Below, piece after piece: positions 1 to 64,000 of a stretch of 64,000 nucleotides of DNA. The notes beneath the pieces were generated by a model. It did not search any database. It was given only the letters and a program-made list of their open reading frames with translations, and was not told the origin of the DNA. The position numbers were made by a program, and so were the translations under genes. Source of the stretch: Thermoleophilia bacterium. Its GTDB lineage: Bacteria > Actinomycetota > Thermoleophilia > Solirubrobacterales > 70-9. The stretch covers positions 1-64,000 of the forward strand of contig JAENWT010000004.1 in the NCBI GenBank assembly GCA_016650125.1, given 5' to 3'. The first letter of the stretch is position 1. The number at the start of each line of letters is the position of its first letter.

Positions 1-31
1 ATCTGACAACCAGCCGCAAGGAGACACCCGG

Positions 32-241
32 ATGGAAGTGCACGCTAACGCTTCGTTGACGCCCCAGGGCCGCCTGACCATGGTCAGGCGGCTGAAGGAT
101 GAAAACTGGACCCTCGCCCGGGCAGCTGAAGCTGCCGGGGTTTCGGTGAAGACCGCCGCAAGGTGGAAGACCCGCTACCTGGCCGAAGGCGAAGCTGGCC
201 TCAGCGATCAAAGCTCCAGGCCGAAACGGATTCCCCACGAA
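32..241 (+). mobile_element. IS481-type transposase, 5' fragment only
   Basis: About 70 codons starting at ATG 32, behind a good AAGGAG ribosome site at 18-23, read like the N-terminal helix-turn-helix of IS481-family transposases. Seen: MEVHANASLTPQGR, then AAEAAGVSVKTAARWKTRY and AEGEAGLSDQSSRP. The usual DDE catalytic core is missing. From about codon 71 the same frame continues as sulfatase sequence (PPGWERW...YYGTSFN), so the element was joined to a sulfatase gene by insertion plus deletion. No terminal inverted repeat could be identified. The fragment cannot be an active transposase. Confidence 0.75.
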
Positions 242-1322
242 ACCGAGGTGCCGCCGGGATGGGAGCGCTGGGTGACGCCCGTGAAGACCGCCGGTGCCGG
301 CTATTACGGCACCTCGTTCAACATCGACGGCCGTTTGACCAGCTTGATCGGCAGCTGGCACGGCCGGGACCGGAAAGACTGCGTGCCGGTCTTCTACACA
401 CGGCCCGACGCATGCCAGTACTCGACCGATGTCCTGACCGGCTTCGCGCTGAAGGAGATCGCGGCCAACGCCGAGTCCGGCCGACCGTTCTACATGCAGC
501 TCGATTACAACGCCCCGCGCGCCGGCCGGGCCCGCGCTTCCTGCCCGCCTGAGCGACCTGTCCCACGGGGTCCGGCCGAACTACCGCCTGAACGACCATC
601 CCCGGGCGAGCTCACCGTTCTTTATCCGCCGGCAGGCTCCGCTGACCGCCGAGATGAAAAATGAGATCCGCACCCGTTACGGGAACGAAGTCGCTGCCCT
701 CCGGGGTGTCGACGAAGGCGTCGGCCGGGTGCTGGGCAGTCTCCGGCGGAAGGGCCTGCTCGAGAACACGTACGTGATCTTCACTTCCGACAACGGCATG
801 TTCCACGGTGAACACCGGATCGCCTACGGCAAGTACCTGCCGCAGGAACCCTCGAGCCGCCAGCCGTTCCTGGCCCTCGGATCGAACCTGAGCATCGCTT
901 CCACCGTGCTCAAGATGACCGGCAGCCAGGGCAATGGCGCCCGGGACGGGCGCTCGCTGTTCTCCAACCTGCGCTTCCCGAAGTTGGACTCGGATGTGCC
1001 GGTGCTGCTCGAAGGCTTCAACGGCCGCGGGCTCGACCAGCCCGAGTAGTTTCTCGACGGAGCCGGGCGCCAGACCCCCAACCAGGCGGTCGTCCTCAAC
1101 TACACCGGTTTCGTCGCCGGGCAGTGGAAATACGTGAAGTACGCCTACGGCGACGAGGAGCTCTACGACCTGTCACGGGACCCCGGAGAAACGCGCAATC
1201 TCATCACCTGGCCGAAGTACTCGGCGGTGAGCGCGTGGGCCGGGGCGCTGAGCGGGCGCCTGGCAGGCTGCACGGATGGCGACTGCCAGATCGAAGTGAC
1301 CCCGCCCACGCTGAAAAAGTAA
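242..1322 (+). pseudogene. Sulfatase remnant (3' part), frameshifted and interrupted
   Basis: Arylsulfatase-like sequence in pieces. Frame 2 carries PPGWERW, YYGTSFNIDG, YSTDVLTGFALKEI and PFYMQLDYNAP. Near 515-530 it shifts to frame 0 and continues as GPALPARLSDLSHGVRPNY, then RYGNEVAALRGVDEGVGRVL, FTSDNGMFHGEHRIAYGKY and SSRQPF. A TAG at 1047-1049 stops that frame, after which GQWKYVKYAYGDEELYDLSRDPGE runs on to the TAA at 1320-1322. The N-terminal catalytic C-x-P-S-R motif is absent because the 5' half was replaced by the IS481 fragment. Some residues also seem lost after SSRQPFLALGS, where sulfatases have a longer loop. Non-functional. Confidence 0.8.
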
Positions 1323-1367
1323 TAGCTTGCTCTCGTAGCGCAACGCCAAAAAGTTTGAGAGGAAGAG

Positions 1368-1649
1368 ATGCCGACCTACGTGATGCTGACCAACCTGACT
1401 TCCGAGGGTGTCAAGACCCTCAAGAACAACCCGTCGCGGGTGGGCGAGGTCAACCGGGAAGTTGAAGCCCTGGGCGCGAAAGTGCTCGCCCAGTACACGA
1501 CCCTGGGTCAGTACGACTTCGTCACGATCATTGAAGCCCCGACCGAAGAAACGATGGCCAAAGTCTCGATCGAGATGGGGTCACGCGGCACGATGACCAG
1601 CCAGACGCTGACGGCGCTGTCCTCCGAGCGGCTCGCCGAGCTTCTCTAG
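1368..1649 (+). CDS. GYD domain-containing protein
   Basis: A 93-residue protein with a GAGGAAG ribosome site just upstream. It matches the small GYD family: MPTYVMLTNLTSEGVKTLKN, a central LGQYDFVTIIEAP (the GYD-like turn) and a C-terminal TMTSQTLTALSSERL. The family is a ferredoxin-like alpha/beta fold with no proven biochemical role. It lies 13 nt before purD in the same direction, so the two are probably co-transcribed; a role tied to purine synthesis is only inference from position. Confidence 0.85.
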   Translation: MPTYVMLTNLTSEGVKTLKNNPSRVGEVNREVEALGAKVLAQYTTLGQYDFVTIIEAPTEETMAKVSIEMGSRGTMTSQTLTALSSERLAELL

Positions 1650-1662
1650 CGCGGTACGGGAT

Positions 1663-2934
1663 TTGCGCATCCTGATCCTGGGCGGGGGCGGGCGTGAGCA
1701 CGCGATCGTCAAGGCCCTGGCCCGCTCGCCGCAGGCGCCCGAGCTGTTTTGCGCACCGGGCAACCCCGGCATCGCGACCGACGCGGCCTGCCTGCCCGAT
1801 CTCGACCCCGGCGACGTCGAAGCTGTGGTCGCCGCCTCCCGTGACCTTGACATCGACCTGGTCGCCGTTGGCCCCGAGGCCCCGCTGGTGGCAGGTGTCG
1901 TCGACGCCCTGAACGCGTCCGGCATCCCGGCCTTCGGCCCGGTCCGCGAAGCTGCCCGGCTCGAAGGTTCGAAGACCTACGCCAAGCAGGCGATGGAGGA
2001 GGCCGGCATTCCGACCGCCGGTTACGCCGTGCTGCGAAACCGGGACGAGGCCCTCGCCGGGATCACCGGCGCTTCGTTTCCGACCGTGCTCAAGGCCGAC
2101 GGGCTCGCCGCCGGCAAAGGGGTCCTGATCTGCGAAACGGAAGCCGACGCCCGCGAAGCGGTCGAAATTTTCTTCACCGAGCAGCGCTTCGGGCAGACCG
2201 AAGTCGTACTCGAGGAGTACCTCGACGGCGAGGAGCTCTCGCTGCTGGCGATCTGCGATGGGATCAGGGCGATTCCCCTGACCCCGGCCCAGGACTACAA
2301 GCGGATCGGCGACGGCGACACCGGGCCGAATACCGGCGGCATGGGCAGCTACTCGCCGGTGCCCGCCGTCGGCAGCGACGTACTGGCCGACCTGAGCGCC
2401 CGGGTCCACCAGCCGATCGTCGACCTGATGGCCCGGCGCGGCCATCCCTTCCACGGCGTGCTCTACGCGGGCCTGATGATGACCGCGGACGGTCCGAAGG
2501 TGCTCGAATACAACACCCGCTTTGGCGATCCCGAGACGCAGGCCGTGCTGCCGCGGCTCGAATCGGACCTGGTCGAGATCTTCAAGGCGGCCTGCGAACC
2601 CGGCGGTCTGGCCGGTGTCCCGATCGAGTTCTCCGGGGACTGGGCCGTCACCGTAGTGCTCGCCTCGGCCGGGTACCCGGAGTCGTCCTCGACGGGCGAC
2701 GTGATCGAGGGGCTGGACCGGGCGGCGGAGCTGGCCGAGGTCGGCCACGCCGGAACGGCTAAGCGTGACGGGCAGATCGTGACCGCCGGTGGCCGGGTCC
2801 TCAACCTCACCGGTCTCGGACCCGATGCAGCAACCGCGCGCCAACGCGCTTACGATGCGGCTGAGGCGATCAACTTCGACGGCAAACAGATGCGCACCGA
2901 TATCGCCACCCGAGCGGTTCAGCGCGCCGGATAG
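1663..2934 (+). CDS. purD: Phosphoribosylamine--glycine ligase
   Basis: GAR synthetase, second step of purine synthesis: joins glycine to phosphoribosylamine with ATP. The 423-residue length is normal. It starts at TTG 1663, immediately giving the MRILILGGGGREHAI signature (residues 1-15). GPEAPLVAG lies at 70-78, the ATP-grasp lysine loop KADGLAAGKGV at 144-154, and the NTRFGDPETQ metal/ATP motif at about 284-293. It heads a run of pur genes (purE follows after 11 nt). No frame damage. Confidence 0.97.
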   Translation: MRILILGGGGREHAIVKALARSPQAPELFCAPGNPGIATDAACLPDLDPGDVEAVVAASRDLDIDLVAVGPEAPLVAGVVDALNASGIPAFGPVREAARLEGSKTYAKQAMEEAGIPTAGYAVLRNRDEALAGITGASFPTVLKADGLAAGKGVLICETEADAREAVEIFFTEQRFGQTEVVLEEYLDGEELSLLAICDGIRAIPLTPAQDYKRIGDGDTGPNTGGMGSYSPVPAVGSDVLADLSARVHQPIVDLMARRGHPFHGVLYAGLMMTADGPKVLEYNTRFGDPETQAVLPRLESDLVEIFKAACEPGGLAGVPIEFSGDWAVTVVLASAGYPESSSTGDVIEGLDRAAELAEVGHAGTAKRDGQIVTAGGRVLNLTGLGPDAATARQRAYDAAEAINFDGKQMRTDIATRAVQRAG

Positions 2935-2945
2935 GAAAAGAACCA

Positions 2946-3431
2946 GTGAGCGATCCAACCCAGTCAACCGAACCCCAGATCGAGCCCCAGACCCTGACCT
3001 CGGTCGAGCAGCTGTTCGAGGAAGTCGAAGTCGATGAGCCCCAGGTCGGGATCATCATGGGGTCGAAGAACGACAAGCCGACGATGCAACCCGCCGGAGC
3101 CGCCCTCGAAGACGCCGGCATCCGCTACGAAGTGCGGGTCATGTCGGCCCACCGTGACCCGAAACTCGTCACCGACTACTGCACCAACGCCCGCATGCGC
3201 GGCCTCAAGGTGATCATTGCCGGAGCCGGCATGTCGGCCGCCCTGCCCGGGGTCGCCGCCGCCCACACCGACCTGCCCGTGATCGGCGTGCCGATCCTCG
3301 GCAAGTCGCTCGGCGGACTCGACGCCCTGCTCTCCGCGGTGCAGATGCCGCCGGGGATCCCGGTCGCCTGCGTCGCGATCGACGGCGCCAAGAACGCCGG
3401 TGTGCTGGCCGCGCGCATTCTGAACATCTAG
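2946..3431 (+). CDS. purE: N5-carboxyaminoimidazole ribonucleotide mutase
   Basis: Converts N5-CAIR to CAIR. GTG start 2946, 161 residues. The PurE core begins near residue 34, so about 33 acidic residues (TLTSVEQLFEEVEVDEPQ) form an extra N-terminal segment. Core motifs: VGIIMGSKND (34-43), SAHRDP (67-72) with the key histidine, and GAGMSAALPG (93-102). The substrate loop reads GSKND rather than the common GSDSD/GSKSD. An internal start closer to the core cannot be excluded. Its usual partner purK is not in this window, so carboxylation of AIR must come from a gene elsewhere or another route. Confidence 0.93.
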   Translation: MSDPTQSTEPQIEPQTLTSVEQLFEEVEVDEPQVGIIMGSKNDKPTMQPAGAALEDAGIRYEVRVMSAHRDPKLVTDYCTNARMRGLKVIIAGAGMSAALPGVAAAHTDLPVIGVPILGKSLGGLDALLSAVQMPPGIPVACVAIDGAKNAGVLAARILNI

Positions 3432-3444
3432 ACAGAGGAAACCG

Positions 3445-4728
3445 ATGATCGAGCGTTACACCCGCCCCGCAATGGGCGAAGTCTGGACAAGCAAGTCCAA
3501 GATGGACGGCTGGCTCGCGGTCGAGCTCGCGGCGACCGACGCCTGGGCCGCCGAAGGCTTCGTCCCGGCCGAAGCCGCCGCCGTCTGCCGTAAGAAAGCG
3601 GAATTCACCGTCGAAGCGGTCAACGAGCGCGAAGCGACCACGAACCACGACGTCGCCGCGTTCATCGACGTGGTCGCCGCTTCGATCGGCGAAGAGGGCC
3701 GCTGGATCCACTACGGCCTGACCTCTTCCGACGTGCTCGACACCGCGCTCGCCACCCAGCTGACCCGGGCCGGCGTGATCCTGATCGAAGGCGCCACCGC
3801 GTACCGCGACAACCTGGTGAAACTTGCCCTTGAACACCGCGACACCCTCTGTGTCGGCCGGACTCACGGAGTCCACGCCGAACCGACGACCTTCGGCCTG
3901 CGCATGGCCGGCTTCGCGTTCGAGGCCGACCGGAACCTTGCCCGCCTGAAGAGCGCCGCCGCACAGGTCGCGATGGGCAAGCTCTCCGGCGCGGTCGGCA
4001 CCTACGCCTCGGTGCCGCCCACGATCGAGCGCCGCGTCATGGAGACGCTCGGGCTCCAACGCGAGGAAATCGCGACCCAGGTCATCCCGCGCGACCGCCA
4101 CGCCGAGTTGCTCAGCGCGATTGCGCTGGCCGGAGCGGGGATCGAGCGTTTCGCCACCGAGATCCGGCACCTGCAGCGGACCGAGGTCCGCGAGGCCGAA
4201 GAGCCGTTTGCCAGCGGCGAGCAGAAAGGCTCGTCAGCGATGCCGCACAAGCGCAACCCGATCCGCACCGAGCGCCTCACCGGACTGGCCCGGCTGCTGC
4301 GCGGCTACGCCCAGACCGGCCTGGAGAACGTCGCCCTCTGGCACGAACGCGACATCTCGCACTCCGGTGCCGAGCGCGTGATCCTGCCAGACGCCACGAT
4401 CACCCTCGATTACATGCACCACGTCGTCAACCAGGTCACTTCGGGCCTCGTGGTCCACGTCGACCGCTTGCGCTCCAACCTCGAACTGACCCACGGCGCC
4501 CTGTTCAGCCAGCGGGCGCTGACCGCCCTGGTCGAGGGCGGCATGTCCCGGGATGACGCCTACCGGATGGTCCAGTCCGCCGCTCACGAGGCCTTCGATA
4601 ACGGCGTTCCGTTCCGCACGCTGATCGGCGCGGCCGCTCCACAGCTCGACCTCGACGTGATCTTCGACTACGACGCCTACCTGACCCACCTGCCCGAGGT
4701 CTTCGAGCGCCTCGAGGCCATCCGTTAG
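3445..4728 (+). CDS. purB: Adenylosuccinate lyase
   Basis: Catalyses two eliminations, SAICAR to AICAR and adenylosuccinate to AMP. 427 residues, typical of the short bacterial form. ATG 3445 follows a GAGGAAA ribosome site. Visible motifs: TSSDVLDTA near 93-101, RTHGVHAEPTTFG with the general-acid histidine near 141, and the fumarase-superfamily signature GSSAMPHKRNP near 262-272 carrying the mobile catalytic serine. 13 nt after purE; same operon. Confidence 0.97.
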   Translation: MIERYTRPAMGEVWTSKSKMDGWLAVELAATDAWAAEGFVPAEAAAVCRKKAEFTVEAVNEREATTNHDVAAFIDVVAASIGEEGRWIHYGLTSSDVLDTALATQLTRAGVILIEGATAYRDNLVKLALEHRDTLCVGRTHGVHAEPTTFGLRMAGFAFEADRNLARLKSAAAQVAMGKLSGAVGTYASVPPTIERRVMETLGLQREEIATQVIPRDRHAELLSAIALAGAGIERFATEIRHLQRTEVREAEEPFASGEQKGSSAMPHKRNPIRTERLTGLARLLRGYAQTGLENVALWHERDISHSGAERVILPDATITLDYMHHVVNQVTSGLVVHVDRLRSNLELTHGALFSQRALTALVEGGMSRDDAYRMVQSAAHEAFDNGVPFRTLIGAAAPQLDLDVIFDYDAYLTHLPEVFERLEAIR

Positions 4729-4752
4729 GGCTGCTGGCGCTACGCTGCCCGC

Positions 4753-5043
4753 ATGATCCTTTACACGTGTGGCCAGAAGACCCACGCCCCCGGCGCCCTG
4801 CATCCCTGCGCCAAGGCGGGAAATGCGCTCGATGCGGCGGGATACGACTACGAGATCAAGACCACGGCCGGCTATCGCCTGCTTCCCTGGACTTGGAAGG
4901 CACGAGACGAGGGCCGCAAAGAGGTCGAGAAGTTGAGCGGAACCAAGGAAGTGCCGATCCTCGTGCTCGATGACGGCGAAGTCATCTCCGACTCGTCCGC
5001 GATCGCCAAGTGGGCGAAAGAACATCCCGCTCCCATCACGTAG
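4753..5043 (+). CDS. Glutaredoxin/GST N-terminal-like small protein
   Basis: A 96-residue protein with a thioredoxin-fold N-terminal pattern: MILYTCGQKTHAPGALHPCAKAGNALDAAGYDYE, then the cis-proline strand EVPILVLDDGEVISDSSAIAKW as in GST/glutaredoxin domains. There is no CxxC pair; cysteines lie at residues 6 and about 19. It contains only the thioredoxin-like half and no all-alpha GST C-domain. It sits 24 nt after purB and is probably the last gene of this purine sub-operon. Substrate unknown. Confidence 0.8.
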   Translation: MILYTCGQKTHAPGALHPCAKAGNALDAAGYDYEIKTTAGYRLLPWTWKARDEGRKEVEKLSGTKEVPILVLDDGEVISDSSAIAKWAKEHPAPIT

Positions 5044-5049
5044 GGGCAA

Positions 5050-5279
5050 GTGGCGCCCGGGAATTGCCTGAGCGGCGCCTGACTTCGTCGACGGCCGGGA
5101 ATGTCAGCTCAAGTACGTGAGTACGATCGCGGACATTCCCGACCTTTACTCCTCGCCAGCCGCTCGCAGGCAGTTCCCGAGCACCACTTGCTCGATGTCT
5201 CGAACAGCCGAGCACTGGGAGCCTCAGAGGGCCGACGAAGCCAGGCGCGCTTAGGTCGTTCCTGAGGGCCACCCGCCAC
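5050..5279. repeat. 230-nt imperfect palindromic element with nested hairpins
   Basis: The intergenic stretch between the glutaredoxin-like gene and the convergent propeller gene is one large imperfect inverted repeat. Ends: GTGGCG 5050-5055 with CGCCAC 5274-5279. Long arms: 5067-5096 (GCGCCTGACTTCGTCG core) with 5229-5255 (CGACGAAGCCAGGCGC core). Inside are GGGAATGTC 5097-5105 / GACATTCCC 5132-5140, and CGAGCA 5178-5183 / TGCTCG 5189-5194 around a 5-nt loop. It could be a MITE-like element, a structured RNA, or an elaborate two-way terminator. A 78-codon minus-strand reading frame through it shows no recognisable family. Confidence 0.65.
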
Positions 5280-5285
5280 CTCAGG

Positions 5286-6224
5286 TCACCCGGGGAAAGT
5301 GGCGCCGATCGCTCCGCTTACCTTCACGATCTCTCCGCCGAAACCTACGACGTAGAGGTTGCCGGCCTGGAATCCCTTTTTTCCGGCTCCGAAGGCCAGG
5401 TTCGACGGTTGCTTGAGACCGGAGGCGACCACACAGATGCGTTTCTTCGAATCGATCTTCCAGACCTGTCCGGCTCCCCAGGCGGCGGCGTAGAGGCTGC
5501 CTTCGTTGTCCCGTGTCAGGCCATCGAGGATCACGGTGCCCGGATCGGGCGACATCGCGTAGGTGATGATGTTGCTCGGGTCGGCGATTTCGATCCGCGA
5601 AATCCTCGAGGGCGCGAGGAAGGTCTGGTTTGCGTAGAGGTACTTGCCGCCGCGGCTGATCGTCAAGCCGTTGGCTCCGGCCAACGTGGCCCAGCCGTTG
5701 GTGGTCGTTCCGTCCTTGATCCGGTCCAGCTTTGTGCCGAGGTCGTTCGAGGCGAAAATCGTTCCGTTCCTGGCCCGGGTGATGCCGTTGGCCATGCCGA
5801 GGTCGTCCGCAACCACGGTCTTTTTTCCGTTGACCGGATTGACGCTGTACAGACCGGCCTTGGGGTCGGTGTCTCCGGTGCTGCCGTTGGCAACTGAATT
5901 GCCATAGCCCCAAAGCAGCTTGCGGCCGGACCAGGCCAACCCGCCGGGACCGGGTGGTCCGTCGACCAGGGGGATCGGAGTGTCGCCGGGCTTCTGGATC
6001 TTGAGGAGCTGGCCGGAGCCCGTGGCTACGCCCGACGGAGTCCCCGCAAAGTAGAGCCGGCCGGCGTTGCCGACGATTACTGATTCGAGCACTCCCTGGT
6101 CCGTGTAGAGCGTCTTCTGCGAATAGGTGCCGTCGCAAAGCGGTATTTCGGCAGCCGCCGATGCGGCAAAAAACGCAAATAGCGCGGAGAAAAGGACAGT
6201 GGTCGAGGCGAGAGTTCGGCGCAT
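5286..6224 (-). CDS. Secreted SMP-30/NHL-type beta-propeller protein
   Basis: About 312 residues from ATG 6224, chosen because it gives a clean signal peptide (MRRTLASTTVLFSALFAFFA, then ASAAA). The body has propeller-like repeats: GNAGRLYFAGTPSG, PGGLAWSGRKLLWGYGN, MANGITRARNGTIFASND, GANGLTISRGGKYLYANQT and LDGLTRDNEGSLYAAAWGAG. This resembles the SMP-30/gluconolactonase/LRE superfamily of six-bladed propellers. The substrate is not predictable, and the metal-binding Glu/Asn/Asp set was not confirmed. Its start codon is only 26 nt from that of divergent purC, so the promoters must overlap the coding regions. Confidence 0.8.
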   Translation of the reverse strand: MRRTLASTTVLFSALFAFFAASAAAEIPLCDGTYSQKTLYTDQGVLESVIVGNAGRLYFAGTPSGVATGSGQLLKIQKPGDTPIPLVDGPPGPGGLAWSGRKLLWGYGNSVANGSTGDTDPKAGLYSVNPVNGKKTVVADDLGMANGITRARNGTIFASNDLGTKLDRIKDGTTTNGWATLAGANGLTISRGGKYLYANQTFLAPSRISRIEIADPSNIITYAMSPDPGTVILDGLTRDNEGSLYAAAWGAGQVWKIDSKKRICVVASGLKQPSNLAFGAGKKGFQAGNLYVVGFGGEIVKVSGAIGATFPG

Positions 6225-6250
6225 GGAAGGTAAAGATACTCTTGCAGCCG

Positions 6251-7102
6251 ATGCTGAAATCGATTGAAGATCTGAAACTCCACTCATCCGGCAAGGTCCG
6301 CGAGATCTATGAGATCGAGGATGACCTGCTTCTGGTCGCTTCCGATCGCATCTCGATCTACGACGTGATCATGCCCACCAGGATCCCGGACAAGGGCAAG
6401 GTCCTGACCCAGATGTCGAATTTCTGGTTCGAGAACACGGTCGCCATCGTGCCGAACCACTTCATCTCGAACGACGTTCCCGAAGAGGTGGAAGGCCGGG
6501 CGGTGCGCGTGCGCAAGCTCGTGATGTACCCGATCGAATGTGTGGTCCGCGGCTACCTCTCCGGCTCCGGCTGGAACGAGTACCAGGAGTCCGGAGCCGT
6601 CTGCGGCGTCGGGCTGCCGGAAGGGCTCCGGGAATCCGACAAGCTGCCGCGGCCGATCTTCACCCCGGCGACCAAGGCCGAGCTCGGTGACCACGACGAG
6701 AACATCGACTTCGAACGGGCGGCCGAAATCGTCGGCGACCGGGCCCTGATGGAAGAGCTGCGCCGGGTAGCGATCGAGATCTACGAATTCGGCGCGAACC
6801 ACGCGGCCCGGAGCGGCATCATCCTGGCCGACACCAAGTTCGAGTTCGGCAGCCACGCCGGCGCCGAGATCGTGCTCGGCGACGAAGTGCTGACCCCCGA
6901 CTCCTCGCGCTACTGGCCGGCCGACCTCTACGAGCCCGGAAAGACGCAGCCCTCCTTCGACAAGCAGTTCGTGCGCGACTGGGCCAACGCCACCGGCTGG
7001 GACCACTCGCCGCCGGCCCCGGAGTTGCCCGACGACGTAGTCACCCAGACCCGCGACAAATACCGCGAGGCCTACGAGCGCATCACCGGTAAGACACTTT
7101 GA
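6251..7102 (+). CDS. purC: SAICAR synthase
   Basis: Condenses CAIR with aspartate using ATP. ATG 6251 gives 283 residues beginning MLKSIEDLKLHSSGKVREIYE, the normal family start; the reading frame is open further upstream but that part overlaps the divergent gene. Motifs: GKVREIYE with ATP-loop lysine near 15, SDRISIYDVIMPTRIPDKGK near 36-55, VRGYLSGSGW, and a C-terminal part with LADTKFEFG. The stop overlaps the TTG start of purS by 4 nt (TTGA). Confidence 0.96.
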   Translation: MLKSIEDLKLHSSGKVREIYEIEDDLLLVASDRISIYDVIMPTRIPDKGKVLTQMSNFWFENTVAIVPNHFISNDVPEEVEGRAVRVRKLVMYPIECVVRGYLSGSGWNEYQESGAVCGVGLPEGLRESDKLPRPIFTPATKAELGDHDENIDFERAAEIVGDRALMEELRRVAIEIYEFGANHAARSGIILADTKFEFGSHAGAEIVLGDEVLTPDSSRYWPADLYEPGKTQPSFDKQFVRDWANATGWDHSPPAPELPDDVVTQTRDKYREAYERITGKTL

Positions 7103-7323
7103 TCTCCGCCCGTGTCCTGATCCGGCCGAAAGAAGGCATCCTCGACGCCCAGGGCAAAGCCGTCGAGAGCGCGCTGCCGGCACTCGGGTTCGACGGGATC
7201 GAGCACGTACGGGTCGGCCGCATCGTCGAGCTCAAGGCCGAGAACGCCGACCGGCTCGAAGAACTCTGCGAGAAGCTGCTCGCCAACCCGCTGATCGAGG
7301 ACTACGAAATCGAGGTCCTGTGA
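7099..7323 (+). CDS. purS: FGAM synthase subunit PurS
   Basis: A 74-residue PurS, the small structural subunit that assembles with PurQ and small-type PurL to make formylglycinamidine ribonucleotide. Its sequence ISARVLIRPKEGILDAQGKAVESALPALGFDGIEHVRVGR is typical of the family. It starts at TTG, overlapping purC by 4 nt, and its TGA overlaps the purQ GTG start by 3 nt, so the three genes are translationally coupled. Confidence 0.95.
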   Translation: MISARVLIRPKEGILDAQGKAVESALPALGFDGIEHVRVGRIVELKAENADRLEELCEKLLANPLIEDYEIEVL

Positions 7324-7985
7324 TCTGGGGTGTGCTTCAGTTCCCCGGATCCTGCGACGAGCGTGACGCCCAGAACGCCTGCGAGCTGGCCGGTGCCGAG
7401 ACCCGTCTGGTCTGGCACGAAGAAACCGACCTGAGCGGCATCGACGGCATCGTCGTGCCGGGTGGCTTCTCGTACGGCGACTACCTGAGGGTCGGCGCGA
7501 TCGCGCGTTTCGCCCCGGCGATGAACGCGGTCGCCGATTTCGCCGCGGCCGGAGGCCCCGTGCTCGGCATCTGCAACGGCTTTCAGGTCCTCTGCGAAAG
7601 CGGGCTGCTGCCGGGGGCGCTATTGACCAACGAAAGCACCCGCTTCATCTGCCGCCAGGGCGACTTGGTGGTCGGCGACGCCGACTCGCCATTCCTCTCC
7701 GGGATGTCGCCGGGCGAGACACTCTCGATCCCTTTCAAGCACCAGACCGGGCGGTACTTCGCGCCGCCGGAGATGCTCGAGCAGATCGAGGCCAACGACC
7801 AGGTCGCGTTCCGTTACGCCGAAGGGCAGAACCCGAACGGCTCGTTGAACGACATCGCCGGCGTGGTCAACGAAGCCGGCAACGTGATCGGCCTGATGCC
7901 GCACCCCGAGCACGCGGTCGATGCGCTGACCGGATCCACCGACGGCCTCAAGCTGTTCCGCGGTCCCGCCCGAGTGGAGGCCTGA
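7320..7985 (+). CDS. purQ: FGAM synthase glutaminase subunit PurQ
   Basis: Class I glutamine amidotransferase supplying ammonia to PurL. 221 residues from GTG 7320. Catalytic triad visible: Cys85 in GICNGFQVLCESGLLPGAL, and His195 and Glu197 in MPHPEHAVD. The N-terminal FPGSCDERDA motif is also family-typical. Followed directly, with no gap, by the purL GTG. Confidence 0.97.
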   Translation: MIWGVLQFPGSCDERDAQNACELAGAETRLVWHEETDLSGIDGIVVPGGFSYGDYLRVGAIARFAPAMNAVADFAAAGGPVLGICNGFQVLCESGLLPGALLTNESTRFICRQGDLVVGDADSPFLSGMSPGETLSIPFKHQTGRYFAPPEMLEQIEANDQVAFRYAEGQNPNGSLNDIAGVVNEAGNVIGLMPHPEHAVDALTGSTDGLKLFRGPARVEA

Positions 7986-10169
7986 GTGGCGAAACATCGC
8001 GAGCTCGGGCTGACCGACGCCGAATTCGACCTGATCCTGGAGAAGATGGGGCGCGAGCCGAACGGCGTCGAGCTGGCGATGTTCTCGCTGCTCTGGTCCG
8101 AGCACTGCGCCTACAAACACTCGAAGAAGCTCCTTGGCAAGCTCCCGACCGACGGCCCGCGTGTGGTCATGGGTCCGGGCGAGAACGCCGGCGCGGTCGA
8201 CATCGGCAGCGGCTGGTCGATCGCCTTCAAGGTCGAATCGCACAACCACCCGAGCGCGGTCGAGCCCTTCCAGGGGGCGGCAACCGGGGTCGGCGGCATC
8301 CTGCGCGACGTGATCGCCCTCGGCGCCCGGCCGATCGCCATCCTCGACTCCCTGCGTTTCGGTGAGCTCGATTCCGAGCGCACCCGGTACCTGGTCGACG
8401 GCGTGGTCCGCGGGATCGGCCACTACGGAAACTCGATGGGCATCCCGACGGTCGGCGGCGAGATCTACTTCGAAGCACCCTATGAGCAGAACTGCCTGGT
8501 CAACGCAATGTGCGTCGGCATCGCCCGCACCGACGAGATGGTGCGGGCCGCCGCGGAGGGCACCGGCAATCAGGTCGTGCTCTTCGGGTCGAAGACCGGA
8601 CGTGACGGGATCGGGGGGGCTTCGGTCCTGGCTTCGGCCGAATTCGGCGAAGACGACGAAGGCAAACGACCAACGGTCCAGATCGGTGATCCCTTCGAAG
8701 AATCCAAGGTGCTCGAGTGTTGTCAGGAACTGCTGGCCGCCGACCTGCTGGTCTCACTGCAGGACCTCGGCGCCGCCGGGCTGACCTCCTCCGCGGGCGA
8801 GATGGCCTCGGCCGGTGGTACCGGGATCGACATCGACGTCGGCAAGGTCCCGCTGCGCGAAGCCGACATGGAACCGTTCGAGATCATGGTCTCCGAATCG
8901 CAGGAGCGCATGCTGGCGGTGGTCGAGCCCGGCAAAGTTGAAGAGGTGCTGGCGCTCTGCACCAAATGGCAGACCGACTCCGCGGTGATCGGCGAGGTGA
9001 CCGATACCGGCTCCTTCCGGATTCTCAAGAACGGCGAGACCGTCGGCGACATCGCTGTCGAGGACCTGGTCGACGGATGCCCGCTCTATGACCTCGAGCC
9101 AGACGAGCCGGCCGAATGGATCTACCCGAATTACGTCACCCTGCGCGAAGGCGCCGACGCCAGTGAGATAACGCTCTCGCTGCTCGGCTCCTCCTCGATC
9201 GCTTCGAAGCGATGGGCCTACGACCAGTACGACTCGGTGGTCGGCTCCCGCACCGTCCACCGTGCCGGCGCCGCCGATGCAGCGGTGTTGAACATCCCCG
9301 AATCCGACCGGGCGATTGCGATCGCGATCGACGGCAACGGCCGCCGCGTCGCCTGCTCCCCCCGCCTGGGAACGATCGAAGCGACGCTCGAATGCGCCGC
9401 CAACCTGGCCTGCGTCGGTGCCGAGCCGCTCGGCGTCACCAACTGCCTCAACTTCGGCAACCCGGAAAAGCCGACCGTCGCCTGGCAGCTCAGCCAGTCG
9501 ATCGACGGCCTGGCCGACGCCTGCCGCGCGCTCGAACTCCCGGTGGTCGGCGGAAACGTCTCGCTCTACAACGAGACCCCGACCGGTCCGATCTACCCGA
9601 CCCCGGTGATCGGCATGGTCGGCGAGCTGCCCGACCCCGAGACCTGCGCCGGCGAGCCCTGGCGGGACGGCGACTGGATCGCCCTGGCCGGGCCGTTCAA
9701 TCCTTCATTGGCCGGCTCCGAGCTCGAGAAGGCCCGTGGCCAGCTCGGCAAAGGCCTGCCCGAGGTCGAGATCGAACCGGCCCGCGCCGCGATCGAGCTG
9801 ATCCGGGAGAGCGTCCGCGCCGGCACCATCCGCACGGTCACCGACGTCTCCGACGGCGGCGTCGCCACTGTGCTCTCGGAGCTCGCACTCGGCTCCGGCG
9901 TCGGCTGCAAGGTCACGCTCGACCCGGTCATCGTCCAGCGCGACTGCTCCGAAGAAGACGCTCTCTTCGGCGAAGGCTCCGGCGGCTTCATCCTCGCCGG
10001 TGACCGCCAGTCGATCGAACTGCTCGGCGGCCAGGGAGTCCAGATCGAAATGCTCGGCCGGGCTCAAGGCAACGAGATCCGGATCCAGGCCGGCGACACC
10101 GCGGTCGACATCCTCGTCGCCGAAGCGAAGGCGTCGTTCGAGTCCCTGGCCCACCGCATCGAGCTGTAG
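7986..10169 (+). CDS. purL: FGAM synthase subunit PurL (small type)
   Basis: Synthetase subunit, 727 residues, the size of PurL that works with separate PurS and PurQ. It starts at GTG 7986 right after the purQ stop. Motifs: FSLLWSEHCAYKHSKKLL near residues 32-49, VESHNHPSAVEPFQGAATGVGGILRD, ILDSLRFG, LQDLGAAGLTSSAGEMA, and a second repeat with NCLNFGNPEKP and GGNVSLYNE. Intact. Confidence 0.97.
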   Translation: MAKHRELGLTDAEFDLILEKMGREPNGVELAMFSLLWSEHCAYKHSKKLLGKLPTDGPRVVMGPGENAGAVDIGSGWSIAFKVESHNHPSAVEPFQGAATGVGGILRDVIALGARPIAILDSLRFGELDSERTRYLVDGVVRGIGHYGNSMGIPTVGGEIYFEAPYEQNCLVNAMCVGIARTDEMVRAAAEGTGNQVVLFGSKTGRDGIGGASVLASAEFGEDDEGKRPTVQIGDPFEESKVLECCQELLAADLLVSLQDLGAAGLTSSAGEMASAGGTGIDIDVGKVPLREADMEPFEIMVSESQERMLAVVEPGKVEEVLALCTKWQTDSAVIGEVTDTGSFRILKNGETVGDIAVEDLVDGCPLYDLEPDEPAEWIYPNYVTLREGADASEITLSLLGSSSIASKRWAYDQYDSVVGSRTVHRAGAADAAVLNIPESDRAIAIAIDGNGRRVACSPRLGTIEATLECAANLACVGAEPLGVTNCLNFGNPEKPTVAWQLSQSIDGLADACRALELPVVGGNVSLYNETPTGPIYPTPVIGMVGELPDPETCAGEPWRDGDWIALAGPFNPSLAGSELEKARGQLGKGLPEVEIEPARAAIELIRESVRAGTIRTVTDVSDGGVATVLSELALGSGVGCKVTLDPVIVQRDCSEEDALFGEGSGGFILAGDRQSIELLGGQGVQIEMLGRAQGNEIRIQAGDTAVDILVAEAKASFESLAHRIEL

Positions 10170-10172
10170 TTC

Positions 10173-12047
10173 TTGAAGACCAGGAAGACGACCACCGACA
10201 CGACCGAGACGCGTCGCGACCTCGCGGCCCAGGCGGCCCGGCCGCTTCGGAACTACCTCGTGACCGAGACCGGCAGCGCCGGCCTGTTGCTGGCCGCGGC
10301 GGTCATCGCCCTGGTCTGGGTGAACTCGCCCTTTTCTGATTCCTACAACTCCCTCTGGGACACCGTTCTCGCCATAAACCTCGGCGACTGGTCGATCTCG
10401 CTCGACCTGCGCGACTGGATCGACGAAGGACTGATGGCGCTTTTCTTCTTCGTGATCGGCCTCGAGGTGAGGCGCGAGCTGTCGGTCGGCGAGCTGACCG
10501 ACCGCCACCGCGTGACGATCCCGGTGATCGCGGGCGTCGGCGGCATGCTGCTGCCGGCCCTGCTCTACGCATTGCTCAACCACGGCACCGAAGCCGGTGG
10601 CGGCTGGGGCATCGTGATCGCCACTGACACGGCCTTCCTGCTGGGTGCGCTGGCGATCGTCGGGCCCCATTTCTCCACCCAGCTCCGGATCTTCCTGCTC
10701 ACCCTGGCGATCGTCGACGACATCGTCGCGATCTCGGTGATCGGGATCTTCTATTCGGACTCGCTCGACTTCGTCGCCCTCGGCATCGCCGTGGTCTGCC
10801 TGGCGATGTTCCCGGTCCTGCCGCGCATGAGGATCTACCAGGGCTGGGCCTACGCTCTGCTCGGCTTCGCCCTCTGGATCGCGGCGTATGAGTCCGGACT
10901 GCACCCCACCCTCGCCGGAATGCTGGCCGGCCTGCTGGTGATCGCCTACCAGCCGAGCCGCAAGAAGGTCGAAGAGGCGGCGGTCACCGCCCGCGCCTTC
11001 CGTCAGTCGCCGTTACCCGAGGTAGCGCGTTCGGCCCAGCGCAGCGTCGACCAGGCGGTGTCACCCAACGAACGCCTGCAGACGGCGCTCCACCCGATCA
11101 CCAGTTACCTGATCGTGCCGCTGTTCGCTCTGGCGAATGCCGGAGTCGATCTCGGCGACGGTGTACTCGGTGAAGCCCTCAGGTCGCCCCTCACCTGGGG
11201 CATCGTGCTCGGCCTGGTGGTCGGCAAGACGATCGGCATCAGCGTCGGCGCACTCGGCTCCCTCCGGCTCGGCCTCGGCGCGCTGCCCCAGGGGGTCGGC
11301 CGGGGCCAGGTGATCGGCGGCGCGACGCTTTCCGGCATCGGCTTCACGGTCTCCCTGCTGATCGCGCAACTGGCCTTCGATGACCAGCAGTTGCAGAGCG
11401 AAGCGAAAGTCGGCGTCCTGATCGCCGCCGTGCTCGCGGTGGGCCTCAGCTGGGTCATTTTCAAGGTGGCCGCCGTGGTCTTCGGCCAGACCAGCGCCAG
11501 CCTGCCGCGCAAGCTGTCATTACCAGTCGATTCCGGCCGTGACCACATTCGCGGCAAAAAGGATGCGCCGATGACCCTGGTCGAGTACGGCGACTTCGAG
11601 TGTGAGTTCTGCGGACGTGCGACCGGCATGGTCAAGGAGCTGCGCGCCGATCTCGGCGATGAGCTGCGGTACGTGTTCCGGCATCTCACCCTGATCGACG
11701 TGCATCCACACGCAGAACTCGCGGCCGAGGCCGCGGAGGCCGCCGGCAACCAGGACCGGTTCTGGGAAATGCACGACCTGCTCTTCGCACATCAAGGCGA
11801 CCTCGACATCGAAGACCTGATCGGCTACGCCGGCCACCTCGACCTGGATGTCGACCGGTTCGTCGAAGAAGTCGAGCAGAGCATCAACTCGAAACGCATC
11901 CAGCAGGACGTGGCCAGCGCCGACGCGAGTGGAGCTCACGGCACGCCGACCTTCTTCATCGGCGGCATGCGTCACGTCGGGCCCTACGATGCCCGCTCAC
12001 TCGCCGACGAGTTGCGTGCGGCCCACTCCGACGTTCCAATGGACTAG
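10173..12047 (+). CDS. nhaA: Na+/H+ antiporter NhaA with C-terminal DsbA-like thioredoxin domain
   Basis: A 624-residue fusion from TTG 10173, 3 nt after purL. Residues about 25-430 are NhaA: many hydrophobic helices, [32 protein letters not shown], and the ion-binding Asp pair 182-183 in [18 protein letters not shown]. After a linker (about 431-455) residues 460-620 form a DsbA/thioredoxin-like domain: [12 protein letters not shown] with CxxC at 477/480, [19 protein letters not shown], and the cis-proline GTPTFF at Pro592. NhaA exchanges Na+ for H+ across the inner membrane. Known actinobacterial fusions share this order; the side on which the thioredoxin domain sits is not visible here. Confidence 0.93.
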
Positions 12048-12103
12048 CCCGCAGCAAGACATCCGGGCAGGCAGGGTTCGGTACGGCTCCGGCCACCGCG
12101 CCG

Positions 12104-13741
12104 ATGGTGGTCGACCTGTGCGATGCCGGATTCACCGGCTACGAGTTCCCGTTCGAAGCCATGGCGGTGCGAACCGGCGTGGCGATCAACGCCCTGGTGC
12201 TGGTGGCCGAAAGAGCCGGCGAATGCAACCTCAGGTTCGACGCCAGCGCCGGCCAGGAATACAAGATCCAGGTCGACTACCGGGACGATCAGGGCAATTT
12301 CAACTTCCGCCTGCGCCAGATGGTGCCGCCCACGAACGACATGTTCGCTTCACCCAAGGTGGTCGGGCCGGCGCTGCCGATCAGCCTCAACACGACCAAC
12401 GTCGACTCAACCTGGGAAGTCAATGAGAACGCCGTCCTGGGCGGTCCCAGCAGTTCCCGGTCCGTCTGGTACTCCTGGACCCCGGCAGCAACCGGCCGGG
12501 CGAGGCTCGACGTCTGCACCTGGACGAAGGTCTCCGGTCCCGGGAACAAATCGATTGTGGTCTACACGGGGAACTCCCTGCCCGCTGTGGTTCCGGTCGC
12601 CACGGCCACGAGCAACTGTCAGCTCGATTTCCCCACGACCGCCGGGGTCACGAACCGGATCGTCGTCAGCGGGGCGATTATCGGGGAATTCGACTTCACG
12701 CTCAAGATCAAGAATGCGCCACCCCCTGCGAACGACAACTTCGCCAATGCAATTGCAGTGGGACCCGGCCTGCCGGTCTCGCTTCCGGGTGAAAACGAGT
12801 TCGCGACCGTCGAAACAGGGGAGCCGGACCACAACGACTTCGGTTCGCCCGCGCATTCAGCCTGGTACAAGTGGACCGCCTCCCAAAGCGGCCGGGTGAG
12901 GATCAAGACTTGCGGCAAAGCCTTCGATGCCCGGCTCGGGGTGTACACGGGGGCAGCCGTCAATGCCCTGACCCCGGTTGGTGAGCCACCGCCTTATGGC
13001 CCGTATTGCAGCGTCACCCTTGACGCGGTCGCGGGCACTACCTACCGGATCGCAGCAGCCGGAGGCCCCCAGGACGACGCGTCGGGTGCTTTTCTACTGG
13101 ACATCCACGTCCTCCGTGTACCGGCCAACGACGACCTGGCCGATGCCCAGACGTTCAGCGCCCAGCTTCCCGCGACCCTTGCCGGCAGCACCATCGATGC
13201 CACGAAGGAAGACAGCGAGCCATCACACTCGCTCGAGTACGGAAGTGACCAATCCCCCTCGGTCTGGTTCCGGTGGACAGCGCCGACGAATAACGCGATC
13301 ATTTTCTCGGCCTGCTCGAACACGGAGCCGACCAGGCTCGCCGTCTACTCGGGTGCTGCGTACGGCGATCTGACCAAGCTGGCTGCGGCGGACGAGGGCT
13401 GCGCCTCAGGGACGAAGGGCGGCCGACTCGCCGTCGCACCAGTGGAAGGTCAGACCTACTTGATCGTCGTGGCAGCGGTCGACCGTGATTTCGAATCCGA
13501 CTTCACGCTCTCGTCAAAGGGCCCGACCGTGACGAAACCACCGGTGATCATCGACCCGAAACCGACAAAGTTCAGCCTGAAAAAGGCAATCAAGAAGTGC
13601 AAGAAGATCAAGTCGAAGAAGAAGCGGACCAAATGCATCAGGCGTGCCAAAAAGAAGGCCGCAATCATCAAATGCAAGAAGCTGACTAACTCTGGCAAGC
13701 GCACCAAGTGCATCAAGAAGGCCCGCAAGAAGTTCAAGTGA
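12104..13741 (+). CDS. Secreted-type repeat protein lacking its N-terminus
   Basis: 545 residues with three to four copies of a roughly 125-residue beta-rich repeat (NDxFAxAxxVGPxLPxSL ... SVWYxWTAxxxGxxxxxxC ... LAVYTGxxxxxLxxV ... GQTYxIxVxG). It ends in a very basic Cys tail (KKAIKKCKKIKSKKKRTKC, repeated). Cell-surface or secreted proteins of this type normally open with a signal peptide and a full repeat. Here ATG 12104 begins in the middle of a repeat (VVDLCDAGFTGYEF) with no signal peptide, directly after nhaA. It looks 5'-truncated, so it is either a pseudogene or mis-started; no upstream start rescues it. Confidence 0.65.
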   Translation: MVVDLCDAGFTGYEFPFEAMAVRTGVAINALVLVAERAGECNLRFDASAGQEYKIQVDYRDDQGNFNFRLRQMVPPTNDMFASPKVVGPALPISLNTTNVDSTWEVNENAVLGGPSSSRSVWYSWTPAATGRARLDVCTWTKVSGPGNKSIVVYTGNSLPAVVPVATATSNCQLDFPTTAGVTNRIVVSGAIIGEFDFTLKIKNAPPPANDNFANAIAVGPGLPVSLPGENEFATVETGEPDHNDFGSPAHSAWYKWTASQSGRVRIKTCGKAFDARLGVYTGAAVNALTPVGEPPPYGPYCSVTLDAVAGTTYRIAAAGGPQDDASGAFLLDIHVLRVPANDDLADAQTFSAQLPATLAGSTIDATKEDSEPSHSLEYGSDQSPSVWFRWTAPTNNAIIFSACSNTEPTRLAVYSGAAYGDLTKLAAADEGCASGTKGGRLAVAPVEGQTYLIVVAAVDRDFESDFTLSSKGPTVTKPPVIIDPKPTKFSLKKAIKKCKKIKSKKKRTKCIRRAKKKAAIIKCKKLTNSGKRTKCIKKARKKFK

Positions 13742-13776
13742 GCGCCGCTGGTACCAGGCCGGCCCGTCGCTGAACA

Positions 13777-13794
13777 AACGGTTCTTCAACCGTT
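13777..13794 (+). terminator. Hairpin after the repeat protein
   Basis: AACGGTT-CTTC-AACCGTT is a 7-bp perfect stem with a 4-nt loop, followed by CGGTTTCTATT. It separates the repeat protein gene from the ABC transporter operon and is a plausible intrinsic terminator, though the U-tract is short. Confidence 0.5.
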
Positions 13795-13831
13795 CGGTTT
13801 CTATTGTCACAAGCTCGGGTAACCCACTTTT

Positions 13832-15121
13832 ATGACCGCGAAGTCTGCAGTCGGGGGCTGGACGAGAAAAGGAGCCGCAGCCGGAATCGCAATTTTCGGC
13901 CTCTCCGTCGCTCTCCTCGCGGGCTGTGGCGGTGACAGCGGCGGTCCGGTCGCCCTCAAGTGGTTCATCGCCATTCAGCCGGGCGGCTCGATCCAGGAGG
14001 TCGCCGAAACCTGCTCCAAGCAGTCCGGCGGCAAGTACGAAATTGAACTCGAGCTGCTGCCGACCGACGCCAGCCAGCAGCGGGAACAGCTGGTCCGCCG
14101 CCTCGGCGCCAAAGACTCTTCGATCGACCTGATCGGCATGGACGTGGTCTGGACCGCCGAGTTCGCCAACGCCGGCTGGATCCGGAAGTGGGATCCCGTC
14201 GACGAAAAGATTGTGACCAAAGATGTCTTCCCGCCGGTGATCGAAACCGCCACCTTCGAAGGCGACCTCTACGGCGCGCCGTTCAACACCAACACCGAAC
14301 TGCTCTGGTACCGCAAGGACATGGTTCCGAAGCCGCCCGAGACCTGGGACGAGATGATCGACATGGCCGAGGAGATCGGCCCCGATGAAGGCGGCACCGT
14401 CCAGGTCCAGGCCAGCCGGTACGAGGGTTACATGGTGTGGGCGAACGCGATGATCGAATCGGCCGGCGCGCAGATCCTCAAGAGCCCGACCGAGGTCAGC
14501 CTCGAAGAAGGACCGACGACTGAAGCCCTGAAGCCAATGGGCCGCCTGGCTCGGTCCAGTGCCGCCCCGCCGAACATGTCGACCTCGGACGAGGACACAT
14601 CGAGGCTCGGATTCGAAGGTGGTTCGGCGTTCATGACCAACTACACCTTCGCTTACGGCAGCGCCCTCGAAAACGCGCCGGATGTGGCCAAGCAGATGGG
14701 CGCCGCCCGGTACCCCGGCGTTACCAAGGGCGTGGAGAGCAAGCCGCCGCTCGGTGGATTCAACCTCGGGGTCAGCGAGTTCTCCGAGCAGCCCGATCTC
14801 GCCTTCGACGCGGCCAAGTGCCTGACCGCCCCGGAGCAGCAGCTGGTCGTGACCGAACTTGACGGGCTCCCCCCGCCCCGGTCGAACCTCTACACGAACA
14901 AGAAGGTGACCAAAGCCTTCCCGGGCTTCGCCCCTCTGGTTCGTGAATCGATCGAATCCGCCGGACCGCGGCCGGTGACCCCCGCCTACCAGGACGTGAG
15001 CATCGCGGTTCAGACGGCGCTCCACCCGGCGGACAAGATCGATCTGGAGGACACGAAGCCGAACTACGACGAGCTCTTCGAGGACGTCGACAAGGGCGTC
15101 AAGCGGGAAGGACTGCTCTAG
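13832..15121 (+). CDS. Sugar ABC transporter substrate-binding lipoprotein
   Basis: 429 residues. Lipoprotein signal with lipobox LLAGC (Cys32) after a basic start and a hydrophobic stretch. The mature part looks like a family 1 extracellular solute-binding protein of the trehalose/maltose (LpqY/ThuE) kind: LKWFIAIQPGGSIQEVAETC, LVRRLGAKDSSIDLIGMDVVWTAEFA, FNTNTELLWYRKDMV and PPETWDEMIDMAEEI. It would be anchored outside the membrane and deliver a sugar to the two permeases that follow (gap 4 nt). The exact sugar cannot be read from sequence. Confidence 0.9.
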   Translation: MTAKSAVGGWTRKGAAAGIAIFGLSVALLAGCGGDSGGPVALKWFIAIQPGGSIQEVAETCSKQSGGKYEIELELLPTDASQQREQLVRRLGAKDSSIDLIGMDVVWTAEFANAGWIRKWDPVDEKIVTKDVFPPVIETATFEGDLYGAPFNTNTELLWYRKDMVPKPPETWDEMIDMAEEIGPDEGGTVQVQASRYEGYMVWANAMIESAGAQILKSPTEVSLEEGPTTEALKPMGRLARSSAAPPNMSTSDEDTSRLGFEGGSAFMTNYTFAYGSALENAPDVAKQMGAARYPGVTKGVESKPPLGGFNLGVSEFSEQPDLAFDAAKCLTAPEQQLVVTELDGLPPPRSNLYTNKKVTKAFPGFAPLVRESIESAGPRPVTPAYQDVSIAVQTALHPADKIDLEDTKPNYDELFEDVDKGVKREGLL

Positions 15122-15125
15122 TCAG

Positions 15126-16007
15126 ATGTCAGACCGGGTCAAATCAGAGCGTCGCCTCGGCTGGCTGCTCTGCGCACCCGCCGCGATCGCGATGCTGGCG
15201 GTCACGGCGTATCCGATCGGCTACGCCCTGGTGCTTTCGGTCCAGCAAGTTGACCTGCGGTTCCCCGACGAAGGCGGCTTCGTCGGATTCCAGAATTACC
15301 AGGCAGTCCTGACCTCGAGCCTCTGGTGGACCGACGTCTTCAACACCGTCTTCCTCAGCGTGATCTCGGTCTCGATCGAGCTGGCGCTCGGCATGGCGAT
15401 CGCGATGGTCATGCACCGGGCGATCTTCGGCCGCGGAGCAGTGCGGACTTCGGTGCTGATCCCGTATGGCATCGTCACCGTGGTCGCCGCCTTCTCCTGG
15501 CAGTTCGCTTTCGCACCGGACACCGGCTTCGTCAACCAGCTGCCTTTGATCGCCGACGACATGGACTGGTTCGGCGGGCGCTTCAGCTCGTTCGCCGTGA
15601 TCATCATGGCCGAGGTCTGGAAAACCACGCCCTTCATGGCGCTGCTGCTGCTCGCCGGCATGACCACGATCGACGAGGGCCTCTATGCCGCGGCCAAAGT
15701 CGACGGAGCCTCGGCCTGGCAGCGTTTCTACAAGATAACCCTGCCTTTGATGAAGCCGGCGATCCTCGTCGCGCTGCTGTTCCGCACGCTCGACGCGTTC
15801 CGCATCTTCGACACGATCTTCATCATGACCGCCGGTGCGCAGGACACCCAGTCGGTCTCGATCCTCGGCTATCAACAGCTGATCTCCCGGCTCAATCTCG
15901 GTCTGGGCTCTGCGGTCTCGGTCCTAATCTTCATCGCGGTGCTGCTTATCGCCCTGCTCTTCGTCAAGGGACTCGGCACCAAGTCACCCGAGAGTGGGAA
16001 CGCCTGA
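15126..16007 (+). CDS. Sugar ABC transporter permease (MalF/SugA-like)
   Basis: 293 residues with about six membrane segments, first at 15-38 ([20 protein letters not shown]). The EAA loop that contacts the ATPase is seen as [28 protein letters not shown] (about 196-223). Typical first permease of CUT1 importers, using the upstream lipoprotein and the ATPase two genes on. Its TGA overlaps the next ATG by one base. Confidence 0.92.
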
Positions 16008-16849
16008 TGAAGAACTCCGGCCGCGACAAGGCCCTCTGGAGCATCGCAATCCTGATCGTCGGCCTGTTTTCGCTGATCCCGGTCCTCTGGATCATCTCGC
16101 TCTCGCTGAAGACGCCGGCGACGATCACCGACCAGAGCTTCATTCCGACCGAGTTTTCACTCGAGAACTACAAGAGTCTGTTCACTGGCGGCATTTCCGA
16201 GAGTCCCTTCATCAAACCGCTGATCAACTCGATCCTGATCGCGTCGATCACCACTGTGATCTCGATCGTCCTCGCCAGCTTCGCCGCCTACGCGATCGCC
16301 CGGCTCGAGTTCACCGGTCGCCAGCTGATGCTGGCCGGCGCCCTGGCGATCGCGATGTTCCCGCCGATCTCCACGGTCGGGCCGCTGTTCGACATGTGGC
16401 GCACGCTCGGTCTTTACGACACCTATCCCGGCCTGATCATTCCGTACCTCACCTTCTCCCTGCCGCTCGCGATCTACACCCTGGTCGCCTTCTTCCGTGA
16501 GATCCCCTGGGAGCTCGAACAGGCAGCCCAGGTCGATGGCGCCACCCCCTTCCAGGCCTTCCGCAAGGTGATCGTGCCGCTGGCCGCGCCGGGCATGTTC
16601 ACCGCCGCGATCCTCGTCTTCATCTTCGCCTGGAACGACTTTCTCTTCGCGATCTCGTTGACCTCGTCCGATGCGTCGCGGACCGTCCCGGCGGCCCTCG
16701 CCTTCTTCACCGGTGACTCCCAGTTCACCCAACCAACCGGCAGCATCGCCGCGGCGGCCGTGCTGGTCACCGTGCCGATCATCATTTTCGTCCTGTTATT
16801 CCAGCGCCGAATCGTCGCCGGCCTCACCGCCGGTGCCGTGAAGGGATAG
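16007..16849 (+). CDS. Sugar ABC transporter permease (MalG/SugB-like)
   Basis: 280 residues from ATG 16007, chosen because it overlaps the previous stop (TGATG) and gives the usual MalG-type start [19 protein letters not shown]. About six membrane helices. EAA loop: [28 protein letters not shown]. Second permease of the same CUT1 importer. The reading frame is open far upstream, but that part is out of phase with the first permease and is not coding. Confidence 0.92.
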
Positions 16850-16857
16850 GAGCCCCG

Positions 16858-18027
16858 ATGTCAGACATCGTTCTCGACCATGTGACCAAGCGTTACGGCG
16901 ACGGTTACGAAGCCGTCAAGGATATGAGCCTCGAGATCAAGGATGGCGAGTTCATGATCCTGGTCGGCCCGTCCGGCTGCGGCAAATCGACTGCTCTGCA
17001 GATGATCGCCGGGCTCGAAGACATCACGGAAGGTGACCTGAAGATCGGCGGCAACGTGGTCAACAACCTCGCACCGAAGGACCGCGACATCGCCATGGTC
17101 TTTCAGAACTACGCGCTCTACCCGCATATGAGCGTGCGCGAGAACATGGGCTTCGCGCTCAAGCTCGCCAAGGTCGACAAGGAGGTGATCAACCAGAAGG
17201 TCGAGGATGCGGCGAAGACGCTCGACCTGACTGAGCACCTCGACCGGCGCCCGGCCAACCTCTCCGGCGGCCAGCGCCAGCGGGTGGCGATGGGCCGCGC
17301 GATCGTGCGCGACCCCCAGGCCTTCCTGATGGACGAGCCCCTCTCCAACCTCGACGCCAAGTTGCGCGTCCAGACCCGGACCGAGGTCTCGAAGCTGCAG
17401 TCACGGCTCGGCACGACCACGGTTTACGTCACCCACGACCAGACCGAGGCGATGACACTGGGTGACCGGGTCGCGGTGATGCGCGCCGGCGAGCTGCAAC
17501 AGGTCGGCACCCCGGCCGAGCTCTATAACGAGCCGCTCAACCTCTTCGTCGCCGGCTTCATCGGTTCGCCTGCGATGAACTTCACCGCCGCGACCGTCTC
17601 CGGCGACTCGGTCAAGTTGCCGTTCGTCGACGTGCCGCTGAGCGACGAGCTGAAGAAGGCGCTCGGCGAAGATCGAAACGATCGCAAGGTGATCGCCGGG
17701 CTCCGGCCGGGCAACTTCGAAGACGCCAACCTGATCGAGGAGGCCGAGGGCGGTGTCCACTTCGAAACCGAGATCGACCTGATCGAGTCGATGGGCTCCG
17801 AGCTCTTCGCCTACTTCACGGCCGACCACGACAAAGAGACGGTCGAGAAGGCCGCCGCCGGGTCCGGGCTCGAAGAGCTGTCGGGCGGCGACACCAGCCA
17901 GATGGTCGCAAGGCTCGATGCCGCCTCGGAGATCAAGCGCGGCGATACCGCGAAGCTCTGGCTCGACCCGGCCAAGCTGGTCCTGTTCGACCCCGAGTCG
18001 GGAAAGCGCATCGCAGTCAGCGATTGA
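16858..18027 (+). CDS. Sugar ABC transporter ATPase (UgpC/MsmX/SugC type)
   Basis: 389 residues. Walker A GPSGCGKST (37-45), Q-loop in AMVFQNYALYPHMSV, ABC signature LSGGQRQRVAMGRA (135-148), Walker B FLMDEP with Asp159/Glu160, H-loop VTHDQTEAMTLGDR, then a C-terminal TOBE/regulatory domain (about 235-389). It powers the importer encoded just upstream. Its 3' end overlaps the convergent ParB-domain gene by 11 nt. Confidence 0.95.
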   Translation: MSDIVLDHVTKRYGDGYEAVKDMSLEIKDGEFMILVGPSGCGKSTALQMIAGLEDITEGDLKIGGNVVNNLAPKDRDIAMVFQNYALYPHMSVRENMGFALKLAKVDKEVINQKVEDAAKTLDLTEHLDRRPANLSGGQRQRVAMGRAIVRDPQAFLMDEPLSNLDAKLRVQTRTEVSKLQSRLGTTTVYVTHDQTEAMTLGDRVAVMRAGELQQVGTPAELYNEPLNLFVAGFIGSPAMNFTAATVSGDSVKLPFVDVPLSDELKKALGEDRNDRKVIAGLRPGNFEDANLIEEAEGGVHFETEIDLIESMGSELFAYFTADHDKETVEKAAAGSGLEELSGGDTSQMVARLDAASEIKRGDTAKLWLDPAKLVLFDPESGKRIAVSD

Positions 18028-18874
18028 CCTCGCCGGTATTGATCGCTTCCCGTATACGTTCGATCACCGTTTCGTCCCATTCGTGGGTTCTCAACAGCAG
18101 GTAACGCAGCCCGCTGATCACCATGTGGGCCTCGGTCTCGGTGCCGTCTCCGAGCAGGCCGGCCTCGCGCAGCATCTCGACCACCGGCTCGTACTCCTCG
18201 TGGAACCAGAGCTCCGCGACCTCGCCGCGGCTCATGAACCGGGCGTGCGCCTGCATCGCCCGGAAGCCCCAGGCTTCGACGCTCTCGGCGAGTTGCGCGT
18301 ACATGCGGGGTTCGCGCAGCTCAATCCGTGATCGCTGGTCCGGCGCCAGCGGGACCCGCTCGAAGAAGAGCCGCTCCTGGCTCTTGAGGGGCAGGTCGGA
18401 AAACTTGATCGATTCGGGGGCGGCGGAAGTCTGGATCTCGGTGACCGAGGCGTCGATCACCTCGATCCCCATCTGGCGCGCAACCGAGACCCGGTGGTGA
18501 CCGTCCTCGACGAAGTGGAACTCGCCGACCCGGTAGACGTCGATCGGCGGCATGCTCTTGCCTTTCCGCATCGCCGTGTTGATGCCCTGCCACCGCTGAC
18601 GTACCCGGTGCGAGGTCGGCCGGAATCGCCGGTCGAAGTCGCGGCCGCGGTCAACCGTGCCGACGACTGAGTCGAGCTCGATGGACTGGATGCCGAGCCG
18701 CCGCTCGCCGGTCTTGCCGAGCGCGGCGAGGACTTCGTCGAACGGCAGGATCTGGTCGATGTCGTCTGGCTCACGGCGCAGGCGGTTGGCCAGCCGCCGC
18801 GCGACCTGACCGCGGCGGGCCCGCGAGAAGTCGGACTGTGCGTCCTGACTGCTGAATCCGGTGTCTGCCGCCAT
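18017..18874 (-). CDS. ParB-like nuclease-domain protein
   Basis: 285 residues from ATG 18874. It has a ParB/sulfiredoxin-type core: PPIDVYRVGEFHFVEDGHHRVSVARQMG at 109-136, containing the DGHHR box. The N-terminal part is Arg-rich; the C-terminal 140 residues are alpha-helical with no family recognised (RMYAQLAESVEAWGFRAMQAHARFMSRGEVAELWF). It has no ParB helix-turn-helix and no neighbouring parA, so a role in chromosome partition is unlikely. It may be a nucleotide-binding regulator. Confidence 0.8.
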   Translation of the reverse strand: MAADTGFSSQDAQSDFSRARRGQVARRLANRLRREPDDIDQILPFDEVLAALGKTGERRLGIQSIELDSVVGTVDRGRDFDRRFRPTSHRVRQRWQGINTAMRKGKSMPPIDVYRVGEFHFVEDGHHRVSVARQMGIEVIDASVTEIQTSAAPESIKFSDLPLKSQERLFFERVPLAPDQRSRIELREPRMYAQLAESVEAWGFRAMQAHARFMSRGEVAELWFHEEYEPVVEMLREAGLLGDGTETEAHMVISGLRYLLLRTHEWDETVIERIREAINTGEVNR

Positions 18875-18919
18875 GACCCATACCTACCCCCTGCGGGCCG
18901 GGGCATAACCGGCCGGAGG

Positions 18920-20125
18920 TCAGGGCAGAGGCGTGATCTTCAGGTCGGCGAGGAAGGACTGCGTCATCGTGCCGCCGTTGGCCATGGCGAGGGTGATGGT
19001 GTCACCCGCGTTCAGGGGCAGGACCGCTGACTTCGAGACCTGGTTGGACGCGAGCGGCACTCTCAGGGTCAGGATCAGGGTGACATCGACGTTGAGCAAG
19101 GGCAACTGGGCACTGGCCGCCGGCGGAGCAATGACACCGTTCCTGACGATGAGCAGTTCGGTCGTGTTGCCGGCCCCCTGGGTCTGAGTGACCGCAGCTA
19201 CCGGACCACCGATCGAGGTGGCATCGACTTCGTAATCTCCGTCTGTGGGCGCCGTGTAGGTGCCGGTTACCGGGTCGAAAGAATTGTCGGGGTCGTAGTC
19301 CTCGTCCCAGCCGGTCAGGGTGTTGGTGTTGGAGGAGTTCACGGATTGGGAGCTCGGCATCGTGGCGAAGAGGTCGGGGACGACACCCGCGACTCCAGTC
19401 GCGCCAGTCGGCCCGAGCAAACCCTGCAGGCCCGTGGCGCCCGTTACGCCCGCCAGACCCGTTGAACCGGTCGGCCCGAGCAGACCTTGCAGTCCCGTCG
19501 CGCCTGTTACACCCTCAAGTCCGGTCGCACCAGTAACGCCATCGAGTCCGGGGAGGCCCCCGAGACCTGTCGCGCCGGTCAACCCATCGAGTCCAGGAAT
19601 CCCCTGAAGTCCGGTCGGACCGATGAGCCCTGCGACGCCCTCAAGTCCGGTCGTGCCAGTAACGCCATCGAGTCCCGTGAGGCCCCTCTCGCCCGTCGGT
19701 CCTTCAAGGCCGGGAAGTCCGATACCCGTAGCTCCGGTAGCGCCTCGCTGTCCGGTCGCCCCGGCGATACCGGTGGGACCGATCGGCCCCTCGGGACCAG
19801 TCCCGCCGGCGCCCGGTCCTGTCGCACCTGTGGTGCCCTTGGGGCCGGTGGCGCCGGGCTTGCCGTTGGCGCCTGAGCTGCCGGTCGGTCCCGGGCTGCC
19901 CGGGGTCACCGCAGATCCGGTTCCGCAGGGCAGTTTGATCGCCTTGGTGCGTTTCTTCTTCGAAACCTTCTTCTTGAAGGTGAAGACCGTCTTCACCATG
20001 ATGCGGCACTGCTTGACCTGGGCCGGGACCGCTGCGGCGGCAGGCGAGAAAGAGGCGCCGGGTATCAGCGCGGCCGCGAGAACCCCCGCGACGAGAAGGG
20101 ATCCCCTGACTCTAACCTTGGTCAT
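18920..20125 (-). CDS. Secreted collagen-like protein with C-terminal globular domain
   Basis: 401 residues. Signal peptide 1-32, then a basic Cys-bounded segment 38-67 (VKQCR ... FKKKVSKKKRTKAIKLPC). Next come about 55 Gly-X-Y triplets (76-246) rich in GPTG, GATG and GLQG, with internal repeats. A beta-rich C-terminal domain (247-401) resembles the trimeric BclA/C1q-like jelly roll: STNTLTGW-like start, GTYTAPTDGDYEVDA and AGDTITLAMANGG. Known bacterial collagens of this plan form extracellular or spore-surface triple helices trimerised by the C-domain. It starts 3 nt after a second, shorter collagen gene. Confidence 0.88.
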   Translation of the reverse strand: MTKVRVRGSLLVAGVLAAALIPGASFSPAAAAVPAQVKQCRIMVKTVFTFKKKVSKKKRTKAIKLPCGTGSAVTPGSPGPTGSSGANGKPGATGPKGTTGATGPGAGGTGPEGPIGPTGIAGATGQRGATGATGIGLPGLEGPTGERGLTGLDGVTGTTGLEGVAGLIGPTGLQGIPGLDGLTGATGLGGLPGLDGVTGATGLEGVTGATGLQGLLGPTGSTGLAGVTGATGLQGLLGPTGATGVAGVVPDLFATMPSSQSVNSSNTNTLTGWDEDYDPDNSFDPVTGTYTAPTDGDYEVDATSIGGPVAAVTQTQGAGNTTELLIVRNGVIAPPAASAQLPLLNVDVTLILTLRVPLASNQVSKSAVLPLNAGDTITLAMANGGTMTQSFLADLKITPLP

Positions 20126-20128
20126 GGA

Positions 20129-20683
20129 CTAGGGGATGATGAATATTCCCGTAAGCCCGGTCGGCCCGGTCGGCCCGGTGATGCCCGGCAGACCAGTCGG
20201 CCCGATCAAGCCCTGAAGTCCCGTGGGACCGGTCAACCCGGTCACACCCTCGAGCCCAGTCGCACCGGTGATCCCCCGAAGTCCGTCAAGTCCCACGAGG
20301 CCAGTCGGGCCAGTCGCACCGGTCGGCCCCGCGGGGCCTCCCACGGGGCCAGTGGGACCGATCGGCCCGATTGGTCCGGTGGGCCCGGTCGGACCCGCCT
20401 TTCCGTCGGAACCCGGTTTACCCGGGGTTCCGGCGGGGCCCGTCGGGCCGGTCGCACCGGTCTTACCCATCGAGCAGAGGAGGTTGATCGCTACCTTCTG
20501 CTTCTTCCTCGAAACCTTCTTTTTGAAGCTGAGCACCGCTTTCATCGTCTTGCGGCACTTCTTCACCTTGGCCGGTGTCGCGGCGGAGGCGGACGAAAGC
20601 GGGCCGCCGGCCATCAGCGCCGCCGAAATAAATCCCGCAACGACAACAGGCCCCACCGATCCGCTGATCCTTCCCTTGATCAT
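20129..20683 (-). CDS. Secreted collagen-like protein without C-terminal domain
   Basis: About 184 residues from ATG 20683 (a longer frame starts at 20716 but delays the signal peptide). The plan matches the downstream neighbour: signal peptide 1-35, basic Cys-bounded module 39-72 ([31 protein letters not shown]), then about 36 Gly-X-Y triplets. It stops right after the collagen tract with the short end GIFIIP and has no trimerising globular domain. Two explanations fit: a truncated duplicate, or a short collagen that co-assembles with its partner. Same operon, gap 3 nt. Confidence 0.8.
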
Positions 20684-20847
20684 GTTGAAAGCGTACCTGA
20701 GATCGCCGACTTCCACGCAAATCGCGAAGTTCGGGAGAAATGCGGCCCGGTGCCATTCTGGAACCCGGGTGCGGCCGCTGCTACTCTGCCTATGTAGGTA
20801 GACCGCCTACGCGTCTTCGTCAATCGAGCAACAGGTGGCCCTAGACC

Positions 20848-22290
20848 TTGAGCGAACAGACTTATCTGGATCGCGAAGGACCGCGTGACGAGTGTGGAGT
20901 GTTCGGCGTTTATGCGCCAGGACACGACGTAGCCAGACTCGCTTACTTCAGTCTTTATGCGCTTCAGCATCGTGGCCAGGAATCGGCCGGCATCGCCACC
21001 TGCGAAGGCGGGCACATCACCACCATGCGTGATTCCGGCCTCGTCTCACAGGTCTTCGATGAAGACAAGCTGAAGGCGCTCGCGGGCGACATGGGCATCG
21101 GCCACGTTCGGTACTCGACCACCGGCGGCGGCTCCTGGGAGAACAGCCAGCCGATCTGGCGCGACGACGGCCGCGAGCTCGCGCTCGCCCACAACGGCAA
21201 CCTGACCAACGCGGTCGAGCTTTACAACCGCCTCAAGCTCAAGGGCCTCAGTTTCCGCGGCACCACCGACTCGGAGATAATCGCCGCGCTCATCTCCTGC
21301 GACTACGGCCGCCACGTAGAAGACGCGGTCGCCAACGTGATGCCGCAGCTCGAGGGCGCCTACTCGACTGTGGTCATGACCAAGCACGCGATCGTCGCCT
21401 TCCGCGACCCGTACGGCATCCGCCCGCTTTCACTCGGCAAGCTTGACGGCAACTATGTGATCGCCTCCGAAAGCTGCGCCTTCGACATCATCGGCGCCGA
21501 GCTGGTCCGCGAGATCAGCCCCGGCGAGATGGTCTCGCTCAGCGAGAAGGGTCTCGAATCGAGGCAGGTCGTGAAGTCCACCCGGACCGCCCACTGCGTC
21601 TTCGAGCACATCTACTTCTCCCGCCCCGACACGATCCTCGAAGGCAACCGCCTCCAGCAGGTCCGCGGCAAGATGGGCGAGATCCTCTGGCGGGAGGCGC
21701 CGGTCGACGCCGACCTCGTGATCTCGGTGCCCGACTCCGGTACCCCGGCCGCCCGCGGGTTCGCCCGGGCCTCCGGCCTGCCGCAGGACGACGGCCTGAT
21801 CAAGAACCGTTACGTGGCCCGGACCTTCATCCAGCCGGGCCAGGAGCTGCGAAAGCACGGCCTGCGCATGAAGTTCAACCCGCTCCCCGAGATCATTTCC
21901 GGCCAGCGGGTCGTCGTGGTCGACGATTCGATCGTGCGCGGCAACACCACCCGGCAGATCGTGAAGATGCTGCGCGACGCCGGCGCCAAGGAAGTCCACC
22001 TGCGGATCTCGGCCCCGCCGATCCGGTACGGCTGCAACTACGGGATCGACATGTCGGCCCGTGACGAGATGGTCGCGCACAACCGGACGATCCCCGAGAT
22101 CGCCAAGGAAGTCGGCGCCGACTCGCTCGCCTACCTCTCGATGGAAGGCGTCTACGAAGCGATCGGCACCCCGGCCGAAGTCCACTGCGACGCCTGCTTC
22201 ACCGGCAACTACCCGCTCGGCGACGATCCTGACGAAGCCGACGGCAAGTTCGATCTCGAAGAGATCGCCGTCCTGCCCGTCGCCCGCTGA
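20848..22290 (+). CDS. purF: Amidophosphoribosyltransferase
   Basis: Committed step of purine synthesis: PRPP plus glutamine to phosphoribosylamine. 480 residues from TTG 20848. A 15-residue propeptide precedes the nucleophile Cys16 (RDECGVFGVY). Glutaminase motifs LQHRGQESAG and GIGHVRYSTTGG are present. PRPP site: VVVVDDSIVRGNTTRQIV. Cysteines in TAHCVFEH, RYGCNYG and VHCDACFTGNYP fit the [4Fe-4S] ligands of the Bacillus-type enzyme. The last 75 nt occur again, slightly diverged, at 22867-22942. Confidence 0.97.
   Translation: MSEQTYLDREGPRDECGVFGVYAPGHDVARLAYFSLYALQHRGQESAGIATCEGGHITTMRDSGLVSQVFDEDKLKALAGDMGIGHVRYSTTGGGSWENSQPIWRDDGRELALAHNGNLTNAVELYNRLKLKGLSFRGTTDSEIIAALISCDYGRHVEDAVANVMPQLEGAYSTVVMTKHAIVAFRDPYGIRPLSLGKLDGNYVIASESCAFDIIGAELVREISPGEMVSLSEKGLESRQVVKSTRTAHCVFEHIYFSRPDTILEGNRLQQVRGKMGEILWREAPVDADLVISVPDSGTPAARGFARASGLPQDDGLIKNRYVARTFIQPGQELRKHGLRMKFNPLPEIISGQRVVVVDDSIVRGNTTRQIVKMLRDAGAKEVHLRISAPPIRYGCNYGIDMSARDEMVAHNRTIPEIAKEVGADSLAYLSMEGVYEAIGTPAEVHCDACFTGNYPLGDDPDEADGKFDLEEIAVLPVAR
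22216..22290. repeat. Direct repeat copy 1 (functional purF 3' end)
   Basis: From CTCGGCGACGATCC to the TGA of purF. It matches 22867-22942 over the whole length apart from a few substitutions, one extra A in the second copy and a different stop. The two copies bracket the DUF4258/DUF2283 pair. Confidence 0.9.
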
Positions 22291-22298
22291 ACCCGCCC

Positions 22299-22607
22299 TC
22301 AGCCGATCACTGACTCCGACCCATATTGACCGTCGGAGAACTCGAGCTTGACCTCACGATCAGGGGCAGCCAGCGCTGCGCGGGCAGCCGCTTCGACTAG
22401 CTGTGGATCAACGCCAGCGACCGCCGCAGCCTCGCCGACAAACCTGAGTGCCTTTTCCGGATAGAGGAACTCGATGTTCGCGGCCTTGCCACCCGAGAAC
22501 GCTACGTGGCAATAGGTGTCATCAACCTCTACAGAATCGTCCCAATGTCCGCTCTCGGACAGGGTGATTGAAATGGCGTCTGCCTGGCTGTCGTAATCAG
22601 CTTTCAT
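22299..22607 (-). CDS. DUF2283 family protein
   Basis: 102 residues from ATG 22607, chosen because it overlaps the upstream stop as ATGA (a GTG at 22619 is the alternative). The N-terminal MKADYDSQADAISITLSES is the DUF2283 signature, followed by HVAFSGGKAANIEFLYPEKA. Family members are small and often sit beside DUF4258 proteins in a toxin/antitoxin-like layout, as here. Function unproven. It lies only 8 nt from the purF stop, convergent. Confidence 0.8.
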   Translation of the reverse strand: MKADYDSQADAISITLSESGHWDDSVEVDDTYCHVAFSGGKAANIEFLYPEKALRFVGEAAAVAGVDPQLVEAAARAALAAPDREVKLEFSDGQYGSESVIG

Positions 22608-22825
22608 CTCGGTCTCCACTCAAAGAGCGTAATCACATAGCCAGGTCTGTCAAGCGCAACAACCACAAGGATCTGAACTCCCTCGTGCTTCACGATGTAC
22701 CTAGGGTTCCCGGCATCGTCAAGGTCGTGAGGCGCCTCGTCCCACAGGATCGACTCGATTTCGGCCGCTGAAACGCCCAACCACCTCAGACCATTCTTCG
22801 CGTGGCGGCTGAATTCCAGACCCAT
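22604..22825 (-). CDS. DUF4258 family protein (possible toxin)
   Basis: 73 residues from ATG 22825. Pattern FSRHAKNGLRWLGVSAAEIESIL, then PRYIVKHEGVQILVVVALDRPGYVITLFEW, typical of DUF4258, a compact RelE/BrnT-like fold in which the conserved His of RHAK is notable. Translationally coupled to the DUF2283 gene. The pair is probably a toxin/antitoxin-like module; no activity is shown for this family. Confidence 0.75.
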   Translation of the reverse strand: MGLEFSRHAKNGLRWLGVSAAEIESILWDEAPHDLDDAGNPRYIVKHEGVQILVVVALDRPGYVITLFEWRPR

Positions 22826-22866
22826 GTCCGATCAAGAACTGGGCTGGCATTTCTCGCCCCACTCCC

Positions 22867-22942
22867 CTCGGCGACGATCCCGAGGAAGCCGACGGCAAGT
22901 TCGAATCTCGAAGAGATCGCCGTCCTGCCCGTCGCCCGCTAG
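22867..22942 (+). pseudogene. Second copy of the purF 3' end
   Basis: 76 nt matching the last 75 nt of purF (ends ...GCCCGTCGCCCGC plus stop). Differences: CCTGAC to CCCGAG, one inserted A (TTCGAATCTCG), and TAG in place of TGA. The inserted base breaks the frame, and no purF body lies upstream. It is a molecular scar of an insertion or duplication at the purF 3' end. Confidence 0.9.
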
Positions 22943-22954
22943 TCGCGATCTGGC

Positions 22955-22971
22955 CCTGACCCCCGGTCAGG
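22955..22971. terminator. Hairpin at the end of the 22967 gene
   Basis: CCTGACC-CCC-GGTCAGG, a 7-bp stem extended by GG/CC beyond a bulge. It overlaps the stop codon of the minus-strand gene and follows the purF-tail remnant. Probable transcription barrier between converging units; no U-tract. Confidence 0.4.
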
Positions 22972-23266
22972 CCGGGGTGAGGTGGTCGTCTGCGACCAAT
23001 ACTTCAACTGATGCCGGGTAGTAATCGACCAGTCCGACGGAGCTGAGGCTGTCGGCAACCGCGTCGAACAGTGTCCGGGCCGCGGTGCTCCGGTCATTTG
23101 TTTCTGTGGACATGACGACAAGCATTGAATCGCCTTCCCAGGACAGAACGGGTCCGAACCCGCCGAATTCAGCTTCCAGATGATCGATCAGCGGTCCCCA
23201 ACGCGGTTCGTCCTCAACCGGGAGATCGGGAACTGCGATTCGGGCACGATACTCCATGTCACCCAC
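22967..23266 (-). CDS. Hypothetical small protein
   Basis: 99 residues from GTG 23266 (ATG 23257 is an alternative). The sequence reads as an alternating beta/alpha fold: MEYRARIAVPDLPVEDEPRW, then FGPVLSWEGDSMLVVMSTE, AARTLFDAVADSL and DYYPASVEVLVAD. This regular spacing and the two predicted sheets suggest a ferredoxin-like fold. No family recognised. It stands alone between the purF-tail scar and divergent purN. Confidence 0.6.
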   Translation of the reverse strand: MGDMEYRARIAVPDLPVEDEPRWGPLIDHLEAEFGGFGPVLSWEGDSMLVVMSTETNDRSTAARTLFDAVADSLSSVGLVDYYPASVEVLVADDHLTPA

Positions 23267-23394
23267 GATAACCCTTTCGTTTCAGCTCGGAAAGCTGATT
23301 TCTCCAAGTAGAACTGCTGCTCAGCGTGTTCGCCAGCGCTGGCCTGCGGCGGTGCCATCTGACGAAGTCGCATGAGCGGATAAGGGCGCAGGGC

Positions 23395-23408
23395 GGGAGA
23401 ATTCTCCC
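23395..23408. promoter_or_regulatory. 14-bp perfect palindrome upstream of purN
   Basis: GGGAGAATTCTCCC lies 41 nt before the purN start, in the divergent gap between the 23266 gene and purN. A perfect 7+7 palindrome in this position could be an operator. No matching site was found before the other pur genes. Confidence 0.35.
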
Positions 23409-23449
23409 CGGGGATACCGGGTCGCGATGGAATGCGGCAGGATGGCGGG

Positions 23450-24079
23450 GTGAGCTCGTCTGATCCTTCATTTCGCATCGTGGTGCTGGCCTCGGGTGGC
23501 GGGACCAACCTGCAGGCGATCATCGACGAGCTGCACGGGAAGGACGGGGTCACCGTCGCCGGAGTCGCCTCCGACAAGCCCGACGCCTTCGCGCTGGAAC
23601 GGGCGGCCGCGGCGAACATCGACACCGGGATCTTCACCCGTGAACGCCACGGCGACCGGCCGACCCGCGACCTCGCCCTCGCCGACTGGGTCGACTCACA
23701 CTCCGCCGACCTGGTCGTCCTGGCCGGCTACATGCAACTTCTCTCGCCGGAATTCGTGGCCCGTTTCCGCGGGCGCATCGTCAACGTGCACCCGGCGCTG
23801 CTGCCTTCCTTCCCCGGCCTCGACGCGATCGGCCAGGCACTCGACCACGGGGTCCGCGTGACCGGCGTGACCGTTCACTTCGTCGACGAAGGCACCGACA
23901 CCGGGCCGGTCATTCTTCAGCGCTCGGTCGAAATTCCCGCAAATTGGGAACGCGAGGAGCTCGAAAAAGCGATCCACGAGATCGAGCACGAAATCTACCC
24001 CGAGGCGATAGGCATGATTGCCCGGGGCAAGGTTAGGATCGCCGCGGACAACCCCCGTCAGGTAATCGTCGACCAGTAG
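23450..24079 (+). CDS. purN: Phosphoribosylglycinamide formyltransferase
   Basis: Transfers formyl from 10-formyl-THF to GAR. About 209 residues from GTG 23450, preferred because an AGGA site lies 8 nt upstream and the strand FRIVVLASGGGTNLQ follows quickly; ATG 23432 is the alternative. Catalytic trio visible: Asn112 and His114 in IVNVHPALLPSFPG, Asp150 in DEGTDTGPVI. Ten nucleotides before purH. Confidence 0.96.
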   Translation: MSSSDPSFRIVVLASGGGTNLQAIIDELHGKDGVTVAGVASDKPDAFALERAAAANIDTGIFTRERHGDRPTRDLALADWVDSHSADLVVLAGYMQLLSPEFVARFRGRIVNVHPALLPSFPGLDAIGQALDHGVRVTGVTVHFVDEGTDTGPVILQRSVEIPANWEREELEKAIHEIEHEIYPEAIGMIARGKVRIAADNPRQVIVDQ

Positions 24080-24088
24080 AAGGTGGAG

Positions 24089-25684
24089 ATGGACAACATT
24101 GACCCGACCAACGGACCGATCAAGGTCCGGCGTGCATTGATTTCCGTCTCGGACAAGACCGGAGTCACCGAGTTCGCCGCCGGCCTGGTCCGTTCCGGAG
24201 TCGAGATCCTGTCGACCGGAGGCACCGCGCTCGCCCTGCGCGACGCCGGCATCGAAGTGATCGACGTCTCCGACTACACCGGCCAGAAGGAGATCATGGA
24301 CGGACGGGTCAAGACCCTCCACCCGAAGATCTACGCCGGCATCCTCGCCCGCCGCTCGGACCCGGCCCACGTCGCGGTCCTCGAAGCCGAGGAGATCCCC
24401 CCGATCGACCTGGTCTGCGTCAACCTCTACCCCTTCGAAGCGACCGTCGCGAAGGAGGACGTGAGTCCCCGGGACGCGATCGAGAACATCGACATCGGCG
24501 GACCGACCATGATCCGCGCCGCCGCCAAGAACCACGAAGACGTCGTCGTAGCGGTCAAGCCGGAGTGCTATGACGCGATTCTCGCCGAGATGGAAGAGAC
24601 CGATGGCGAGGTCTCGGCCTCGACCCGGCACTGGCTGGCCAACGAGGCCTTCGCCCAGACCGCGCGTTACGATTCGGCGATCTCCCGCTGGTTCTCCGAG
24701 TCGTACGAGGCCTTCCCCGAACACCGGGTCATCGCCTACGAGAAGCAGCTCGACCTTTCCTACGGCGAGAACCCGCATCAGCGGGCCGCCTTCTATTCCG
24801 AGGTCGGGCTCGACAGCAACGTACTGACCGATCTCGCCAAGCTCCACGGCCGCGCGCTCTCCTTCAACAACGTGCTCGACCTCGACTCGGCCCGCCGCCT
24901 GCTGGCCGACCTCGCTGGCCCGGCCTGCGTGATCGTCAAGCACAACAATCCCTGTGGTGTGGCCCTCGGCGACAGCGGCCTCGACGCCTACGAGCGGGCC
25001 CGCGACTGCGATCCGATGTCGGCTTACGGCGGCGTAATCGCCATCAACCAGCCGGTCAGCGTGGCGCTCGCCGAATCGCTTCACAAGAACTTCGTCGAGG
25101 TACTGATCGCACCCTCATACCAAGAGGGAGCGCTCGAGGTCCTTCAGCAGAAAGAAGCGATCCGGATCTTCACCGACGAGGCCTCGCCCTACCCGGACTC
25201 CCGCGAAAAGGACATCAAGCGGGTCCGCGGCGGCATCCTCGTCCAGGACCGTGACGGAGAGCCGGAACAGCGCGAGATGATGGAAGTCGTGACCAAGGCG
25301 AAGCCGACCGAGGAAGCCTGGGTCGACCTGCTCTTCGCCTGGACCGTCTGCCGCCACGTGCGCTCGAACGCGATCATCCTGGCCAAGGACGGGGTCACGC
25401 TCGGCATCGGCGCCGGCCAGATGAGCCGCGTCGACTCGACCCGGCTCGCGATCGAAAAATGCCGCTTCGCCCACGGTGAAGAGGCGGCCGACCTCCTGAC
25501 CGGCTGCGCCATGGCCTCCGACGCCTTCTTCCCTTTCGCCGACGGCCCCGCCGCGGCGATCGAAGCCGGAGCGACTTCAGTCATCCAGCCGGGCGGCTCG
25601 AAGCGCGACGGCGAAGTAATCGAAGCCTGCGACGAATCGGAGACCGCCATGGTCTTCACAAAGCACAGGCATTTCCGCCACTAG
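24089..25684 (+). CDS. purH: AICAR formyltransferase / IMP cyclohydrolase
   Basis: Bifunctional last two steps to IMP. About 531 residues from ATG 24089 (AAGGTGG ribosome site; GTG 24083 is in the same frame). N-terminal MGS-like cyclohydrolase: RALISVSDKTGVTEFAAGL, STGGTALALRDAG, DGRVKTLHPKIY. The C-terminal transformylase has the KHNNPCGVA motif and ends SVIQPGGSKRDGEVIEACDE ... MVFTKHRHFRH. Its TAG shares the CTAG palindrome with the stop of the convergent gene. Confidence 0.97.
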   Translation: MDNIDPTNGPIKVRRALISVSDKTGVTEFAAGLVRSGVEILSTGGTALALRDAGIEVIDVSDYTGQKEIMDGRVKTLHPKIYAGILARRSDPAHVAVLEAEEIPPIDLVCVNLYPFEATVAKEDVSPRDAIENIDIGGPTMIRAAAKNHEDVVVAVKPECYDAILAEMEETDGEVSASTRHWLANEAFAQTARYDSAISRWFSESYEAFPEHRVIAYEKQLDLSYGENPHQRAAFYSEVGLDSNVLTDLAKLHGRALSFNNVLDLDSARRLLADLAGPACVIVKHNNPCGVALGDSGLDAYERARDCDPMSAYGGVIAINQPVSVALAESLHKNFVEVLIAPSYQEGALEVLQQKEAIRIFTDEASPYPDSREKDIKRVRGGILVQDRDGEPEQREMMEVVTKAKPTEEAWVDLLFAWTVCRHVRSNAIILAKDGVTLGIGAGQMSRVDSTRLAIEKCRFAHGEEAADLLTGCAMASDAFFPFADGPAAAIEAGATSVIQPGGSKRDGEVIEACDESETAMVFTKHRHFRH

Positions 25685-27318
25685 TTTTCCGGAAGCTTCC
25701 TCAACTTCAGGACCCGGATCCTTTTCCTTCCGGGTTGGCCGATCGCGATCTTCGCGACGCCCTTGGCTGACGCCAGTGCGCCGTAATAAAGGTACGCCTG
25801 CTGCTTGCCGCGAATGCTGTAGCCGCGGGCGAATTGATCCTGGCCCTTCGAGGTGTAACGGCTGATGACGATCCGGTAGCGCTGGGCCGCGTTCGTCTTC
25901 TCGCCGATTCGGAGCAGTCCGTACTTCGGCTTCTTCGCGAAGAAGAAGGTGCTGCGTGCCGGGGCTCCGGGTGCCGCGACGGCGATCCGGTATGCGGCTT
26001 CGTCACTCTCGGCACCGAAAGTGATCCGCGGAGTCGACTTCGCCTTCGATCCCGTGTAGGTCAGGGTGCGCTTCTTCGGTGAGAGCCTGAGGAACGCATT
26101 CAGGCCCGGTCCGACCCTGACGGCGTCAACCGTGGCATCAAACGTCGGGCCGACTACGCTCACGCTTTCGCGGTCCTGGTAAGTGAGATTCGAGCCCTGA
26201 ACCTTGATGCGCAGGCTGAGGCGCTTCGGGATCAGGTAATTCGGCTCGAGCGAGTTCGCCGGTCCCGAAATGCCGCCGTTGGCATCTAGGTCCGGGCCTC
26301 CGGCCGTCCGGGGAGAAACCTGGGCTCCCGGGATCCTGTTGACCAGCTTCCCGTCGACGTAACCGGTCTGGCGACCCTTTTCATCCGTGATCAGAAGGTG
26401 CGCGTGCTCGTCTCCGGGGTTGGAGAGGGTCACCTCGTTGTACTTGGAATTCGCGCCCTGGCGGCCGACGCAGAACGGGCATTCCTGGATCTCGAAACCG
26501 GGACGGGTCGGCCAGAGCTGGAGCGTCTTGGTCTTCGCGTTGCCCCGGTAGACGGATCCGGGCTGGCTGGGGTTGGTCGCCGCGAGGTAGGACCACTCGT
26601 TGGCGACGGTATCGATCGAAAGCACGCGGTCCGCGTCGCCCGGCCAGTTGTTGTCATAGACATGAACGTCGTACTTGCCGTCACCCAGGTCTTCTACCGA
26701 CGTAGGTGTGATTGCGTGGCCGCCCTCGAATCCCGGCTGGAAGATGGTCATCGTGTACGTGTCACGGTTCTCCGGAGTAAGCACCCGGATCAGGTTCTCG
26801 AGGACGTTCTTCGGGGTCCCGGCAATCGTGTTGCCGGTCACCGACGCAAGGGTCTGGAAGGCCCAGGCCCTGGCGATCGTCGACTGGAGTCGTTGATTCG
26901 ACTTGATGTCCAGTCCGAAAGCGGTCGTTCCCTCTCCGAACGGCGAGAGCGACGGGTAACCGAAGGCCGGCAGTTGACCCCGCTGGATCACCCAGGCGAG
27001 GACGGCGAAGCCGTAACAGTGCCCGCCGGACATGGACTTGTTCTGTTCGACCATCCAGCTGCGCGCGATCGGCGTGAGCACGCAATTGCTGCCCTTGCCG
27101 ACGAGACAGACCGCGTTGCCGAACAGACGCCTCATCTGACTCGGATCCAGATTCCTGTACCCCTCGTCATCGCCGTAGTTGGGAAAAGAAAAGCCGTTGG
27201 GCTCGACCTTGAAGCCGGAGTCGGCGACAATCGGTCCGGCGCCGGCTGAAGACCCCGTCCCCAGGAACGATGCGACGACAAGGACGGGAATGAAGCAGCG
27301 AAGGTATTTAGTGAGCAC
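25681..27318 (-). CDS. Secreted protein with a possible papain-like Cys/His/Asp centre
   Basis: About 545 residues from GTG 27318 (TTG 27336 also possible). Signal peptide within the first 28 residues (KYLRCFIPVLVVASFLG). Residues 95-225 carry SMSGGHCYGFAVLAW (Cys101), GFEGGHAITPTSV (His201) and YDVHVYDNNWPGD (Asp222/Asn223), the order and spacing expected of a C39/papain-type fold. C-terminal half: beta-rich segments and a CPFC pair. No known family named; the protease call is inference from the three motifs. Starts 73 nt from the tRNA-Lys gene. Confidence 0.6.
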   Translation of the reverse strand: MLTKYLRCFIPVLVVASFLGTGSSAGAGPIVADSGFKVEPNGFSFPNYGDDEGYRNLDPSQMRRLFGNAVCLVGKGSNCVLTPIARSWMVEQNKSMSGGHCYGFAVLAWVIQRGQLPAFGYPSLSPFGEGTTAFGLDIKSNQRLQSTIARAWAFQTLASVTGNTIAGTPKNVLENLIRVLTPENRDTYTMTIFQPGFEGGHAITPTSVEDLGDGKYDVHVYDNNWPGDADRVLSIDTVANEWSYLAATNPSQPGSVYRGNAKTKTLQLWPTRPGFEIQECPFCVGRQGANSKYNEVTLSNPGDEHAHLLITDEKGRQTGYVDGKLVNRIPGAQVSPRTAGGPDLDANGGISGPANSLEPNYLIPKRLSLRIKVQGSNLTYQDRESVSVVGPTFDATVDAVRVGPGLNAFLRLSPKKRTLTYTGSKAKSTPRITFGAESDEAAYRIAVAAPGAPARSTFFFAKKPKYGLLRIGEKTNAAQRYRIVISRYTSKGQDQFARGYSIRGKQQAYLYYGALASAKGVAKIAIGQPGRKRIRVLKLRKLPEN

Positions 27319-27390
27319 GTAGTCAGGAAACCACAAAGCGGAACAAAGAAGCGGGAGACGCCTTGTGGCCGGGGGTGGCAGAATTGCCGG

Positions 27391-27464
27391 GCCCCCTTAG
27401 CTCAGGTGGTTAGAGCTGCAGGCTTTTAACCTGTGAGTCCTCGGTTCGAATCCGAGAGGGGGCA
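27391..27464 (+). tRNA. tRNA-Lys (anticodon TTT)
   Basis: 74 nt with a full cloverleaf: acceptor GCCCCCT / AGGGGGC, D-arm GCTC..GAGC, anticodon stem GCAGG/CCTGT around CTTTTAA (anticodon TTT at 27425-27427), T-arm CTCGG TTCGAAT CCGAG, discriminator A. The CCA end is not encoded. It lies between the secreted protein gene and the thiamin genes. Confidence 0.96.
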
Positions 27465-27465
27465 C

Positions 27466-29609
<2,144 letters not shown>

Positions 29610-29637
29610 GGTGCCTTAATCAGGACCTGGACCGTCC

Positions 29638-29728
29638 ACTCCCTCGCGCCGGAATTGCCCGGATCAGGTTCAGACGGTCGGTGGCCGCGTGCCACCCTCT
29701 CAGCCCTTCACTCCGGGCTCCCGCAGGT
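29638..29728 (-). promoter_or_regulatory. TPP riboswitch (THI element)
   Basis: On the minus strand the leader of thiO contains the conserved THI core: GGGCTGAGAGGG, then CTGAACCTGATCCGGG, CAATTCCGGCGCGAGGGA. It senses thiamin pyrophosphate and should turn down thiO-thiS/G. GACCGTC in the aptamer (29673-29679) can also pair with GACGGTC downstream (29630-29636), a possible expression switch; this part is inference. Confidence 0.92.
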
Positions 29729-29771
29729 CGCTTCAATCCTACCGCGCTCATCAGCTTGGGATACTGCGTCC

Positions 29772-30455
29772 ATGAGCTTTTCACCGTCCGACGGCATCGG
29801 CGCCCTGCGCCGGGAGAGGCTGCGAACCGCGCGGCTCTACTTCGTCTGCGAAGCCCGTCCCGGCGGAGAGGATCCCGAGCCGCTGCTGAAGGCCGCGCTC
29901 GATGGTGGCGCCGACATCATCCAGCTGCGCGAGAAGAGCGGTGACATGCGCATGATCGACCGCTCCGCCCAGACGTTCCGGCGCCTGGCCGACAACTACG
30001 GCGTGCCTTTCATGGTCAACGACGACCCCGAGTTTGCGGTGTCCTGCCGGGCCGACGGAGTTCACATCGGCCAGGACGACATGAGCGTCGAGGAAGCCCG
30101 CCGGATCGTCGGCACCGACGCGCTGATCGGCCTTTCCACTCATTCCGCCGAGCAGATAGCGGCGGCCGTTGGAGTTGACCACATCAGCGTGGGCCCGGTC
30201 TGGGAGACGCCGACCAAAGAGGGGCGCCCTGCGGTCGGCCTCGATCTGGTCCGGCACGCAGCCGAGACGACGACGATTCCATTCTTTGCGATCGGTGGCA
30301 TCGACACGGAAAACGTCGATGAGGTGCTGGCCGCCGGTGCCCGCCGGATCTGCGTCGTGCGCGCAATCCGGGACGCCCAGGACCCGACCGGCGTTGCCGC
30401 GGCACTGCGCCGCGCTTTCGCTGCGGTAGGCGAAGAGGTTCTGCCCGGTGGCTGA
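29772..30455 (+). CDS. thiE: Thiamin-phosphate synthase
   Basis: Joins the pyrimidine and thiazole halves of thiamin. 227 residues from ATG 29772; the frame is open far upstream, across the riboswitch, but homology starts here ([16 protein letters not shown]). Motifs: [47 protein letters not shown] (phosphate/Mg2+ site), [20 protein letters not shown] and [20 protein letters not shown]. Divergent from the thiO-thiG unit. Confidence 0.95.
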
Positions 30456-30987
30456 CCAGCCCCGAAAGTCGAATCGCCGGAAGACCAGACCGGGAGAGAA
30501 CGGCGCCCGGCCCCAGGCCGGCGCCGACTCGATGAGCGCCGGTTACGCCAAGGCCGAAGCCAAGAACGAGAAGGTCCGGGAATCCCTCGAGCCGCTGAAG
30601 GACGGCGAGCGACCGACCGTGGTCACCGTCGGGGCCGTCTTCGCCATCGTCGTCGCGCTGATCCTCTGGGGTTCGACGGTCGTTGCTCTGGTCACCGATG
30701 CCAAGGTCAACGGGGAAGACGTGAATATCGCCCAGTGGGTCGGCCTGGCAACGATCTTCAGCGTGATGGCCTGGGGAATGTGGACCGCCCGCTACTGGGC
30801 GGTACTCGGCTTCCAGATGCTGCTGGTGCTCCTCATTCTCGCCGCGATCCTCGGCCTGGTCGTCGCCGGAACACTGGTCCAGATGATCAGCACTTCAATC
30901 CTCCTGATTGGGCTCAGCCTGCTCTTTTATTACATGGTCAAGGCAATGGCCCGGATCCAAATGCCGGAAAGCCCCAAGCGCCGCTGA
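30448..30987 (+). CDS. Hypothetical membrane protein, four helices
   Basis: 179 residues from GTG 30448, overlapping thiE by 8 nt. The first 55 residues are charged and disordered. Four hydrophobic segments follow: about 60-82, 93-110, 115-139 and 144-165. No family recognised. Coupled to thiE by position; a link to thiamin transport would be a guess. Confidence 0.7.
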
Positions 30988-31000
30988 TCCGCCGGAACGC

Positions 31001-31023
31001 AACTATCCGGCTTCCGGGTAGTT
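31001..31023 (+). terminator. Hairpin terminator after the thiE unit
   Basis: AACTATCCGG-CTT-CCGGGTAGTT forms a 10-bp stem (one G-T pair) with a 3-nt loop, followed by TCCTATT. Ends the thiE/membrane-protein transcript just before the next gene. Confidence 0.65.
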
Positions 31024-31033
31024 TCCTATTCAC

Positions 31034-31951
31034 ATGAATTCTTCACGAAGTAACCGAGTCCGCCCGTTCAGCCCGATGGCAATCCTGACCGTCGTCCTGG
31101 TCACGATCGCCGCAATGCTCGGCCTCGCCGGCCCCGCCGCCGCGGCCGACTACACGGCAGACCAGCGCAAGGAGTACTTCAACTCCGGCAAGTACGACCA
31201 GGACCTCGAGTTCGTGGCCGCTTACGGGCGCAAGTTCATCATCCAGCGCACCCAGCCGACGATCAAGATCGTCCGGGCCTGCAAGGCGAAGGGCTTCCAG
31301 ATCGGCAAGGCGGACCCGGGCCCGGACCCCGCAGCCGACTACACCGTTCCGGTCACCGTGCCTGAGAAACAGATGCCGGACAAGATCGTGAAGGCCCCCA
31401 AGCCCGGCCTCGGCCCCGTGACCGACCCACTCTTACCGCGTGTCCAATACCCGAAAGCATTCAAGGCGAAGCGCATCACAAAGAAGCGCTGCAAGAACAT
31501 GCCGAAGCTCGCGATCGCCATGGACATGGACGAAACCGCCGCCTCCAGCTTCCGTTACGGATCGGACCAGCCGGACTATGACACCGCGTCGGGAATTACC
31601 AACTTGGTCAGCGGAACCCAGACGGCGCTCGACCCGATGCTCAAGCTCTACAAGCTGGCCCGGAACCGCGGTGTCGAGGCATTCATCATCACCGCCCGCC
31701 CCGAACCCCTCCGGGAGGTGACCGAGGGCAACCTGACGGACATCGGCTACACCGGCCTGGCCGCCGTCTATCTGAAACCTCTCACGGCCCCCGACAAGGG
31801 AACCGTGAAGAACTCCCAGCGGGCCGAGATAGTCAAGCGCCGGGGTTACAGGATCATCGCGATGTTCGGCGACCAGAACAGCGACTTGCGGACCGGCTTC
31901 TACGAGCGCGGCTTCAAGTACCAGAGCGCCTACACCGGCGACCAGGACTGA
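31034..31951 (+). CDS. Secreted HAD-family acid phosphatase (class B/C-like)
   Basis: 305 residues with a signal peptide (hydrophobic 15-33, cleavage near AAAA-DY). HAD motifs in order: DMDET at 164-168 (Asp nucleophile and acid), ITAR near 219, a lysine near 250, and GDQNSD near 279-284. This set fits extracellular acid phosphatases related to lipoprotein e(P4)/AphA. Likely removes phosphate from small phospho-esters outside the cell. A basic stretch KAFKAKRITKKRCKNMPK precedes the catalytic domain. Confidence 0.83.
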   Translation: MNSSRSNRVRPFSPMAILTVVLVTIAAMLGLAGPAAAADYTADQRKEYFNSGKYDQDLEFVAAYGRKFIIQRTQPTIKIVRACKAKGFQIGKADPGPDPAADYTVPVTVPEKQMPDKIVKAPKPGLGPVTDPLLPRVQYPKAFKAKRITKKRCKNMPKLAIAMDMDETAASSFRYGSDQPDYDTASGITNLVSGTQTALDPMLKLYKLARNRGVEAFIITARPEPLREVTEGNLTDIGYTGLAAVYLKPLTAPDKGTVKNSQRAEIVKRRGYRIIAMFGDQNSDLRTGFYERGFKYQSAYTGDQD

Positions 31952-32026
31952 GCAGCACTGACAGGTTCCCGCACGGCTCGCCACAAGGGCAGCCGCGCGG
32001 GTGCGGTTCGGTAGTCTCGGCTGACA

Positions 32027-33394
32027 ATGGCTGAGAACTCTTTCGACGTAATCGTGATCGGGGGTGGACCGGGCGGATATGTAGCCGCGATCAGGGCCGC
32101 CCAACTGGGCAAGTCCACCGCCGTGGTCGAAAAGGACAAGGCCGGCGGCCGCTGCCTGAACTACGCCTGCATCCCGGCCAAGACCATGCTCCACACGGCC
32201 GAGATCTTTGTCGAGGCCAAGGAAAGCGAGCACCTCGGTGTCAAGGTGACCGGGGCCGAACTCGACTGGGACGCACTTGGCAAGCGCCGAACCGAAGTCT
32301 CGGCCGGACTCGAAGACGGCGTCGCCGGGCTCTTAAAGAAGAACAAGATTCAGTTCATCGAAGGCGAAGCGAGTCTCACCGATGACGGCAACGTGAAGGT
32401 CGGCGACACGACCTACGAAGCCGGCAAGGTCATCCTCGCCACCGGATCGGTCGCGCAGGCGATCCCCGGCGTCGAATTCGGTGACCGCGTGCTCGACACC
32501 TGGGGCGCCTGGTCCCTGCCCGAGCGGCCGAAGTCGATCGCCGTGGTCGGGGCCGGTGCCTCGGGCGCCGAGATCGCCTCGGCCTACATCCGCTTCGGTA
32601 CCGAGGTCAAGCTGATCGAGATGCTCGACCAGATCCTCCCCGCCGAGGACAAGGACGTGGTCCGGGTCGTTGATCGCACCTTCAAGAAGCAGGGCATCGA
32701 GGTCTCGACCGGGACCGCGGTCGAGAACGTCGAAGCCGGCAAGAAGTCGGTCAAGTTCACCTATGGCGACAACTCGGCCGAAGTCGACTACCTGATGATC
32801 GCCGGCGGTCGCGTGCCTGACGTCGAGGTGCTGAACCTCGATGGAGCCGGCGTCAAGATCGAAGACAAACGGGTCGGCATCGACGAGTACCAGCGCACTT
32901 CGAACGAGAAGATCTACGCGATCGGTGACATCACCCGCGGCCCCGCCCTCGCCCACAAAGCGATGGAAGAGGGGATCGTGGCCGCCGAGCACGCCGCCGG
33001 CAAGGACACGCATCCGGTCAATATCGACCTGGTCCCCGGGGCGACCTTCTGCCAGCCCCAGGTCGCCAGCGTCGGCCTGACCGAGGCCCAGGCGAAAGAG
33101 GCCGGCCACGACGTCAAGGTCGGCAAGTTCAAGCTGGGCGGGGTCGGAGCGGGCTCCGTGTACGAAGACCGCGACGGAATGGTCAAGCTGGTCGTCGACA
33201 AGAAGTACGGCGAGATCGTCGGCGCCCACATCGTCGGCAACCGCGCCTGCGACATGATCGCCGAGCTGGTCGCCGTGATGGCGCTAGAAGGCGGAAACCA
33301 GGAACTCTCCTTCATCATGCACCCGCATCCGACGATCTCGGAAGCAGTGCTGGAAGGCGCCCGCGCGGTCGACGGCTGGGCCACTCACGCATAG
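32027..33394 (+). CDS. lpdA: Dihydrolipoyl dehydrogenase (E3)
   Basis: Reoxidises dihydrolipoyl groups of 2-oxoacid dehydrogenases, passing electrons via FAD to NAD. 455 residues. FAD motif GGGPGGYVAA (12-21); redox disulfide Cys43/Cys48 in GRCLNYACIPAK, with Ala where most have Gly before the second Cys. NAD motif VVGAGASGAEIAS; C-terminal HPHPTISE gives the His-Glu pair. It is separated from pdhABC by four features but very likely serves that complex. Confidence 0.95.
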   Translation: MAENSFDVIVIGGGPGGYVAAIRAAQLGKSTAVVEKDKAGGRCLNYACIPAKTMLHTAEIFVEAKESEHLGVKVTGAELDWDALGKRRTEVSAGLEDGVAGLLKKNKIQFIEGEASLTDDGNVKVGDTTYEAGKVILATGSVAQAIPGVEFGDRVLDTWGAWSLPERPKSIAVVGAGASGAEIASAYIRFGTEVKLIEMLDQILPAEDKDVVRVVDRTFKKQGIEVSTGTAVENVEAGKKSVKFTYGDNSAEVDYLMIAGGRVPDVEVLNLDGAGVKIEDKRVGIDEYQRTSNEKIYAIGDITRGPALAHKAMEEGIVAAEHAAGKDTHPVNIDLVPGATFCQPQVASVGLTEAQAKEAGHDVKVGKFKLGGVGAGSVYEDRDGMVKLVVDKKYGEIVGAHIVGNRACDMIAELVAVMALEGGNQELSFIMHPHPTISEAVLEGARAVDGWATHA

Positions 33395-33399
33395 AACAA

Positions 33400-33480
33400 G
33401 GAATCCAAGTCGGGAATAAGGAATCCAAGTCACTTCGCTCATTAGAAGTCAAGAATGGTTTCGCTGTGCGACTTGGATTT
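33400..33480. repeat. Direct and inverted repeats downstream of lpdA
   Basis: GGAATCCAAGTC occurs at 33400-33411 and again at 33420-33431, and its complement GACTTGGATTT follows at 33470-33480. The spacer is AT-richer than the surroundings. The long-armed hairpin could end lpdA transcription or be a small repeat-element remnant. Confidence 0.5.
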
Positions 33481-33503
33481 CTGACCTTCGGCCCTGATCT
33501 CGT

Positions 33504-34097
33504 ATGAACCGGGCTTCCTTTTACTACGACCTAGGTTCTCCTTACGCTTGGTTATCTGCGGAGCGGATTGATCGTCTTTTTGAAGAGTCCGAGCTTGAAC
33601 CTCCCGTCTGGAAGCCGGTGCTGCTGGGCGGGCTGTTCCGGGAGTTCGGGCGTGGTTCGTGGGCCCAGACCGATGCCCGGACCGAAGGCATCGCAGAGAT
33701 CGAGCGGCGTGCGTCCGAGTACGGGCTGCCGCCGATCAAGTGGCCGGAGCCCTGGCCGGACAGCTACCTGTATGCGATGCGTGCCGCCACCTGGGCCGAC
33801 CAGCAGGGCCACGGCGTCACTTTCGCCCTGACCGCGTTCCGCCACTCCTTCGTCGACGGCTTCGACCTTGCCCGGCCGGAGAACGTCCAGGCCGCAGCCA
33901 CCCTCGACGGCCTCGACCCGGAAGAACTCCACCGGGCCGTCCAGGAACTCGCAGTGAAGGAGGCGCTCAAAGCCGCGACCGCTGAAGCCGCGGGCCACGA
34001 GGTCAGCGGCGTTCCTTCGTTCCTGGTCGGTGGGCAGGTCTTCTGGGGCGACGACCGCCTCGATGAAGCGCTCGTCTCCGCGTCGGCGGAGGGCTAA
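33504..34097 (+). CDS. DsbA-family protein (HCCA isomerase-like)
   Basis: 197 residues, thioredoxin superfamily with an inserted helical domain: FYYDLGSPYAWLSAERIDRLF at the start and the cis-proline loop SGVPSFLVGGQVFWGDDRL near the end. SPY replaces the CxxC of true disulfide enzymes, as in 2-hydroxychromene-2-carboxylate isomerases and related glutathione/mycothiol-using proteins. No signal peptide, so cytoplasmic. Substrate not predictable. Confidence 0.85.
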   Translation: MNRASFYYDLGSPYAWLSAERIDRLFEESELEPPVWKPVLLGGLFREFGRGSWAQTDARTEGIAEIERRASEYGLPPIKWPEPWPDSYLYAMRAATWADQQGHGVTFALTAFRHSFVDGFDLARPENVQAAATLDGLDPEELHRAVQELAVKEALKAATAEAAGHEVSGVPSFLVGGQVFWGDDRLDEALVSASAEG

Positions 34098-34101
34098 AGA
34101 A

Positions 34102-34127
34102 AAGCGGCGCCCCGTCGGGCGCCGCTT
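34102..34127. terminator. Strong bidirectional hairpin
   Basis: Perfect 11-bp stem AAGCGGCGCCC / GGGCGCCGCTT with a CGTC loop between two convergent genes. A-rich sequence on the left and TTGACCAAACTACTT on the right give it terminator potential both ways. Confidence 0.8.
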
Positions 34128-34151
34128 GACCAAACTACTTCTTTGCCGCGA

Positions 34152-35032
34152 TTACAGCTTGACCTTGTAGATCGAGCCGGTCACGTCGCTCGAGTACAGG
34201 TGGCCCTTGTAGACGCCGACGCCGACGGCCGGAGCCGCGAAGCCGGTGAGAACGTCCTTGACGCCCTTGCCCTTCTTGTTCAAGGAGATGACCTTGGGAC
34301 CCGTCGGGTGGAACAGGGCCACAAACAGCTTCTGCCCCCGGTGGGTGATGCCAGTCGGTGATTGTGCCGGCAGCGTCTTCGGGAAGATCGCCAGTGGCTT
34401 GGTGAAAGACTCGCACGCGGTGACCGTCGACGGACCCCAACCGCAAGTCGGGAAGCCGAAGTCAGACCCCGGATTCGCCTTGTAGAGGAAGTCGGCGGCA
34501 TCGGTGTCCGCCGGCCCGTCCTGACCGAGCGCGGTGCCGATCGGCTGCTTTTCCCCGTCGAGGAAGGTCAGCTGCCATGGCTGACGGATGCCCTTCGCGA
34601 TCACCTTGATGCCCTTGCCGGACTTCTTCACGGAGATCACTGAACTGGCGTATTTCCTGCTGCTGGTGGCATGGTCGAACTGAAAGGTCACGCCGGTGTA
34701 GATCCGGCCATTGGGTGCGATCGCCACTCCGTTGAGTGAGGTGAAGTTCTTTTTGTCAGCTTTGAGGACGGTGCGCTTGTGCTTGAAGCGTTTGCCGTTC
34801 CACTTGTCGTAGGCGATCAGCTTCGAACCGGAGCTGACGAAGAACTTGCCACCTGAATACGTCATGCCATACGCGGCCTTCGGCGTACCCGGGATGAGCT
34901 TGGCCTTCTTGGTGCCCTTCTTGATCACGTAGATGCCGCCCTTGGCCTTTCCTTCCACGGCGCTGGCGATGAGGTCGTGAGGGCACACGCCAGCAGCGCG
35001 GCCCCCATGGTTACTGCGAGTCGATTCTTCAA
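34152..35032 (-). pseudogene. Secreted sorbosone dehydrogenase-like propeller, frameshifted at the signal peptide
   Basis: The mature part (34152-34988, 278 codons) is a glucose/sorbosone-dehydrogenase-like propeller: GGIYVIKKGTKKAKL, SLNGVAIAPNGRIYTGVT, IRQPWQLTFLDG and GFPTCGWGPS. It begins without a signal peptide. In another frame, TTG 35032 sits 8 nt after AAAGGA and encodes MKNRLAVTMGAALLACAL, a clear signal peptide. Adding one base to the CCC run near 34985 would join the two (…ACAPHDLIASAVEG…). So one base is missing, either a true mutation or an assembly error. Confidence 0.75.
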
Positions 35033-35139
35033 GGCGGGTTTCCTTTCAAAGGATGGATGAATCAAAACTTTTCCCTGCGTTCAAGGACCCAATGATTACG
35101 CAAAAAAAAGCGGAACTGCCAGAGCGCTAGGGTTGAAAC

Positions 35140-36261
35140 ATGGCCAAACTGCCGGGACGTAAGACCTGTATCGACCTGCTGAGCCGGATGTGCCTGATCC
35201 GGCGATTCGAAGAGGAAGCAGGGCGCCAGTACCAGCGGGCCAAGGCGGGCGGCTTCCTCCACCTGGCGATCGGCGAAGAGGCGACCATCGTCGGCACGAC
35301 CTCGGTGATGCGCGACGATGACTATCTGATCGGCACCTACCGCACGCACGGTCACGCGATCGCCCGCGGCACACCGGCCGATTCGGTCATGGCCGAGCTC
35401 TTCGGCAAGGTCGACGGAACCAGTGGCGGCCGCGGCGGCTCGATGCACATCTTCGACGGCGAGCGCCGGTTCATGGGCGGCTACGGCATCGTCGGCGGCA
35501 ATCTGCCGCTGGCCGCCGGCCTTGCCCTGGCCTCGCAGTACCGCGAAGAGGACACGGTGACGGTCTGCATGTTCGGCGACGGCGCCACGAACACCGGCAA
35601 CTTCGGTGAGACGATGAACCTGGCCGCGCTCTGGAGCCTGCCGATCGTCTTCCTGGTCGAGAACAACCTCTACGGCATGGGCACTTCGATCGAGCGCCAC
35701 TCGGCGGTCACCGACCTCTCGAAGAAGGCCGAGGGCTACGGGATCAGCGGCGAACGGATCGACGGCATGGACGTGCTCGCCGTCCGGGAACGGGTCTCAG
35801 CCCACCTTGACATCGCTCGAAACGAACGACGTCCGACCCTGGTCGAGGCCTTCACCTACCGCTACCGCGGCCATTCCGCGGCCGACCCCGAGATCTACCG
35901 CGACAAGAAGGAAGTCGAGGAATGGCAGCAGAAGGATCCGATCGAGACCTTCATCCGTGCCTGCGACGGAGTGCTTGACGGCAAGGACGTCGAGCGGATC
36001 CGGGACGAAGCCGACCAGACCGTGAAGAAGGCGGTCGAGTTCGCCGACCAGTCGCCCGAGCCCCCGCTGGAGACCCTTTACGACGAGCTCTACGTGGTCG
36101 GCGAGACGATTGGCTGGTACGCGGTCGACGAGCGCTCGCCCGAGCCGCACCGCGGTGAATACGGCGAGGACGCGCCGGACGTGGCCAAGGAGCTCGCCGA
36201 ATCGGGTGCCGAGCACATCGAGCCGGACGATGAGCAATCACGGCCGGGGGTGCGCAATTGA
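35140..36261 (+). CDS. pdhA: Pyruvate dehydrogenase E1 alpha subunit
   Basis: Thiamin-diphosphate enzyme, alpha chain of the alpha2beta2 E1 that decarboxylates pyruvate. 373 residues. GGRGGSMHIFDGERRFMGGYGIVGG near 88-112; ThDP/Mg motif GDGATNTGNFGETMNLAALWSLPIVFLVENN near 147-177; the YRYRGHSAADPE loop near 243. First gene of a tightly packed pdhA-pdhB-pdhC-orf-lipB-lipA run; its TGA overlaps the pdhB TTG by 4 nt. Confidence 0.94.
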   Translation: MAKLPGRKTCIDLLSRMCLIRRFEEEAGRQYQRAKAGGFLHLAIGEEATIVGTTSVMRDDDYLIGTYRTHGHAIARGTPADSVMAELFGKVDGTSGGRGGSMHIFDGERRFMGGYGIVGGNLPLAAGLALASQYREEDTVTVCMFGDGATNTGNFGETMNLAALWSLPIVFLVENNLYGMGTSIERHSAVTDLSKKAEGYGISGERIDGMDVLAVRERVSAHLDIARNERRPTLVEAFTYRYRGHSAADPEIYRDKKEVEEWQQKDPIETFIRACDGVLDGKDVERIRDEADQTVKKAVEFADQSPEPPLETLYDELYVVGETIGWYAVDERSPEPHRGEYGEDAPDVAKELAESGAEHIEPDDEQSRPGVRN

Positions 36262-37298
36262 CTCCCGCCGAAACCGAAGCGACCCCGGAGCGGGCCGAGG
36301 CCCAGGCTGAGGTCCCGGTACTGCGGATGCGGGAGGCCCTGCGCGACGCCCTGGCCGAAGAGATGGAGCGGAACGAAGACGTCTTCCTCATGGGCGAGGA
36401 CGTGGGCGTATTCCAGGGCGCTTTCAAGGTGAGTGAAGGACTGCTCGAGAGGTTCGGAGAACGGCGGGTCCGGGACACGCCGATCTCGGAGAACACGATC
36501 GTCGGCGCCGGAGTCGGCGCGGCGATGGCCGGGCTGCGCCCGGTCGTCGAGCTGATGACCGTCAACTTCTCCCTGCTCGCCCTCGACCAGATCGTCAACC
36601 ACGCCGCGGCGATCCCCTACATGTTCAACGGCAACGTGCGGGTGCCGATGGTCATCCGCATGCCGGGCGGCGGCGGGCACCAGCTCGGGCCGACCCACTC
36701 CCACAGCTTCGAGGCGCTCTATCTCCAGATCCCGGGGCTGCTGGTCGCCTGCCCGACCACTCCGGCCGACGGCAAGGCCCTGCTCAAGGCAGCGATCCGC
36801 GATGACAATCCGGTGATCTTCATCGAGCACGAGAGTCTCTATGGACTCAAGGGCGAAGTGCCGGCCGGTGACCGGATCCAGAAGTTTGGCGAGGCGGCAA
36901 TCCGCCGGGAGGGCAGTGACGTGACGATCGTCGGCATCCTCAAGATGGCCCATGTGGCCGCCAAGGCAGCAGAGGAGCTCTCTGAAAAACACGGCATCGA
37001 AGCCGAGGTGATCGACCCGCGCACGCTGCGGCCGCTCGACCTCGACACGATCCTCGAGTCGGTGAAGAAGACGAACCGGGCGGTGATCGTCGAGGAGGGC
37101 TGGCCGCACGGCGGCGTCGGCGCCAACCTCTCGACCCTGATCACCGAGCAGGCCTTCGACTACCTCGACGCGCCGGTGCAGCGGGTGACCGGGGCCGACG
37201 TCCACATGCCGTACTCGCGGCGGATGGAGCAGGCGGCGATGCCGCACGAAGAGAATGTGATCGAGGCCGTCCTGGCCGCGACCGAAGGCTCCCGCTGA
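36258..37298 (+). CDS. pdhB: Pyruvate dehydrogenase E1 beta subunit
   Basis: 346 residues from TTG 36258. A 20-residue acidic leader precedes the transketolase-like core: VLRMREALRDALAEEM, FLMGEDVGVFQGAF, RVRDTPISENTIVGAGVGAAMAGLRPVVELM and MPGGGGHQLGPTHSHS. C-terminal transketolase domain with IDPRTLRPLDLDTI. Forms E1 with PdhA. Shares one base with the next ATG (TGATG). Confidence 0.95.
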   Translation: MTPAETEATPERAEAQAEVPVLRMREALRDALAEEMERNEDVFLMGEDVGVFQGAFKVSEGLLERFGERRVRDTPISENTIVGAGVGAAMAGLRPVVELMTVNFSLLALDQIVNHAAAIPYMFNGNVRVPMVIRMPGGGGHQLGPTHSHSFEALYLQIPGLLVACPTTPADGKALLKAAIRDDNPVIFIEHESLYGLKGEVPAGDRIQKFGEAAIRREGSDVTIVGILKMAHVAAKAAEELSEKHGIEAEVIDPRTLRPLDLDTILESVKKTNRAVIVEEGWPHGGVGANLSTLITEQAFDYLDAPVQRVTGADVHMPYSRRMEQAAMPHEENVIEAVLAATEGSR

Positions 37299-38536
37299 TG
37301 GACATCGTGATGCCGAGACTGACCGATTCGATGGAGGAAGGCACGATCCTCGCCTGGCTGAAACAGGACGGCGACAGCGTCGCGATCGGTGACGAACTGG
37401 TCGAGATCGAGACTGACAAGGCGAGCATGGTCTACGAGGCTGACGCCGAAGGCGTGCTGAAGATCCTGGTCGGAGAGGACGAGACCAGGCCGATCGGCGA
37501 GACGATCGCGACCGTGGGCGAGGGCTCATCCGAGACGCCGTCGCAGAACGGGAAGGTTCCCGATGAGGAAGCCTCCGTTGAAGAGCCTGAGGTGGCTGAC
37601 AAGCCGGCGCCGGAGACAGTCCCCGAGCCGGATTCCGGGAATGATGTCCGGGTCAAGGCCTCGCCCCTGGCCAAGCGGATCGCCGCCGATGAAGGCATCG
37701 ATCTGAAGTCAGTCCATGGCTCCGGCCCGAATGGTCGTATCGTGAAGGCCGATTTGACGAAGACAGCGACCAGAACCGAGCCCGTCACCGCCGCTTCCGC
37801 CGAAGCCGGAGCCGCCGCCGCGAAGGCCGGACCATCCGAGGCCAAGAAGGGCGAGGTCGAGACGGTCGAACTGACCCGACTGCAGCAGCTGATCTCCCGC
37901 CGCATGTCCGAGTCCAAGGCGACGGCTCCACACTTCTACCTCCGGACCGAGATCGACATGACCCGGGCGGTCGAGGTGCGGACCGCCTTCAAGGAGGCCG
38001 CCGCCAAGGGTGAGAGCGTGCCTTCGTTCAACGACATGGTGGTCAAAGCGACGGCGATGGCGCTACGCCACCACCCGCGGGCCAACGGCACCTACCGTGA
38101 CGGCCGGGTCGAGCTTTACTCGCGGATCAACGTCGGCTTCGCGGTCGCGGCCGATGACTCGCTGGTGGTGCCGACGATCGGCGACGCCGACCAGAAGGAC
38201 CTGCGCGAGATCGCGGTCGAGTCGCGCCGCCTCGCTGAGCGGGTCCGCTCCGGAGAAATCACCCCGCCCGAACTGGCCGGCGGCACCTTCTCGATCTCCA
38301 ACCTCGGCATGTTCGGCGTGCGGGGATTCGACGCTGTGATCAACCCGGGTCAGGCCGGCATCCTCGCGATCGGCGAGATCGCCGAACGGCCCGTCGTCCG
38401 AGGAGGCAAGATCGTTCCCGCCCACCTGATGGAGATCAGCCTCTCCTGCGATCACCGCATCCTCTACGGGGCCGACGGAGCCGAATTCCTGGCCGAAATC
38501 AAGAGCAACCTCGAAGAACCGGGGCTGCTGGCATGA
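37298..38536 (+). CDS. pdhC: Dihydrolipoamide acetyltransferase (E2)
   Basis: Core of the complex; moves the acetyl group from lipoyl to CoA. 412 residues: one lipoyl domain (1-76, lipoylated lysine in EIETDKASMVYEA), an acidic/Pro linker, an E3/E1-binding domain (about 112-145, VKASPLAKRIAADEG ... GPNGRI), an Ala/Lys linker and the catalytic domain from about 190. The active-site box is DHRILYGADGAEFL, with Tyr at the DHRxxDG aspartate position, as in plastid-type E2. The small Cys-repeat gene starts inside its stop (ATGA). Confidence 0.95.
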   Translation: MDIVMPRLTDSMEEGTILAWLKQDGDSVAIGDELVEIETDKASMVYEADAEGVLKILVGEDETRPIGETIATVGEGSSETPSQNGKVPDEEASVEEPEVADKPAPETVPEPDSGNDVRVKASPLAKRIAADEGIDLKSVHGSGPNGRIVKADLTKTATRTEPVTAASAEAGAAAAKAGPSEAKKGEVETVELTRLQQLISRRMSESKATAPHFYLRTEIDMTRAVEVRTAFKEAAAKGESVPSFNDMVVKATAMALRHHPRANGTYRDGRVELYSRINVGFAVAADDSLVVPTIGDADQKDLREIAVESRRLAERVRSGEITPPELAGGTFSISNLGMFGVRGFDAVINPGQAGILAIGEIAERPVVRGGKIVPAHLMEISLSCDHRILYGADGAEFLAEIKSNLEEPGLLA

Positions 38537-38916
38537 GGGTCGACGATCCGGGCAGGGCTATCGTCGCCAGCACTTCGACCCGGAAGAGCGCGGCCGTAGC
38601 CGCTTCGGCCCGGACGACCCACAGCGCGGCCGTTGCCGCCTCCGGGGGTACCGCCTTCAGCTCCGGGGTCGCGGCCAGTGCCGGAACGGCGTTCAGCAGC
38701 GCCGTCACGATGAGCGGCTTCACCCTCTTCTCGACCCTGATCAATATGTGCCTGATCACGATCGGCTGCTTCCGTTGCCGGCGCTGCGTCGCCTGTGTCG
38801 GCTGTACGGACTGCGTCGATTGCATCGGCTGTGTCGGGTGCGTCGGCCTGCGCGGGGCGGTCGGCGAGGTCGGCCAGACACGCAAGCGCCGCATCTGGAA
38901 GCTGTGGCGGCGCTGA
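38533..38916 (+). CDS. Small protein with 12-residue repeats and a cysteine-every-third-residue tract
   Basis: 127 residues, starting at an ATGA overlap with E2. Residues 20-67 are four 12-residue repeats of the form xAVAASxxTAFS. Residues 73-103 hold ten cysteines in one phase: Cys73, then 79, 82, 85, 88, 91, 94, 97, 100 and 103 (CxxC steps: CFRCRRCVACVGC, then TDCVDCIGCVGC). It ends with a basic tail KRRIWKLWRR. Both repeat lengths are multiples of three, which suggests a continuous beta-solenoid with a cysteine ladder. That fold, and metal or Fe-S binding, are inference. Its end overlaps lipB, so it lies inside the PDH/lipoylation operon. No known family named. Confidence 0.75.
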   Translation: MRVDDPGRAIVASTSTRKSAAVAASARTTHSAAVAASGGTAFSSGVAASAGTAFSSAVTMSGFTLFSTLINMCLITIGCFRCRRCVACVGCTDCVDCIGCVGCVGLRGAVGEVGQTRKRRIWKLWRR

Positions 38917-39704
38917 GCGATCGCCAGATCGGCATCGTCGACCTCGGCCTGCGGCCGTATCCCGGGATGTCGGCGCTTCAGGAGCGCCTGGTCGAATCAA
39001 GGCGGCAAGGCGAGACCGGTGACCTGCTGCTGGTGCTCGAACATCCGCCGACCTACACCCGGGGCCGGCGCAGCGACCCGGACGACCTGCTGTACGGACC
39101 CGAGGAACTCGCCGAGCGCGGCATCGAGGCCTACGACACGCCACGCGGCGGCAAGGTGACTTACCACGGCCCAGGGCAGCTCGTGATGTATCCGGTGATC
39201 GACCTCCGCGGGATCGGCGAGCAGCCGGACGAAGTCGACCGGATCGACGTAGCCGGCTTCGTCGCCTGGCTCGAAGTGGCGATGTCGGCCGCGCTCGCCG
39301 GCCGGGGCATCAACGCGGCCGCGATCGACGGGCTGACCGGCCTCTGGGTCTCGCGCGGCGACCCGATTCCCACCGACGCCACCGCCGCCTCGATGGGCGG
39401 CCAGGTTACTTCCGGGAGGGTTGCGAAGATCGGTTCGATCGGACTGCGCATCAGCCGCGGGATCTCCAGTCACGGACTTTCACTGAACGTCTCCTGCGAC
39501 CTCCAGCCGTTCGAAGGCATCACCTCCTGTGGAATCGAGCATTGCCGGGTTAGCTCGATCGAGTCCGAAACCGGCTCCGCTCCTTCGGTTGGGGAGGTCG
39601 GATCGGTGGTCGGCACCCACCTCGCGAACCGGCTCGGCCTCGAGCTGGTGCCCCTCGACCCGGCCGATATCGGCCTTGAAACCGCCGCCCCGGCAACCGC
39701 GTAG
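38904..39704 (+). CDS. lipB: Octanoyl transferase LipB
   Basis: Transfers octanoyl from ACP to lipoyl-domain lysines. GTG 38904 gives 266 residues beginning VAALSDRQIGIVDLG; the open frame upstream is out of family. Motifs: LLVLEHPPTYTRGRRS, RGGKVTYHGPGQLVMYPVIDL, and the catalytic Lys in SGRVAKIGSIGLRI and Cys in GITSCGIEH. Overlaps the Cys-repeat gene by 13 nt and is followed 12 nt later by lipA. Confidence 0.95.
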   Translation: MAALSDRQIGIVDLGLRPYPGMSALQERLVESRRQGETGDLLLVLEHPPTYTRGRRSDPDDLLYGPEELAERGIEAYDTPRGGKVTYHGPGQLVMYPVIDLRGIGEQPDEVDRIDVAGFVAWLEVAMSAALAGRGINAAAIDGLTGLWVSRGDPIPTDATAASMGGQVTSGRVAKIGSIGLRISRGISSHGLSLNVSCDLQPFEGITSCGIEHCRVSSIESETGSAPSVGEVGSVVGTHLANRLGLELVPLDPADIGLETAAPATA

Positions 39705-39716
39705 CCTTTACAGAGC

Positions 39717-40694
39717 ATGAGTACGCCTCCCCCAGACACCGCCGATCGCATCCACGTGACCCGGTCCCGGGCCAATCCGGGCGGAGCCAATGTGGAAGTC
39801 GAGGGGTCGGTCCCGTTCCGCTCCCGGAAGCCGTCCTGGCTCAAGGTCCCGCCGCCCGGCGGACCGACCTACCGCAAGCTGAAATCGACGATCGGAAGCG
39901 AAGGGTTGACCACGGTCTGCGAAGAGGCAGCCTGCCCGAACATCGGCGAATGCTGGGAACGCGGCACGGCCACCTTCATGATCCTCGGCGACGTCTGCAC
40001 CCGCCGCTGCGGCTTCTGCAACGTGCAGACCGGCAAGCCCACCTTCAACGACCCGCTCGAAGGGATGAAGGTCGCCAACCAGGTCCGGAAGCTCGGGCTG
40101 AAGCACGCCGTGATCACTTCGGTCGATCGCGACGACTTGCCCGACTACGGTGCCGGCGCCTTCGTCAGCGTGATCCGCGCGATCCGGACGATGGCACCCG
40201 ACTGCAAGGTCGAGATCCTCACCCCGGACTTCCGCGGGCAGGAGATGCCTCTGGCGAGAGTCGTCCACGAGCGGCCCGACGTCTTCAACCACAACGTCGA
40301 GACCGTGCCGCGGCTTTACCCCAAGGCCAGGCGTGGCTCCGAATTCCTGCGCTCGGCCCGGGTCCTGCGTTTGGCCGGCGAGATGGGTGACGGCGACGTG
40401 ATCACAAAGTCGGGGCTGATGGTCGGCCTTGGCGAAGAATTCGACGAGATGGTCGAGACCTTCGGCACCCTGCGCGAACACGGCGTCCAGATCCTCACGG
40501 TCGGCCAGTACCTGCGCCCGACCGAGAATCACCTGCCGGTGGTCCGCTATTGGCACCCGGATGAATTCAAGGCCCTGGAAGTGGCCGCGCGGGAAATCGG
40601 TTTCGAGTCGGTCGCCGCCGGCCCGCTTGTGCGCAGTTCGTATCACGCCGACGAAAGCGCGCACGAGGCCGCTTCCGGCCGAAAAGCTGCTTGA
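39717..40694 (+). CDS. lipA: Lipoyl synthase
   Basis: Radical-SAM enzyme that inserts two sulfurs into octanoyl-lysine. 325 residues. Auxiliary cluster cysteines 68, 73 and 79 (CEEAACPNIGEC); radical-SAM cluster cysteines 94, 98 and 101 (CTRRCGFC). VITSVDRDDLPDYGAGAFV and the C-terminal VRSSYHADE are typical, including the serine that ligates the auxiliary cluster. Overlaps the next TTG by 4 nt. Confidence 0.96.
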   Translation: MSTPPPDTADRIHVTRSRANPGGANVEVEGSVPFRSRKPSWLKVPPPGGPTYRKLKSTIGSEGLTTVCEEAACPNIGECWERGTATFMILGDVCTRRCGFCNVQTGKPTFNDPLEGMKVANQVRKLGLKHAVITSVDRDDLPDYGAGAFVSVIRAIRTMAPDCKVEILTPDFRGQEMPLARVVHERPDVFNHNVETVPRLYPKARRGSEFLRSARVLRLAGEMGDGDVITKSGLMVGLGEEFDEMVETFGTLREHGVQILTVGQYLRPTENHLPVVRYWHPDEFKALEVAAREIGFESVAAGPLVRSSYHADESAHEAASGRKAA

Positions 40695-41149
40695 TCCCGC
40701 TCCGCGACACGCAGGAGGTCAGGGGGCCCGTCTGGATCACACTGGTCCTGATCGCCGCCAACTTCATCCTGTTCGCTGCCGGCCAGATCCCCCACCTCAA
40801 CATCTGGCAGGTGCTGCTGGCCCTGCTCGGCCTCTGGCTTTTCGGCGCCTACGTCGAGCGTCGCCTCGGTTCGCTCCCGTACCTCGCGATTTACGTCGTG
40901 CTGGCAATTTCCACCGGGTTCCTGGTCGTTGCGGTCGATCATCATTCGGGGTTGATCGCGGTCAGCATCTTCCTGCCCGTGCTGGCCCTCGGAGCACTTC
41001 ACCTGGCCCTGGCTCCGGGTTCGAAGATCGTCACCCTCGTACCAATCCCCTTCGCGATGGCCTTCTACGAAATCCCGACGGTCGCCATGCTGATCGGCTG
41101 GGTAGCCCTCGAAGTGATCCTCACGGGCCTGACCCAGGCTGGCGCGTAA
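40691..41149 (+). CDS. Rhomboid-like membrane protein without catalytic motif
   Basis: 152 residues from TTG 40691. It opens like a rhomboid protease (MIPLRDTQEVRGPVWITLVLIAANFILF) and has FGAYVERRLGSLPYLAIYVV, as in the loop-1/helix-2 area. The GxSG serine motif and the catalytic histidine helix are not found. With about five hydrophobic segments it is a short, probably inactive rhomboid relative. Coupled to lipA by overlap. Confidence 0.65.
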   Translation: MIPLRDTQEVRGPVWITLVLIAANFILFAAGQIPHLNIWQVLLALLGLWLFGAYVERRLGSLPYLAIYVVLAISTGFLVVAVDHHSGLIAVSIFLPVLALGALHLALAPGSKIVTLVPIPFAMAFYEIPTVAMLIGWVALEVILTGLTQAGA

Positions 41150-41197
41150 TCCGGCCAAAAAGACGTGCCGTCTTCGCTGAACGGCGATACTGCCCAT

Positions 41198-41425
41198 ATG
41201 GCTCACCAGGCAAATCTCTGGAACTTTGCGCTCGGATGCGCGCTCCTCGTGGTATCCGTCGCCCTGTTCGTCTTCTCATGGGGAGCACTGAGCAACCTTT
41301 TCTCCGAGTATCAGGACAGTCCATCCGGAACCTACGTGGCAATCGGCGGATTGTTCGTCGTGCTGGCGCTCGGAAGCGCGGTTTGCGGAATCGCTTTACT
41401 TCGCATGGCCCTGAAGCGCGAATAA
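41198..41425 (+). CDS. Small two-helix membrane protein
   Basis: 75 residues from ATG 41198 (MAHQANLWNFALG); a longer in-frame start at 41165 has no better support. Hydrophobic segments 8-29 and 43-66, with a YQDSPSGTY loop between. The gene at 41585 has the same plan and a similar YDDSPANY loop, so the two are probably diverged duplicates. Function unknown. Confidence 0.6.
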   Translation: MAHQANLWNFALGCALLVVSVALFVFSWGALSNLFSEYQDSPSGTYVAIGGLFVVLALGSAVCGIALLRMALKRE

Positions 41426-41442
41426 TTCGACTGAGGCCGGGA

Positions 41443-41538
41443 TTGCTGGTCGTGGCTGGCCTGGGTGGAGTCGCATGTTTCGGCTTTGCCTTCGTTCTGG
41501 CAATCTGGTTCGCCCGGGGCATCGCCGAGACCACATAG
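41443..41538 (+). CDS. Possible 31-residue single-helix membrane peptide
   Basis: TTG 41443 with a GAGG site 7 nt upstream opens MLVVAGLGGVACFGFAFVLAIWFARG-IAETT, one clear membrane helix with a short polar end. It lies between two small membrane-protein genes in the same direction. No homology recognised; it could be a chance frame. Confidence 0.3.
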   Translation: MLVVAGLGGVACFGFAFVLAIWFARGIAETT

Positions 41539-41584
41539 TTGCATTCAAGTAATCGGGCGAACCAAGGGCTAAGGTGGGATCCGG

Positions 41585-41818
41585 ATGAATCCTGAACTGA
41601 AAGCCGCAACGCGAATTCTCGGATTCCTTCTCGGGATATTCGGAGCCATCTGCCTCGGGGCAGCCGGGATGTCGATCGTCAACGTGATCGTCGGTTTCTA
41701 TGACGATTCTCCAGCCAACTACCTCGTGATCGCCGCCGTAACACTGATTCTTGCGGTCATTTCGGGCTTCCTGTGCCTGGCGCTGTTCTCCTGGGCCGCC
41801 GAAGAGCCCGACAGCTGA
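41585..41818 (+). CDS. Small two-helix membrane protein
   Basis: 77 residues, hydrophobic segments about 10-36 and 46-70, loop FYDDSPANY, acidic end AEEPDS. It resembles the gene at 41198 in size, topology and loop. Ends 24 nt before the stop of convergent uppP. Function unknown. Confidence 0.55.
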   Translation: MNPELKAATRILGFLLGIFGAICLGAAGMSIVNVIVGFYDDSPANYLVIAAVTLILAVISGFLCLALFSWAAEEPDS

Positions 41819-41842
41819 AGAGGCCCGGGTCGAGGCGGGGTA

Positions 41843-42670
41843 CTAGTTCGAGATCAGGCCGGCGGCGAGCAAGATCAGAACGCCTGATCCGAGCACGAGG
41901 CGATAGCCGACGAAGATCGCGAACGAGTTGTTCGCGAGGTAGCGCAGGAACCAGGCGATCACCGCGTAGCCGGTGACGAAGGCGACGAGGGTGGCGAGCG
42001 CGATGTTGACGAAGGGTACGCCGACCGCCTCTTCCCCCTTGATGATCTTGCTCAGCTCGTAGAGACCGCTGATCACGACCGCCGGGACCGCCAGCAGGAA
42101 CGAGAACCTCGCCGCGGCGGCCCGGTTGAGGCCGAGAAAGAGTCCGGCACTGATCGTGGCGCCCGACCGGGACACGCCGGGGATCAGGGCGAGACTCTGG
42201 GCGAAGCCGATGAGCACGCCGTCACGCATCGAAAGTTCCTCGATCTGGCGCTTCTTCGAGCCGATGTTGTCACTAAAGCCGAGCACGATGCCGAAGACGA
42301 TCAGCGTCGTGCCGACCAGCCAGAGATTTCGCGCGGCGGTTTCGATCTGGTCGGAGAAAGCGAGGCCGAGAATGGCGATCGGGACGGTGGCGGCGACCAG
42401 GTACCAGCCCATGCGCGCGTTGGGGTCCGTCCGAAGCGTCGGATCGCGCAGCGAGCGCAGCCAGGTCGTGGTGATGTTCCAGAGGTCCTGGCGGAAATAG
42501 ATCAGCACCGCGGCTTCGGTCCCGAGCTGGATCACCGCGGTGAAGGCGGCCCCTGGGTCCTCCCAGCCGAAGATCGCCGGGAAGATCAGCAAATGCCCGC
42601 TCGAAGAGATCGGCAGGAATTCGGTCAGCCCCTGAAGGAAGCCGAGAATGATGCTCTGGAGAAGGTCCAC
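41843..42670 (-). CDS. uppP: Undecaprenyl-diphosphatase (BacA type)
   Basis: Recycles the cell-wall lipid carrier by removing a phosphate from undecaprenyl diphosphate at the membrane. 275 residues, about eight helices. Family motifs: LGFLQGLTEFLPISSSGHL (9-27) with the Glu and Ser-rich loop, and PGVSRSGATISAGLFLGL near 164-181 with the catalytic Arg/Ser. Confidence 0.95.
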   Translation of the reverse strand: MDLLQSIILGFLQGLTEFLPISSSGHLLIFPAIFGWEDPGAAFTAVIQLGTEAAVLIYFRQDLWNITTTWLRSLRDPTLRTDPNARMGWYLVAATVPIAILGLAFSDQIETAARNLWLVGTTLIVFGIVLGFSDNIGSKKRQIEELSMRDGVLIGFAQSLALIPGVSRSGATISAGLFLGLNRAAAARFSFLLAVPAVVISGLYELSKIIKGEEAVGVPFVNIALATLVAFVTGYAVIAWFLRYLANNSFAIFVGYRLVLGSGVLILLAAGLISN

Positions 42671-42699
42671 CGCGACTCAGACTACTGCTTGCAATCACT

Positions 42700-42730
42700 G
42701 CCGACCCGGGGCTATCGCACCCGGGTCGGC
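42700..42730 (-). terminator. Perfect 11-bp hairpin between the SDR gene and uppP
   Basis: GCCGACCCGGG, a 9-nt loop (GCTATCGCA), CCCGGGTCGGC. It lies just past the stop of the minus-strand SDR gene and upstream of uppP, so it most likely ends SDR transcription. No U-tract on that side. Confidence 0.65.
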
Positions 42731-42739
42731 TTGCGACGG

Positions 42740-43495
42740 CTACTTGGGCGCCATCCTCAGTGCGCCGTCGAGTCGGATGACTTCGCCGTTCAGCATCACG
42801 TTGTCGACGATGTGGACCGCCAGGTCGCCGAACTCCTCCGGCCGGCCGAGCCGCGCCGGGAAAGGCACGTTGTCTCCGAGCGCCTTGCGGGCCGGTTCCG
42901 GCAGCAGCGCCAGGAGCGGAGTGTCGAACAGCCCGGGGGCGATCGTCATGACCCGGACCCCGCTGCGGGCCAGGTCCCGTGCCGCGGGCAGCGTGAGTCC
43001 GACCACGCCGGCCTTTCCGGCCGCGTAAGCGGTCTGGCCGATCTGGCCGTCGTAGGCGGCGATCGAAGCGGTGTTGATGCAGATTCCGCGCTGGTCGTCT
43101 TCATCGGGCTCGTTGCCGACCATGACCTCGGCGGCGAGGCGCAGCACGTTGATCGTGCCCATCAGGTTGATGCCGATCGCCCACTTGTAACCCTCGAAGT
43201 TGGCGGCACCTTCCTTGCCGACGATCCGCCCGGCCGCACCGACCCCGGCGCAGTTGACGCAGATGCGAAGTCCGCCCTCGCCCTCCGCCGCGGAGGCAAC
43301 CGCGGTCTTGACCGAGTCCTCGTCGGTGACGTCGGCCTGGACGAAGGTTCCGCCAACCTCCTGTGCGACGACGTTGCCCTTCTCGTCGTTGAGGTCGGCG
43401 ACGGTCACTGTGTGACCGGCCTCGGCCAGTTTGCGGGCCGTTGCCTCACCGAGACCGGAGGCTCCTCCGAAGACGATTGCTGCCTGGGACTTCAT
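42740..43495 (-). CDS. SDR-family 3-hydroxyacyl-CoA dehydrogenase-like
   Basis: 251 residues, classical short-chain dehydrogenase: cofactor loop GGASGLG (10-16), Asp34 after the second strand (favours NAD), NCAGVG (81-86), catalytic Ser144, Tyr157 and Lys161. The closest pattern is the HSD17B10-type 3-hydroxy-2-methylbutyryl-CoA/3-hydroxyacyl-CoA dehydrogenase. Divergent from an acyl-CoA dehydrogenase gene with 35 nt between starts, which supports a shared role in fatty or branched acyl-CoA breakdown. Confidence 0.87.
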   Translation of the reverse strand: MKSQAAIVFGGASGLGEATARKLAEAGHTVTVADLNDEKGNVVAQEVGGTFVQADVTDEDSVKTAVASAAEGEGGLRICVNCAGVGAAGRIVGKEGAANFEGYKWAIGINLMGTINVLRLAAEVMVGNEPDEDDQRGICINTASIAAYDGQIGQTAYAAGKAGVVGLTLPAARDLARSGVRVMTIAPGLFDTPLLALLPEPARKALGDNVPFPARLGRPEEFGDLAVHIVDNVMLNGEVIRLDGALRMAPK

Positions 43496-43530
43496 TTCCT
43501 GGTGGCTCCTATTGACGTAGAGTTCGTTGA

Positions 43531-44679
43531 ATGGAAAGAGAGATTTTCGAAGCTGATCACAAAGACTTCCGCGAAAGCGTACGACGCTTCGTCGCCGACG
43601 AGATTTCCCCCAACTTCGAGCAGTGGGAAGAAGAGGGAGTGATCCCGCGCGAAGTCTTCGCCAAGGCCGGCGAGAAGAACATGCTGGCGATGAATGCCCC
43701 GGAGGAATTCGGCGGTCTCGGCATCGACGACTTCCGCTTCAACCAGGTGATCGCCGAAGAAGGGCAGTACGCCGGCGCGACCGGGTCCATGCTCGGGATC
43801 ACCCTCCACAACGACGTCTGCTTCCCGTATTTCATGGAGTACTGCACCCCGGAGCAGCAGGAACGCTGGATCCCCGGCATCGTCGACGGCAGCCTGATCA
43901 CCGCGGTCGCGATGACCGAGCCCGGTATCGGCTCCGACCTCGCCTCGATGACCACCAAGGCGATCAGGGACGGCGATCATTACGTCGTTGATGGATCGAA
44001 GACGTTCATCACCAACGGCATCAACGCCGACCTGATCATCACCGCAGTCAAGACCGCGCCTGCGGAGAAGCACAAGGGAATGTCCCTGGTGATCATCGAG
44101 CGCGGCATGGACGGCTTCGAGCGCGGTCGCAACCTCGACAAGGTCGGCATGCACTCGCAGGACACGGCCGAGCTCTTCTTCAACGAAGTCCCGGTTCCCG
44201 TGGAGAACCGGCTCGGGGACGAAGGCATGGGCTTCAAGTATCTCGTCTTCAACCTCGCCCAGGAGCGCATGTCGATCGCGGTCGCCGCGATCGCTTCGGC
44301 TCAGGCCGCCCTGGATTGGACGCTCGAATACGTCAAGGAGCGCACCGCCTTCGGCAAGCCGATCGGCTCCTTCCAGAACTCACGCTTCAAGCTGGCCGAA
44401 ATGAAGACCGAGATCGACATCGGCACGGTCTACCTCGACCGCTGCGTCATGGCGCTGAACGCCGGCAAGCTGAGCGTCGAAGACGCCGCCCAGGCCAAGT
44501 GGTGGAGCACCGAGATGTGCGGCCGAGTGGTCGACGATTGTGTCCAGCTCCACGGCGGCTACGGCTACATGATGGAGTACCCGATCGCCCGCGCCTGGAC
44601 CGACAACCGCGTCACCCGCATCTACGGCGGCACGACCGAGATCATGAAAGAGATCATCGGCCGCTCGCTAGGCGTCTGA
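43531..44679 (+). CDS. Acyl-CoA dehydrogenase (long-chain type)
   Basis: 382 residues. FAD-dependent alpha,beta-desaturation of acyl-CoA. Motifs: AMTEPGIGSDLASM, VKERTAFGKPIGSFQ, VQLHGGYGYMMEYPIARAWTD, and the end RIYGGTTEIMKEIIGRSLGV. The position usually holding the catalytic Glu in YEGT is Gly, as in long-chain (LCAD) enzymes, where the base sits on another helix. Divergent partner of the SDR gene. Confidence 0.9.
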   Translation: MEREIFEADHKDFRESVRRFVADEISPNFEQWEEEGVIPREVFAKAGEKNMLAMNAPEEFGGLGIDDFRFNQVIAEEGQYAGATGSMLGITLHNDVCFPYFMEYCTPEQQERWIPGIVDGSLITAVAMTEPGIGSDLASMTTKAIRDGDHYVVDGSKTFITNGINADLIITAVKTAPAEKHKGMSLVIIERGMDGFERGRNLDKVGMHSQDTAELFFNEVPVPVENRLGDEGMGFKYLVFNLAQERMSIAVAAIASAQAALDWTLEYVKERTAFGKPIGSFQNSRFKLAEMKTEIDIGTVYLDRCVMALNAGKLSVEDAAQAKWWSTEMCGRVVDDCVQLHGGYGYMMEYPIARAWTDNRVTRIYGGTTEIMKEIIGRSLGV

Positions 44680-44712
44680 CCCGACTCGCACAAGTTTACA
44701 TCACTTATCAGG

Positions 44713-44718
44713 TATAAT
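44713..44718 (+). promoter_or_regulatory. -10 box for a leaderless XRE transcript
   Basis: A perfect TATAAT ends 6 nt before the ATG at 44725, so transcription should start at or next to the start codon and the mRNA would be leaderless. The surrounding 30 bp (TTTACATCACTTATCAGG) is unusually AT-rich for this genome. No good -35 box. Confidence 0.6.
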
Positions 44719-44724
44719 TGATCG

Positions 44725-45072
44725 ATGAGACCGGGTCAGATCATTCGGGATGCCCGGCGCAGGCACGGCCTGAGCCAGGAACGTCTGGCTTTCCGGGCCG
44801 GCACGCGGCAATCTGCGATCAGCCGCCTCGAGAAGGACGAGATCTCACCCAGCATCGAGACCATGGAGTCGCTGTTGAACGCGATGGGCGAAACCTTCGA
44901 ATTCAACGCCGGGACCCCGGAGCGAAGTTACGATCCACTCCACCTCAAGGCGAGCAAGGAGCGAACGCCTGAGGAACGCCTCGCCCTGGCGATCTCCTGG
45001 AACCGCACCGCCGGCAGATTCGCCGAGGCCGGGCGGACCGCTCGCGCTCGCAAGGACCGGAACGATGGCTGA
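44725..45072 (+). CDS. XRE-family HTH regulator (antitoxin-like)
   Basis: 115 residues. Helix-turn-helix at about 5-55: IIRDARRRHGLSQERLAFRAGTRQSAISRLEKDEISPS. The C-terminal part is charged (TPEERLALAISWNRTAGRFAEAGR). It overlaps the following nucleotidyltransferase gene by 8 nt. Probable autoregulator and antitoxin of the pair. Confidence 0.85.
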   Translation: MRPGQIIRDARRRHGLSQERLAFRAGTRQSAISRLEKDEISPSIETMESLLNAMGETFEFNAGTPERSYDPLHLKASKERTPEERLALAISWNRTAGRFAEAGRTARARKDRNDG

Positions 45073-45550
45073 AGACCCCGGCCAACCTATCCTGAACGCG
45101 GAGAACATCTTCCGCGCGCTGGATGAGTTCGGAGTCGAGTACGTCCTGATCGGCGGCATCGCGGTCCAGACACACGGCCATGTGCGCATGACCAGCGACG
45201 CCGATCTGATCCCGGCGCCGGACCGGGACAATCTGCAGCGGCTGGCCGCTGCCCTGAACTCGCTCGATGCCCGGGTTCTGAACTCCGGTCACGAAGATGA
45301 GCCGATCACTGCCACGATGCTTCCCCGCTCGACCATCTGGCAGTTCTCCTCCAGGGAAGGCGGTATCGATGTCACGCACAAGGTCCCGGGTGGACGTGAC
45401 TATCCGGACCTGGCCGAAAACGTCCTTCGAGTCAGCCTGGGCGAGATCGAGGTTCCGGTGGTCGGCCTTGAAGACCTGGTCCGGATGAAACTGGCCCGCG
45501 GCCGGAAGCTCGATCTGGAGGATGTCGCGGCACTCACCGACGAGACTTGA
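45065..45550 (+). CDS. Nucleotidyltransferase (AbiEii/DUF6036-like), toxin candidate
   Basis: 161 residues. Minimal nucleotidyltransferase core: YVLIGGIAVQTHGHVRMTSDADLIP (about 26-50), giving the GG ... DxD pattern; later VVGLEDLVRMKLARGRKLDLEDVAAL, also typical of AbiEii-like proteins. Paired with an XRE regulator as in several toxin-antitoxin and phage-defence modules. Target unknown. Confidence 0.8.
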   Translation: MAEDPGQPILNAENIFRALDEFGVEYVLIGGIAVQTHGHVRMTSDADLIPAPDRDNLQRLAAALNSLDARVLNSGHEDEPITATMLPRSTIWQFSSREGGIDVTHKVPGGRDYPDLAENVLRVSLGEIEVPVVGLEDLVRMKLARGRKLDLEDVAALTDET

Positions 45551-45589
45551 ACCACCTCGCCGGGTTACCGAGGCAACCGCCCAAACGGT

Positions 45590-46543
45590 TTACCTCGCTT
45601 CGAAGAGGCCGACCGCGCCTTTTTCCATATCGAGCATCGAGTGGGTGACGAACGGGTAGCGCCCCGCCTCGTCCATGGTCAACTCGAACACGGCTCCGCC
45701 GCCCGGGCCGATCACCTGGGTCGACACATCGTGCAGCGGTTCGTCGAGATTGCCGTCGTGCTGATACTCATCGAACCATGTGCCGACCACATGGAAGGAA
45801 CTGATCAGCGAAGGTCCGGCGTCGACCATGTAGATCCGAACCGGCTCGCCGACTCCCACCTTGATCGGATTTCGCACATATTTCATGGCCTGTCCGTTGA
45901 AAGTCACGTACTTCGGCCGCTGGGACTGCATCGCCTCGTAGCTCGAGTGAAGCCACCCGTTCTTCACTTTGCCGTAGAACTCACTCTGCACCAAGAATAT
46001 CTCTTTGGCCGGCGGTCGGGCCACCGGCGGATCGATCACGATCATCCCGTACATGCCCATGCCGATGTGCTCGAGCATCGGGACGGTCCCGCAGTGGTAC
46101 ATGAATACGCCGGCCTTGGTCGCCTCGAACGAGAAGGTGATCGAGTCGCCGGGCGCGACACTCCTGAAGGCGACATCGGGCGCGATCCGCGCCGCGTGGA
46201 AGTCCACCGAATGCGCCATGCCCATATGCCGATGCTTCAGCTTCAGGCACTTCTTCCGCTCCTTGCCCTGCTTCGGACATTTCTTGCGACTGCCCGTGTC
46301 GCTGTTTTTGAGCGTGACCCTGATCGTGTCTCCAACCTTTGCCCGGATCACCGGGGCGGGGACCGAACCGTTAAAGGTCCAGGCCCGCATCTTGACCCCG
46401 GGGGCCACCGTGACGGTCGCCAATCGAGCATTCAGCTTTACCGACACCACATTCGCACCCGCCGACCCGACCAGTGCGATGCACGCGAGGAGGGACAACA
46501 CCAGGGCCGTCAGACCTTTTGCCCAAGTTCCTCGTGAAAACAT
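45590..46543 (-). CDS. Secreted two-domain copper protein (NirK/multicopper-oxidase-like)
   Basis: 317 residues with a signal peptide (1-30). Cupredoxin domain 1: FNGSVPAPVIRAKVGDTIRVTLKN, MAHSVDFHAA (copper His) and the type-1 centre MYHCGTVPMLEHIGMGMYG. Domain 2: FHVVGTWFDEY and FVTHSMLDMEKGAVGLFEAR. The layout matches copper nitrite reductases and other two-domain oxidases; the reaction is not certain. A Lys/Cys insertion (SRKKCPKQGKERKKCLKLKHRH) sits before the first copper His. Confidence 0.82.
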   Translation of the reverse strand: MFSRGTWAKGLTALVLSLLACIALVGSAGANVVSVKLNARLATVTVAPGVKMRAWTFNGSVPAPVIRAKVGDTIRVTLKNSDTGSRKKCPKQGKERKKCLKLKHRHMGMAHSVDFHAARIAPDVAFRSVAPGDSITFSFEATKAGVFMYHCGTVPMLEHIGMGMYGMIVIDPPVARPPAKEIFLVQSEFYGKVKNGWLHSSYEAMQSQRPKYVTFNGQAMKYVRNPIKVGVGEPVRIYMVDAGPSLISSFHVVGTWFDEYQHDGNLDEPLHDVSTQVIGPGGGAVFELTMDEAGRYPFVTHSMLDMEKGAVGLFEAR

Positions 46544-46602
46544 ACCGAGAGGCTAGCACCGTCCCGACTGGCGGCGCCTGCATACAAACTACGGATATTC
46601 GC

Positions 46603-47376
46603 TTACTGGGCGACCATCTTCGGGGGGTTCTTCGGCTTCTTGCCGACCGCGGCTTTGCGGTACTCGCGGTTGAGCATCCCGATTACGTCGAGTGAGATGT
46701 CCTGGGGGCAGACCCTTGAGCATTCGCCGTAGTTGGTGCAGCCGCCAAAGCCCTCTTCGTCCATCTGGTTGACCATGCTGATCGCCCGGCTCTCGCGCTC
46801 GGGCTGGCCCTGGGGCAGCAGGTTCAGGTGGGTCACCTTGGCGCCGGTGAAGAGCATTGCCGCGCCATTCGGGCAGGCGGCGACACAGGCGCCGCAGCCG
46901 ATGCAGATCGCGGCGTCCATCGCCTCTTCCTGGACCGCGGGGGCGACCAGCATCGAGTTCGGCTCGGGCTGCGGGCCGGTCGTCGTGCTGATGTATCCGC
47001 CGGCCCGGATCACCCGGTCGAGCGCGCTGCGGTCGGTCACCAGGTCGCGGATGACCGGCAGGGTGTTGCTGCGGAACGGTTCGACCTTGATCGTCGCGCC
47101 GTCGATGAAGTCGCGCATGTAGGTCTGGCAGGAGGTGACCTGGCGGGGGCCGTGCGGGTTGCCGTCGATCACCAGCGAACAGGAACCGCAGATGCCTTCG
47201 CGGCAGTCGCTGTCGAAGGCGACGGTGCGCTTCTTCTCGTGGCTGAGGCGCTCGTTGAGCTGATCGAGCATCTCGAGGAAGGAGGCGTCGGGCGCGATAT
47301 CAGTGACCTCGAACGACTCGAAGGCACCGTCCTGGCCGGATTCGAACTGTCTCCAGATCTCGAGCTTGAAATTCAC
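46603..47376 (-). CDS. sdhB: Succinate dehydrogenase iron-sulfur subunit
   Basis: 257 residues from GTG 47376. 2Fe-2S loop [16 protein letters not shown]; ferredoxin clusters [15 protein letters not shown] and [15 protein letters not shown]. In the second motif the first spacing is CxxxxxC, as in the b558 group. Passes electrons from SdhA to the membrane subunit. Overlaps sdhA by 4 nt. Confidence 0.95.
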
Positions 47377-49286
47377 TTGTAGCTCCTCGTTGCCAGTTTC
47401 ACGTTCTCGAAGATCAGCTGCTCGTCGTGGGGGACCGGATCGCCGGCCTCGCCCTGGTACTCCCAGGCGGTGACCTTGGCGAAGTTCTCGTCGTCGCGCA
47501 GCGCCTCGCCGTCCTCGGTTTCGTATTCCTCACGGAAGTGGCCGCCGCAGGACTCCTCGCGGCGCAGTGCGTCGTGGCACATCAGCTCGCCCATCTCGAG
47601 GAAGTCGGAGACCCGGTTCGCGTACTCGAGGCTCTGATTGAGCTCTTCCACCCCGGGATCGACCCGCAGATCGCGCCAGAACTCGTCCTTGATCTTCCGC
47701 ACCTCGCCGAGCGCCTCGATCAGTCCTTCGGCGTTCCGGGTCATACCGCACTTGTCGAGCATGACGTTGCCCAGCTCGCGATGGAACTCCTGGGCCGAGC
47801 GGCTGCCGCCGACGTCGACCAGCGCGGCGATGTGGTCCTCGACGCTGTCCTGGGCCGCTTCGAACTCGGGGTCGGAAATGCTGACTGATTCATCGCGCTT
47901 CTTGGTCATGTGGTGCGTGACCGTGTGCGGGGCGATGAAGTAGCCGTCGGCCAGCGCCTGCATCAGTGCGCTCGCACCGAGGCGGTTGGCACCGTGGTCA
48001 GAGAAGTTGGCCTCTCCGATCGCGAACAGGCCGGGGATCGTGGTCTGAAGTTCGTAGTCAACCCAGAGGCCGCCCATCGCATAGTGCGGTGCCGGGTAGA
48101 TCATCATCGGTGTCTCGTACGGGTTCTCGCCGGTGATGCGCTCGTACATCTCGAAGAGGTTCTGGTAGCGGCCCTCGACGACATCCTTGCCGTGCTCGTT
48201 GATCACGTCGCGGAAATCCAGGTAGACGCCTCGGCCTGTTCCACCGACTCCGAGTCCTTCATCGCAGACGACCTTTGCGGCCCGTGAAGCGATGTCACGC
48301 GGGGCGAGGTTGCCGAAGGCCGGATACCGCTCCTCGAGGAAGTAATAGCGCTCGTTCTCGGGGATTTCGGCGGGCGGGCGGGCGTCCTTGCCCTTGCGCG
48401 GCACCCATACACGCCCGTCGTTCCGCAACGACTCACTCATAAGAGTCAATTTCGACTGATATTCGCCGGTCTGGGGGATGCAGGTCGGGTGAATCTGGGT
48501 GTAACAGGGGTTGGCCATGTACGCGCCGTGCTTGTGGGCACGCCAGGTGGCGGTCACGTTCGACCCCATCGCGTTGGTCGAGAGGTAGTAGACGTTGGTG
48601 TAGCCGCCCGAAGCCAGCACGACCGCGTCAGCGGAATGGCGCTCGATCTCGCCGGTGACCAGGTTGCGCACGATCACGCCGCGGGCCTCGCCGTCGATGA
48701 TCACGATGTCGAGCATCTCGTGGCGGTCGTAGACCGTGCAGTTGCCGGCGGCGACCTGGTGCTCGAGGGCGCTGTAGGCGCCGAGCAACAGCTGCTGGCC
48801 GGTCTGGCCGCGCGAGTAGAAGGTCCGTTGGACCAGCACGCCGCCGAAAGAGCGGGTGGCGAGTTGTCCGCCGTACTCCCGGTTGAACGGCACGCCCTGG
48901 GCGACTGCCTGGTCGATGATGTTCTCGGAGAGCTCGGCCAGGCGCCAGACGTTCGCCTCGCGGGAGCGGAAGTCGCCGCCCTTCATTGTGTCGACGAAGA
49001 GGCGCCGGGTCGAGTCGCCTTCGTTGGCGTAGTCCTTGGAGGCATTGATGCCGCCCTGGGCGGCGATGCTGTGGGCGCGGCGCGGCGAGTCCTGGAAGCA
49101 GAAGCTCTTGACCTTGAAACCGTGGGCGCCGAGGGTCGCGGCGGCGGCTCCGCCGGCGAGTCCGGTGCCGATCACGATCACGTCCTTGCCGGCGCGGTTC
49201 CGCGGTCCGACCAGGCCATGGGCGTCGAGCCAGGTCTGCCACTTGGTCTCGATCGGTCCGTTGGGGATCCTGGCGTCGAGATTCAT
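47373..49286 (-). CDS. sdhA: Succinate dehydrogenase flavoprotein subunit
   Basis: 637 residues. FAD dinucleotide motif [20 protein letters not shown] near 36-55, the FAD-attachment region [33 protein letters not shown], and the Arg/His active-site area [13 protein letters not shown]. Length and the sdhC-A-B order fit the B. subtilis-like b558 class. Overlaps sdhC by 4 nt. Confidence 0.96.
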
Positions 49287-50023
49287 GCGAAACCTCCGAG
49301 TGGAGTGAGCAGCGCGGTGGTCGTCTCAGGGGCGCCGAGGACGTCAGTCGAGAAGAGGATCGGCACGGAAGCGAATCCGATCACGAGCAGAATCGAAAGA
49401 CCGGTCGCGGCGATACGGATCTGCCGGTTCCGGCTCGGAGCATCCAGCCCGAGTGTCTGGCAGAGGCTCCAGATCGCGTGCCTCAGGTGGAACCCGAGGA
49501 AGACCACCGCCGCCAGGTAGATGACGACGAAATACCACTTGTGGAAGGCGTAATAGAGGTTGGCGTAGACGTCGCCTTCCTTCAGCGGGGTGACGTCGAT
49601 CGTCAGCGAGGTGAACTGCAGGATGTGGAAGACGATGAAGGCCAGGAGCAGCAGCCCGGTGGTCATCATCGTGATCGAGGAAAACGACCGCTTGATCCTC
49701 TTCGCCGGGTACTGGGGCGGCCGGGCGCCGCGGTTCCTCTTGGTCAGCTGGACGACCCCGGTGACGTGGACGACCAGGGCGAGGAGCAGAACTGCCCGGA
49801 CGGCCCAGAGGACAGAAGAGTGGGGAAGGAGCGGCTCACCGAAGTCACGCAACCACTCGGCGTACCAGTTGACCCTGGCCTCTTCGCCCCCACCGGCACC
49901 CCAGAGCGAGTTCAGGTTGCCGGCCATGTGGAGGAACACGTAGATCAGGAGGATCGAGCCGCTGACGGCGACGATGACCTTCTTGCCGATAGTTGACCTC
50001 CAGAAATCAAGCACGAAGATCAC
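49283..50023 (-). CDS. sdhC: Succinate dehydrogenase cytochrome b558 subunit
   Basis: 246 residues from GTG 50023, five membrane helices with histidines suited to two hemes: [47 protein letters not shown] and [20 protein letters not shown]. Anchors SdhAB and passes electrons to the quinone. First gene of sdhCAB; the 121-nt gap upstream should hold the promoter. Confidence 0.93.
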
Positions 50024-50144
50024 TGATCCGCTCGGATTCTCTTGACTGGCCTGTGGACGACACGGGAACGAATCTTATGTCCTCGGGGGCCCGGGCGGCG
50101 GCAGCCTTTTGGCTTTGGGATGCCTGATGCGATCCCTCAGGTGT

Positions 50145-50348
50145 TCAGTTTCGACCGGTGATCCGGTCCAGCTCTACTTCTCCGCCTTCTTTGGTGTCTT
50201 CCATCACCACGTAACAAAGCGGCGGGCCGCCGAAGAAGGTCGCGTTTTCACCCTCTCCCACATAGATCCCGGGACGGGTTGAACCGTCAGCGTTGTGGAC
50301 CCAGATTTCCTGTCCCTTTTTGAATCCGACAAACTCTGGTTCGGCCAT
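50145..50348 (-). CDS. Hypothetical small protein
   Basis: 67 residues from ATG 50348: FVGFKKGQEIWVHNADGSTRPGIYVGEGENATFFGGPPLCYVVMEDTKEGGEVELDRI. It reads like a single small beta-barrel (SH3/KOW-type) domain with one Cys. No family recognised. Divergent from the hydrolase gene at 50379 with 30 nt between starts. Confidence 0.6.
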   Translation of the reverse strand: MAEPEFVGFKKGQEIWVHNADGSTRPGIYVGEGENATFFGGPPLCYVVMEDTKEGGEVELDRITGRN

Positions 50349-50378
50349 GTGGTCAATCTAGCTGAATAGAGTGGATGA

Positions 50379-50999
50379 ATGACTGAGTTCGTCCATTTGT
50401 ACGAAGCAGGGGAAGGTCCGTGGACTCTGTTGCTGCTCCACGGCACCGGCGGTGACGAGCACGACCTGTTGTCCCTCGGGCACCAGCTGGCGCCCGACGC
50501 AAACCTGCTGAGCCCGCGCGGCAAGGTGCTCGAGAACGGCACGACGACCCGGTTCTTCCGGCGCCTCGCGGTCGGCGAGCTCGACATCCCCGACCTGCTC
50601 GAGCAGACCGACGATCTCGCTGACTTCATCATCGGGTCGACCGACAGGTATTCATTCGATGCCGGCAAGGTCGTCGCGATCGGCCTCTCCAACGGCGCGA
50701 ACATCGCGGTCAGCCTGCTCTTCCGCCACCCCGGACTGCTGGCCGGGGCGGCGCTGCTCCGCCCTATGCTGCCTTACGAACCCGATCCGGACCTCGATCT
50801 GACCGGCACCTCGGTCCTCGTCGCCGCCGGCGGCCGGGATTCTTACGTACCATCAAGCGAAAGCATCACCCTCGGCAAAACCCTAGAAGAACGGAACGCA
50901 AACATGACGATTCACCTCAATCCGGAAGCCGGTCACGGCCTGACCGAAGGCGACCTCGTGGAAACCTCCCGCTGGCTGACCGAACTGGTGAACGCATGA
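50379..50999 (+). CDS. Alpha/beta hydrolase (carboxylesterase/phospholipase family)
   Basis: 206 residues. LLLLHGTGGDEHDL gives the oxyanion loop; the nucleophile is Ser104 in GLSNGAN, with Asp154 in GGRDSYVP and His186 in AGHGL. The small size and Asn in place of Gln after the serine fit MhqD/YpfH-type esterases. Cytoplasmic. Overlaps the following lipoprotein gene by 4 nt. Confidence 0.88.
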   Translation: MTEFVHLYEAGEGPWTLLLLHGTGGDEHDLLSLGHQLAPDANLLSPRGKVLENGTTTRFFRRLAVGELDIPDLLEQTDDLADFIIGSTDRYSFDAGKVVAIGLSNGANIAVSLLFRHPGLLAGAALLRPMLPYEPDPDLDLTGTSVLVAAGGRDSYVPSSESITLGKTLEERNANMTIHLNPEAGHGLTEGDLVETSRWLTELVNA

Positions 51000-51553
51000 T
51001 CTCCGCCAAACGGCTCGCACTTCCCCTGGTCATCGTCGCCGCCACCGCGCTGCTGGCCGGCTGCGGTGGTTCAGTCGAGATCGGCGGCAGCGACATCAAC
51101 GCCGATGAAGCCGCCCAGACGATCAAGGACGAGTACGCCAACCAGATCGGGCTCAAGCTGACCGAGATCACCTGCGATTCCGGCAAACCCGAAGTCGGCG
51201 CGAAGTTCTCCTGCGACGCAAAGAACGAGGCCGACCTCACGCTCGAGATCGAGGCCACCGTTACCAAGGTCAACGAAGACACCGACAAGGCGGATTTCGA
51301 CTGGACGATCGCCAAGGCGACTGCCGGACCCACGACGTTCACCAGTACGGCGCTGGATGCGCTGCAGAGCGTAGGCAGGGCGGTCGACTCGATCGAGTGC
51401 CCCGGTGGCACGGTGATGGAGAAGGGCAACACGATCGAGTGCGTCGGAACGATGGATGACGGCTCGAAGCGCCGGGTCAAGATCACGCTCACGGACGGCA
51501 ACGGCCAGATCCACGTCGACCTGCTCGGACTGGCCCAGCCGACGGGCGAGTGA
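50996..51553 (+). CDS. DUF4333 lipoprotein, two domains
   Basis: 185 residues. Lipobox LLAGC (Cys23). Two DUF4333 units follow, each with a cysteine pair: ITCDSGKPEVGAKFSCDA (about 57-74) and IECPGGTVMEKGNTIECVG (about 136-154). Such domains occur in actinobacterial exported proteins of unknown role. Most members have one copy; this one is duplicated. Confidence 0.85.
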   Translation: MISAKRLALPLVIVAATALLAGCGGSVEIGGSDINADEAAQTIKDEYANQIGLKLTEITCDSGKPEVGAKFSCDAKNEADLTLEIEATVTKVNEDTDKADFDWTIAKATAGPTTFTSTALDALQSVGRAVDSIECPGGTVMEKGNTIECVGTMDDGSKRRVKITLTDGNGQIHVDLLGLAQPTGE

Positions 51554-51568
51554 TTCAATCCCCTATTC

Positions 51569-51600
51569 TTGATCGAGTTACTAGGGTATTGATCAGTTAC
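51569..51600 (+). promoter_or_regulatory. Paired direct repeats upstream of metY
   Basis: TTGATCGAGTTAC (51569-51581) and TTGATCAGTTAC (51589-51600) are spaced 20 bp, two helical turns, with CTAGGGTAT between. They are likely binding sites for a regulator of the met operon. No SAM riboswitch was recognised in the 88-nt leader. Confidence 0.4.
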
Positions 51601-51641
51601 CACCTGCCTACCAACTCCCACATGACCGAATCAGGAGAAAC

Positions 51642-52937
51642 ATGAGCGAAGAAGAAGCGAACTTCAGCCCGGAAACCCTGGCCCTCCACGCCGGACAGGA
51701 ACCCGACCCGACGACCAATGCGCGGGCGGTACCGATCTACCAGACCGTCTCTTACACCTTCAACGACGCGCAGCATGCCCAGGACCTGTTCGCGCTGGCT
51801 GAGCCGGGCAACATCTACAGCCGGATCATGAATCCGACCTGGAACGTGCTCGAGGAGCGGATGACCGCCCTCGAGGGTGGCGTCGCGGCCCTGGCCGTCG
51901 CCTCCGGCCAGGCCGCGGTCTACTACTCAGTGCTCAACATCGCGCGGTCCGGTGACAACATCGTCGCCCTGTCGAAGCTGTACGGCGGCACTTACAACCT
52001 GTTCGCCCACACCCTGCCGCAATACGGCATCGAAGTACGTTTCGTCGATCCGGACGACGTCTCTTCACTGGACGCGAACGTCGACGACAAGACCCGTCTG
52101 GTTTTTGCCGAGGTGATCGGCAACCCCAAGCTGAACGTGGTCGACGTCAAAGCCTGGGCCGATGCCGCCCACGCCAAGGGCCTGCCCCTAATCGTCGACA
52201 ACACCGTGCCGACGCCGATCCTGACCAAGGTCTTCGAACTCGGCGCCGACATCGCGGTCCATTCCGCGACTAAGTTCATCGGCGGCCACGGAACCACGGT
52301 CGGTGGGGTGATCGTCGACTCGGGCAACTTCGACTGGGTCGCCAACAACGAGCGTTTTCCCGGCCTGACCGAGCCCGATCCCTCTTACCACGGCGTGGTC
52401 TGGGCCGACGCGATGGGTCCTGCGGCTTACGTCGGTCGCGTTCGCACCGTGGTTCTCCGGAACACTGGCGCGGCGCTCTCGCCCTTCAACGCGTTCCTGC
52501 TCCTCCAGGGCATCGAGACCCTGCCGCTCCGGATGGAGCGCCACGTCGAGAACGCGCTCGCGGTCGCCAAGCACCTCGAAGCCAGGGACGACGTGACCTG
52601 GGTCTCTTACCCGGGACTCGAGAGCTCCGACTACTACGAGGTCGCCCAGAGGGTCCTGCCTGGCGGCGCCGGTGCGCTCGTCGCTTTCGGAGTCGAAGGC
52701 GGACGCGACGCGGGTCGCAAGTTCATCGACTCGCTGGAGCTGTTCTCGCACCTGGCGAACATCGGTGATGCCAAGTCGCTGGCAATCCACCCCGCGACCA
52801 CGACCCACTCGCAGCTGGACGAAAGCGAGCTCGCGGACGCCGGCGTGACCGACGACCTGGTCCGCCTCTCGGTCGGCATCGAGAACATCGACGACATCAT
52901 CAGTGACATCGACCAGGCACTGGCCAAGTCGAAGTAG
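51642..52937 (+). CDS. metY: O-acetylhomoserine sulfhydrylase
   Basis: PLP enzyme making homocysteine directly from O-acetylhomoserine and sulfide. 431 residues, ATG 51642 behind AGGAG. TLALHAGQEPDPTTNARAVPIYQTVSYTF at the start, YSRIMNPTWNVLEERM, and PLP Lys211 in HSATKFIGGHG. Length and sequence favour this enzyme over cystathionine synthase/lyase. Followed 11 nt later by metX, which supplies the substrate. Confidence 0.93.
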   Translation: MSEEEANFSPETLALHAGQEPDPTTNARAVPIYQTVSYTFNDAQHAQDLFALAEPGNIYSRIMNPTWNVLEERMTALEGGVAALAVASGQAAVYYSVLNIARSGDNIVALSKLYGGTYNLFAHTLPQYGIEVRFVDPDDVSSLDANVDDKTRLVFAEVIGNPKLNVVDVKAWADAAHAKGLPLIVDNTVPTPILTKVFELGADIAVHSATKFIGGHGTTVGGVIVDSGNFDWVANNERFPGLTEPDPSYHGVVWADAMGPAAYVGRVRTVVLRNTGAALSPFNAFLLLQGIETLPLRMERHVENALAVAKHLEARDDVTWVSYPGLESSDYYEVAQRVLPGGAGALVAFGVEGGRDAGRKFIDSLELFSHLANIGDAKSLAIHPATTTHSQLDESELADAGVTDDLVRLSVGIENIDDIISDIDQALAKSK

Positions 52938-52948
52938 ACGAAGAAGAT

Positions 52949-54091
52949 TTGCCTTCGGGCATCGCTCCAGTTGAAACTCAGCGGATGGTCGTCTTCGACG
53001 GCGATCATCCGCTGACGCTCGACTCCGGTGCGCAGATCAAAGAAGTCGAAGTCGCCTACGAGACTTACGGCGAGCTGAACGTTGACGCGTCCAACGCGAT
53101 CTTCATCTGTCACGCCCTCTCCGGTGACGCCCACGCCGCAGGACTCCACGAAGGTGACGATCCGGACCGTCCGGGCTGGTGGGACAACATCATCGGTCCT
53201 GGCCGGCCGCTCGACACCGACCGGTTCTTCGTCATCTGCCCGAACGTGCTCGGCGGCTGCAAGGGCACTACCGGCCCTTCTTCGATCGACCCCGACACCG
53301 GCGATCCCTATGGGCTGCGCTTCCCGCTGATCCAGGTCCGGGACCTGGTCACGGTCCACCGAGCGTTGCTCGCGAAGCTGGGGATCGCGAAACTGCTCGC
53401 TGCGGTCGGCGGGTCACTCGGCGGGATGCAGGCGCTCCAGTGGTCGATCGACCACCCGGGCGAGATCGACGGCGCCGTCATCGTCGCCGCCTCGGCCAGG
53501 CTGTCCGCTCAGAACATCGCCTTCTCGGCGGTCGCCCGCGAGGCGATCATGCGCGATCCCGACTTCGCCGACGGCGACTACTACGCAACCGGCAAGCGGC
53601 CTGATCGGGGGCTCGCGCTGGCCCGGATGATCGGTCACATCACCTACCTCTCCGAAGAGTCGATGAGGGAAAAGTTTGGCCGGCGCATCCAGGACGCGGA
53701 AGTACCGCGATACGGATTCGACGTCGACTTCCAGGTCGAGAGCTATCTCCACTACCAGGGGCAGTCCTTCGTCGAGCGGTTCGATGCCAACACCTACCTT
53801 TACCTCGGGCGGGTCATGGACTACTTCGATCCGTTTGGCGATCCGGTGCGGCTGCGAACCCAGCTCGCTCAGGGTGATACCGGCTTCCTGGTGCTCTCCT
53901 TCGACTCCGACTGGCGCTTCTCCACGGCGCACGCCCGCGACATGACCAGCGAGCTGCGGGCGGCCGGGGCGTCGGTGACCTTTCAGGAGATCTCCTCGCC
54001 CCACGGCCATGACTCGTTCCTGTTCGATACCCCCGACTACCACCGGACCGTCGCCGGCTACATCGACCGGCTGGCCGCGGCGGGCGACTGA
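52949..54091 (+). CDS. metX: Homoserine O-acetyltransferase
   Basis: Alpha/beta hydrolase-fold transferase. 380 residues from TTG 52949. CHALSGDAHAAG near the oxyanion area, GGSLGGMQALQW with nucleophile Ser156, a C-terminal Asp in LSFDSDWRFS and His in SPHGHDSFL. Acetyl rather than succinyl use is the usual activity of this family. Its stop overlaps metW by one base. Confidence 0.95.
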   Translation: MPSGIAPVETQRMVVFDGDHPLTLDSGAQIKEVEVAYETYGELNVDASNAIFICHALSGDAHAAGLHEGDDPDRPGWWDNIIGPGRPLDTDRFFVICPNVLGGCKGTTGPSSIDPDTGDPYGLRFPLIQVRDLVTVHRALLAKLGIAKLLAAVGGSLGGMQALQWSIDHPGEIDGAVIVAASARLSAQNIAFSAVAREAIMRDPDFADGDYYATGKRPDRGLALARMIGHITYLSEESMREKFGRRIQDAEVPRYGFDVDFQVESYLHYQGQSFVERFDANTYLYLGRVMDYFDPFGDPVRLRTQLAQGDTGFLVLSFDSDWRFSTAHARDMTSELRAAGASVTFQEISSPHGHDSFLFDTPDYHRTVAGYIDRLAAAGD

Positions 54092-54687
54092 TGCGAGCCG
54101 ACCTCGACATCGTCGCCGGCATGATCGGCGAAGGCAAAACGGCGCTCGACCTCGGCTGCGGCGACGGAGCACTCCTCGAGGCATTGATCGAGAGGCAGGA
54201 CTGCCGGGGTTTCGGTGTGGAACGCGACCTCGACCGGTTTCTCTCCTGCATCGATCGCGGCGTGCCGGTCACCCGGGGTGACCTCGAAGAAGAGCTCGCC
54301 CTCGCTGAGACCTCCTCGCTTGACGTGGCGGTGCTGTCGCTCACCCTCCAGGCAACCCGCCACCCGGAGCGGGTCCTCGAGGAGATGAGCCGGGTAGCCG
54401 CGCGCCAGATCGTCTCCCTGCCCAACTTCGCCCACTGGAAGTTGCGGGCCACGATCGCCCTGCGCGGCCGCATGCCGGTTTCGCCGATCCTGCCGTACGA
54501 GTGGTACGACACCCCCAACATCCACCTCTGCACCCTGGCCGATTTCGAAGGGCTGGTCGCGCAAGTCGGCCTGCGGATCGAAGACCGGGTGCTGCTCGAT
54601 TCGAACGGGCACAAAGCTCCGGCCTTTACAACCCGCGCCCGCAATCTCCTGGCGGAAGGCGCGGTCTACTCGCTGACCACTGGCTGA
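54091..54687 (+). CDS. metW: Methionine biosynthesis protein MetW
   Basis: 198 residues, SAM-methyltransferase-like fold: IGEGKTALDLGCGDGALLEAL, VERDLDRFLSCIDRGVPVTRGDLEE, and the MetW-typical FAHWKLRATIALRGRMPVSPILPYEWYDTPNIHLCTLADFEGL. MetW works with MetX; the methyl substrate is not known. Last gene of metY-metX-metW. Confidence 0.93.
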   Translation: MRADLDIVAGMIGEGKTALDLGCGDGALLEALIERQDCRGFGVERDLDRFLSCIDRGVPVTRGDLEEELALAETSSLDVAVLSLTLQATRHPERVLEEMSRVAARQIVSLPNFAHWKLRATIALRGRMPVSPILPYEWYDTPNIHLCTLADFEGLVAQVGLRIEDRVLLDSNGHKAPAFTTRARNLLAEGAVYSLTTG

Positions 54688-54688
54688 G

Positions 54689-54970
54689 TCACCGGGCGGC
54701 CTCTCGCTTCGCGGCTTCGAAGAACCGCTGGACGTCGTCTAGCTTCTCGGGCGGCACCTTCGCATCGCAGAGGTTCCAGACTCCACCGTCGCGGCGCAGG
54801 CCCATTCTCAGTCGGTGGCTGCCGTCGCGCTTCGGCTTGAGCTCGACCGCGATGTGGCGCACGTGAAACCGGGTGGTCAGCTCCGAAGCGGACTGGTCGG
54901 CGCGCAGCATCTCAATCACTTTGCCGTTGAGGATGAGTACGTGCTCCGGATCGAGGTGGAGTTCGTACAT
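54689..54970 (-). CDS. Hypothetical small protein joined to a methyltransferase remnant
   Basis: From ATG 54970, 93 residues: MYELHLDPEHVLILNGKVIEMLR, FHVRHIAVELKPKRDGSHRLRMGLRR and PPEKLDDVQRFFEAAKREA. It reads like a small PH-like beta domain with a closing helix; no family assigned. The same frame continues upstream into the homocysteine methyltransferase motif LPQLNVLGCCCGTD, so the protein may begin earlier as a chimera. Confidence 0.45.
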   Translation of the reverse strand: MYELHLDPEHVLILNGKVIEMLRADQSASELTTRFHVRHIAVELKPKRDGSHRLRMGLRRDGGVWNLCDAKVPPEKLDDVQRFFEAAKREAAR

Positions 54971-55705
54971 CGGTCCGGGGTCGGTGCCGCAGCAGCAGCC
55001 GAGAACGTTGAGCTGCGGGAGATCCACGGTTCCTTCGGGTCGAAGCTGCCTTCGAAATGGGTCGGATGGACGCAGATGATCATGTAGTAGGCGGGTGCAG
55101 CGCCGGTCTCGGCGTCGACCTTCTCGATCGCCTCGCCGAGCGTGAGGCCGCTCGGAAGCCGCCCGTCGGTTTCAAGCGTGAACGAGATTGCCGCCGGCAA
55201 GCCTGCCTCTCCCGCGGCGCGGGCGATCCCGATCGCCTCGTCGGCATAGGTCATCGTGATCGCGGTAACCATGTCGGCCTCGGTGTCGCGAAAGGTCTCG
55301 ATCTGGGTCGCGTGGTACTCCTGGGCGGCGTCAGCCGTGAGCAGGATGGCGGGGTTGTAGCCGTCGCCGTGGGGCCCGACACAGCCGCTGATCACGACCG
55401 GCGCCCCGTTCTTGTAGCGCGCTCGAAGCTCGGCCATCAGCGCTATTGCCTTGCGGTTCATCGCCTCCAGCTCCTCTTCGCCGTAGCCGATCTGCCGGCC
55501 CCACCCGGGGCTCGCGCGCCAACTCGGCGTAAGGGGCGTAGTAGGCGCGGAGCGCCTCGGTCCCGGCCTCGTCCTTGAGCAGGTCGAACGCGGCGAAGGC
55601 CGGAAGCTCGAGGCCCTGGTGAAAGATCAGGACCGTCTCGATGCCGCCGTCGGTGAGGAAGAGGTCGCCTTCCAGCTGAGGCAGATGGTCATCCGGAGCC
55701 GAAGC
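54971..55705 (-). pseudogene. Homocysteine S-methyltransferase remnant
   Basis: Three pieces of an MmuM-like enzyme in different frames. N-terminal part LPQLEGDLFLTDGGIETVLIFHQGLELPAFAAFDLL ends at YAELARE (near 55520). After a deletion, another frame carries SPGWGRQIGYGEEELEAMNRKAIALM, VVISGCVGPHGDGYNP and CVHPTHFEGSF. After a second deletion and shift near 55035, the zinc motif LNVLGCCCGTD appears in the third piece, with Cys where GGCC is usual. No in-frame ATG lies near the start. It would have methylated homocysteine, the product of the neighbouring metY pathway. Confidence 0.78.
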
Positions 55706-55797
55706 GGAAGCGATGCAGTCGTCGCTGCGAGTCCGCCGGTGACCCGAATCGGCTAACGTCGCCGTGCACTGCAATGGGGTGGTAAGGAGGAGCGAAC

Positions 55798-56658
55798 ATG
55801 GAATCCAAGACGATCAACCCGGTCGACTTCCGCGAGGCGCAGCACAAGCACTGGGACTCTGCTGCGGTGGGATGGAAGGAGTGGAGCGAGTTCAATGACA
55901 GCGCAGACGGGCACATCAGCGAGCGGCTGGTGGAGCTCGCTGATGTGCAGTCGGGAAGCCGGGTCCTGGACGTCGCCGCCGGCTATGGCGAGCCGGCGCT
56001 CACCGCCGCGCGTAAGGCCGGCCCGGAGGGCCGCGTTGTGGCCACGGACATCTCCGCCGAGATGCTCGCGTTCGGGCGTGAACGCGCGGCGACGGCCGGC
56101 TTGGGCAACGTCGAGTTCATGGAGTCGGACGCCTCCAGCCTCGATTTTCCGCACGCGAGCTTCGACGCCGCCGTCTCGCGCTGGGGAATCATCTTCGAGC
56201 CTGACGCGGAGGCCGCCGCGGGGCGCATCCGAGGCTTCCTCAAGCCGGGCGCGCGGATGGCGATCAGCTCGTGGGGCGAGCCCGATCAGGTCCCCTTCCT
56301 CTCGATTCCGATGAGGACGACGATGGAGCGGCTGGACGTGCCCCCGGCCCCGGCCGGAACGCCCGGACCCCTCTCCCGGCCCACCCCCGCTGCCATCGGC
56401 GGGTTACTCGAAGGAGGTGGGTTCTCGAAGGTCGCCGTGGAGCAGGACGAGGTCACCTTCGAGTTCGACTCCCCGGAGCACTTCACCGCCTACATCAGGG
56501 CGATCGCCGCCCCGATCCGGGCGATGATCGAGCAGCACGCAGGCGAGGCCCAAGAAGAGGCATGGGACGCGATCACGCAGGCCGCAGCGGATGCGGGGGG
56601 TGGCTCAAAGCCGCTGAGCTTCTCGAACGTGGTGCTGCTCGCCTCGGCAACCGCCTAG
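55798..56658 (+). CDS. SAM-dependent methyltransferase (UbiE/class I)
   Basis: 286 residues behind a strong AAGGAGG. SAM site VLDVAAGYGEPALTAARKAG, acidic ATDISAEMLAFGRER, SDASSLDFPHASFDAAVSRWGIIFEPD. Resembles UbiE/COQ5-type enzymes in overall pattern; the substrate cannot be given. It stands alone, divergent from the homocysteine methyltransferase remnant. Confidence 0.87.
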   Translation: MESKTINPVDFREAQHKHWDSAAVGWKEWSEFNDSADGHISERLVELADVQSGSRVLDVAAGYGEPALTAARKAGPEGRVVATDISAEMLAFGRERAATAGLGNVEFMESDASSLDFPHASFDAAVSRWGIIFEPDAEAAAGRIRGFLKPGARMAISSWGEPDQVPFLSIPMRTTMERLDVPPAPAGTPGPLSRPTPAAIGGLLEGGGFSKVAVEQDEVTFEFDSPEHFTAYIRAIAAPIRAMIEQHAGEAQEEAWDAITQAAADAGGGSKPLSFSNVVLLASATA

Positions 56659-56757
56659 CGCCCGCCTCGCGCAACTCGGGAGGCCGACCACGACGAGCCG
56701 GTCGGACGGGGCGCCTCCGCCACGTCGTAGACGACACCCCCGCGCAGACCCGTCAGC

Positions 56758-56776
56758 GAGCCACACGCTGTGGCTC
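56758..56776. terminator. Hairpin downstream of the methyltransferase
   Basis: GAGCCACA-CGC-TGTGGCTC, an 8-bp perfect stem with a 3-nt loop, about 100 nt after the methyltransferase stop. Likely terminator or processing structure; no U-tract. Confidence 0.45.
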
Positions 56777-56806
56777 AGCGGGTCGGCAGGGCGGTCGAGC
56801 GAGTGC

Positions 56807-56834
56807 CTCCAATGCGCGAAAAGCAGCATTGGAG
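56807..56834. terminator. Hairpin between the methyltransferase and tRNA-Ala
   Basis: CTCCAATGC and GCATTGGAG form a 9-bp perfect stem around the 10-nt loop GCGAAAAGCA. The gap 56659-56874 holds only these two hairpins; no gene was seen in it. Confidence 0.45.
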
Positions 56835-56874
56835 TCAGGGTGCCTGCATCCTTGAAAGCAAGCAACCATTGAGA

Positions 56875-56947
56875 TGGAGCCTGCCGGAATCGAACCGGCG
56901 ACATCCTGCTTGCAAAGCAGGTGCTCTGCCAACTGAGCTAAGGCCCC
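56875..56947 (-). tRNA. tRNA-Ala (anticodon TGC)
   Basis: 73 nt on the minus strand: acceptor GGGGCCT / AGGCTCC with the G3-U70 pair that identifies alanine tRNAs, D-arm GCTC..GAGC, anticodon stem CTGCT/AGCAG around a loop with TGC, T-arm GCCGG TTCGATT CCGGC, discriminator A. CCA is not encoded. Confidence 0.96.
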
Positions 56948-57012
56948 GCGTGGGGTTCAACCCCTTTTCGGGATTGTAAGGAACAGCGAGGGCACCGGGC
57001 CGGTGCCCGGGG

Positions 57013-57978
57013 TCAATCGCCGAACTCGAAGTCCTTGGGCGGCTTCTGCTCGAACCAGAGTCGGTCGTGTTCGGGTGTCTCTTCGAGGAAGTCGGGAGTC
57101 GCCTCCAGCGGATCGTCCTGGTCGAAGAAGTCGGAGTCGGGATCTTCGGCGGGTTCGTCCTTTTCGGCCGGTTCCACCCCTTCCTCGGTTTCCTCCGCTT
57201 CGAGCTCGGCCTCGGCTTCTTCGGCTTCCGGCTCGGAATCGTCGACGTCATCTTCCAGCCCGGTTTCGAACTCATCGCTCGCCGGTTCGTCAGGCATGGC
57301 CGGTGCGGCGGGTTCCACAGGAGCCGCGGCGGCCGGTTCGGGCTCGGTGGAGCCGGACTCTTCGGGGCCGTCGAGGGCGCGGTCGAGTTCATCCGACAGC
57401 GAGCTCTCGCTGAGGATGTCGATCTCTTCCTCCTCGGCGATCGCGGCGTCGACGTCGTAATGCTCGGTCGGGTGGCCGGAAAGGGTCAAGCGTTCCCGCT
57501 GGAGCGCATCCCCGGCGTCGCCGCCTTCAACGTCATCGAAGTCCTGGTCGGCCGCGGGGGCGCTGGGTGCCGCCGGCTCCGGTGGTCCGGCCTCGTGAAT
57601 CGCGTCGTCTGCGGGCAGTTCAGTTTGGGTCGCCTCGGGCGGAGGCGAAGGGATTACGTGCTCGGCGACAGTGGCTTCTTCATCGGAGGTCTCGGCCGCT
57701 TCGGTGGCCTCGGTGGCTTCTCCCGAGGGGAGTTCCGTTTCGCCGGTGTCCCCCGCCGCGCGGGTGGCCTCAAAGACTTTGTCCAGCTGGTCACCTTCGC
57801 CGGCCGGCGTGGTCAGGCTCGAGCCGGGGCTGATCACCTCGGTCTGGGCCTCGACCGCGTCAGGCCGGTCAGCCGGGCCGAACGCTTCCGCCTGGAGGCC
57901 GTCCAGCTCGGATTCCTCCGCGCCGTGCGAGCGTTTCAGTTCAAGGTGTTCTCTGATTGCTTCGTCGAGGATTCCCAT
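57013..57978 (-). CDS. Very acidic, disordered protein with conserved ends
   Basis: 321 residues. The first 25 are helical and look conserved (MGILDEAIREHLELKRSHGA); the last 35 include LEETPEHDRLWFEQKPPKDFEFGD. Between them lies a long Glu/Asp/Ala/Pro-rich stretch of low complexity, almost certainly unstructured. No signal peptide or membrane segment. The fixed ends and free middle suggest a linker or scaffold protein; function unknown. It is flanked by the two tRNA-Ala genes. Confidence 0.75.
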   Translation of the reverse strand: MGILDEAIREHLELKRSHGAEESELDGLQAEAFGPADRPDAVEAQTEVISPGSSLTTPAGEGDQLDKVFEATRAAGDTGETELPSGEATEATEAAETSDEEATVAEHVIPSPPPEATQTELPADDAIHEAGPPEPAAPSAPAADQDFDDVEGGDAGDALQRERLTLSGHPTEHYDVDAAIAEEEEIDILSESSLSDELDRALDGPEESGSTEPEPAAAAPVEPAAPAMPDEPASDEFETGLEDDVDDSEPEAEEAEAELEAEETEEGVEPAEKDEPAEDPDSDFFDQDDPLEATPDFLEETPEHDRLWFEQKPPKDFEFGD

Positions 57979-58084
57979 ATCGTCTCAGTAGCTGACGCTT
58001 GCAATAAAGCTTATGGGGTTTTGTCGGACAATTGGCATGACTCACTCTCTTTGCACATCGAATCTCCGTATCCTTTGCCGCCCC

Positions 58085-58157
58085 GGGGCTATAGCTCAGT
58101 TGGCAGAGCGCTTGGATCGCACCCAAGAGGTCGTCGGTTCGACTCCGACTAGCTCCA
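58085..58157 (+). tRNA. tRNA-Ala (anticodon CGC)
   Basis: 73 nt: acceptor GGGGCTA / TAGCTCC, again with G3-U70; D-arm GCTC..GAGC; anticodon stem CTTGG/CCAAG around ATCGCAC (anticodon CGC); T-arm GTCGG TTCGACT CCGAC; discriminator A. CCA is not encoded. Confidence 0.95.
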
Positions 58158-58217
58158 TGGACTGGGTGGACTTTCGATACCTAGGTTGTCGCGCGAGCGC
58201 GGCCGCCGTGGCTGCAT

Positions 58218-58317
58218 TCAGGAGCTTGGAGGTGGTGTAGCGGCGGCGTGGGCGGCGGCGAGCCCGAGTCCGCGGGTGGCGCCGGTGATCAGGACGGTGT
58301 TGATTCCGTCCGTGGTA
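58218..58317 (-). pseudogene. Scrap of a short-chain dehydrogenase gene
   Basis: On the minus strand, about 30 codons read INTVLITGATRGLGLAAAHAA, the cofactor-binding start of an SDR enzyme, then stop. There is no start codon, and it begins right after the stop of the DUF2867 gene. Only the N-terminal fingerprint remains. Confidence 0.6.
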
Positions 58318-58977
58318 TCAGGTCCGCGGTCGTGGCGTGCCCTTTAGGCCGCTTTCGGTCGGAACGCGTGCGTCCCAGGCCACTTCGATCTGTCGCATCA
58401 GGGCCGGGTAGACGATCCAATGCCGGAACGGACCGATCAGGGCCATGTACCCGTCCCCGAACCGGCCGCGTGGCTTGACGTAAACAGACATCAGCCCCTG
58501 GAAGCGGCCGTCCTCCTGCTCGGCCCAGGCCAGGTGCATCACGCCGTGGACCGTCTGATTCGAGATCTCCGCCGCGGTTTCGTCGTCGGTCAAGTAGAGC
58601 GGGGTGAACGGACTGTCCGGGCGGAACTCCTCGGCCGACACCGTTCCCTGCAGATCCTCCGGCAGCCGGTCGGCGAGGGTGAGTTCTTCTGCCCCCGGGA
58701 TCGGCAGGACCTCGTCATTGGCAGTGTGGTCAGTAGAGGTTGAAGTCCGGCCGAGGCCGAACCATTTTCCGAGTTCGTCACGTAACTTCCATAGTGCCTT
58801 GGCCGGGACTGAGTCGCCTCCAGCCGGGTCGATCGAGTTCATCACTTCGAGCAGGTCGGGAAATTCGCCGGGTCCACCCTTCGCCGGCAGCGCCCAGACG
58901 TCGAGCAGGGTGAAGTCCGGCACGATCTCGTCGATGCGCCAGCGTTCGGAGTCGTGTGCGGTGTTCGGCAGTCTCAT
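58318..58977 (-). CDS. DUF2867 family protein
   Basis: 219 residues from ATG 58977 (GAGGAA site 5-6 nt upstream; ATG 58995 overlaps the operator and is less likely). Pattern MRLPNTAHDSERWRIDEIVPDFTLLDVWALP, then LYLTDDETAAEISNQTVHGVMHLAW and FGDGYMALIGPFRHWIVYPALMRQIEVAW, typical of DUF2867. Such domains often follow NAD(P)-binding SDR domains, and an SDR scrap lies next to it. Divergent from, and probably repressed by, the TetR gene. Confidence 0.82.
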   Translation of the reverse strand: MRLPNTAHDSERWRIDEIVPDFTLLDVWALPAKGGPGEFPDLLEVMNSIDPAGGDSVPAKALWKLRDELGKWFGLGRTSTSTDHTANDEVLPIPGAEELTLADRLPEDLQGTVSAEEFRPDSPFTPLYLTDDETAAEISNQTVHGVMHLAWAEQEDGRFQGLMSVYVKPRGRFGDGYMALIGPFRHWIVYPALMRQIEVAWDARVPTESGLKGTPRPRT

Positions 58978-58993
58978 TTCGTTCCTCGTTTCC

Positions 58994-59007
58994 ATACGGT
59001 GTCGTAT
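58994..59007. promoter_or_regulatory. TetR operator 1 (DUF2867 side)
   Basis: ATACGGTGTCGTAT, arms ATACGG/TCGTAT (5 of 6 matching). It lies just downstream of a minus-strand promoter (-35 TTGACA 59034-59039, 17-bp spacer, -10 TAAACA 59011-59016), so a bound repressor would block DUF2867 transcription. Confidence 0.7.
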
Positions 59008-59038
59008 GGATGTTTAGCAAGCTCACTTGCATCTGTCA

Positions 59039-59052
59039 ATACGGTGCCGTAT
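59039..59052. promoter_or_regulatory. TetR operator 2 (TetR side)
   Basis: ATACGGTGCCGTAT with perfect arms ATACGG/CCGTAT, 45 bp from operator 1. It sits between a -35 like TTGCAT (59028-59033) and a -10 like TATAGA (59050-59055) for the tetR gene, whose transcript would start at the GTG 59063. Suggests autorepression. Confidence 0.75.
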
Positions 59053-59062
59053 AGATACACGG

Positions 59063-59623
59063 GTGGCCAAGGTCCAGACACCCCGCGAAGACTGGATCGA
59101 CGCAGCACTGAAGGCCCTCGCAGAGGGAGGGCCCGAGGCGGTCCGAATCGAAGCGCTCGCGGCCGGCCTGGGAGTTTCCAAGGGTGGCTTTTACTGGCAC
59201 TTCAAGAACCGGCAGGCGTTGCTCGATGAGGCGCTCGACAGCTGGGAAAGGGACGGGACCGAGGATGTCATCGCCCTCCTCGAGAACGATCCGGCAGACG
59301 CGCGGGAAAAGCTGCAGCGGCTCTTCGAACTGGCCCCGTCAGCCGAGGACATGTTTGAGGTCGACCTGGCACTCCGGGACTGGGCCCGCCGCGACAAGGA
59401 CATCGCCAAACTCATGCACCGGGTCGACGACCGGCGCATGACGTTCCTGCGCTCACAGTTCGGGGAGTTCTGCGCGGATGAAAAAGACGTCGAAGCCCGC
59501 AGCATGCTTGCCTACTCGCTGATGATCGGCAGCTACTTCATCTCGGCCCCTCACGGCGACCGGTCCCGTTCCGATGTGGTCCAGCTCGCGGTCGACCGGC
59601 TGCTCGGCGAATCGTGGGATTGA
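59063..59623 (+). CDS. TetR-family transcriptional regulator
   Basis: About 186 residues from GTG 59063; the earlier start 59027 would run through the operator. HTH at about 10-55: DWIDAALKALAEGGPEAVRIEALAAGLGVSKGGFYWHFKNRQALLDEAL. The ligand domain is unremarkable. The two ATACGG palindromes upstream are its probable sites. The DCC-family gene follows after 1 nt. Confidence 0.9.
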   Translation: MAKVQTPREDWIDAALKALAEGGPEAVRIEALAAGLGVSKGGFYWHFKNRQALLDEALDSWERDGTEDVIALLENDPADAREKLQRLFELAPSAEDMFEVDLALRDWARRDKDIAKLMHRVDDRRMTFLRSQFGEFCADEKDVEARSMLAYSLMIGSYFISAPHGDRSRSDVVQLAVDRLLGESWD

Positions 59624-59624
59624 G

Positions 59625-60002
59625 ATGAGCAAGCGGCCGGTACTCGTCTACGACGGCGACTGCGCGTTCTGCCAGAGCAGCGTGAACGTCCTGAAACGGA
59701 TCGGGCCCGACGCCGAGATCGTCGCCTGGCAACTCACCGATCTGGCTGAGCTGGGAATGACTGAGCAGCAGGCCGCCGACGCAGTCCAGTGGGTGCAGAC
59801 CGACGGCGTCGTCCGCTCAGGACACGAAGCGATCGCCGGGGCCCTGATCTCGGCCGGCGGAGTCTGGAGGGCCGCCGGCCGTTTGCTCCTGCTGCCGGGA
59901 ATCTCGTGGGTGGCAGTGCGCGCCTATCGACTGGTCGCGAAAAACCGGTACCGGCTACCCGGGGGCACCCCCGCCTGTGACCCACCGCCCGGGCGTCATT
60001 GA
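59625..60002 (+). CDS. DCC/DUF393 thiol-disulfide oxidoreductase-like protein
   Basis: 125 residues from ATG 59625. DxxCxxC motif in VLVYDGDCAFCQSSVNVLKR, the mark of the DCC family, thought to be thioredoxin-like. Then SGHEAIAGALISAGG and GRLLLLPGISWVAVRAYRLVAKNRYRL. One nucleotide after tetR, so probably under the same control. Confidence 0.88.
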   Translation: MSKRPVLVYDGDCAFCQSSVNVLKRIGPDAEIVAWQLTDLAELGMTEQQAADAVQWVQTDGVVRSGHEAIAGALISAGGVWRAAGRLLLLPGISWVAVRAYRLVAKNRYRLPGGTPACDPPPGRH

Positions 60003-60072
60003 AGCCTTGGTCCGGCTTCGCCGGATCCCCAGAAGCCGCCGACGATGCCCAGCCACGAGGCGCTGATGGCGT

Positions 60073-60984
60073 CTAGGGAGCGCAGGCTGTGCTCTGAGTT
60101 GTGCCGTCAGGACAGGTGACGTTGATCCAGACGGCCCGGGGAAAGATCGCGCCGGTGAAATTCGCTCCCAGAAAACTCGAGTTCAGGATCACGACCGACC
60201 CCAGCGACGCGTTCGTGAAGTTCGCCCCGTTGAGGGATGTGATCTGGATCGAGCTGGCGTGCATGAAGGCATTGGTGAAGTTCGCCCCGTCGAAGATCGC
60301 GCTGCTGAGGTTCGCCGAGTAGAGCAGGGCGCCGGTGAAGTTTGCCGGGGCCGGTGAGGCAACCACGCCATAGAGATTCGCGTTCTCGAGGTTGACGTTG
60401 GTCAGATCGGTGCCGGCGAGCGTCGCTCCCCAGAGATTGGCGTTGATCAGGTTGGTGGTCGTCTTGGGCTTCGCGTTGGAGAACGGCGGCGGCGGGGGTG
60501 GGGAGTTCGAGCCGGCCAGGTTCGCGTTGGTGAAATCCGCACCGTAGAAGTTGGCGTTGCTGAAATTGCCGTTGCTCATCACCGAATTCTTGAGTTCGGC
60601 TCCATAGAAACGTGAATTTTCGGCTTCCACCGCGGCCAGGTTGGCCCCGGTGATGTCCGTGTCGGTGAAGTTGATGTTGTTGAGAACTGCACCCTTCAGT
60701 TTCGCGCCCTTCAGAGAGGCCCCGGTGAGGTCGGCGCTGGTGAGATCGGCGAAGCGGAGATCCGCACCCTTGAGATTGGCGTTCCTGAGGTCCGCTCCAC
60801 GAAGCTTCGTTTTGCGGAAGTTCGCTCCGTTGAGCTTGCCGTGGAAGCTGAGTTTCCAGTTGAGCTTCTTCGAAGCGCACTTGGCTTTCGGCTTGAGCAC
60901 GCAGCCATTTACCTTCTTGGCCTGGGTCGCGGGGACGCTGACCAATGCGGCCAGCAGGACGGCAGAAGCGATGAGGATCCGCAT
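60073..60984 (-). CDS. Secreted pentapeptide-repeat protein
   Basis: 303 residues from ATG 60984 (ATG 60993 also possible). Signal peptide MRILIASAVLLAALVSVPATQA, then Lys/Cys-rich KPKAKCASKKLNWK, then some 40 A(D/N)LxX pentapeptides: GANFRKTKLRGADLRNANLK, GADLRFADLTSADLTGASL. They form a quadrilateral beta-helix, broken once by a proline loop (GSNSPPPPPPFSNAKPK). Ends TCPDGTTQSTACAP with two Cys. Exported; role unknown. Confidence 0.87.
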   Translation of the reverse strand: MRILIASAVLLAALVSVPATQAKKVNGCVLKPKAKCASKKLNWKLSFHGKLNGANFRKTKLRGADLRNANLKGADLRFADLTSADLTGASLKGAKLKGAVLNNINFTDTDITGANLAAVEAENSRFYGAELKNSVMSNGNFSNANFYGADFTNANLAGSNSPPPPPPFSNAKPKTTTNLINANLWGATLAGTDLTNVNLENANLYGVVASPAPANFTGALLYSANLSSAIFDGANFTNAFMHASSIQITSLNGANFTNASLGSVVILNSSFLGANFTGAIFPRAVWINVTCPDGTTQSTACAP

Positions 60985-61145
60985 AGAGGGCATGGGGGGA
61001 ACCTAAGCCATACCAGCGTCAGGTCGGAGGCTCGCCGCATCACGGGCGCCCACGAAGCGTTGTAAGCGGTAGGGGTCAGACATCGGTCTGAGATGATGCC
61101 CGCAGTGGCGTTCGCCCTAACCACTCAGAGCAGGAGGAGCAACCG

Positions 61146-62615
61146 ATGACCGAGAAACTTTCCCGACGCAGTCTGATCGGTGCGGGTGCCGTGGCCGCCG
61201 CCGGAGCGGTCATTCCCGCCTCCTCTTCTGCCGCGAAGAAGCGTGGTCCTTCCACGCGATACGACGCAGTCGTCGTCGGTGCCGGACTGGCCGGCCTGAT
61301 GGCCGCGCGCAAGCTCGCCGCTCAAGGCAAGAAGGTCAAAGTGCTCGAGGCCCGTGGGCGGGTCGGCGGACGCACCCTGAACCACGACATCGGTGGCGGT
61401 GACGTGATCGAGGTCGGCGGGCAGTGGATCGGCCCGACCCAGGACAAGCTGGCCAAACTGGCCTCCGACCTGAAGGTCAAGACCTTCAAGAGCTACTGGA
61501 CCGGCGAGGGCGTTTACTACCGGAACGGCGAGCGCAAGCTCTACGACGTGACCTCACCGATTCCGCCGGACCCGGATGCAGGCGACGCGATCGGCATGGT
61601 CTTCAAGCTGGACGAGCTCGGCAAGGCCATCTCGCGCACTTCACCCTGGAACTCCCCGAACGCGCTCGAGTACGACGGCCAGACCCTGGAGACCTTCAAG
61701 CTCGCCAACACCAGTAGCAGCGGCGGCCGCTTCCTCACCGACCTCGCCACCAACGCGGTCTGGGCCTGCGAGCCACGCGATATCTCCCTGCTCAACGTGC
61801 TCTTCTACATCTCCTCGGCCGGCAACGAAACGACCGAGGGCAGCTTCATCCGGCTCACCTCGACCACCGACGGCGCCCAGGAGTCACGTTTCGTCGGCGG
61901 ATCGCAGCGAATCTCGATCGAGATGGCCAAACGCCTCGGCAAACGGGTCGTGCTGAACGCACCGGTGCGCCGGATCGAACAGCACGGCAAGACCTGCCAC
62001 GTGATCAGCGACAAGGGCACCTTCAAGGCCAGGCAGGTGATCGTCGCTGTGCCGCCGGCCGTCAGCGCCGCGATCACTTACGACCCGATCCTGTCGTTCG
62101 ACCGCGCCCAGCTGATCCAGCGTTTCCCCCAGGGCAACGCGATCAAGGTCCAGGCCGTCTACCCCAAGCCCTTCTGGCGCGACGAAGGCCTCTCCGGGTA
62201 CGTCAACTCCGACGTCGGCCCGGTCAAGCTGATGTACGACAACTCCCCGCCCGACGGTTCCAAGGGCGTGCTGCTCGGATTCATCGAAGGCCAGGAGGCC
62301 CGCCGCGCCGGGAAGATGTCACCGGCCAAGCGCAAGGCCGCCGTGCTCGAGTGCTTCAAGCGCACGATCGGCACCCAGGCGGGCAAGCCCAAGCAGTACG
62401 TCGAGAAGAACTGGGCGAGCGAGGAATGGACCCGCGGCTGTTACGGCGGCTTCCTGCCACCCGGAGTGCTCACCGACTACGGGCCCGCGATCCGCAAGCC
62501 GTGTGGCCGCATCCACTGGGCCGGGGCCGAGCACGCGACGATCTGGAACGGCTACATGGACGGCGCGCTGCGGTCAGGCGAAGACGCCGCCAAGGCCGTG
62601 CTGAAACGCCTCTAG
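61146..62615 (+). CDS. Tat-exported flavin amine oxidase
   Basis: 489 residues behind AGGAGG. Tat signal SRRSLIGAGAVAAAGAVI. FAD motif DAVVVGAGLAGLMAARKL, then EARGRVGGRT and EVGGQWIGPTQDKL as in monoamine oxidases. The C-terminal WAGAEHATIWNGYMDGALRSGEDAA ends the flavin site. It should oxidise an amine outside the membrane, forming aldehyde, ammonia and H2O2; substrate unknown. Confidence 0.92.
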   Translation: MTEKLSRRSLIGAGAVAAAGAVIPASSSAAKKRGPSTRYDAVVVGAGLAGLMAARKLAAQGKKVKVLEARGRVGGRTLNHDIGGGDVIEVGGQWIGPTQDKLAKLASDLKVKTFKSYWTGEGVYYRNGERKLYDVTSPIPPDPDAGDAIGMVFKLDELGKAISRTSPWNSPNALEYDGQTLETFKLANTSSSGGRFLTDLATNAVWACEPRDISLLNVLFYISSAGNETTEGSFIRLTSTTDGAQESRFVGGSQRISIEMAKRLGKRVVLNAPVRRIEQHGKTCHVISDKGTFKARQVIVAVPPAVSAAITYDPILSFDRAQLIQRFPQGNAIKVQAVYPKPFWRDEGLSGYVNSDVGPVKLMYDNSPPDGSKGVLLGFIEGQEARRAGKMSPAKRKAAVLECFKRTIGTQAGKPKQYVEKNWASEEWTRGCYGGFLPPGVLTDYGPAIRKPCGRIHWAGAEHATIWNGYMDGALRSGEDAAKAVLKRL

Positions 62616-62737
62616 TCAGACCGGCTACCCGGACTTCGGGAGCTGCCATTTGGAATGACGCCTGCCCGACGGGGCGCTGGCCAAGCCGCAGGAGACCTGC
62701 CCCTGGGCCCGGAATCGCCGTCGGCTAGGGTCGAGTC

Positions 62738-63655
62738 ATGGCCCCGAACCTTCCTTCTGTTTCTTATGACGACTGGAGCGAGAGCTGCGACACGCTCCAC
62801 GCTCACACCCAGATCCTCGGCAAGCTGGCCGTGGCGCTGGCTCCTCCCGAACCACAGCTTCAGCACGCCGCACTGCGGCTGACCGCACGGGGCTGGGAGA
62901 CCGCGCCGCTACCCGCCCCCGACGGCTCCGGGTCGGTAGTAGTGGCGCTGGACCTCCACACCCACGAGGCCGTGGTCGAGCACAGCAACGGACTCGGCGA
63001 CCGGGTCCCGCTCTACCCGAGCACCTCGGTCGGCGACGTGACCAAAGGCGTGATCGCGATCGTCTCGAGCCTGGCCGGCGAGGTCGAGATCGCAACCAAT
63101 CCACAGGAGGTCTCCTGGACCGTCCCGCTGGATGAAGACGAGGAGCACCACGTCTACGATCCGGCCAAGGTCGCCGATTACTTCATCGCGGCCACCGAGG
63201 CAGCCCTGGCGCTGGCGGAATTCCGGGCGCCATACCGCGGCCGCTCGACACCGGTCAACGCCTGGTGGGGCTCGTTCGACCTGGCGGTAAACCTCTTCTC
63301 CGGCCACCCCGCCCCACCGCCTTCCGACGATTTCATCATGCGAAATGCGATGGACGCCCAGGAGGTGGCGATCGGGTGGTGGCCCGGTGACGGCCGCTAC
63401 GGCAAGGCCGCCTACTACGCCTACGCACACCCGGCGAAGGAGGGCTTTGCCGGCGAGTCACCGCCAGGTGGCGGCCGCTGGGCGGAGGATCTCGGAGAGT
63501 ACGTGCTCGACTGGGACGACGTGCGCACCAGCGACGATCCGCGCGGCACCGCGCTCGATTTCGCCCGCGCCGTCTTCCAGCACGCCTGCGACGTCTGCAA
63601 GTGGGATCCCAGCCTCGCCTCGAGCGCCGAAGGCGACCCGCCGCCCATCGCCTGA
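62738..63655 (+). CDS. DUF5996 family protein
   Basis: 305 residues. SYDDWSESCDTLHAHTQILGKLAVALAPPEPQLQHAALRLTARGW is the DUF5996 opening; later TPVNAWWGSFDLAVNLFSG and AYYAYAHPAKEGFA. No signal peptide, no catalytic motif recognised. Conserved aromatic and His residues suggest an enzyme or binding protein, but function is unknown. Confidence 0.82.
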   Translation: MAPNLPSVSYDDWSESCDTLHAHTQILGKLAVALAPPEPQLQHAALRLTARGWETAPLPAPDGSGSVVVALDLHTHEAVVEHSNGLGDRVPLYPSTSVGDVTKGVIAIVSSLAGEVEIATNPQEVSWTVPLDEDEEHHVYDPAKVADYFIAATEAALALAEFRAPYRGRSTPVNAWWGSFDLAVNLFSGHPAPPPSDDFIMRNAMDAQEVAIGWWPGDGRYGKAAYYAYAHPAKEGFAGESPPGGGRWAEDLGEYVLDWDDVRTSDDPRGTALDFARAVFQHACDVCKWDPSLASSAEGDPPPIA

Positions 63656-63711
63656 GGATTGCGGGGATCGCCACGACCGTGTGGTCACTGGACCGTCAGC
63701 ACGCCTCAGAA

Positions 63712-64000
63712 TCAGTGCCCGTTCCGGATGTAGTCGACCGGCGGCGCCGGGCAAGGCACCGGATTCGGTGACGACAGAGGCGTCGCGAACGGCGGCTGGC
63801 CGTTGATGTCAGGGGGACCGTTGCCACAGGGATCGAAGTAACCCTGGCCGGTCAGGAACGGACTCAGCATCTGCTGGATCGCCGGGCTGGTCGCGCCGGG
63901 CTGGTGCGGGTCGTAGCCCTCGTTGTCGACGGAAGCGGTGCCGGAGACCGGCGCGATGTTCCAGTCCGGGTTGGCCTTGGTGCCGATGACTATCGGCTCG
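63712..64000 (-). CDS. C-terminal end of an unidentified protein (runs off the window)
   Basis: An open frame from the window edge to TGA 63712: EPIVIGTKANPDWNIAPVSG, GYDPHQPGATSPAIQQMLSP, GYFDPCGNGPPDINGQPPF, and the end PAPPVDYIRNGH. Pro/Gly/Asn-rich with two cysteines, suggesting an exported protein tail. No family recognised; a surface or Mce-type C-terminus is only a guess. Convergent with the DUF5996 gene. Confidence 0.6.
   Translation of the reverse strand, partial: EPIVIGTKANPDWNIAPVSGTASVDNEGYDPHQPGATSPAIQQMLSPFLTGQGYFDPCGNGPPDINGQPPFATPLSSPNPVPCPAPPVDYIRNGH

What the first reader, a model, noticed from the sequence alone, without database searches (positions are those of the whole stretch)
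5050..5279. Long palindromic intergenic element with nested stems
The whole 230-nt gap folds back on itself: outer GTGGCG/CGCCAC ends, 25-30-nt imperfect arms sharing CGACGAAG..CAGGCGC, and at least two inner hairpins. This is much more than a terminator needs. A non-autonomous transposable element or a structured RNA would both fit.
Basis: seen in the sequence. Interest (0 to 1): 0.55.

Follow-up and report, generated by a model that had tools for sequence, protein, structure and literature searches.

The report
Repeated folded element behind stop codons
The palindrome is one full and one broken copy of a small DNA element found dozens of times in this actinobacterium and its relatives, which sits right behind genes and keeps an RNA-like folded shape, though how it spreads and what it does are not yet known.

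Summary
Observation confirmed, anatomy corrected. The 230-nt gap is not one palindrome. It holds a complete ~147-bp imperfect hairpin (5045-5191), starting just behind the stop codon of the left gene, plus the first ~48 bp of a second, inverted, truncated copy (5230-5277) behind the stop codon of the convergent right gene. The element is a dispersed family: 24 full copies in this genome, hits in 13 of 17 same-genus relatives, no Rfam family. Covariation is strong: 27 of 32 pairs change on both sides, 0/500 shuffles. Helix mismatches are A.C not G.U on the plus strand (166 vs 9) and the reverse on the minus strand, so the selected fold is the strand opposite the upstream gene. In 61 of 87 copies the upstream stop codon lies -2..+10 nt from the element. 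Empty sites exist. At shared sites the elements usually resemble copies of their own genome more than each other (22 of 30). No target duplications, Y1 transposase, reverse transcriptase or integron integrase were found. Spreading mechanism and function remain inferred.

The parts
4753..5043 (+). Upstream host gene (GST N-terminal/glutaredoxin-like, 96 aa); stop TAG 5041-5043
   Evidence: ORF; Pfam GST_N_2/GST_N_3
5045..5191 (-). Copy A, complete family unit; the selected fold is on the minus strand (S strand)
   Evidence: R1 158.6 bits, R2 on minus strand 126.3 bits; G.U/A.C asymmetry
5046..5081 (-). One arm of the outer helix of copy A (S-strand 3' arm)
   Evidence: fold and family alignment
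5156..5191 (-). Other arm of the outer helix of copy A (S-strand 5' arm)
   Evidence: fold and family alignment
5083..5089 (-). Conserved internal-loop strand (S: GACGAAG)
   Evidence: nearly invariant columns
5150..5155 (-). Conserved internal-loop strand (S: CGAGGA)
   Evidence: nearly invariant columns
5093..5144 (-). Inner hairpin, variable between subtypes; G/A internal loop (S: GCGAU / UGAGC) below a 4-bp apical stem
5192..5229 (-). Tail of copy A; contains the CTCGGC..TT motif seen beside other copies (small hairpin P0, here poorly preserved)
   Evidence: alignment A3
5230..5277 (-). Copy B: first ~48 bp of a second copy belonging to the minus-strand gene, truncated; resembles copies L048/L049
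   Evidence: R1 partial match 5203-5277, 22.1 bits
5278..5285 (-). CCTGAGGT leader between the minus gene's stop and copy B, also seen before other copies of this subtype
5286..6287 (-). Convergent SMP-30/gluconolactonase-like gene; stop TGA at 5288-5286
   Evidence: Pfam SGL

Best explanation
Shown: a genus-level family of ~145-bp dispersed structured elements placed almost exactly behind stop codons in a fixed orientation. Its selected form is the single strand complementary to the upstream gene, folded into a long hairpin with two conserved internal loops. Inferred: the selected molecule is RNA, made when transcription from the convergent side crosses the element. Folding just before the neighbouring gene's end, it would stop, cleave or stabilise that transcript, acting as a 3'-end barrier against antisense transcription. 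Also inferred: copies arrive by insertion at gene ends or at existing copies, and are then overwritten by recombination between copies of one genome, which explains old sites carrying young sequences. The window holds two such gene-end copies, one per convergent gene, the second truncated.
For: 24 full copies in the own genome; hits in 14 of 18 genus genomes, own included. Covariation 27 of 32 pairs, 0/500 shuffles. Strand-symmetric test: A.C 166 vs G.U 9 on plus, G.U 170 vs A.C 10 on minus, minus-strand energy lower in 87 of 87 copies. Stop codon at -2..+10 nt in 61 of 87 copies, against 5 of 87 convergent stops within 13 nt on the other side. 14 of 20 classifiable own copies face a convergent gene vs 22 of 60 in the window baseline, p 0.018 (counts the copies whatever the caller said of the upstream gene; 4 of 24 had no downstream call). 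Filled/empty sites at the RNase P gene and the L058 gene (0 of 9 relatives filled). At 30 site pairs shared between genomes, both elements are closer to a same-genome copy in 22 and closer to the positional partner in 3.
Against: No transcript data. No promoter-like or U-tailed terminator pattern in 4900-5400. The caller missed the window's own convergent gene. A single-stranded DNA hairpin could give the same G.T bias. Own copies L047 and L057 lie beside the start of a minus-strand gene rather than behind a stop (reading). Many type-B copies lie ~70-80 nt from the stop, after an ordinary-looking terminator, so a further barrier would seem redundant. Many wobbles sit in about five columns and are partly inherited, not independent.
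Confidence: 0.42

Rival explanations
1. A non-autonomous mobile hairpin whose folded single-stranded DNA (the minus strand) is the substrate of a recombinase or transposase, working like the bottom strand of integron attC sites or IS200/IS605 ends; structure is kept for mobility, not for RNA function.
For: Dispersal, empty sites, tandem copies 3-4 nt apart in G014, fixed orientation at gene ends, one-strand folding, replacement at shared sites.
Against: No Y1 transposase and no reverse transcriptase domain in the own genome; no integron integrase above cut-off in 19 genomes; attC end boxes in 0 of 87 copies; no target duplications. Long-retained G.U pairs suit RNA better than DNA (inference).
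Confidence: 0.3
2. An old 3'-UTR element acting on the upstream gene's own mRNA (terminator or mRNA-protecting hairpin), dispersed long ago and homogenised by gene conversion.
For: Anchoring right behind stop codons; the plus strand is still very stable (mean -78 kcal/mol); positions shared by several species.
Against: The plus strand carries the non-pairing A.C form of the wobbles (166 vs 9), so selection does not appear to act on the upstream gene's mRNA; several copies already follow an intrinsic terminator or tRNA/RNase P RNA.
Confidence: 0.15
3. Neutral palindrome: arms kept complementary only by template-switch correction of quasi-palindromes during replication, with no function.
For: Such correction can mimic two-sided changes (recalled); palindromes are common in the neighbourhood.
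Against: The conserved non-complementary internal loops CGAGGA/GACGAAG persist instead of being corrected; G.U excess is on one strand only; placement at stop codons.
Confidence: 0.07

Closest known systems
YPAL / RU-2 of Yersinia (~168 bp; passages of PMC2229807)
   Same: Similar size, palindromic, intergenic, targets at or next to dyad symmetries, filled and empty sites known, proposed effect on RNA
   Different: YPAL makes target duplications of 3-26 bp, none detected here; different phylum; here most copies sit at the stop codon, fold on the antisense strand and show concerted replacement. Sequence relation to YPAL was not tested by alignment
REP elements, GTAG- and CGTC-tagged (passages of PMC3733652)
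   Same: Dispersed extragenic palindromes; CGTC repeats also lack a known transposase
   Different: REPs are 20-40 bp with short stems; here ~145 nt with conserved internal loops; GTAG just before 9 of 87 copies only; no Y1/RAYT gene found in the genome
Integron attC sites (recalled)
   Same: Sit directly behind a stop codon; long imperfect hairpin; bottom strand is the folded active one
   Different: attC end boxes found in 0 of 87 copies, no integron integrase, mostly single copies at dispersed loci
Stem-loop families at 3' ends of genes (passages of PMC1590033)
   Same: Hairpins clustered behind stop codons, some in repeat families
   Different: In the passages read, mostly short hairpins; no case with antisense-strand selection seen there

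Membership tests
MITE / miniature insertion sequence | Dispersed copies with filled and empty sites | tested here: met
MITE / miniature insertion sequence | Target-site duplications | tested here: not met
   mean longest shared flank word 4.51 vs 4.45 in shuffled flanks
MITE / miniature insertion sequence | Terminal inverted repeats matching those of an autonomous element | not tested
   Termini are inverted repeats; no autonomous partner was sought beyond
REP / RAYT system | Y1 (RAYT) transposase in the genome | tested here: not met
   PF01797 0 matches in G000; 1 of 12 genus genomes searched has one
REP / RAYT system | 20-40 bp hairpin with GTAG foot | tested here: not met
   unit ~145 nt; GTAG near start in 9 of 87
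Integron attC | R boxes RYYYAAC and GTTRRRY (consensus recalled) | tested here: not met
   0 of 87 for each
Integron attC | Integron integrase present | tested here: not met
   0 of 19 genomes above the TIGR02249 cut-off
Group II intron / retroelement | Reverse transcriptase in the genome | tested here: not met
   PF00078 0 matches in G000
Known Rfam RNA family | Match above gathering score | tested here: not met
   only sub-threshold matches at the element, mostly miRNA-hairpin families
Functional structured RNA | Covariation beyond controls | tested here: met
   27 of 32 pairs, 0/500 shuffles; sliding controls 9-15 pairs
Functional structured RNA | Transcript detected | not testable with these tools
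   no expression data available

The most novel reading that the evidence does not exclude
A transposase-independent, stop-codon-anchored RNA element: antisense-strand hairpins occupy the same gene ends across species while their sequences are repeatedly overwritten from a common intragenomic pool, perhaps through an RNA- or single-strand-guided exchange of gene 3' ends not described so far.
Probability: 0.15. Interest if true: 0.8.

Novelty: new variant of a known kind. Interest (0 to 1): 0.58.

Why it matters
Most bacterial palindromic repeats are read as passengers of a transposase or as terminators. This family shows selection on the antisense strand, placement to within a few bases of stop codons, and sites that outlast the sequences occupying them. 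If that holds, it is a testable case of an element tied to 3'-end architecture and antisense control, in an order for which the paper searches made here returned no account of such elements.

Tried and rejected
GNRA tetraloops: I first read the apical loops of the own copies (GTGA, GAAA, GGAA, GCAA) as a sign that the plus strand is the RNA (note). Relatives have CCGC, CCAC and other loops, and the mismatch test points to the minus strand; rejected.

Readthrough or recoding at TAG: considered because TAG is over-represented (42 of 61 near stops vs 19 of 48 in the window, p 0.003; TGA 8 of 61 vs 24 of 48, p 4e-5). Reading L219 by eye, the frame closes soon after; not pursued. A preference for TAR stops remains unexplained.

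Element supplying its own stop codon: rejected for L058, where the TGA is shared with unoccupied relatives.

Independently transcribed small RNA: no promoter pattern in the window gap; not excluded, since actinobacterial promoters differ.

Phage or plasmid vehicle: no match in plasmids or phages; three pattern hits in viral contigs are not supported by the model. Pattern hits in 42 genome contigs: only 3 of 42 (L116, L103, L134) are confirmed at E 0.01.

The downstream ~45-57-nt palindromes as part of the same molecule: 27 hairpins behind 87 copies, mixed mismatches (G.T 15, A.C 6); left open.

Papers: searches returned nothing; some searches gave lists. I read passages only of PMC3733652, PMC2229807 and PMC1590033; no whole paper was read.

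Full report
What was checked. The gap at 5044-5285 lies between a plus-strand GST N-terminal/glutaredoxin-like gene (stop TAG 5041-5043) and a convergent SMP-30-like gene (stop TGA 5288-5286). It folds far beyond chance on both strands (z about -7.7, 0 of 200 shuffles).

Anatomy. A search of the own genome (2.83 Mb, 41 contigs) returned 31 matches, most covering only the left ~150 bases or only the last ~60. Alignment of 19 near-complete copies defines a unit of ~141-148 bp. In the window the unit is 5045-5191 (158.6 bits). The right part, 5230-5277, is the left end of another subtype in inverted orientation, closest to copies L048 and L049, behind the stop of the minus-strand gene. The large palindrome is thus copy A plus truncated copy B. 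Folded jointly the minus strand gains about 9 kcal/mol over separate domains (-139.2 vs -130.4), so the joint fold is possible but is not the family structure.

Family. With a covariance model, one search gives 46 matches in the own genome: 24 full copies (84-163 bits), 18 reverse-strand echoes of the same places, and 4 weaker ones, one of them the truncated copy in the window. In the family-level hits the CUGGC(A/G)AGGA and GACG-CCAG loops remain visible by eye. Named records confirmed by the model are Solirubrobacterales bacterium 67-14 (Thermoleophilia), a Solirubrobacterales MAG and an Actinomycetota MAG.

Structure and strand. On 40 minus-strand sequences RNAalifold proposes 35 pairs, 29 with two-sided changes. 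Leaving out one 3-bp local stem, 32 pairs give 94.3% paired cells, 27 pairs changed on both sides and covariation score 0.508 against 0.183 in shuffles (0 of 500 reach it) and 0.07-0.15 in slid controls. The structure was derived from these sequences, which favours it over the slid versions. A strand-neutral test on 87 distinct copies (G-U disallowed in folding) counted 1x1 mismatches inside helices: plus strand A.C 166 and G.T 9; minus strand G.T 170 and A.C 10; minus-strand energy is lower in 87 of 87. In the own copies alone: A.C 32, G.T 4. On alignment A4 there are 137 wobble and 19 A.C cells, in 20 and 9 columns respectively, the wobbles concentrated in five columns, so they are not independent events. 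Two internal loops are conserved: CGAGGA/GACGAAG, and the G/A-containing GCGAU/UGAGC, replaced by other sequence in a third subtype.

Position. Of the 87 copies (24 own places and 63 from 60 stretches of 12 relatives, chosen down the ranking; lower rows and two contig-end rows not fetched), 76 have a same-strand gene stop within 160 nt upstream and 61 have it at -2..+10 nt; on the other side a convergent stop lies within 160 nt in 23, scattered, and within 13 nt in 5. A further own group lies 69-77 nt from the stop, after a shared leader and intrinsic terminator, and own copies also follow RNase P RNA and tRNA genes. By reading, L047 and L057 do not follow a gene end, although the simple caller assigned each an upstream stop (L047 is counted among the 61). 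Gene calls rest on a simple bias rule.

Mobility and turnover. Behind the RNase P gene, G000 and G006 of 10 genus loci carry an element; G001 and G009 share the downstream gene with G000 but have none; the other 6 have different neighbours (neighbours compared by eye). Behind the gene at L058, 0 of 9 relatives have one. Around the orthologue of the window's upstream gene, 0 of 11 genus loci have one at E 0.01, though neighbours differ there. Yet many gene ends are occupied in two or more species. In 30 such pairs (upstream flank match of at least 250 bp) flanks are on average 84% identical and elements 75%; in 22 both elements are closer to a same-genome copy, in 3 the opposite, in 5 mixed. 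Several pairs share a locus, so the sign test (p 1.6e-4) overstates independence, and genomes with one fetched copy have no paralogue to compare. Target duplications show no excess.

Interpretation. A structured, dispersed, stop-anchored element with selection on the antisense strand is shown. That it is RNA, that it limits or processes convergent transcription, and that copies overwrite one another by recombination are inferences. The single-stranded-DNA substrate reading is the main rival. As a kind it stands nearest to YPAL-like miniature palindromic elements (passages of PMC2229807), but target duplication, a feature of that family, was tested and not met, so I do not file it there.

Noticed in passing
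Downstream of many copies, e.g. L200, L204, L206, L210, L219: Several other families of ~45-57-nt palindromes with variable arms follow the element in order: 27 hairpins in 87 downstream regions vs 2 upstream.
   Followed up: partly
L228 and L243 (G014): Element copies in tandem only 3-4 nt apart; other G014 copies lie at contig ends, so longer arrays may be hidden by assembly.
   Followed up: partly
61 copies with a near stop codon: The stop codons are TAG 42, TAA 11, TGA 8, whereas the window's genes use TGA most; the avoidance of TGA is unexplained.
   Followed up: partly
L048, L049, L052, L055, L056, L060, L062 upstream of the element: A shared ~40-nt leader plus intrinsic terminator precedes these copies and recurs at a few other places of the genome.
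   Followed up: partly
window 34098-34128: Terminator-like hairpin reusing the arm word AAGCGGCGCC directly behind a stop codon between convergent genes.
   Followed up: no
L046: RNase P RNA and a c-di-AMP riboswitch next to a copy.
   Followed up: no
window, whole: CTTCGTCGAC with up to one mismatch occurs 41 times against 11 expected; many positions fall in regions called as coding.
   Followed up: no
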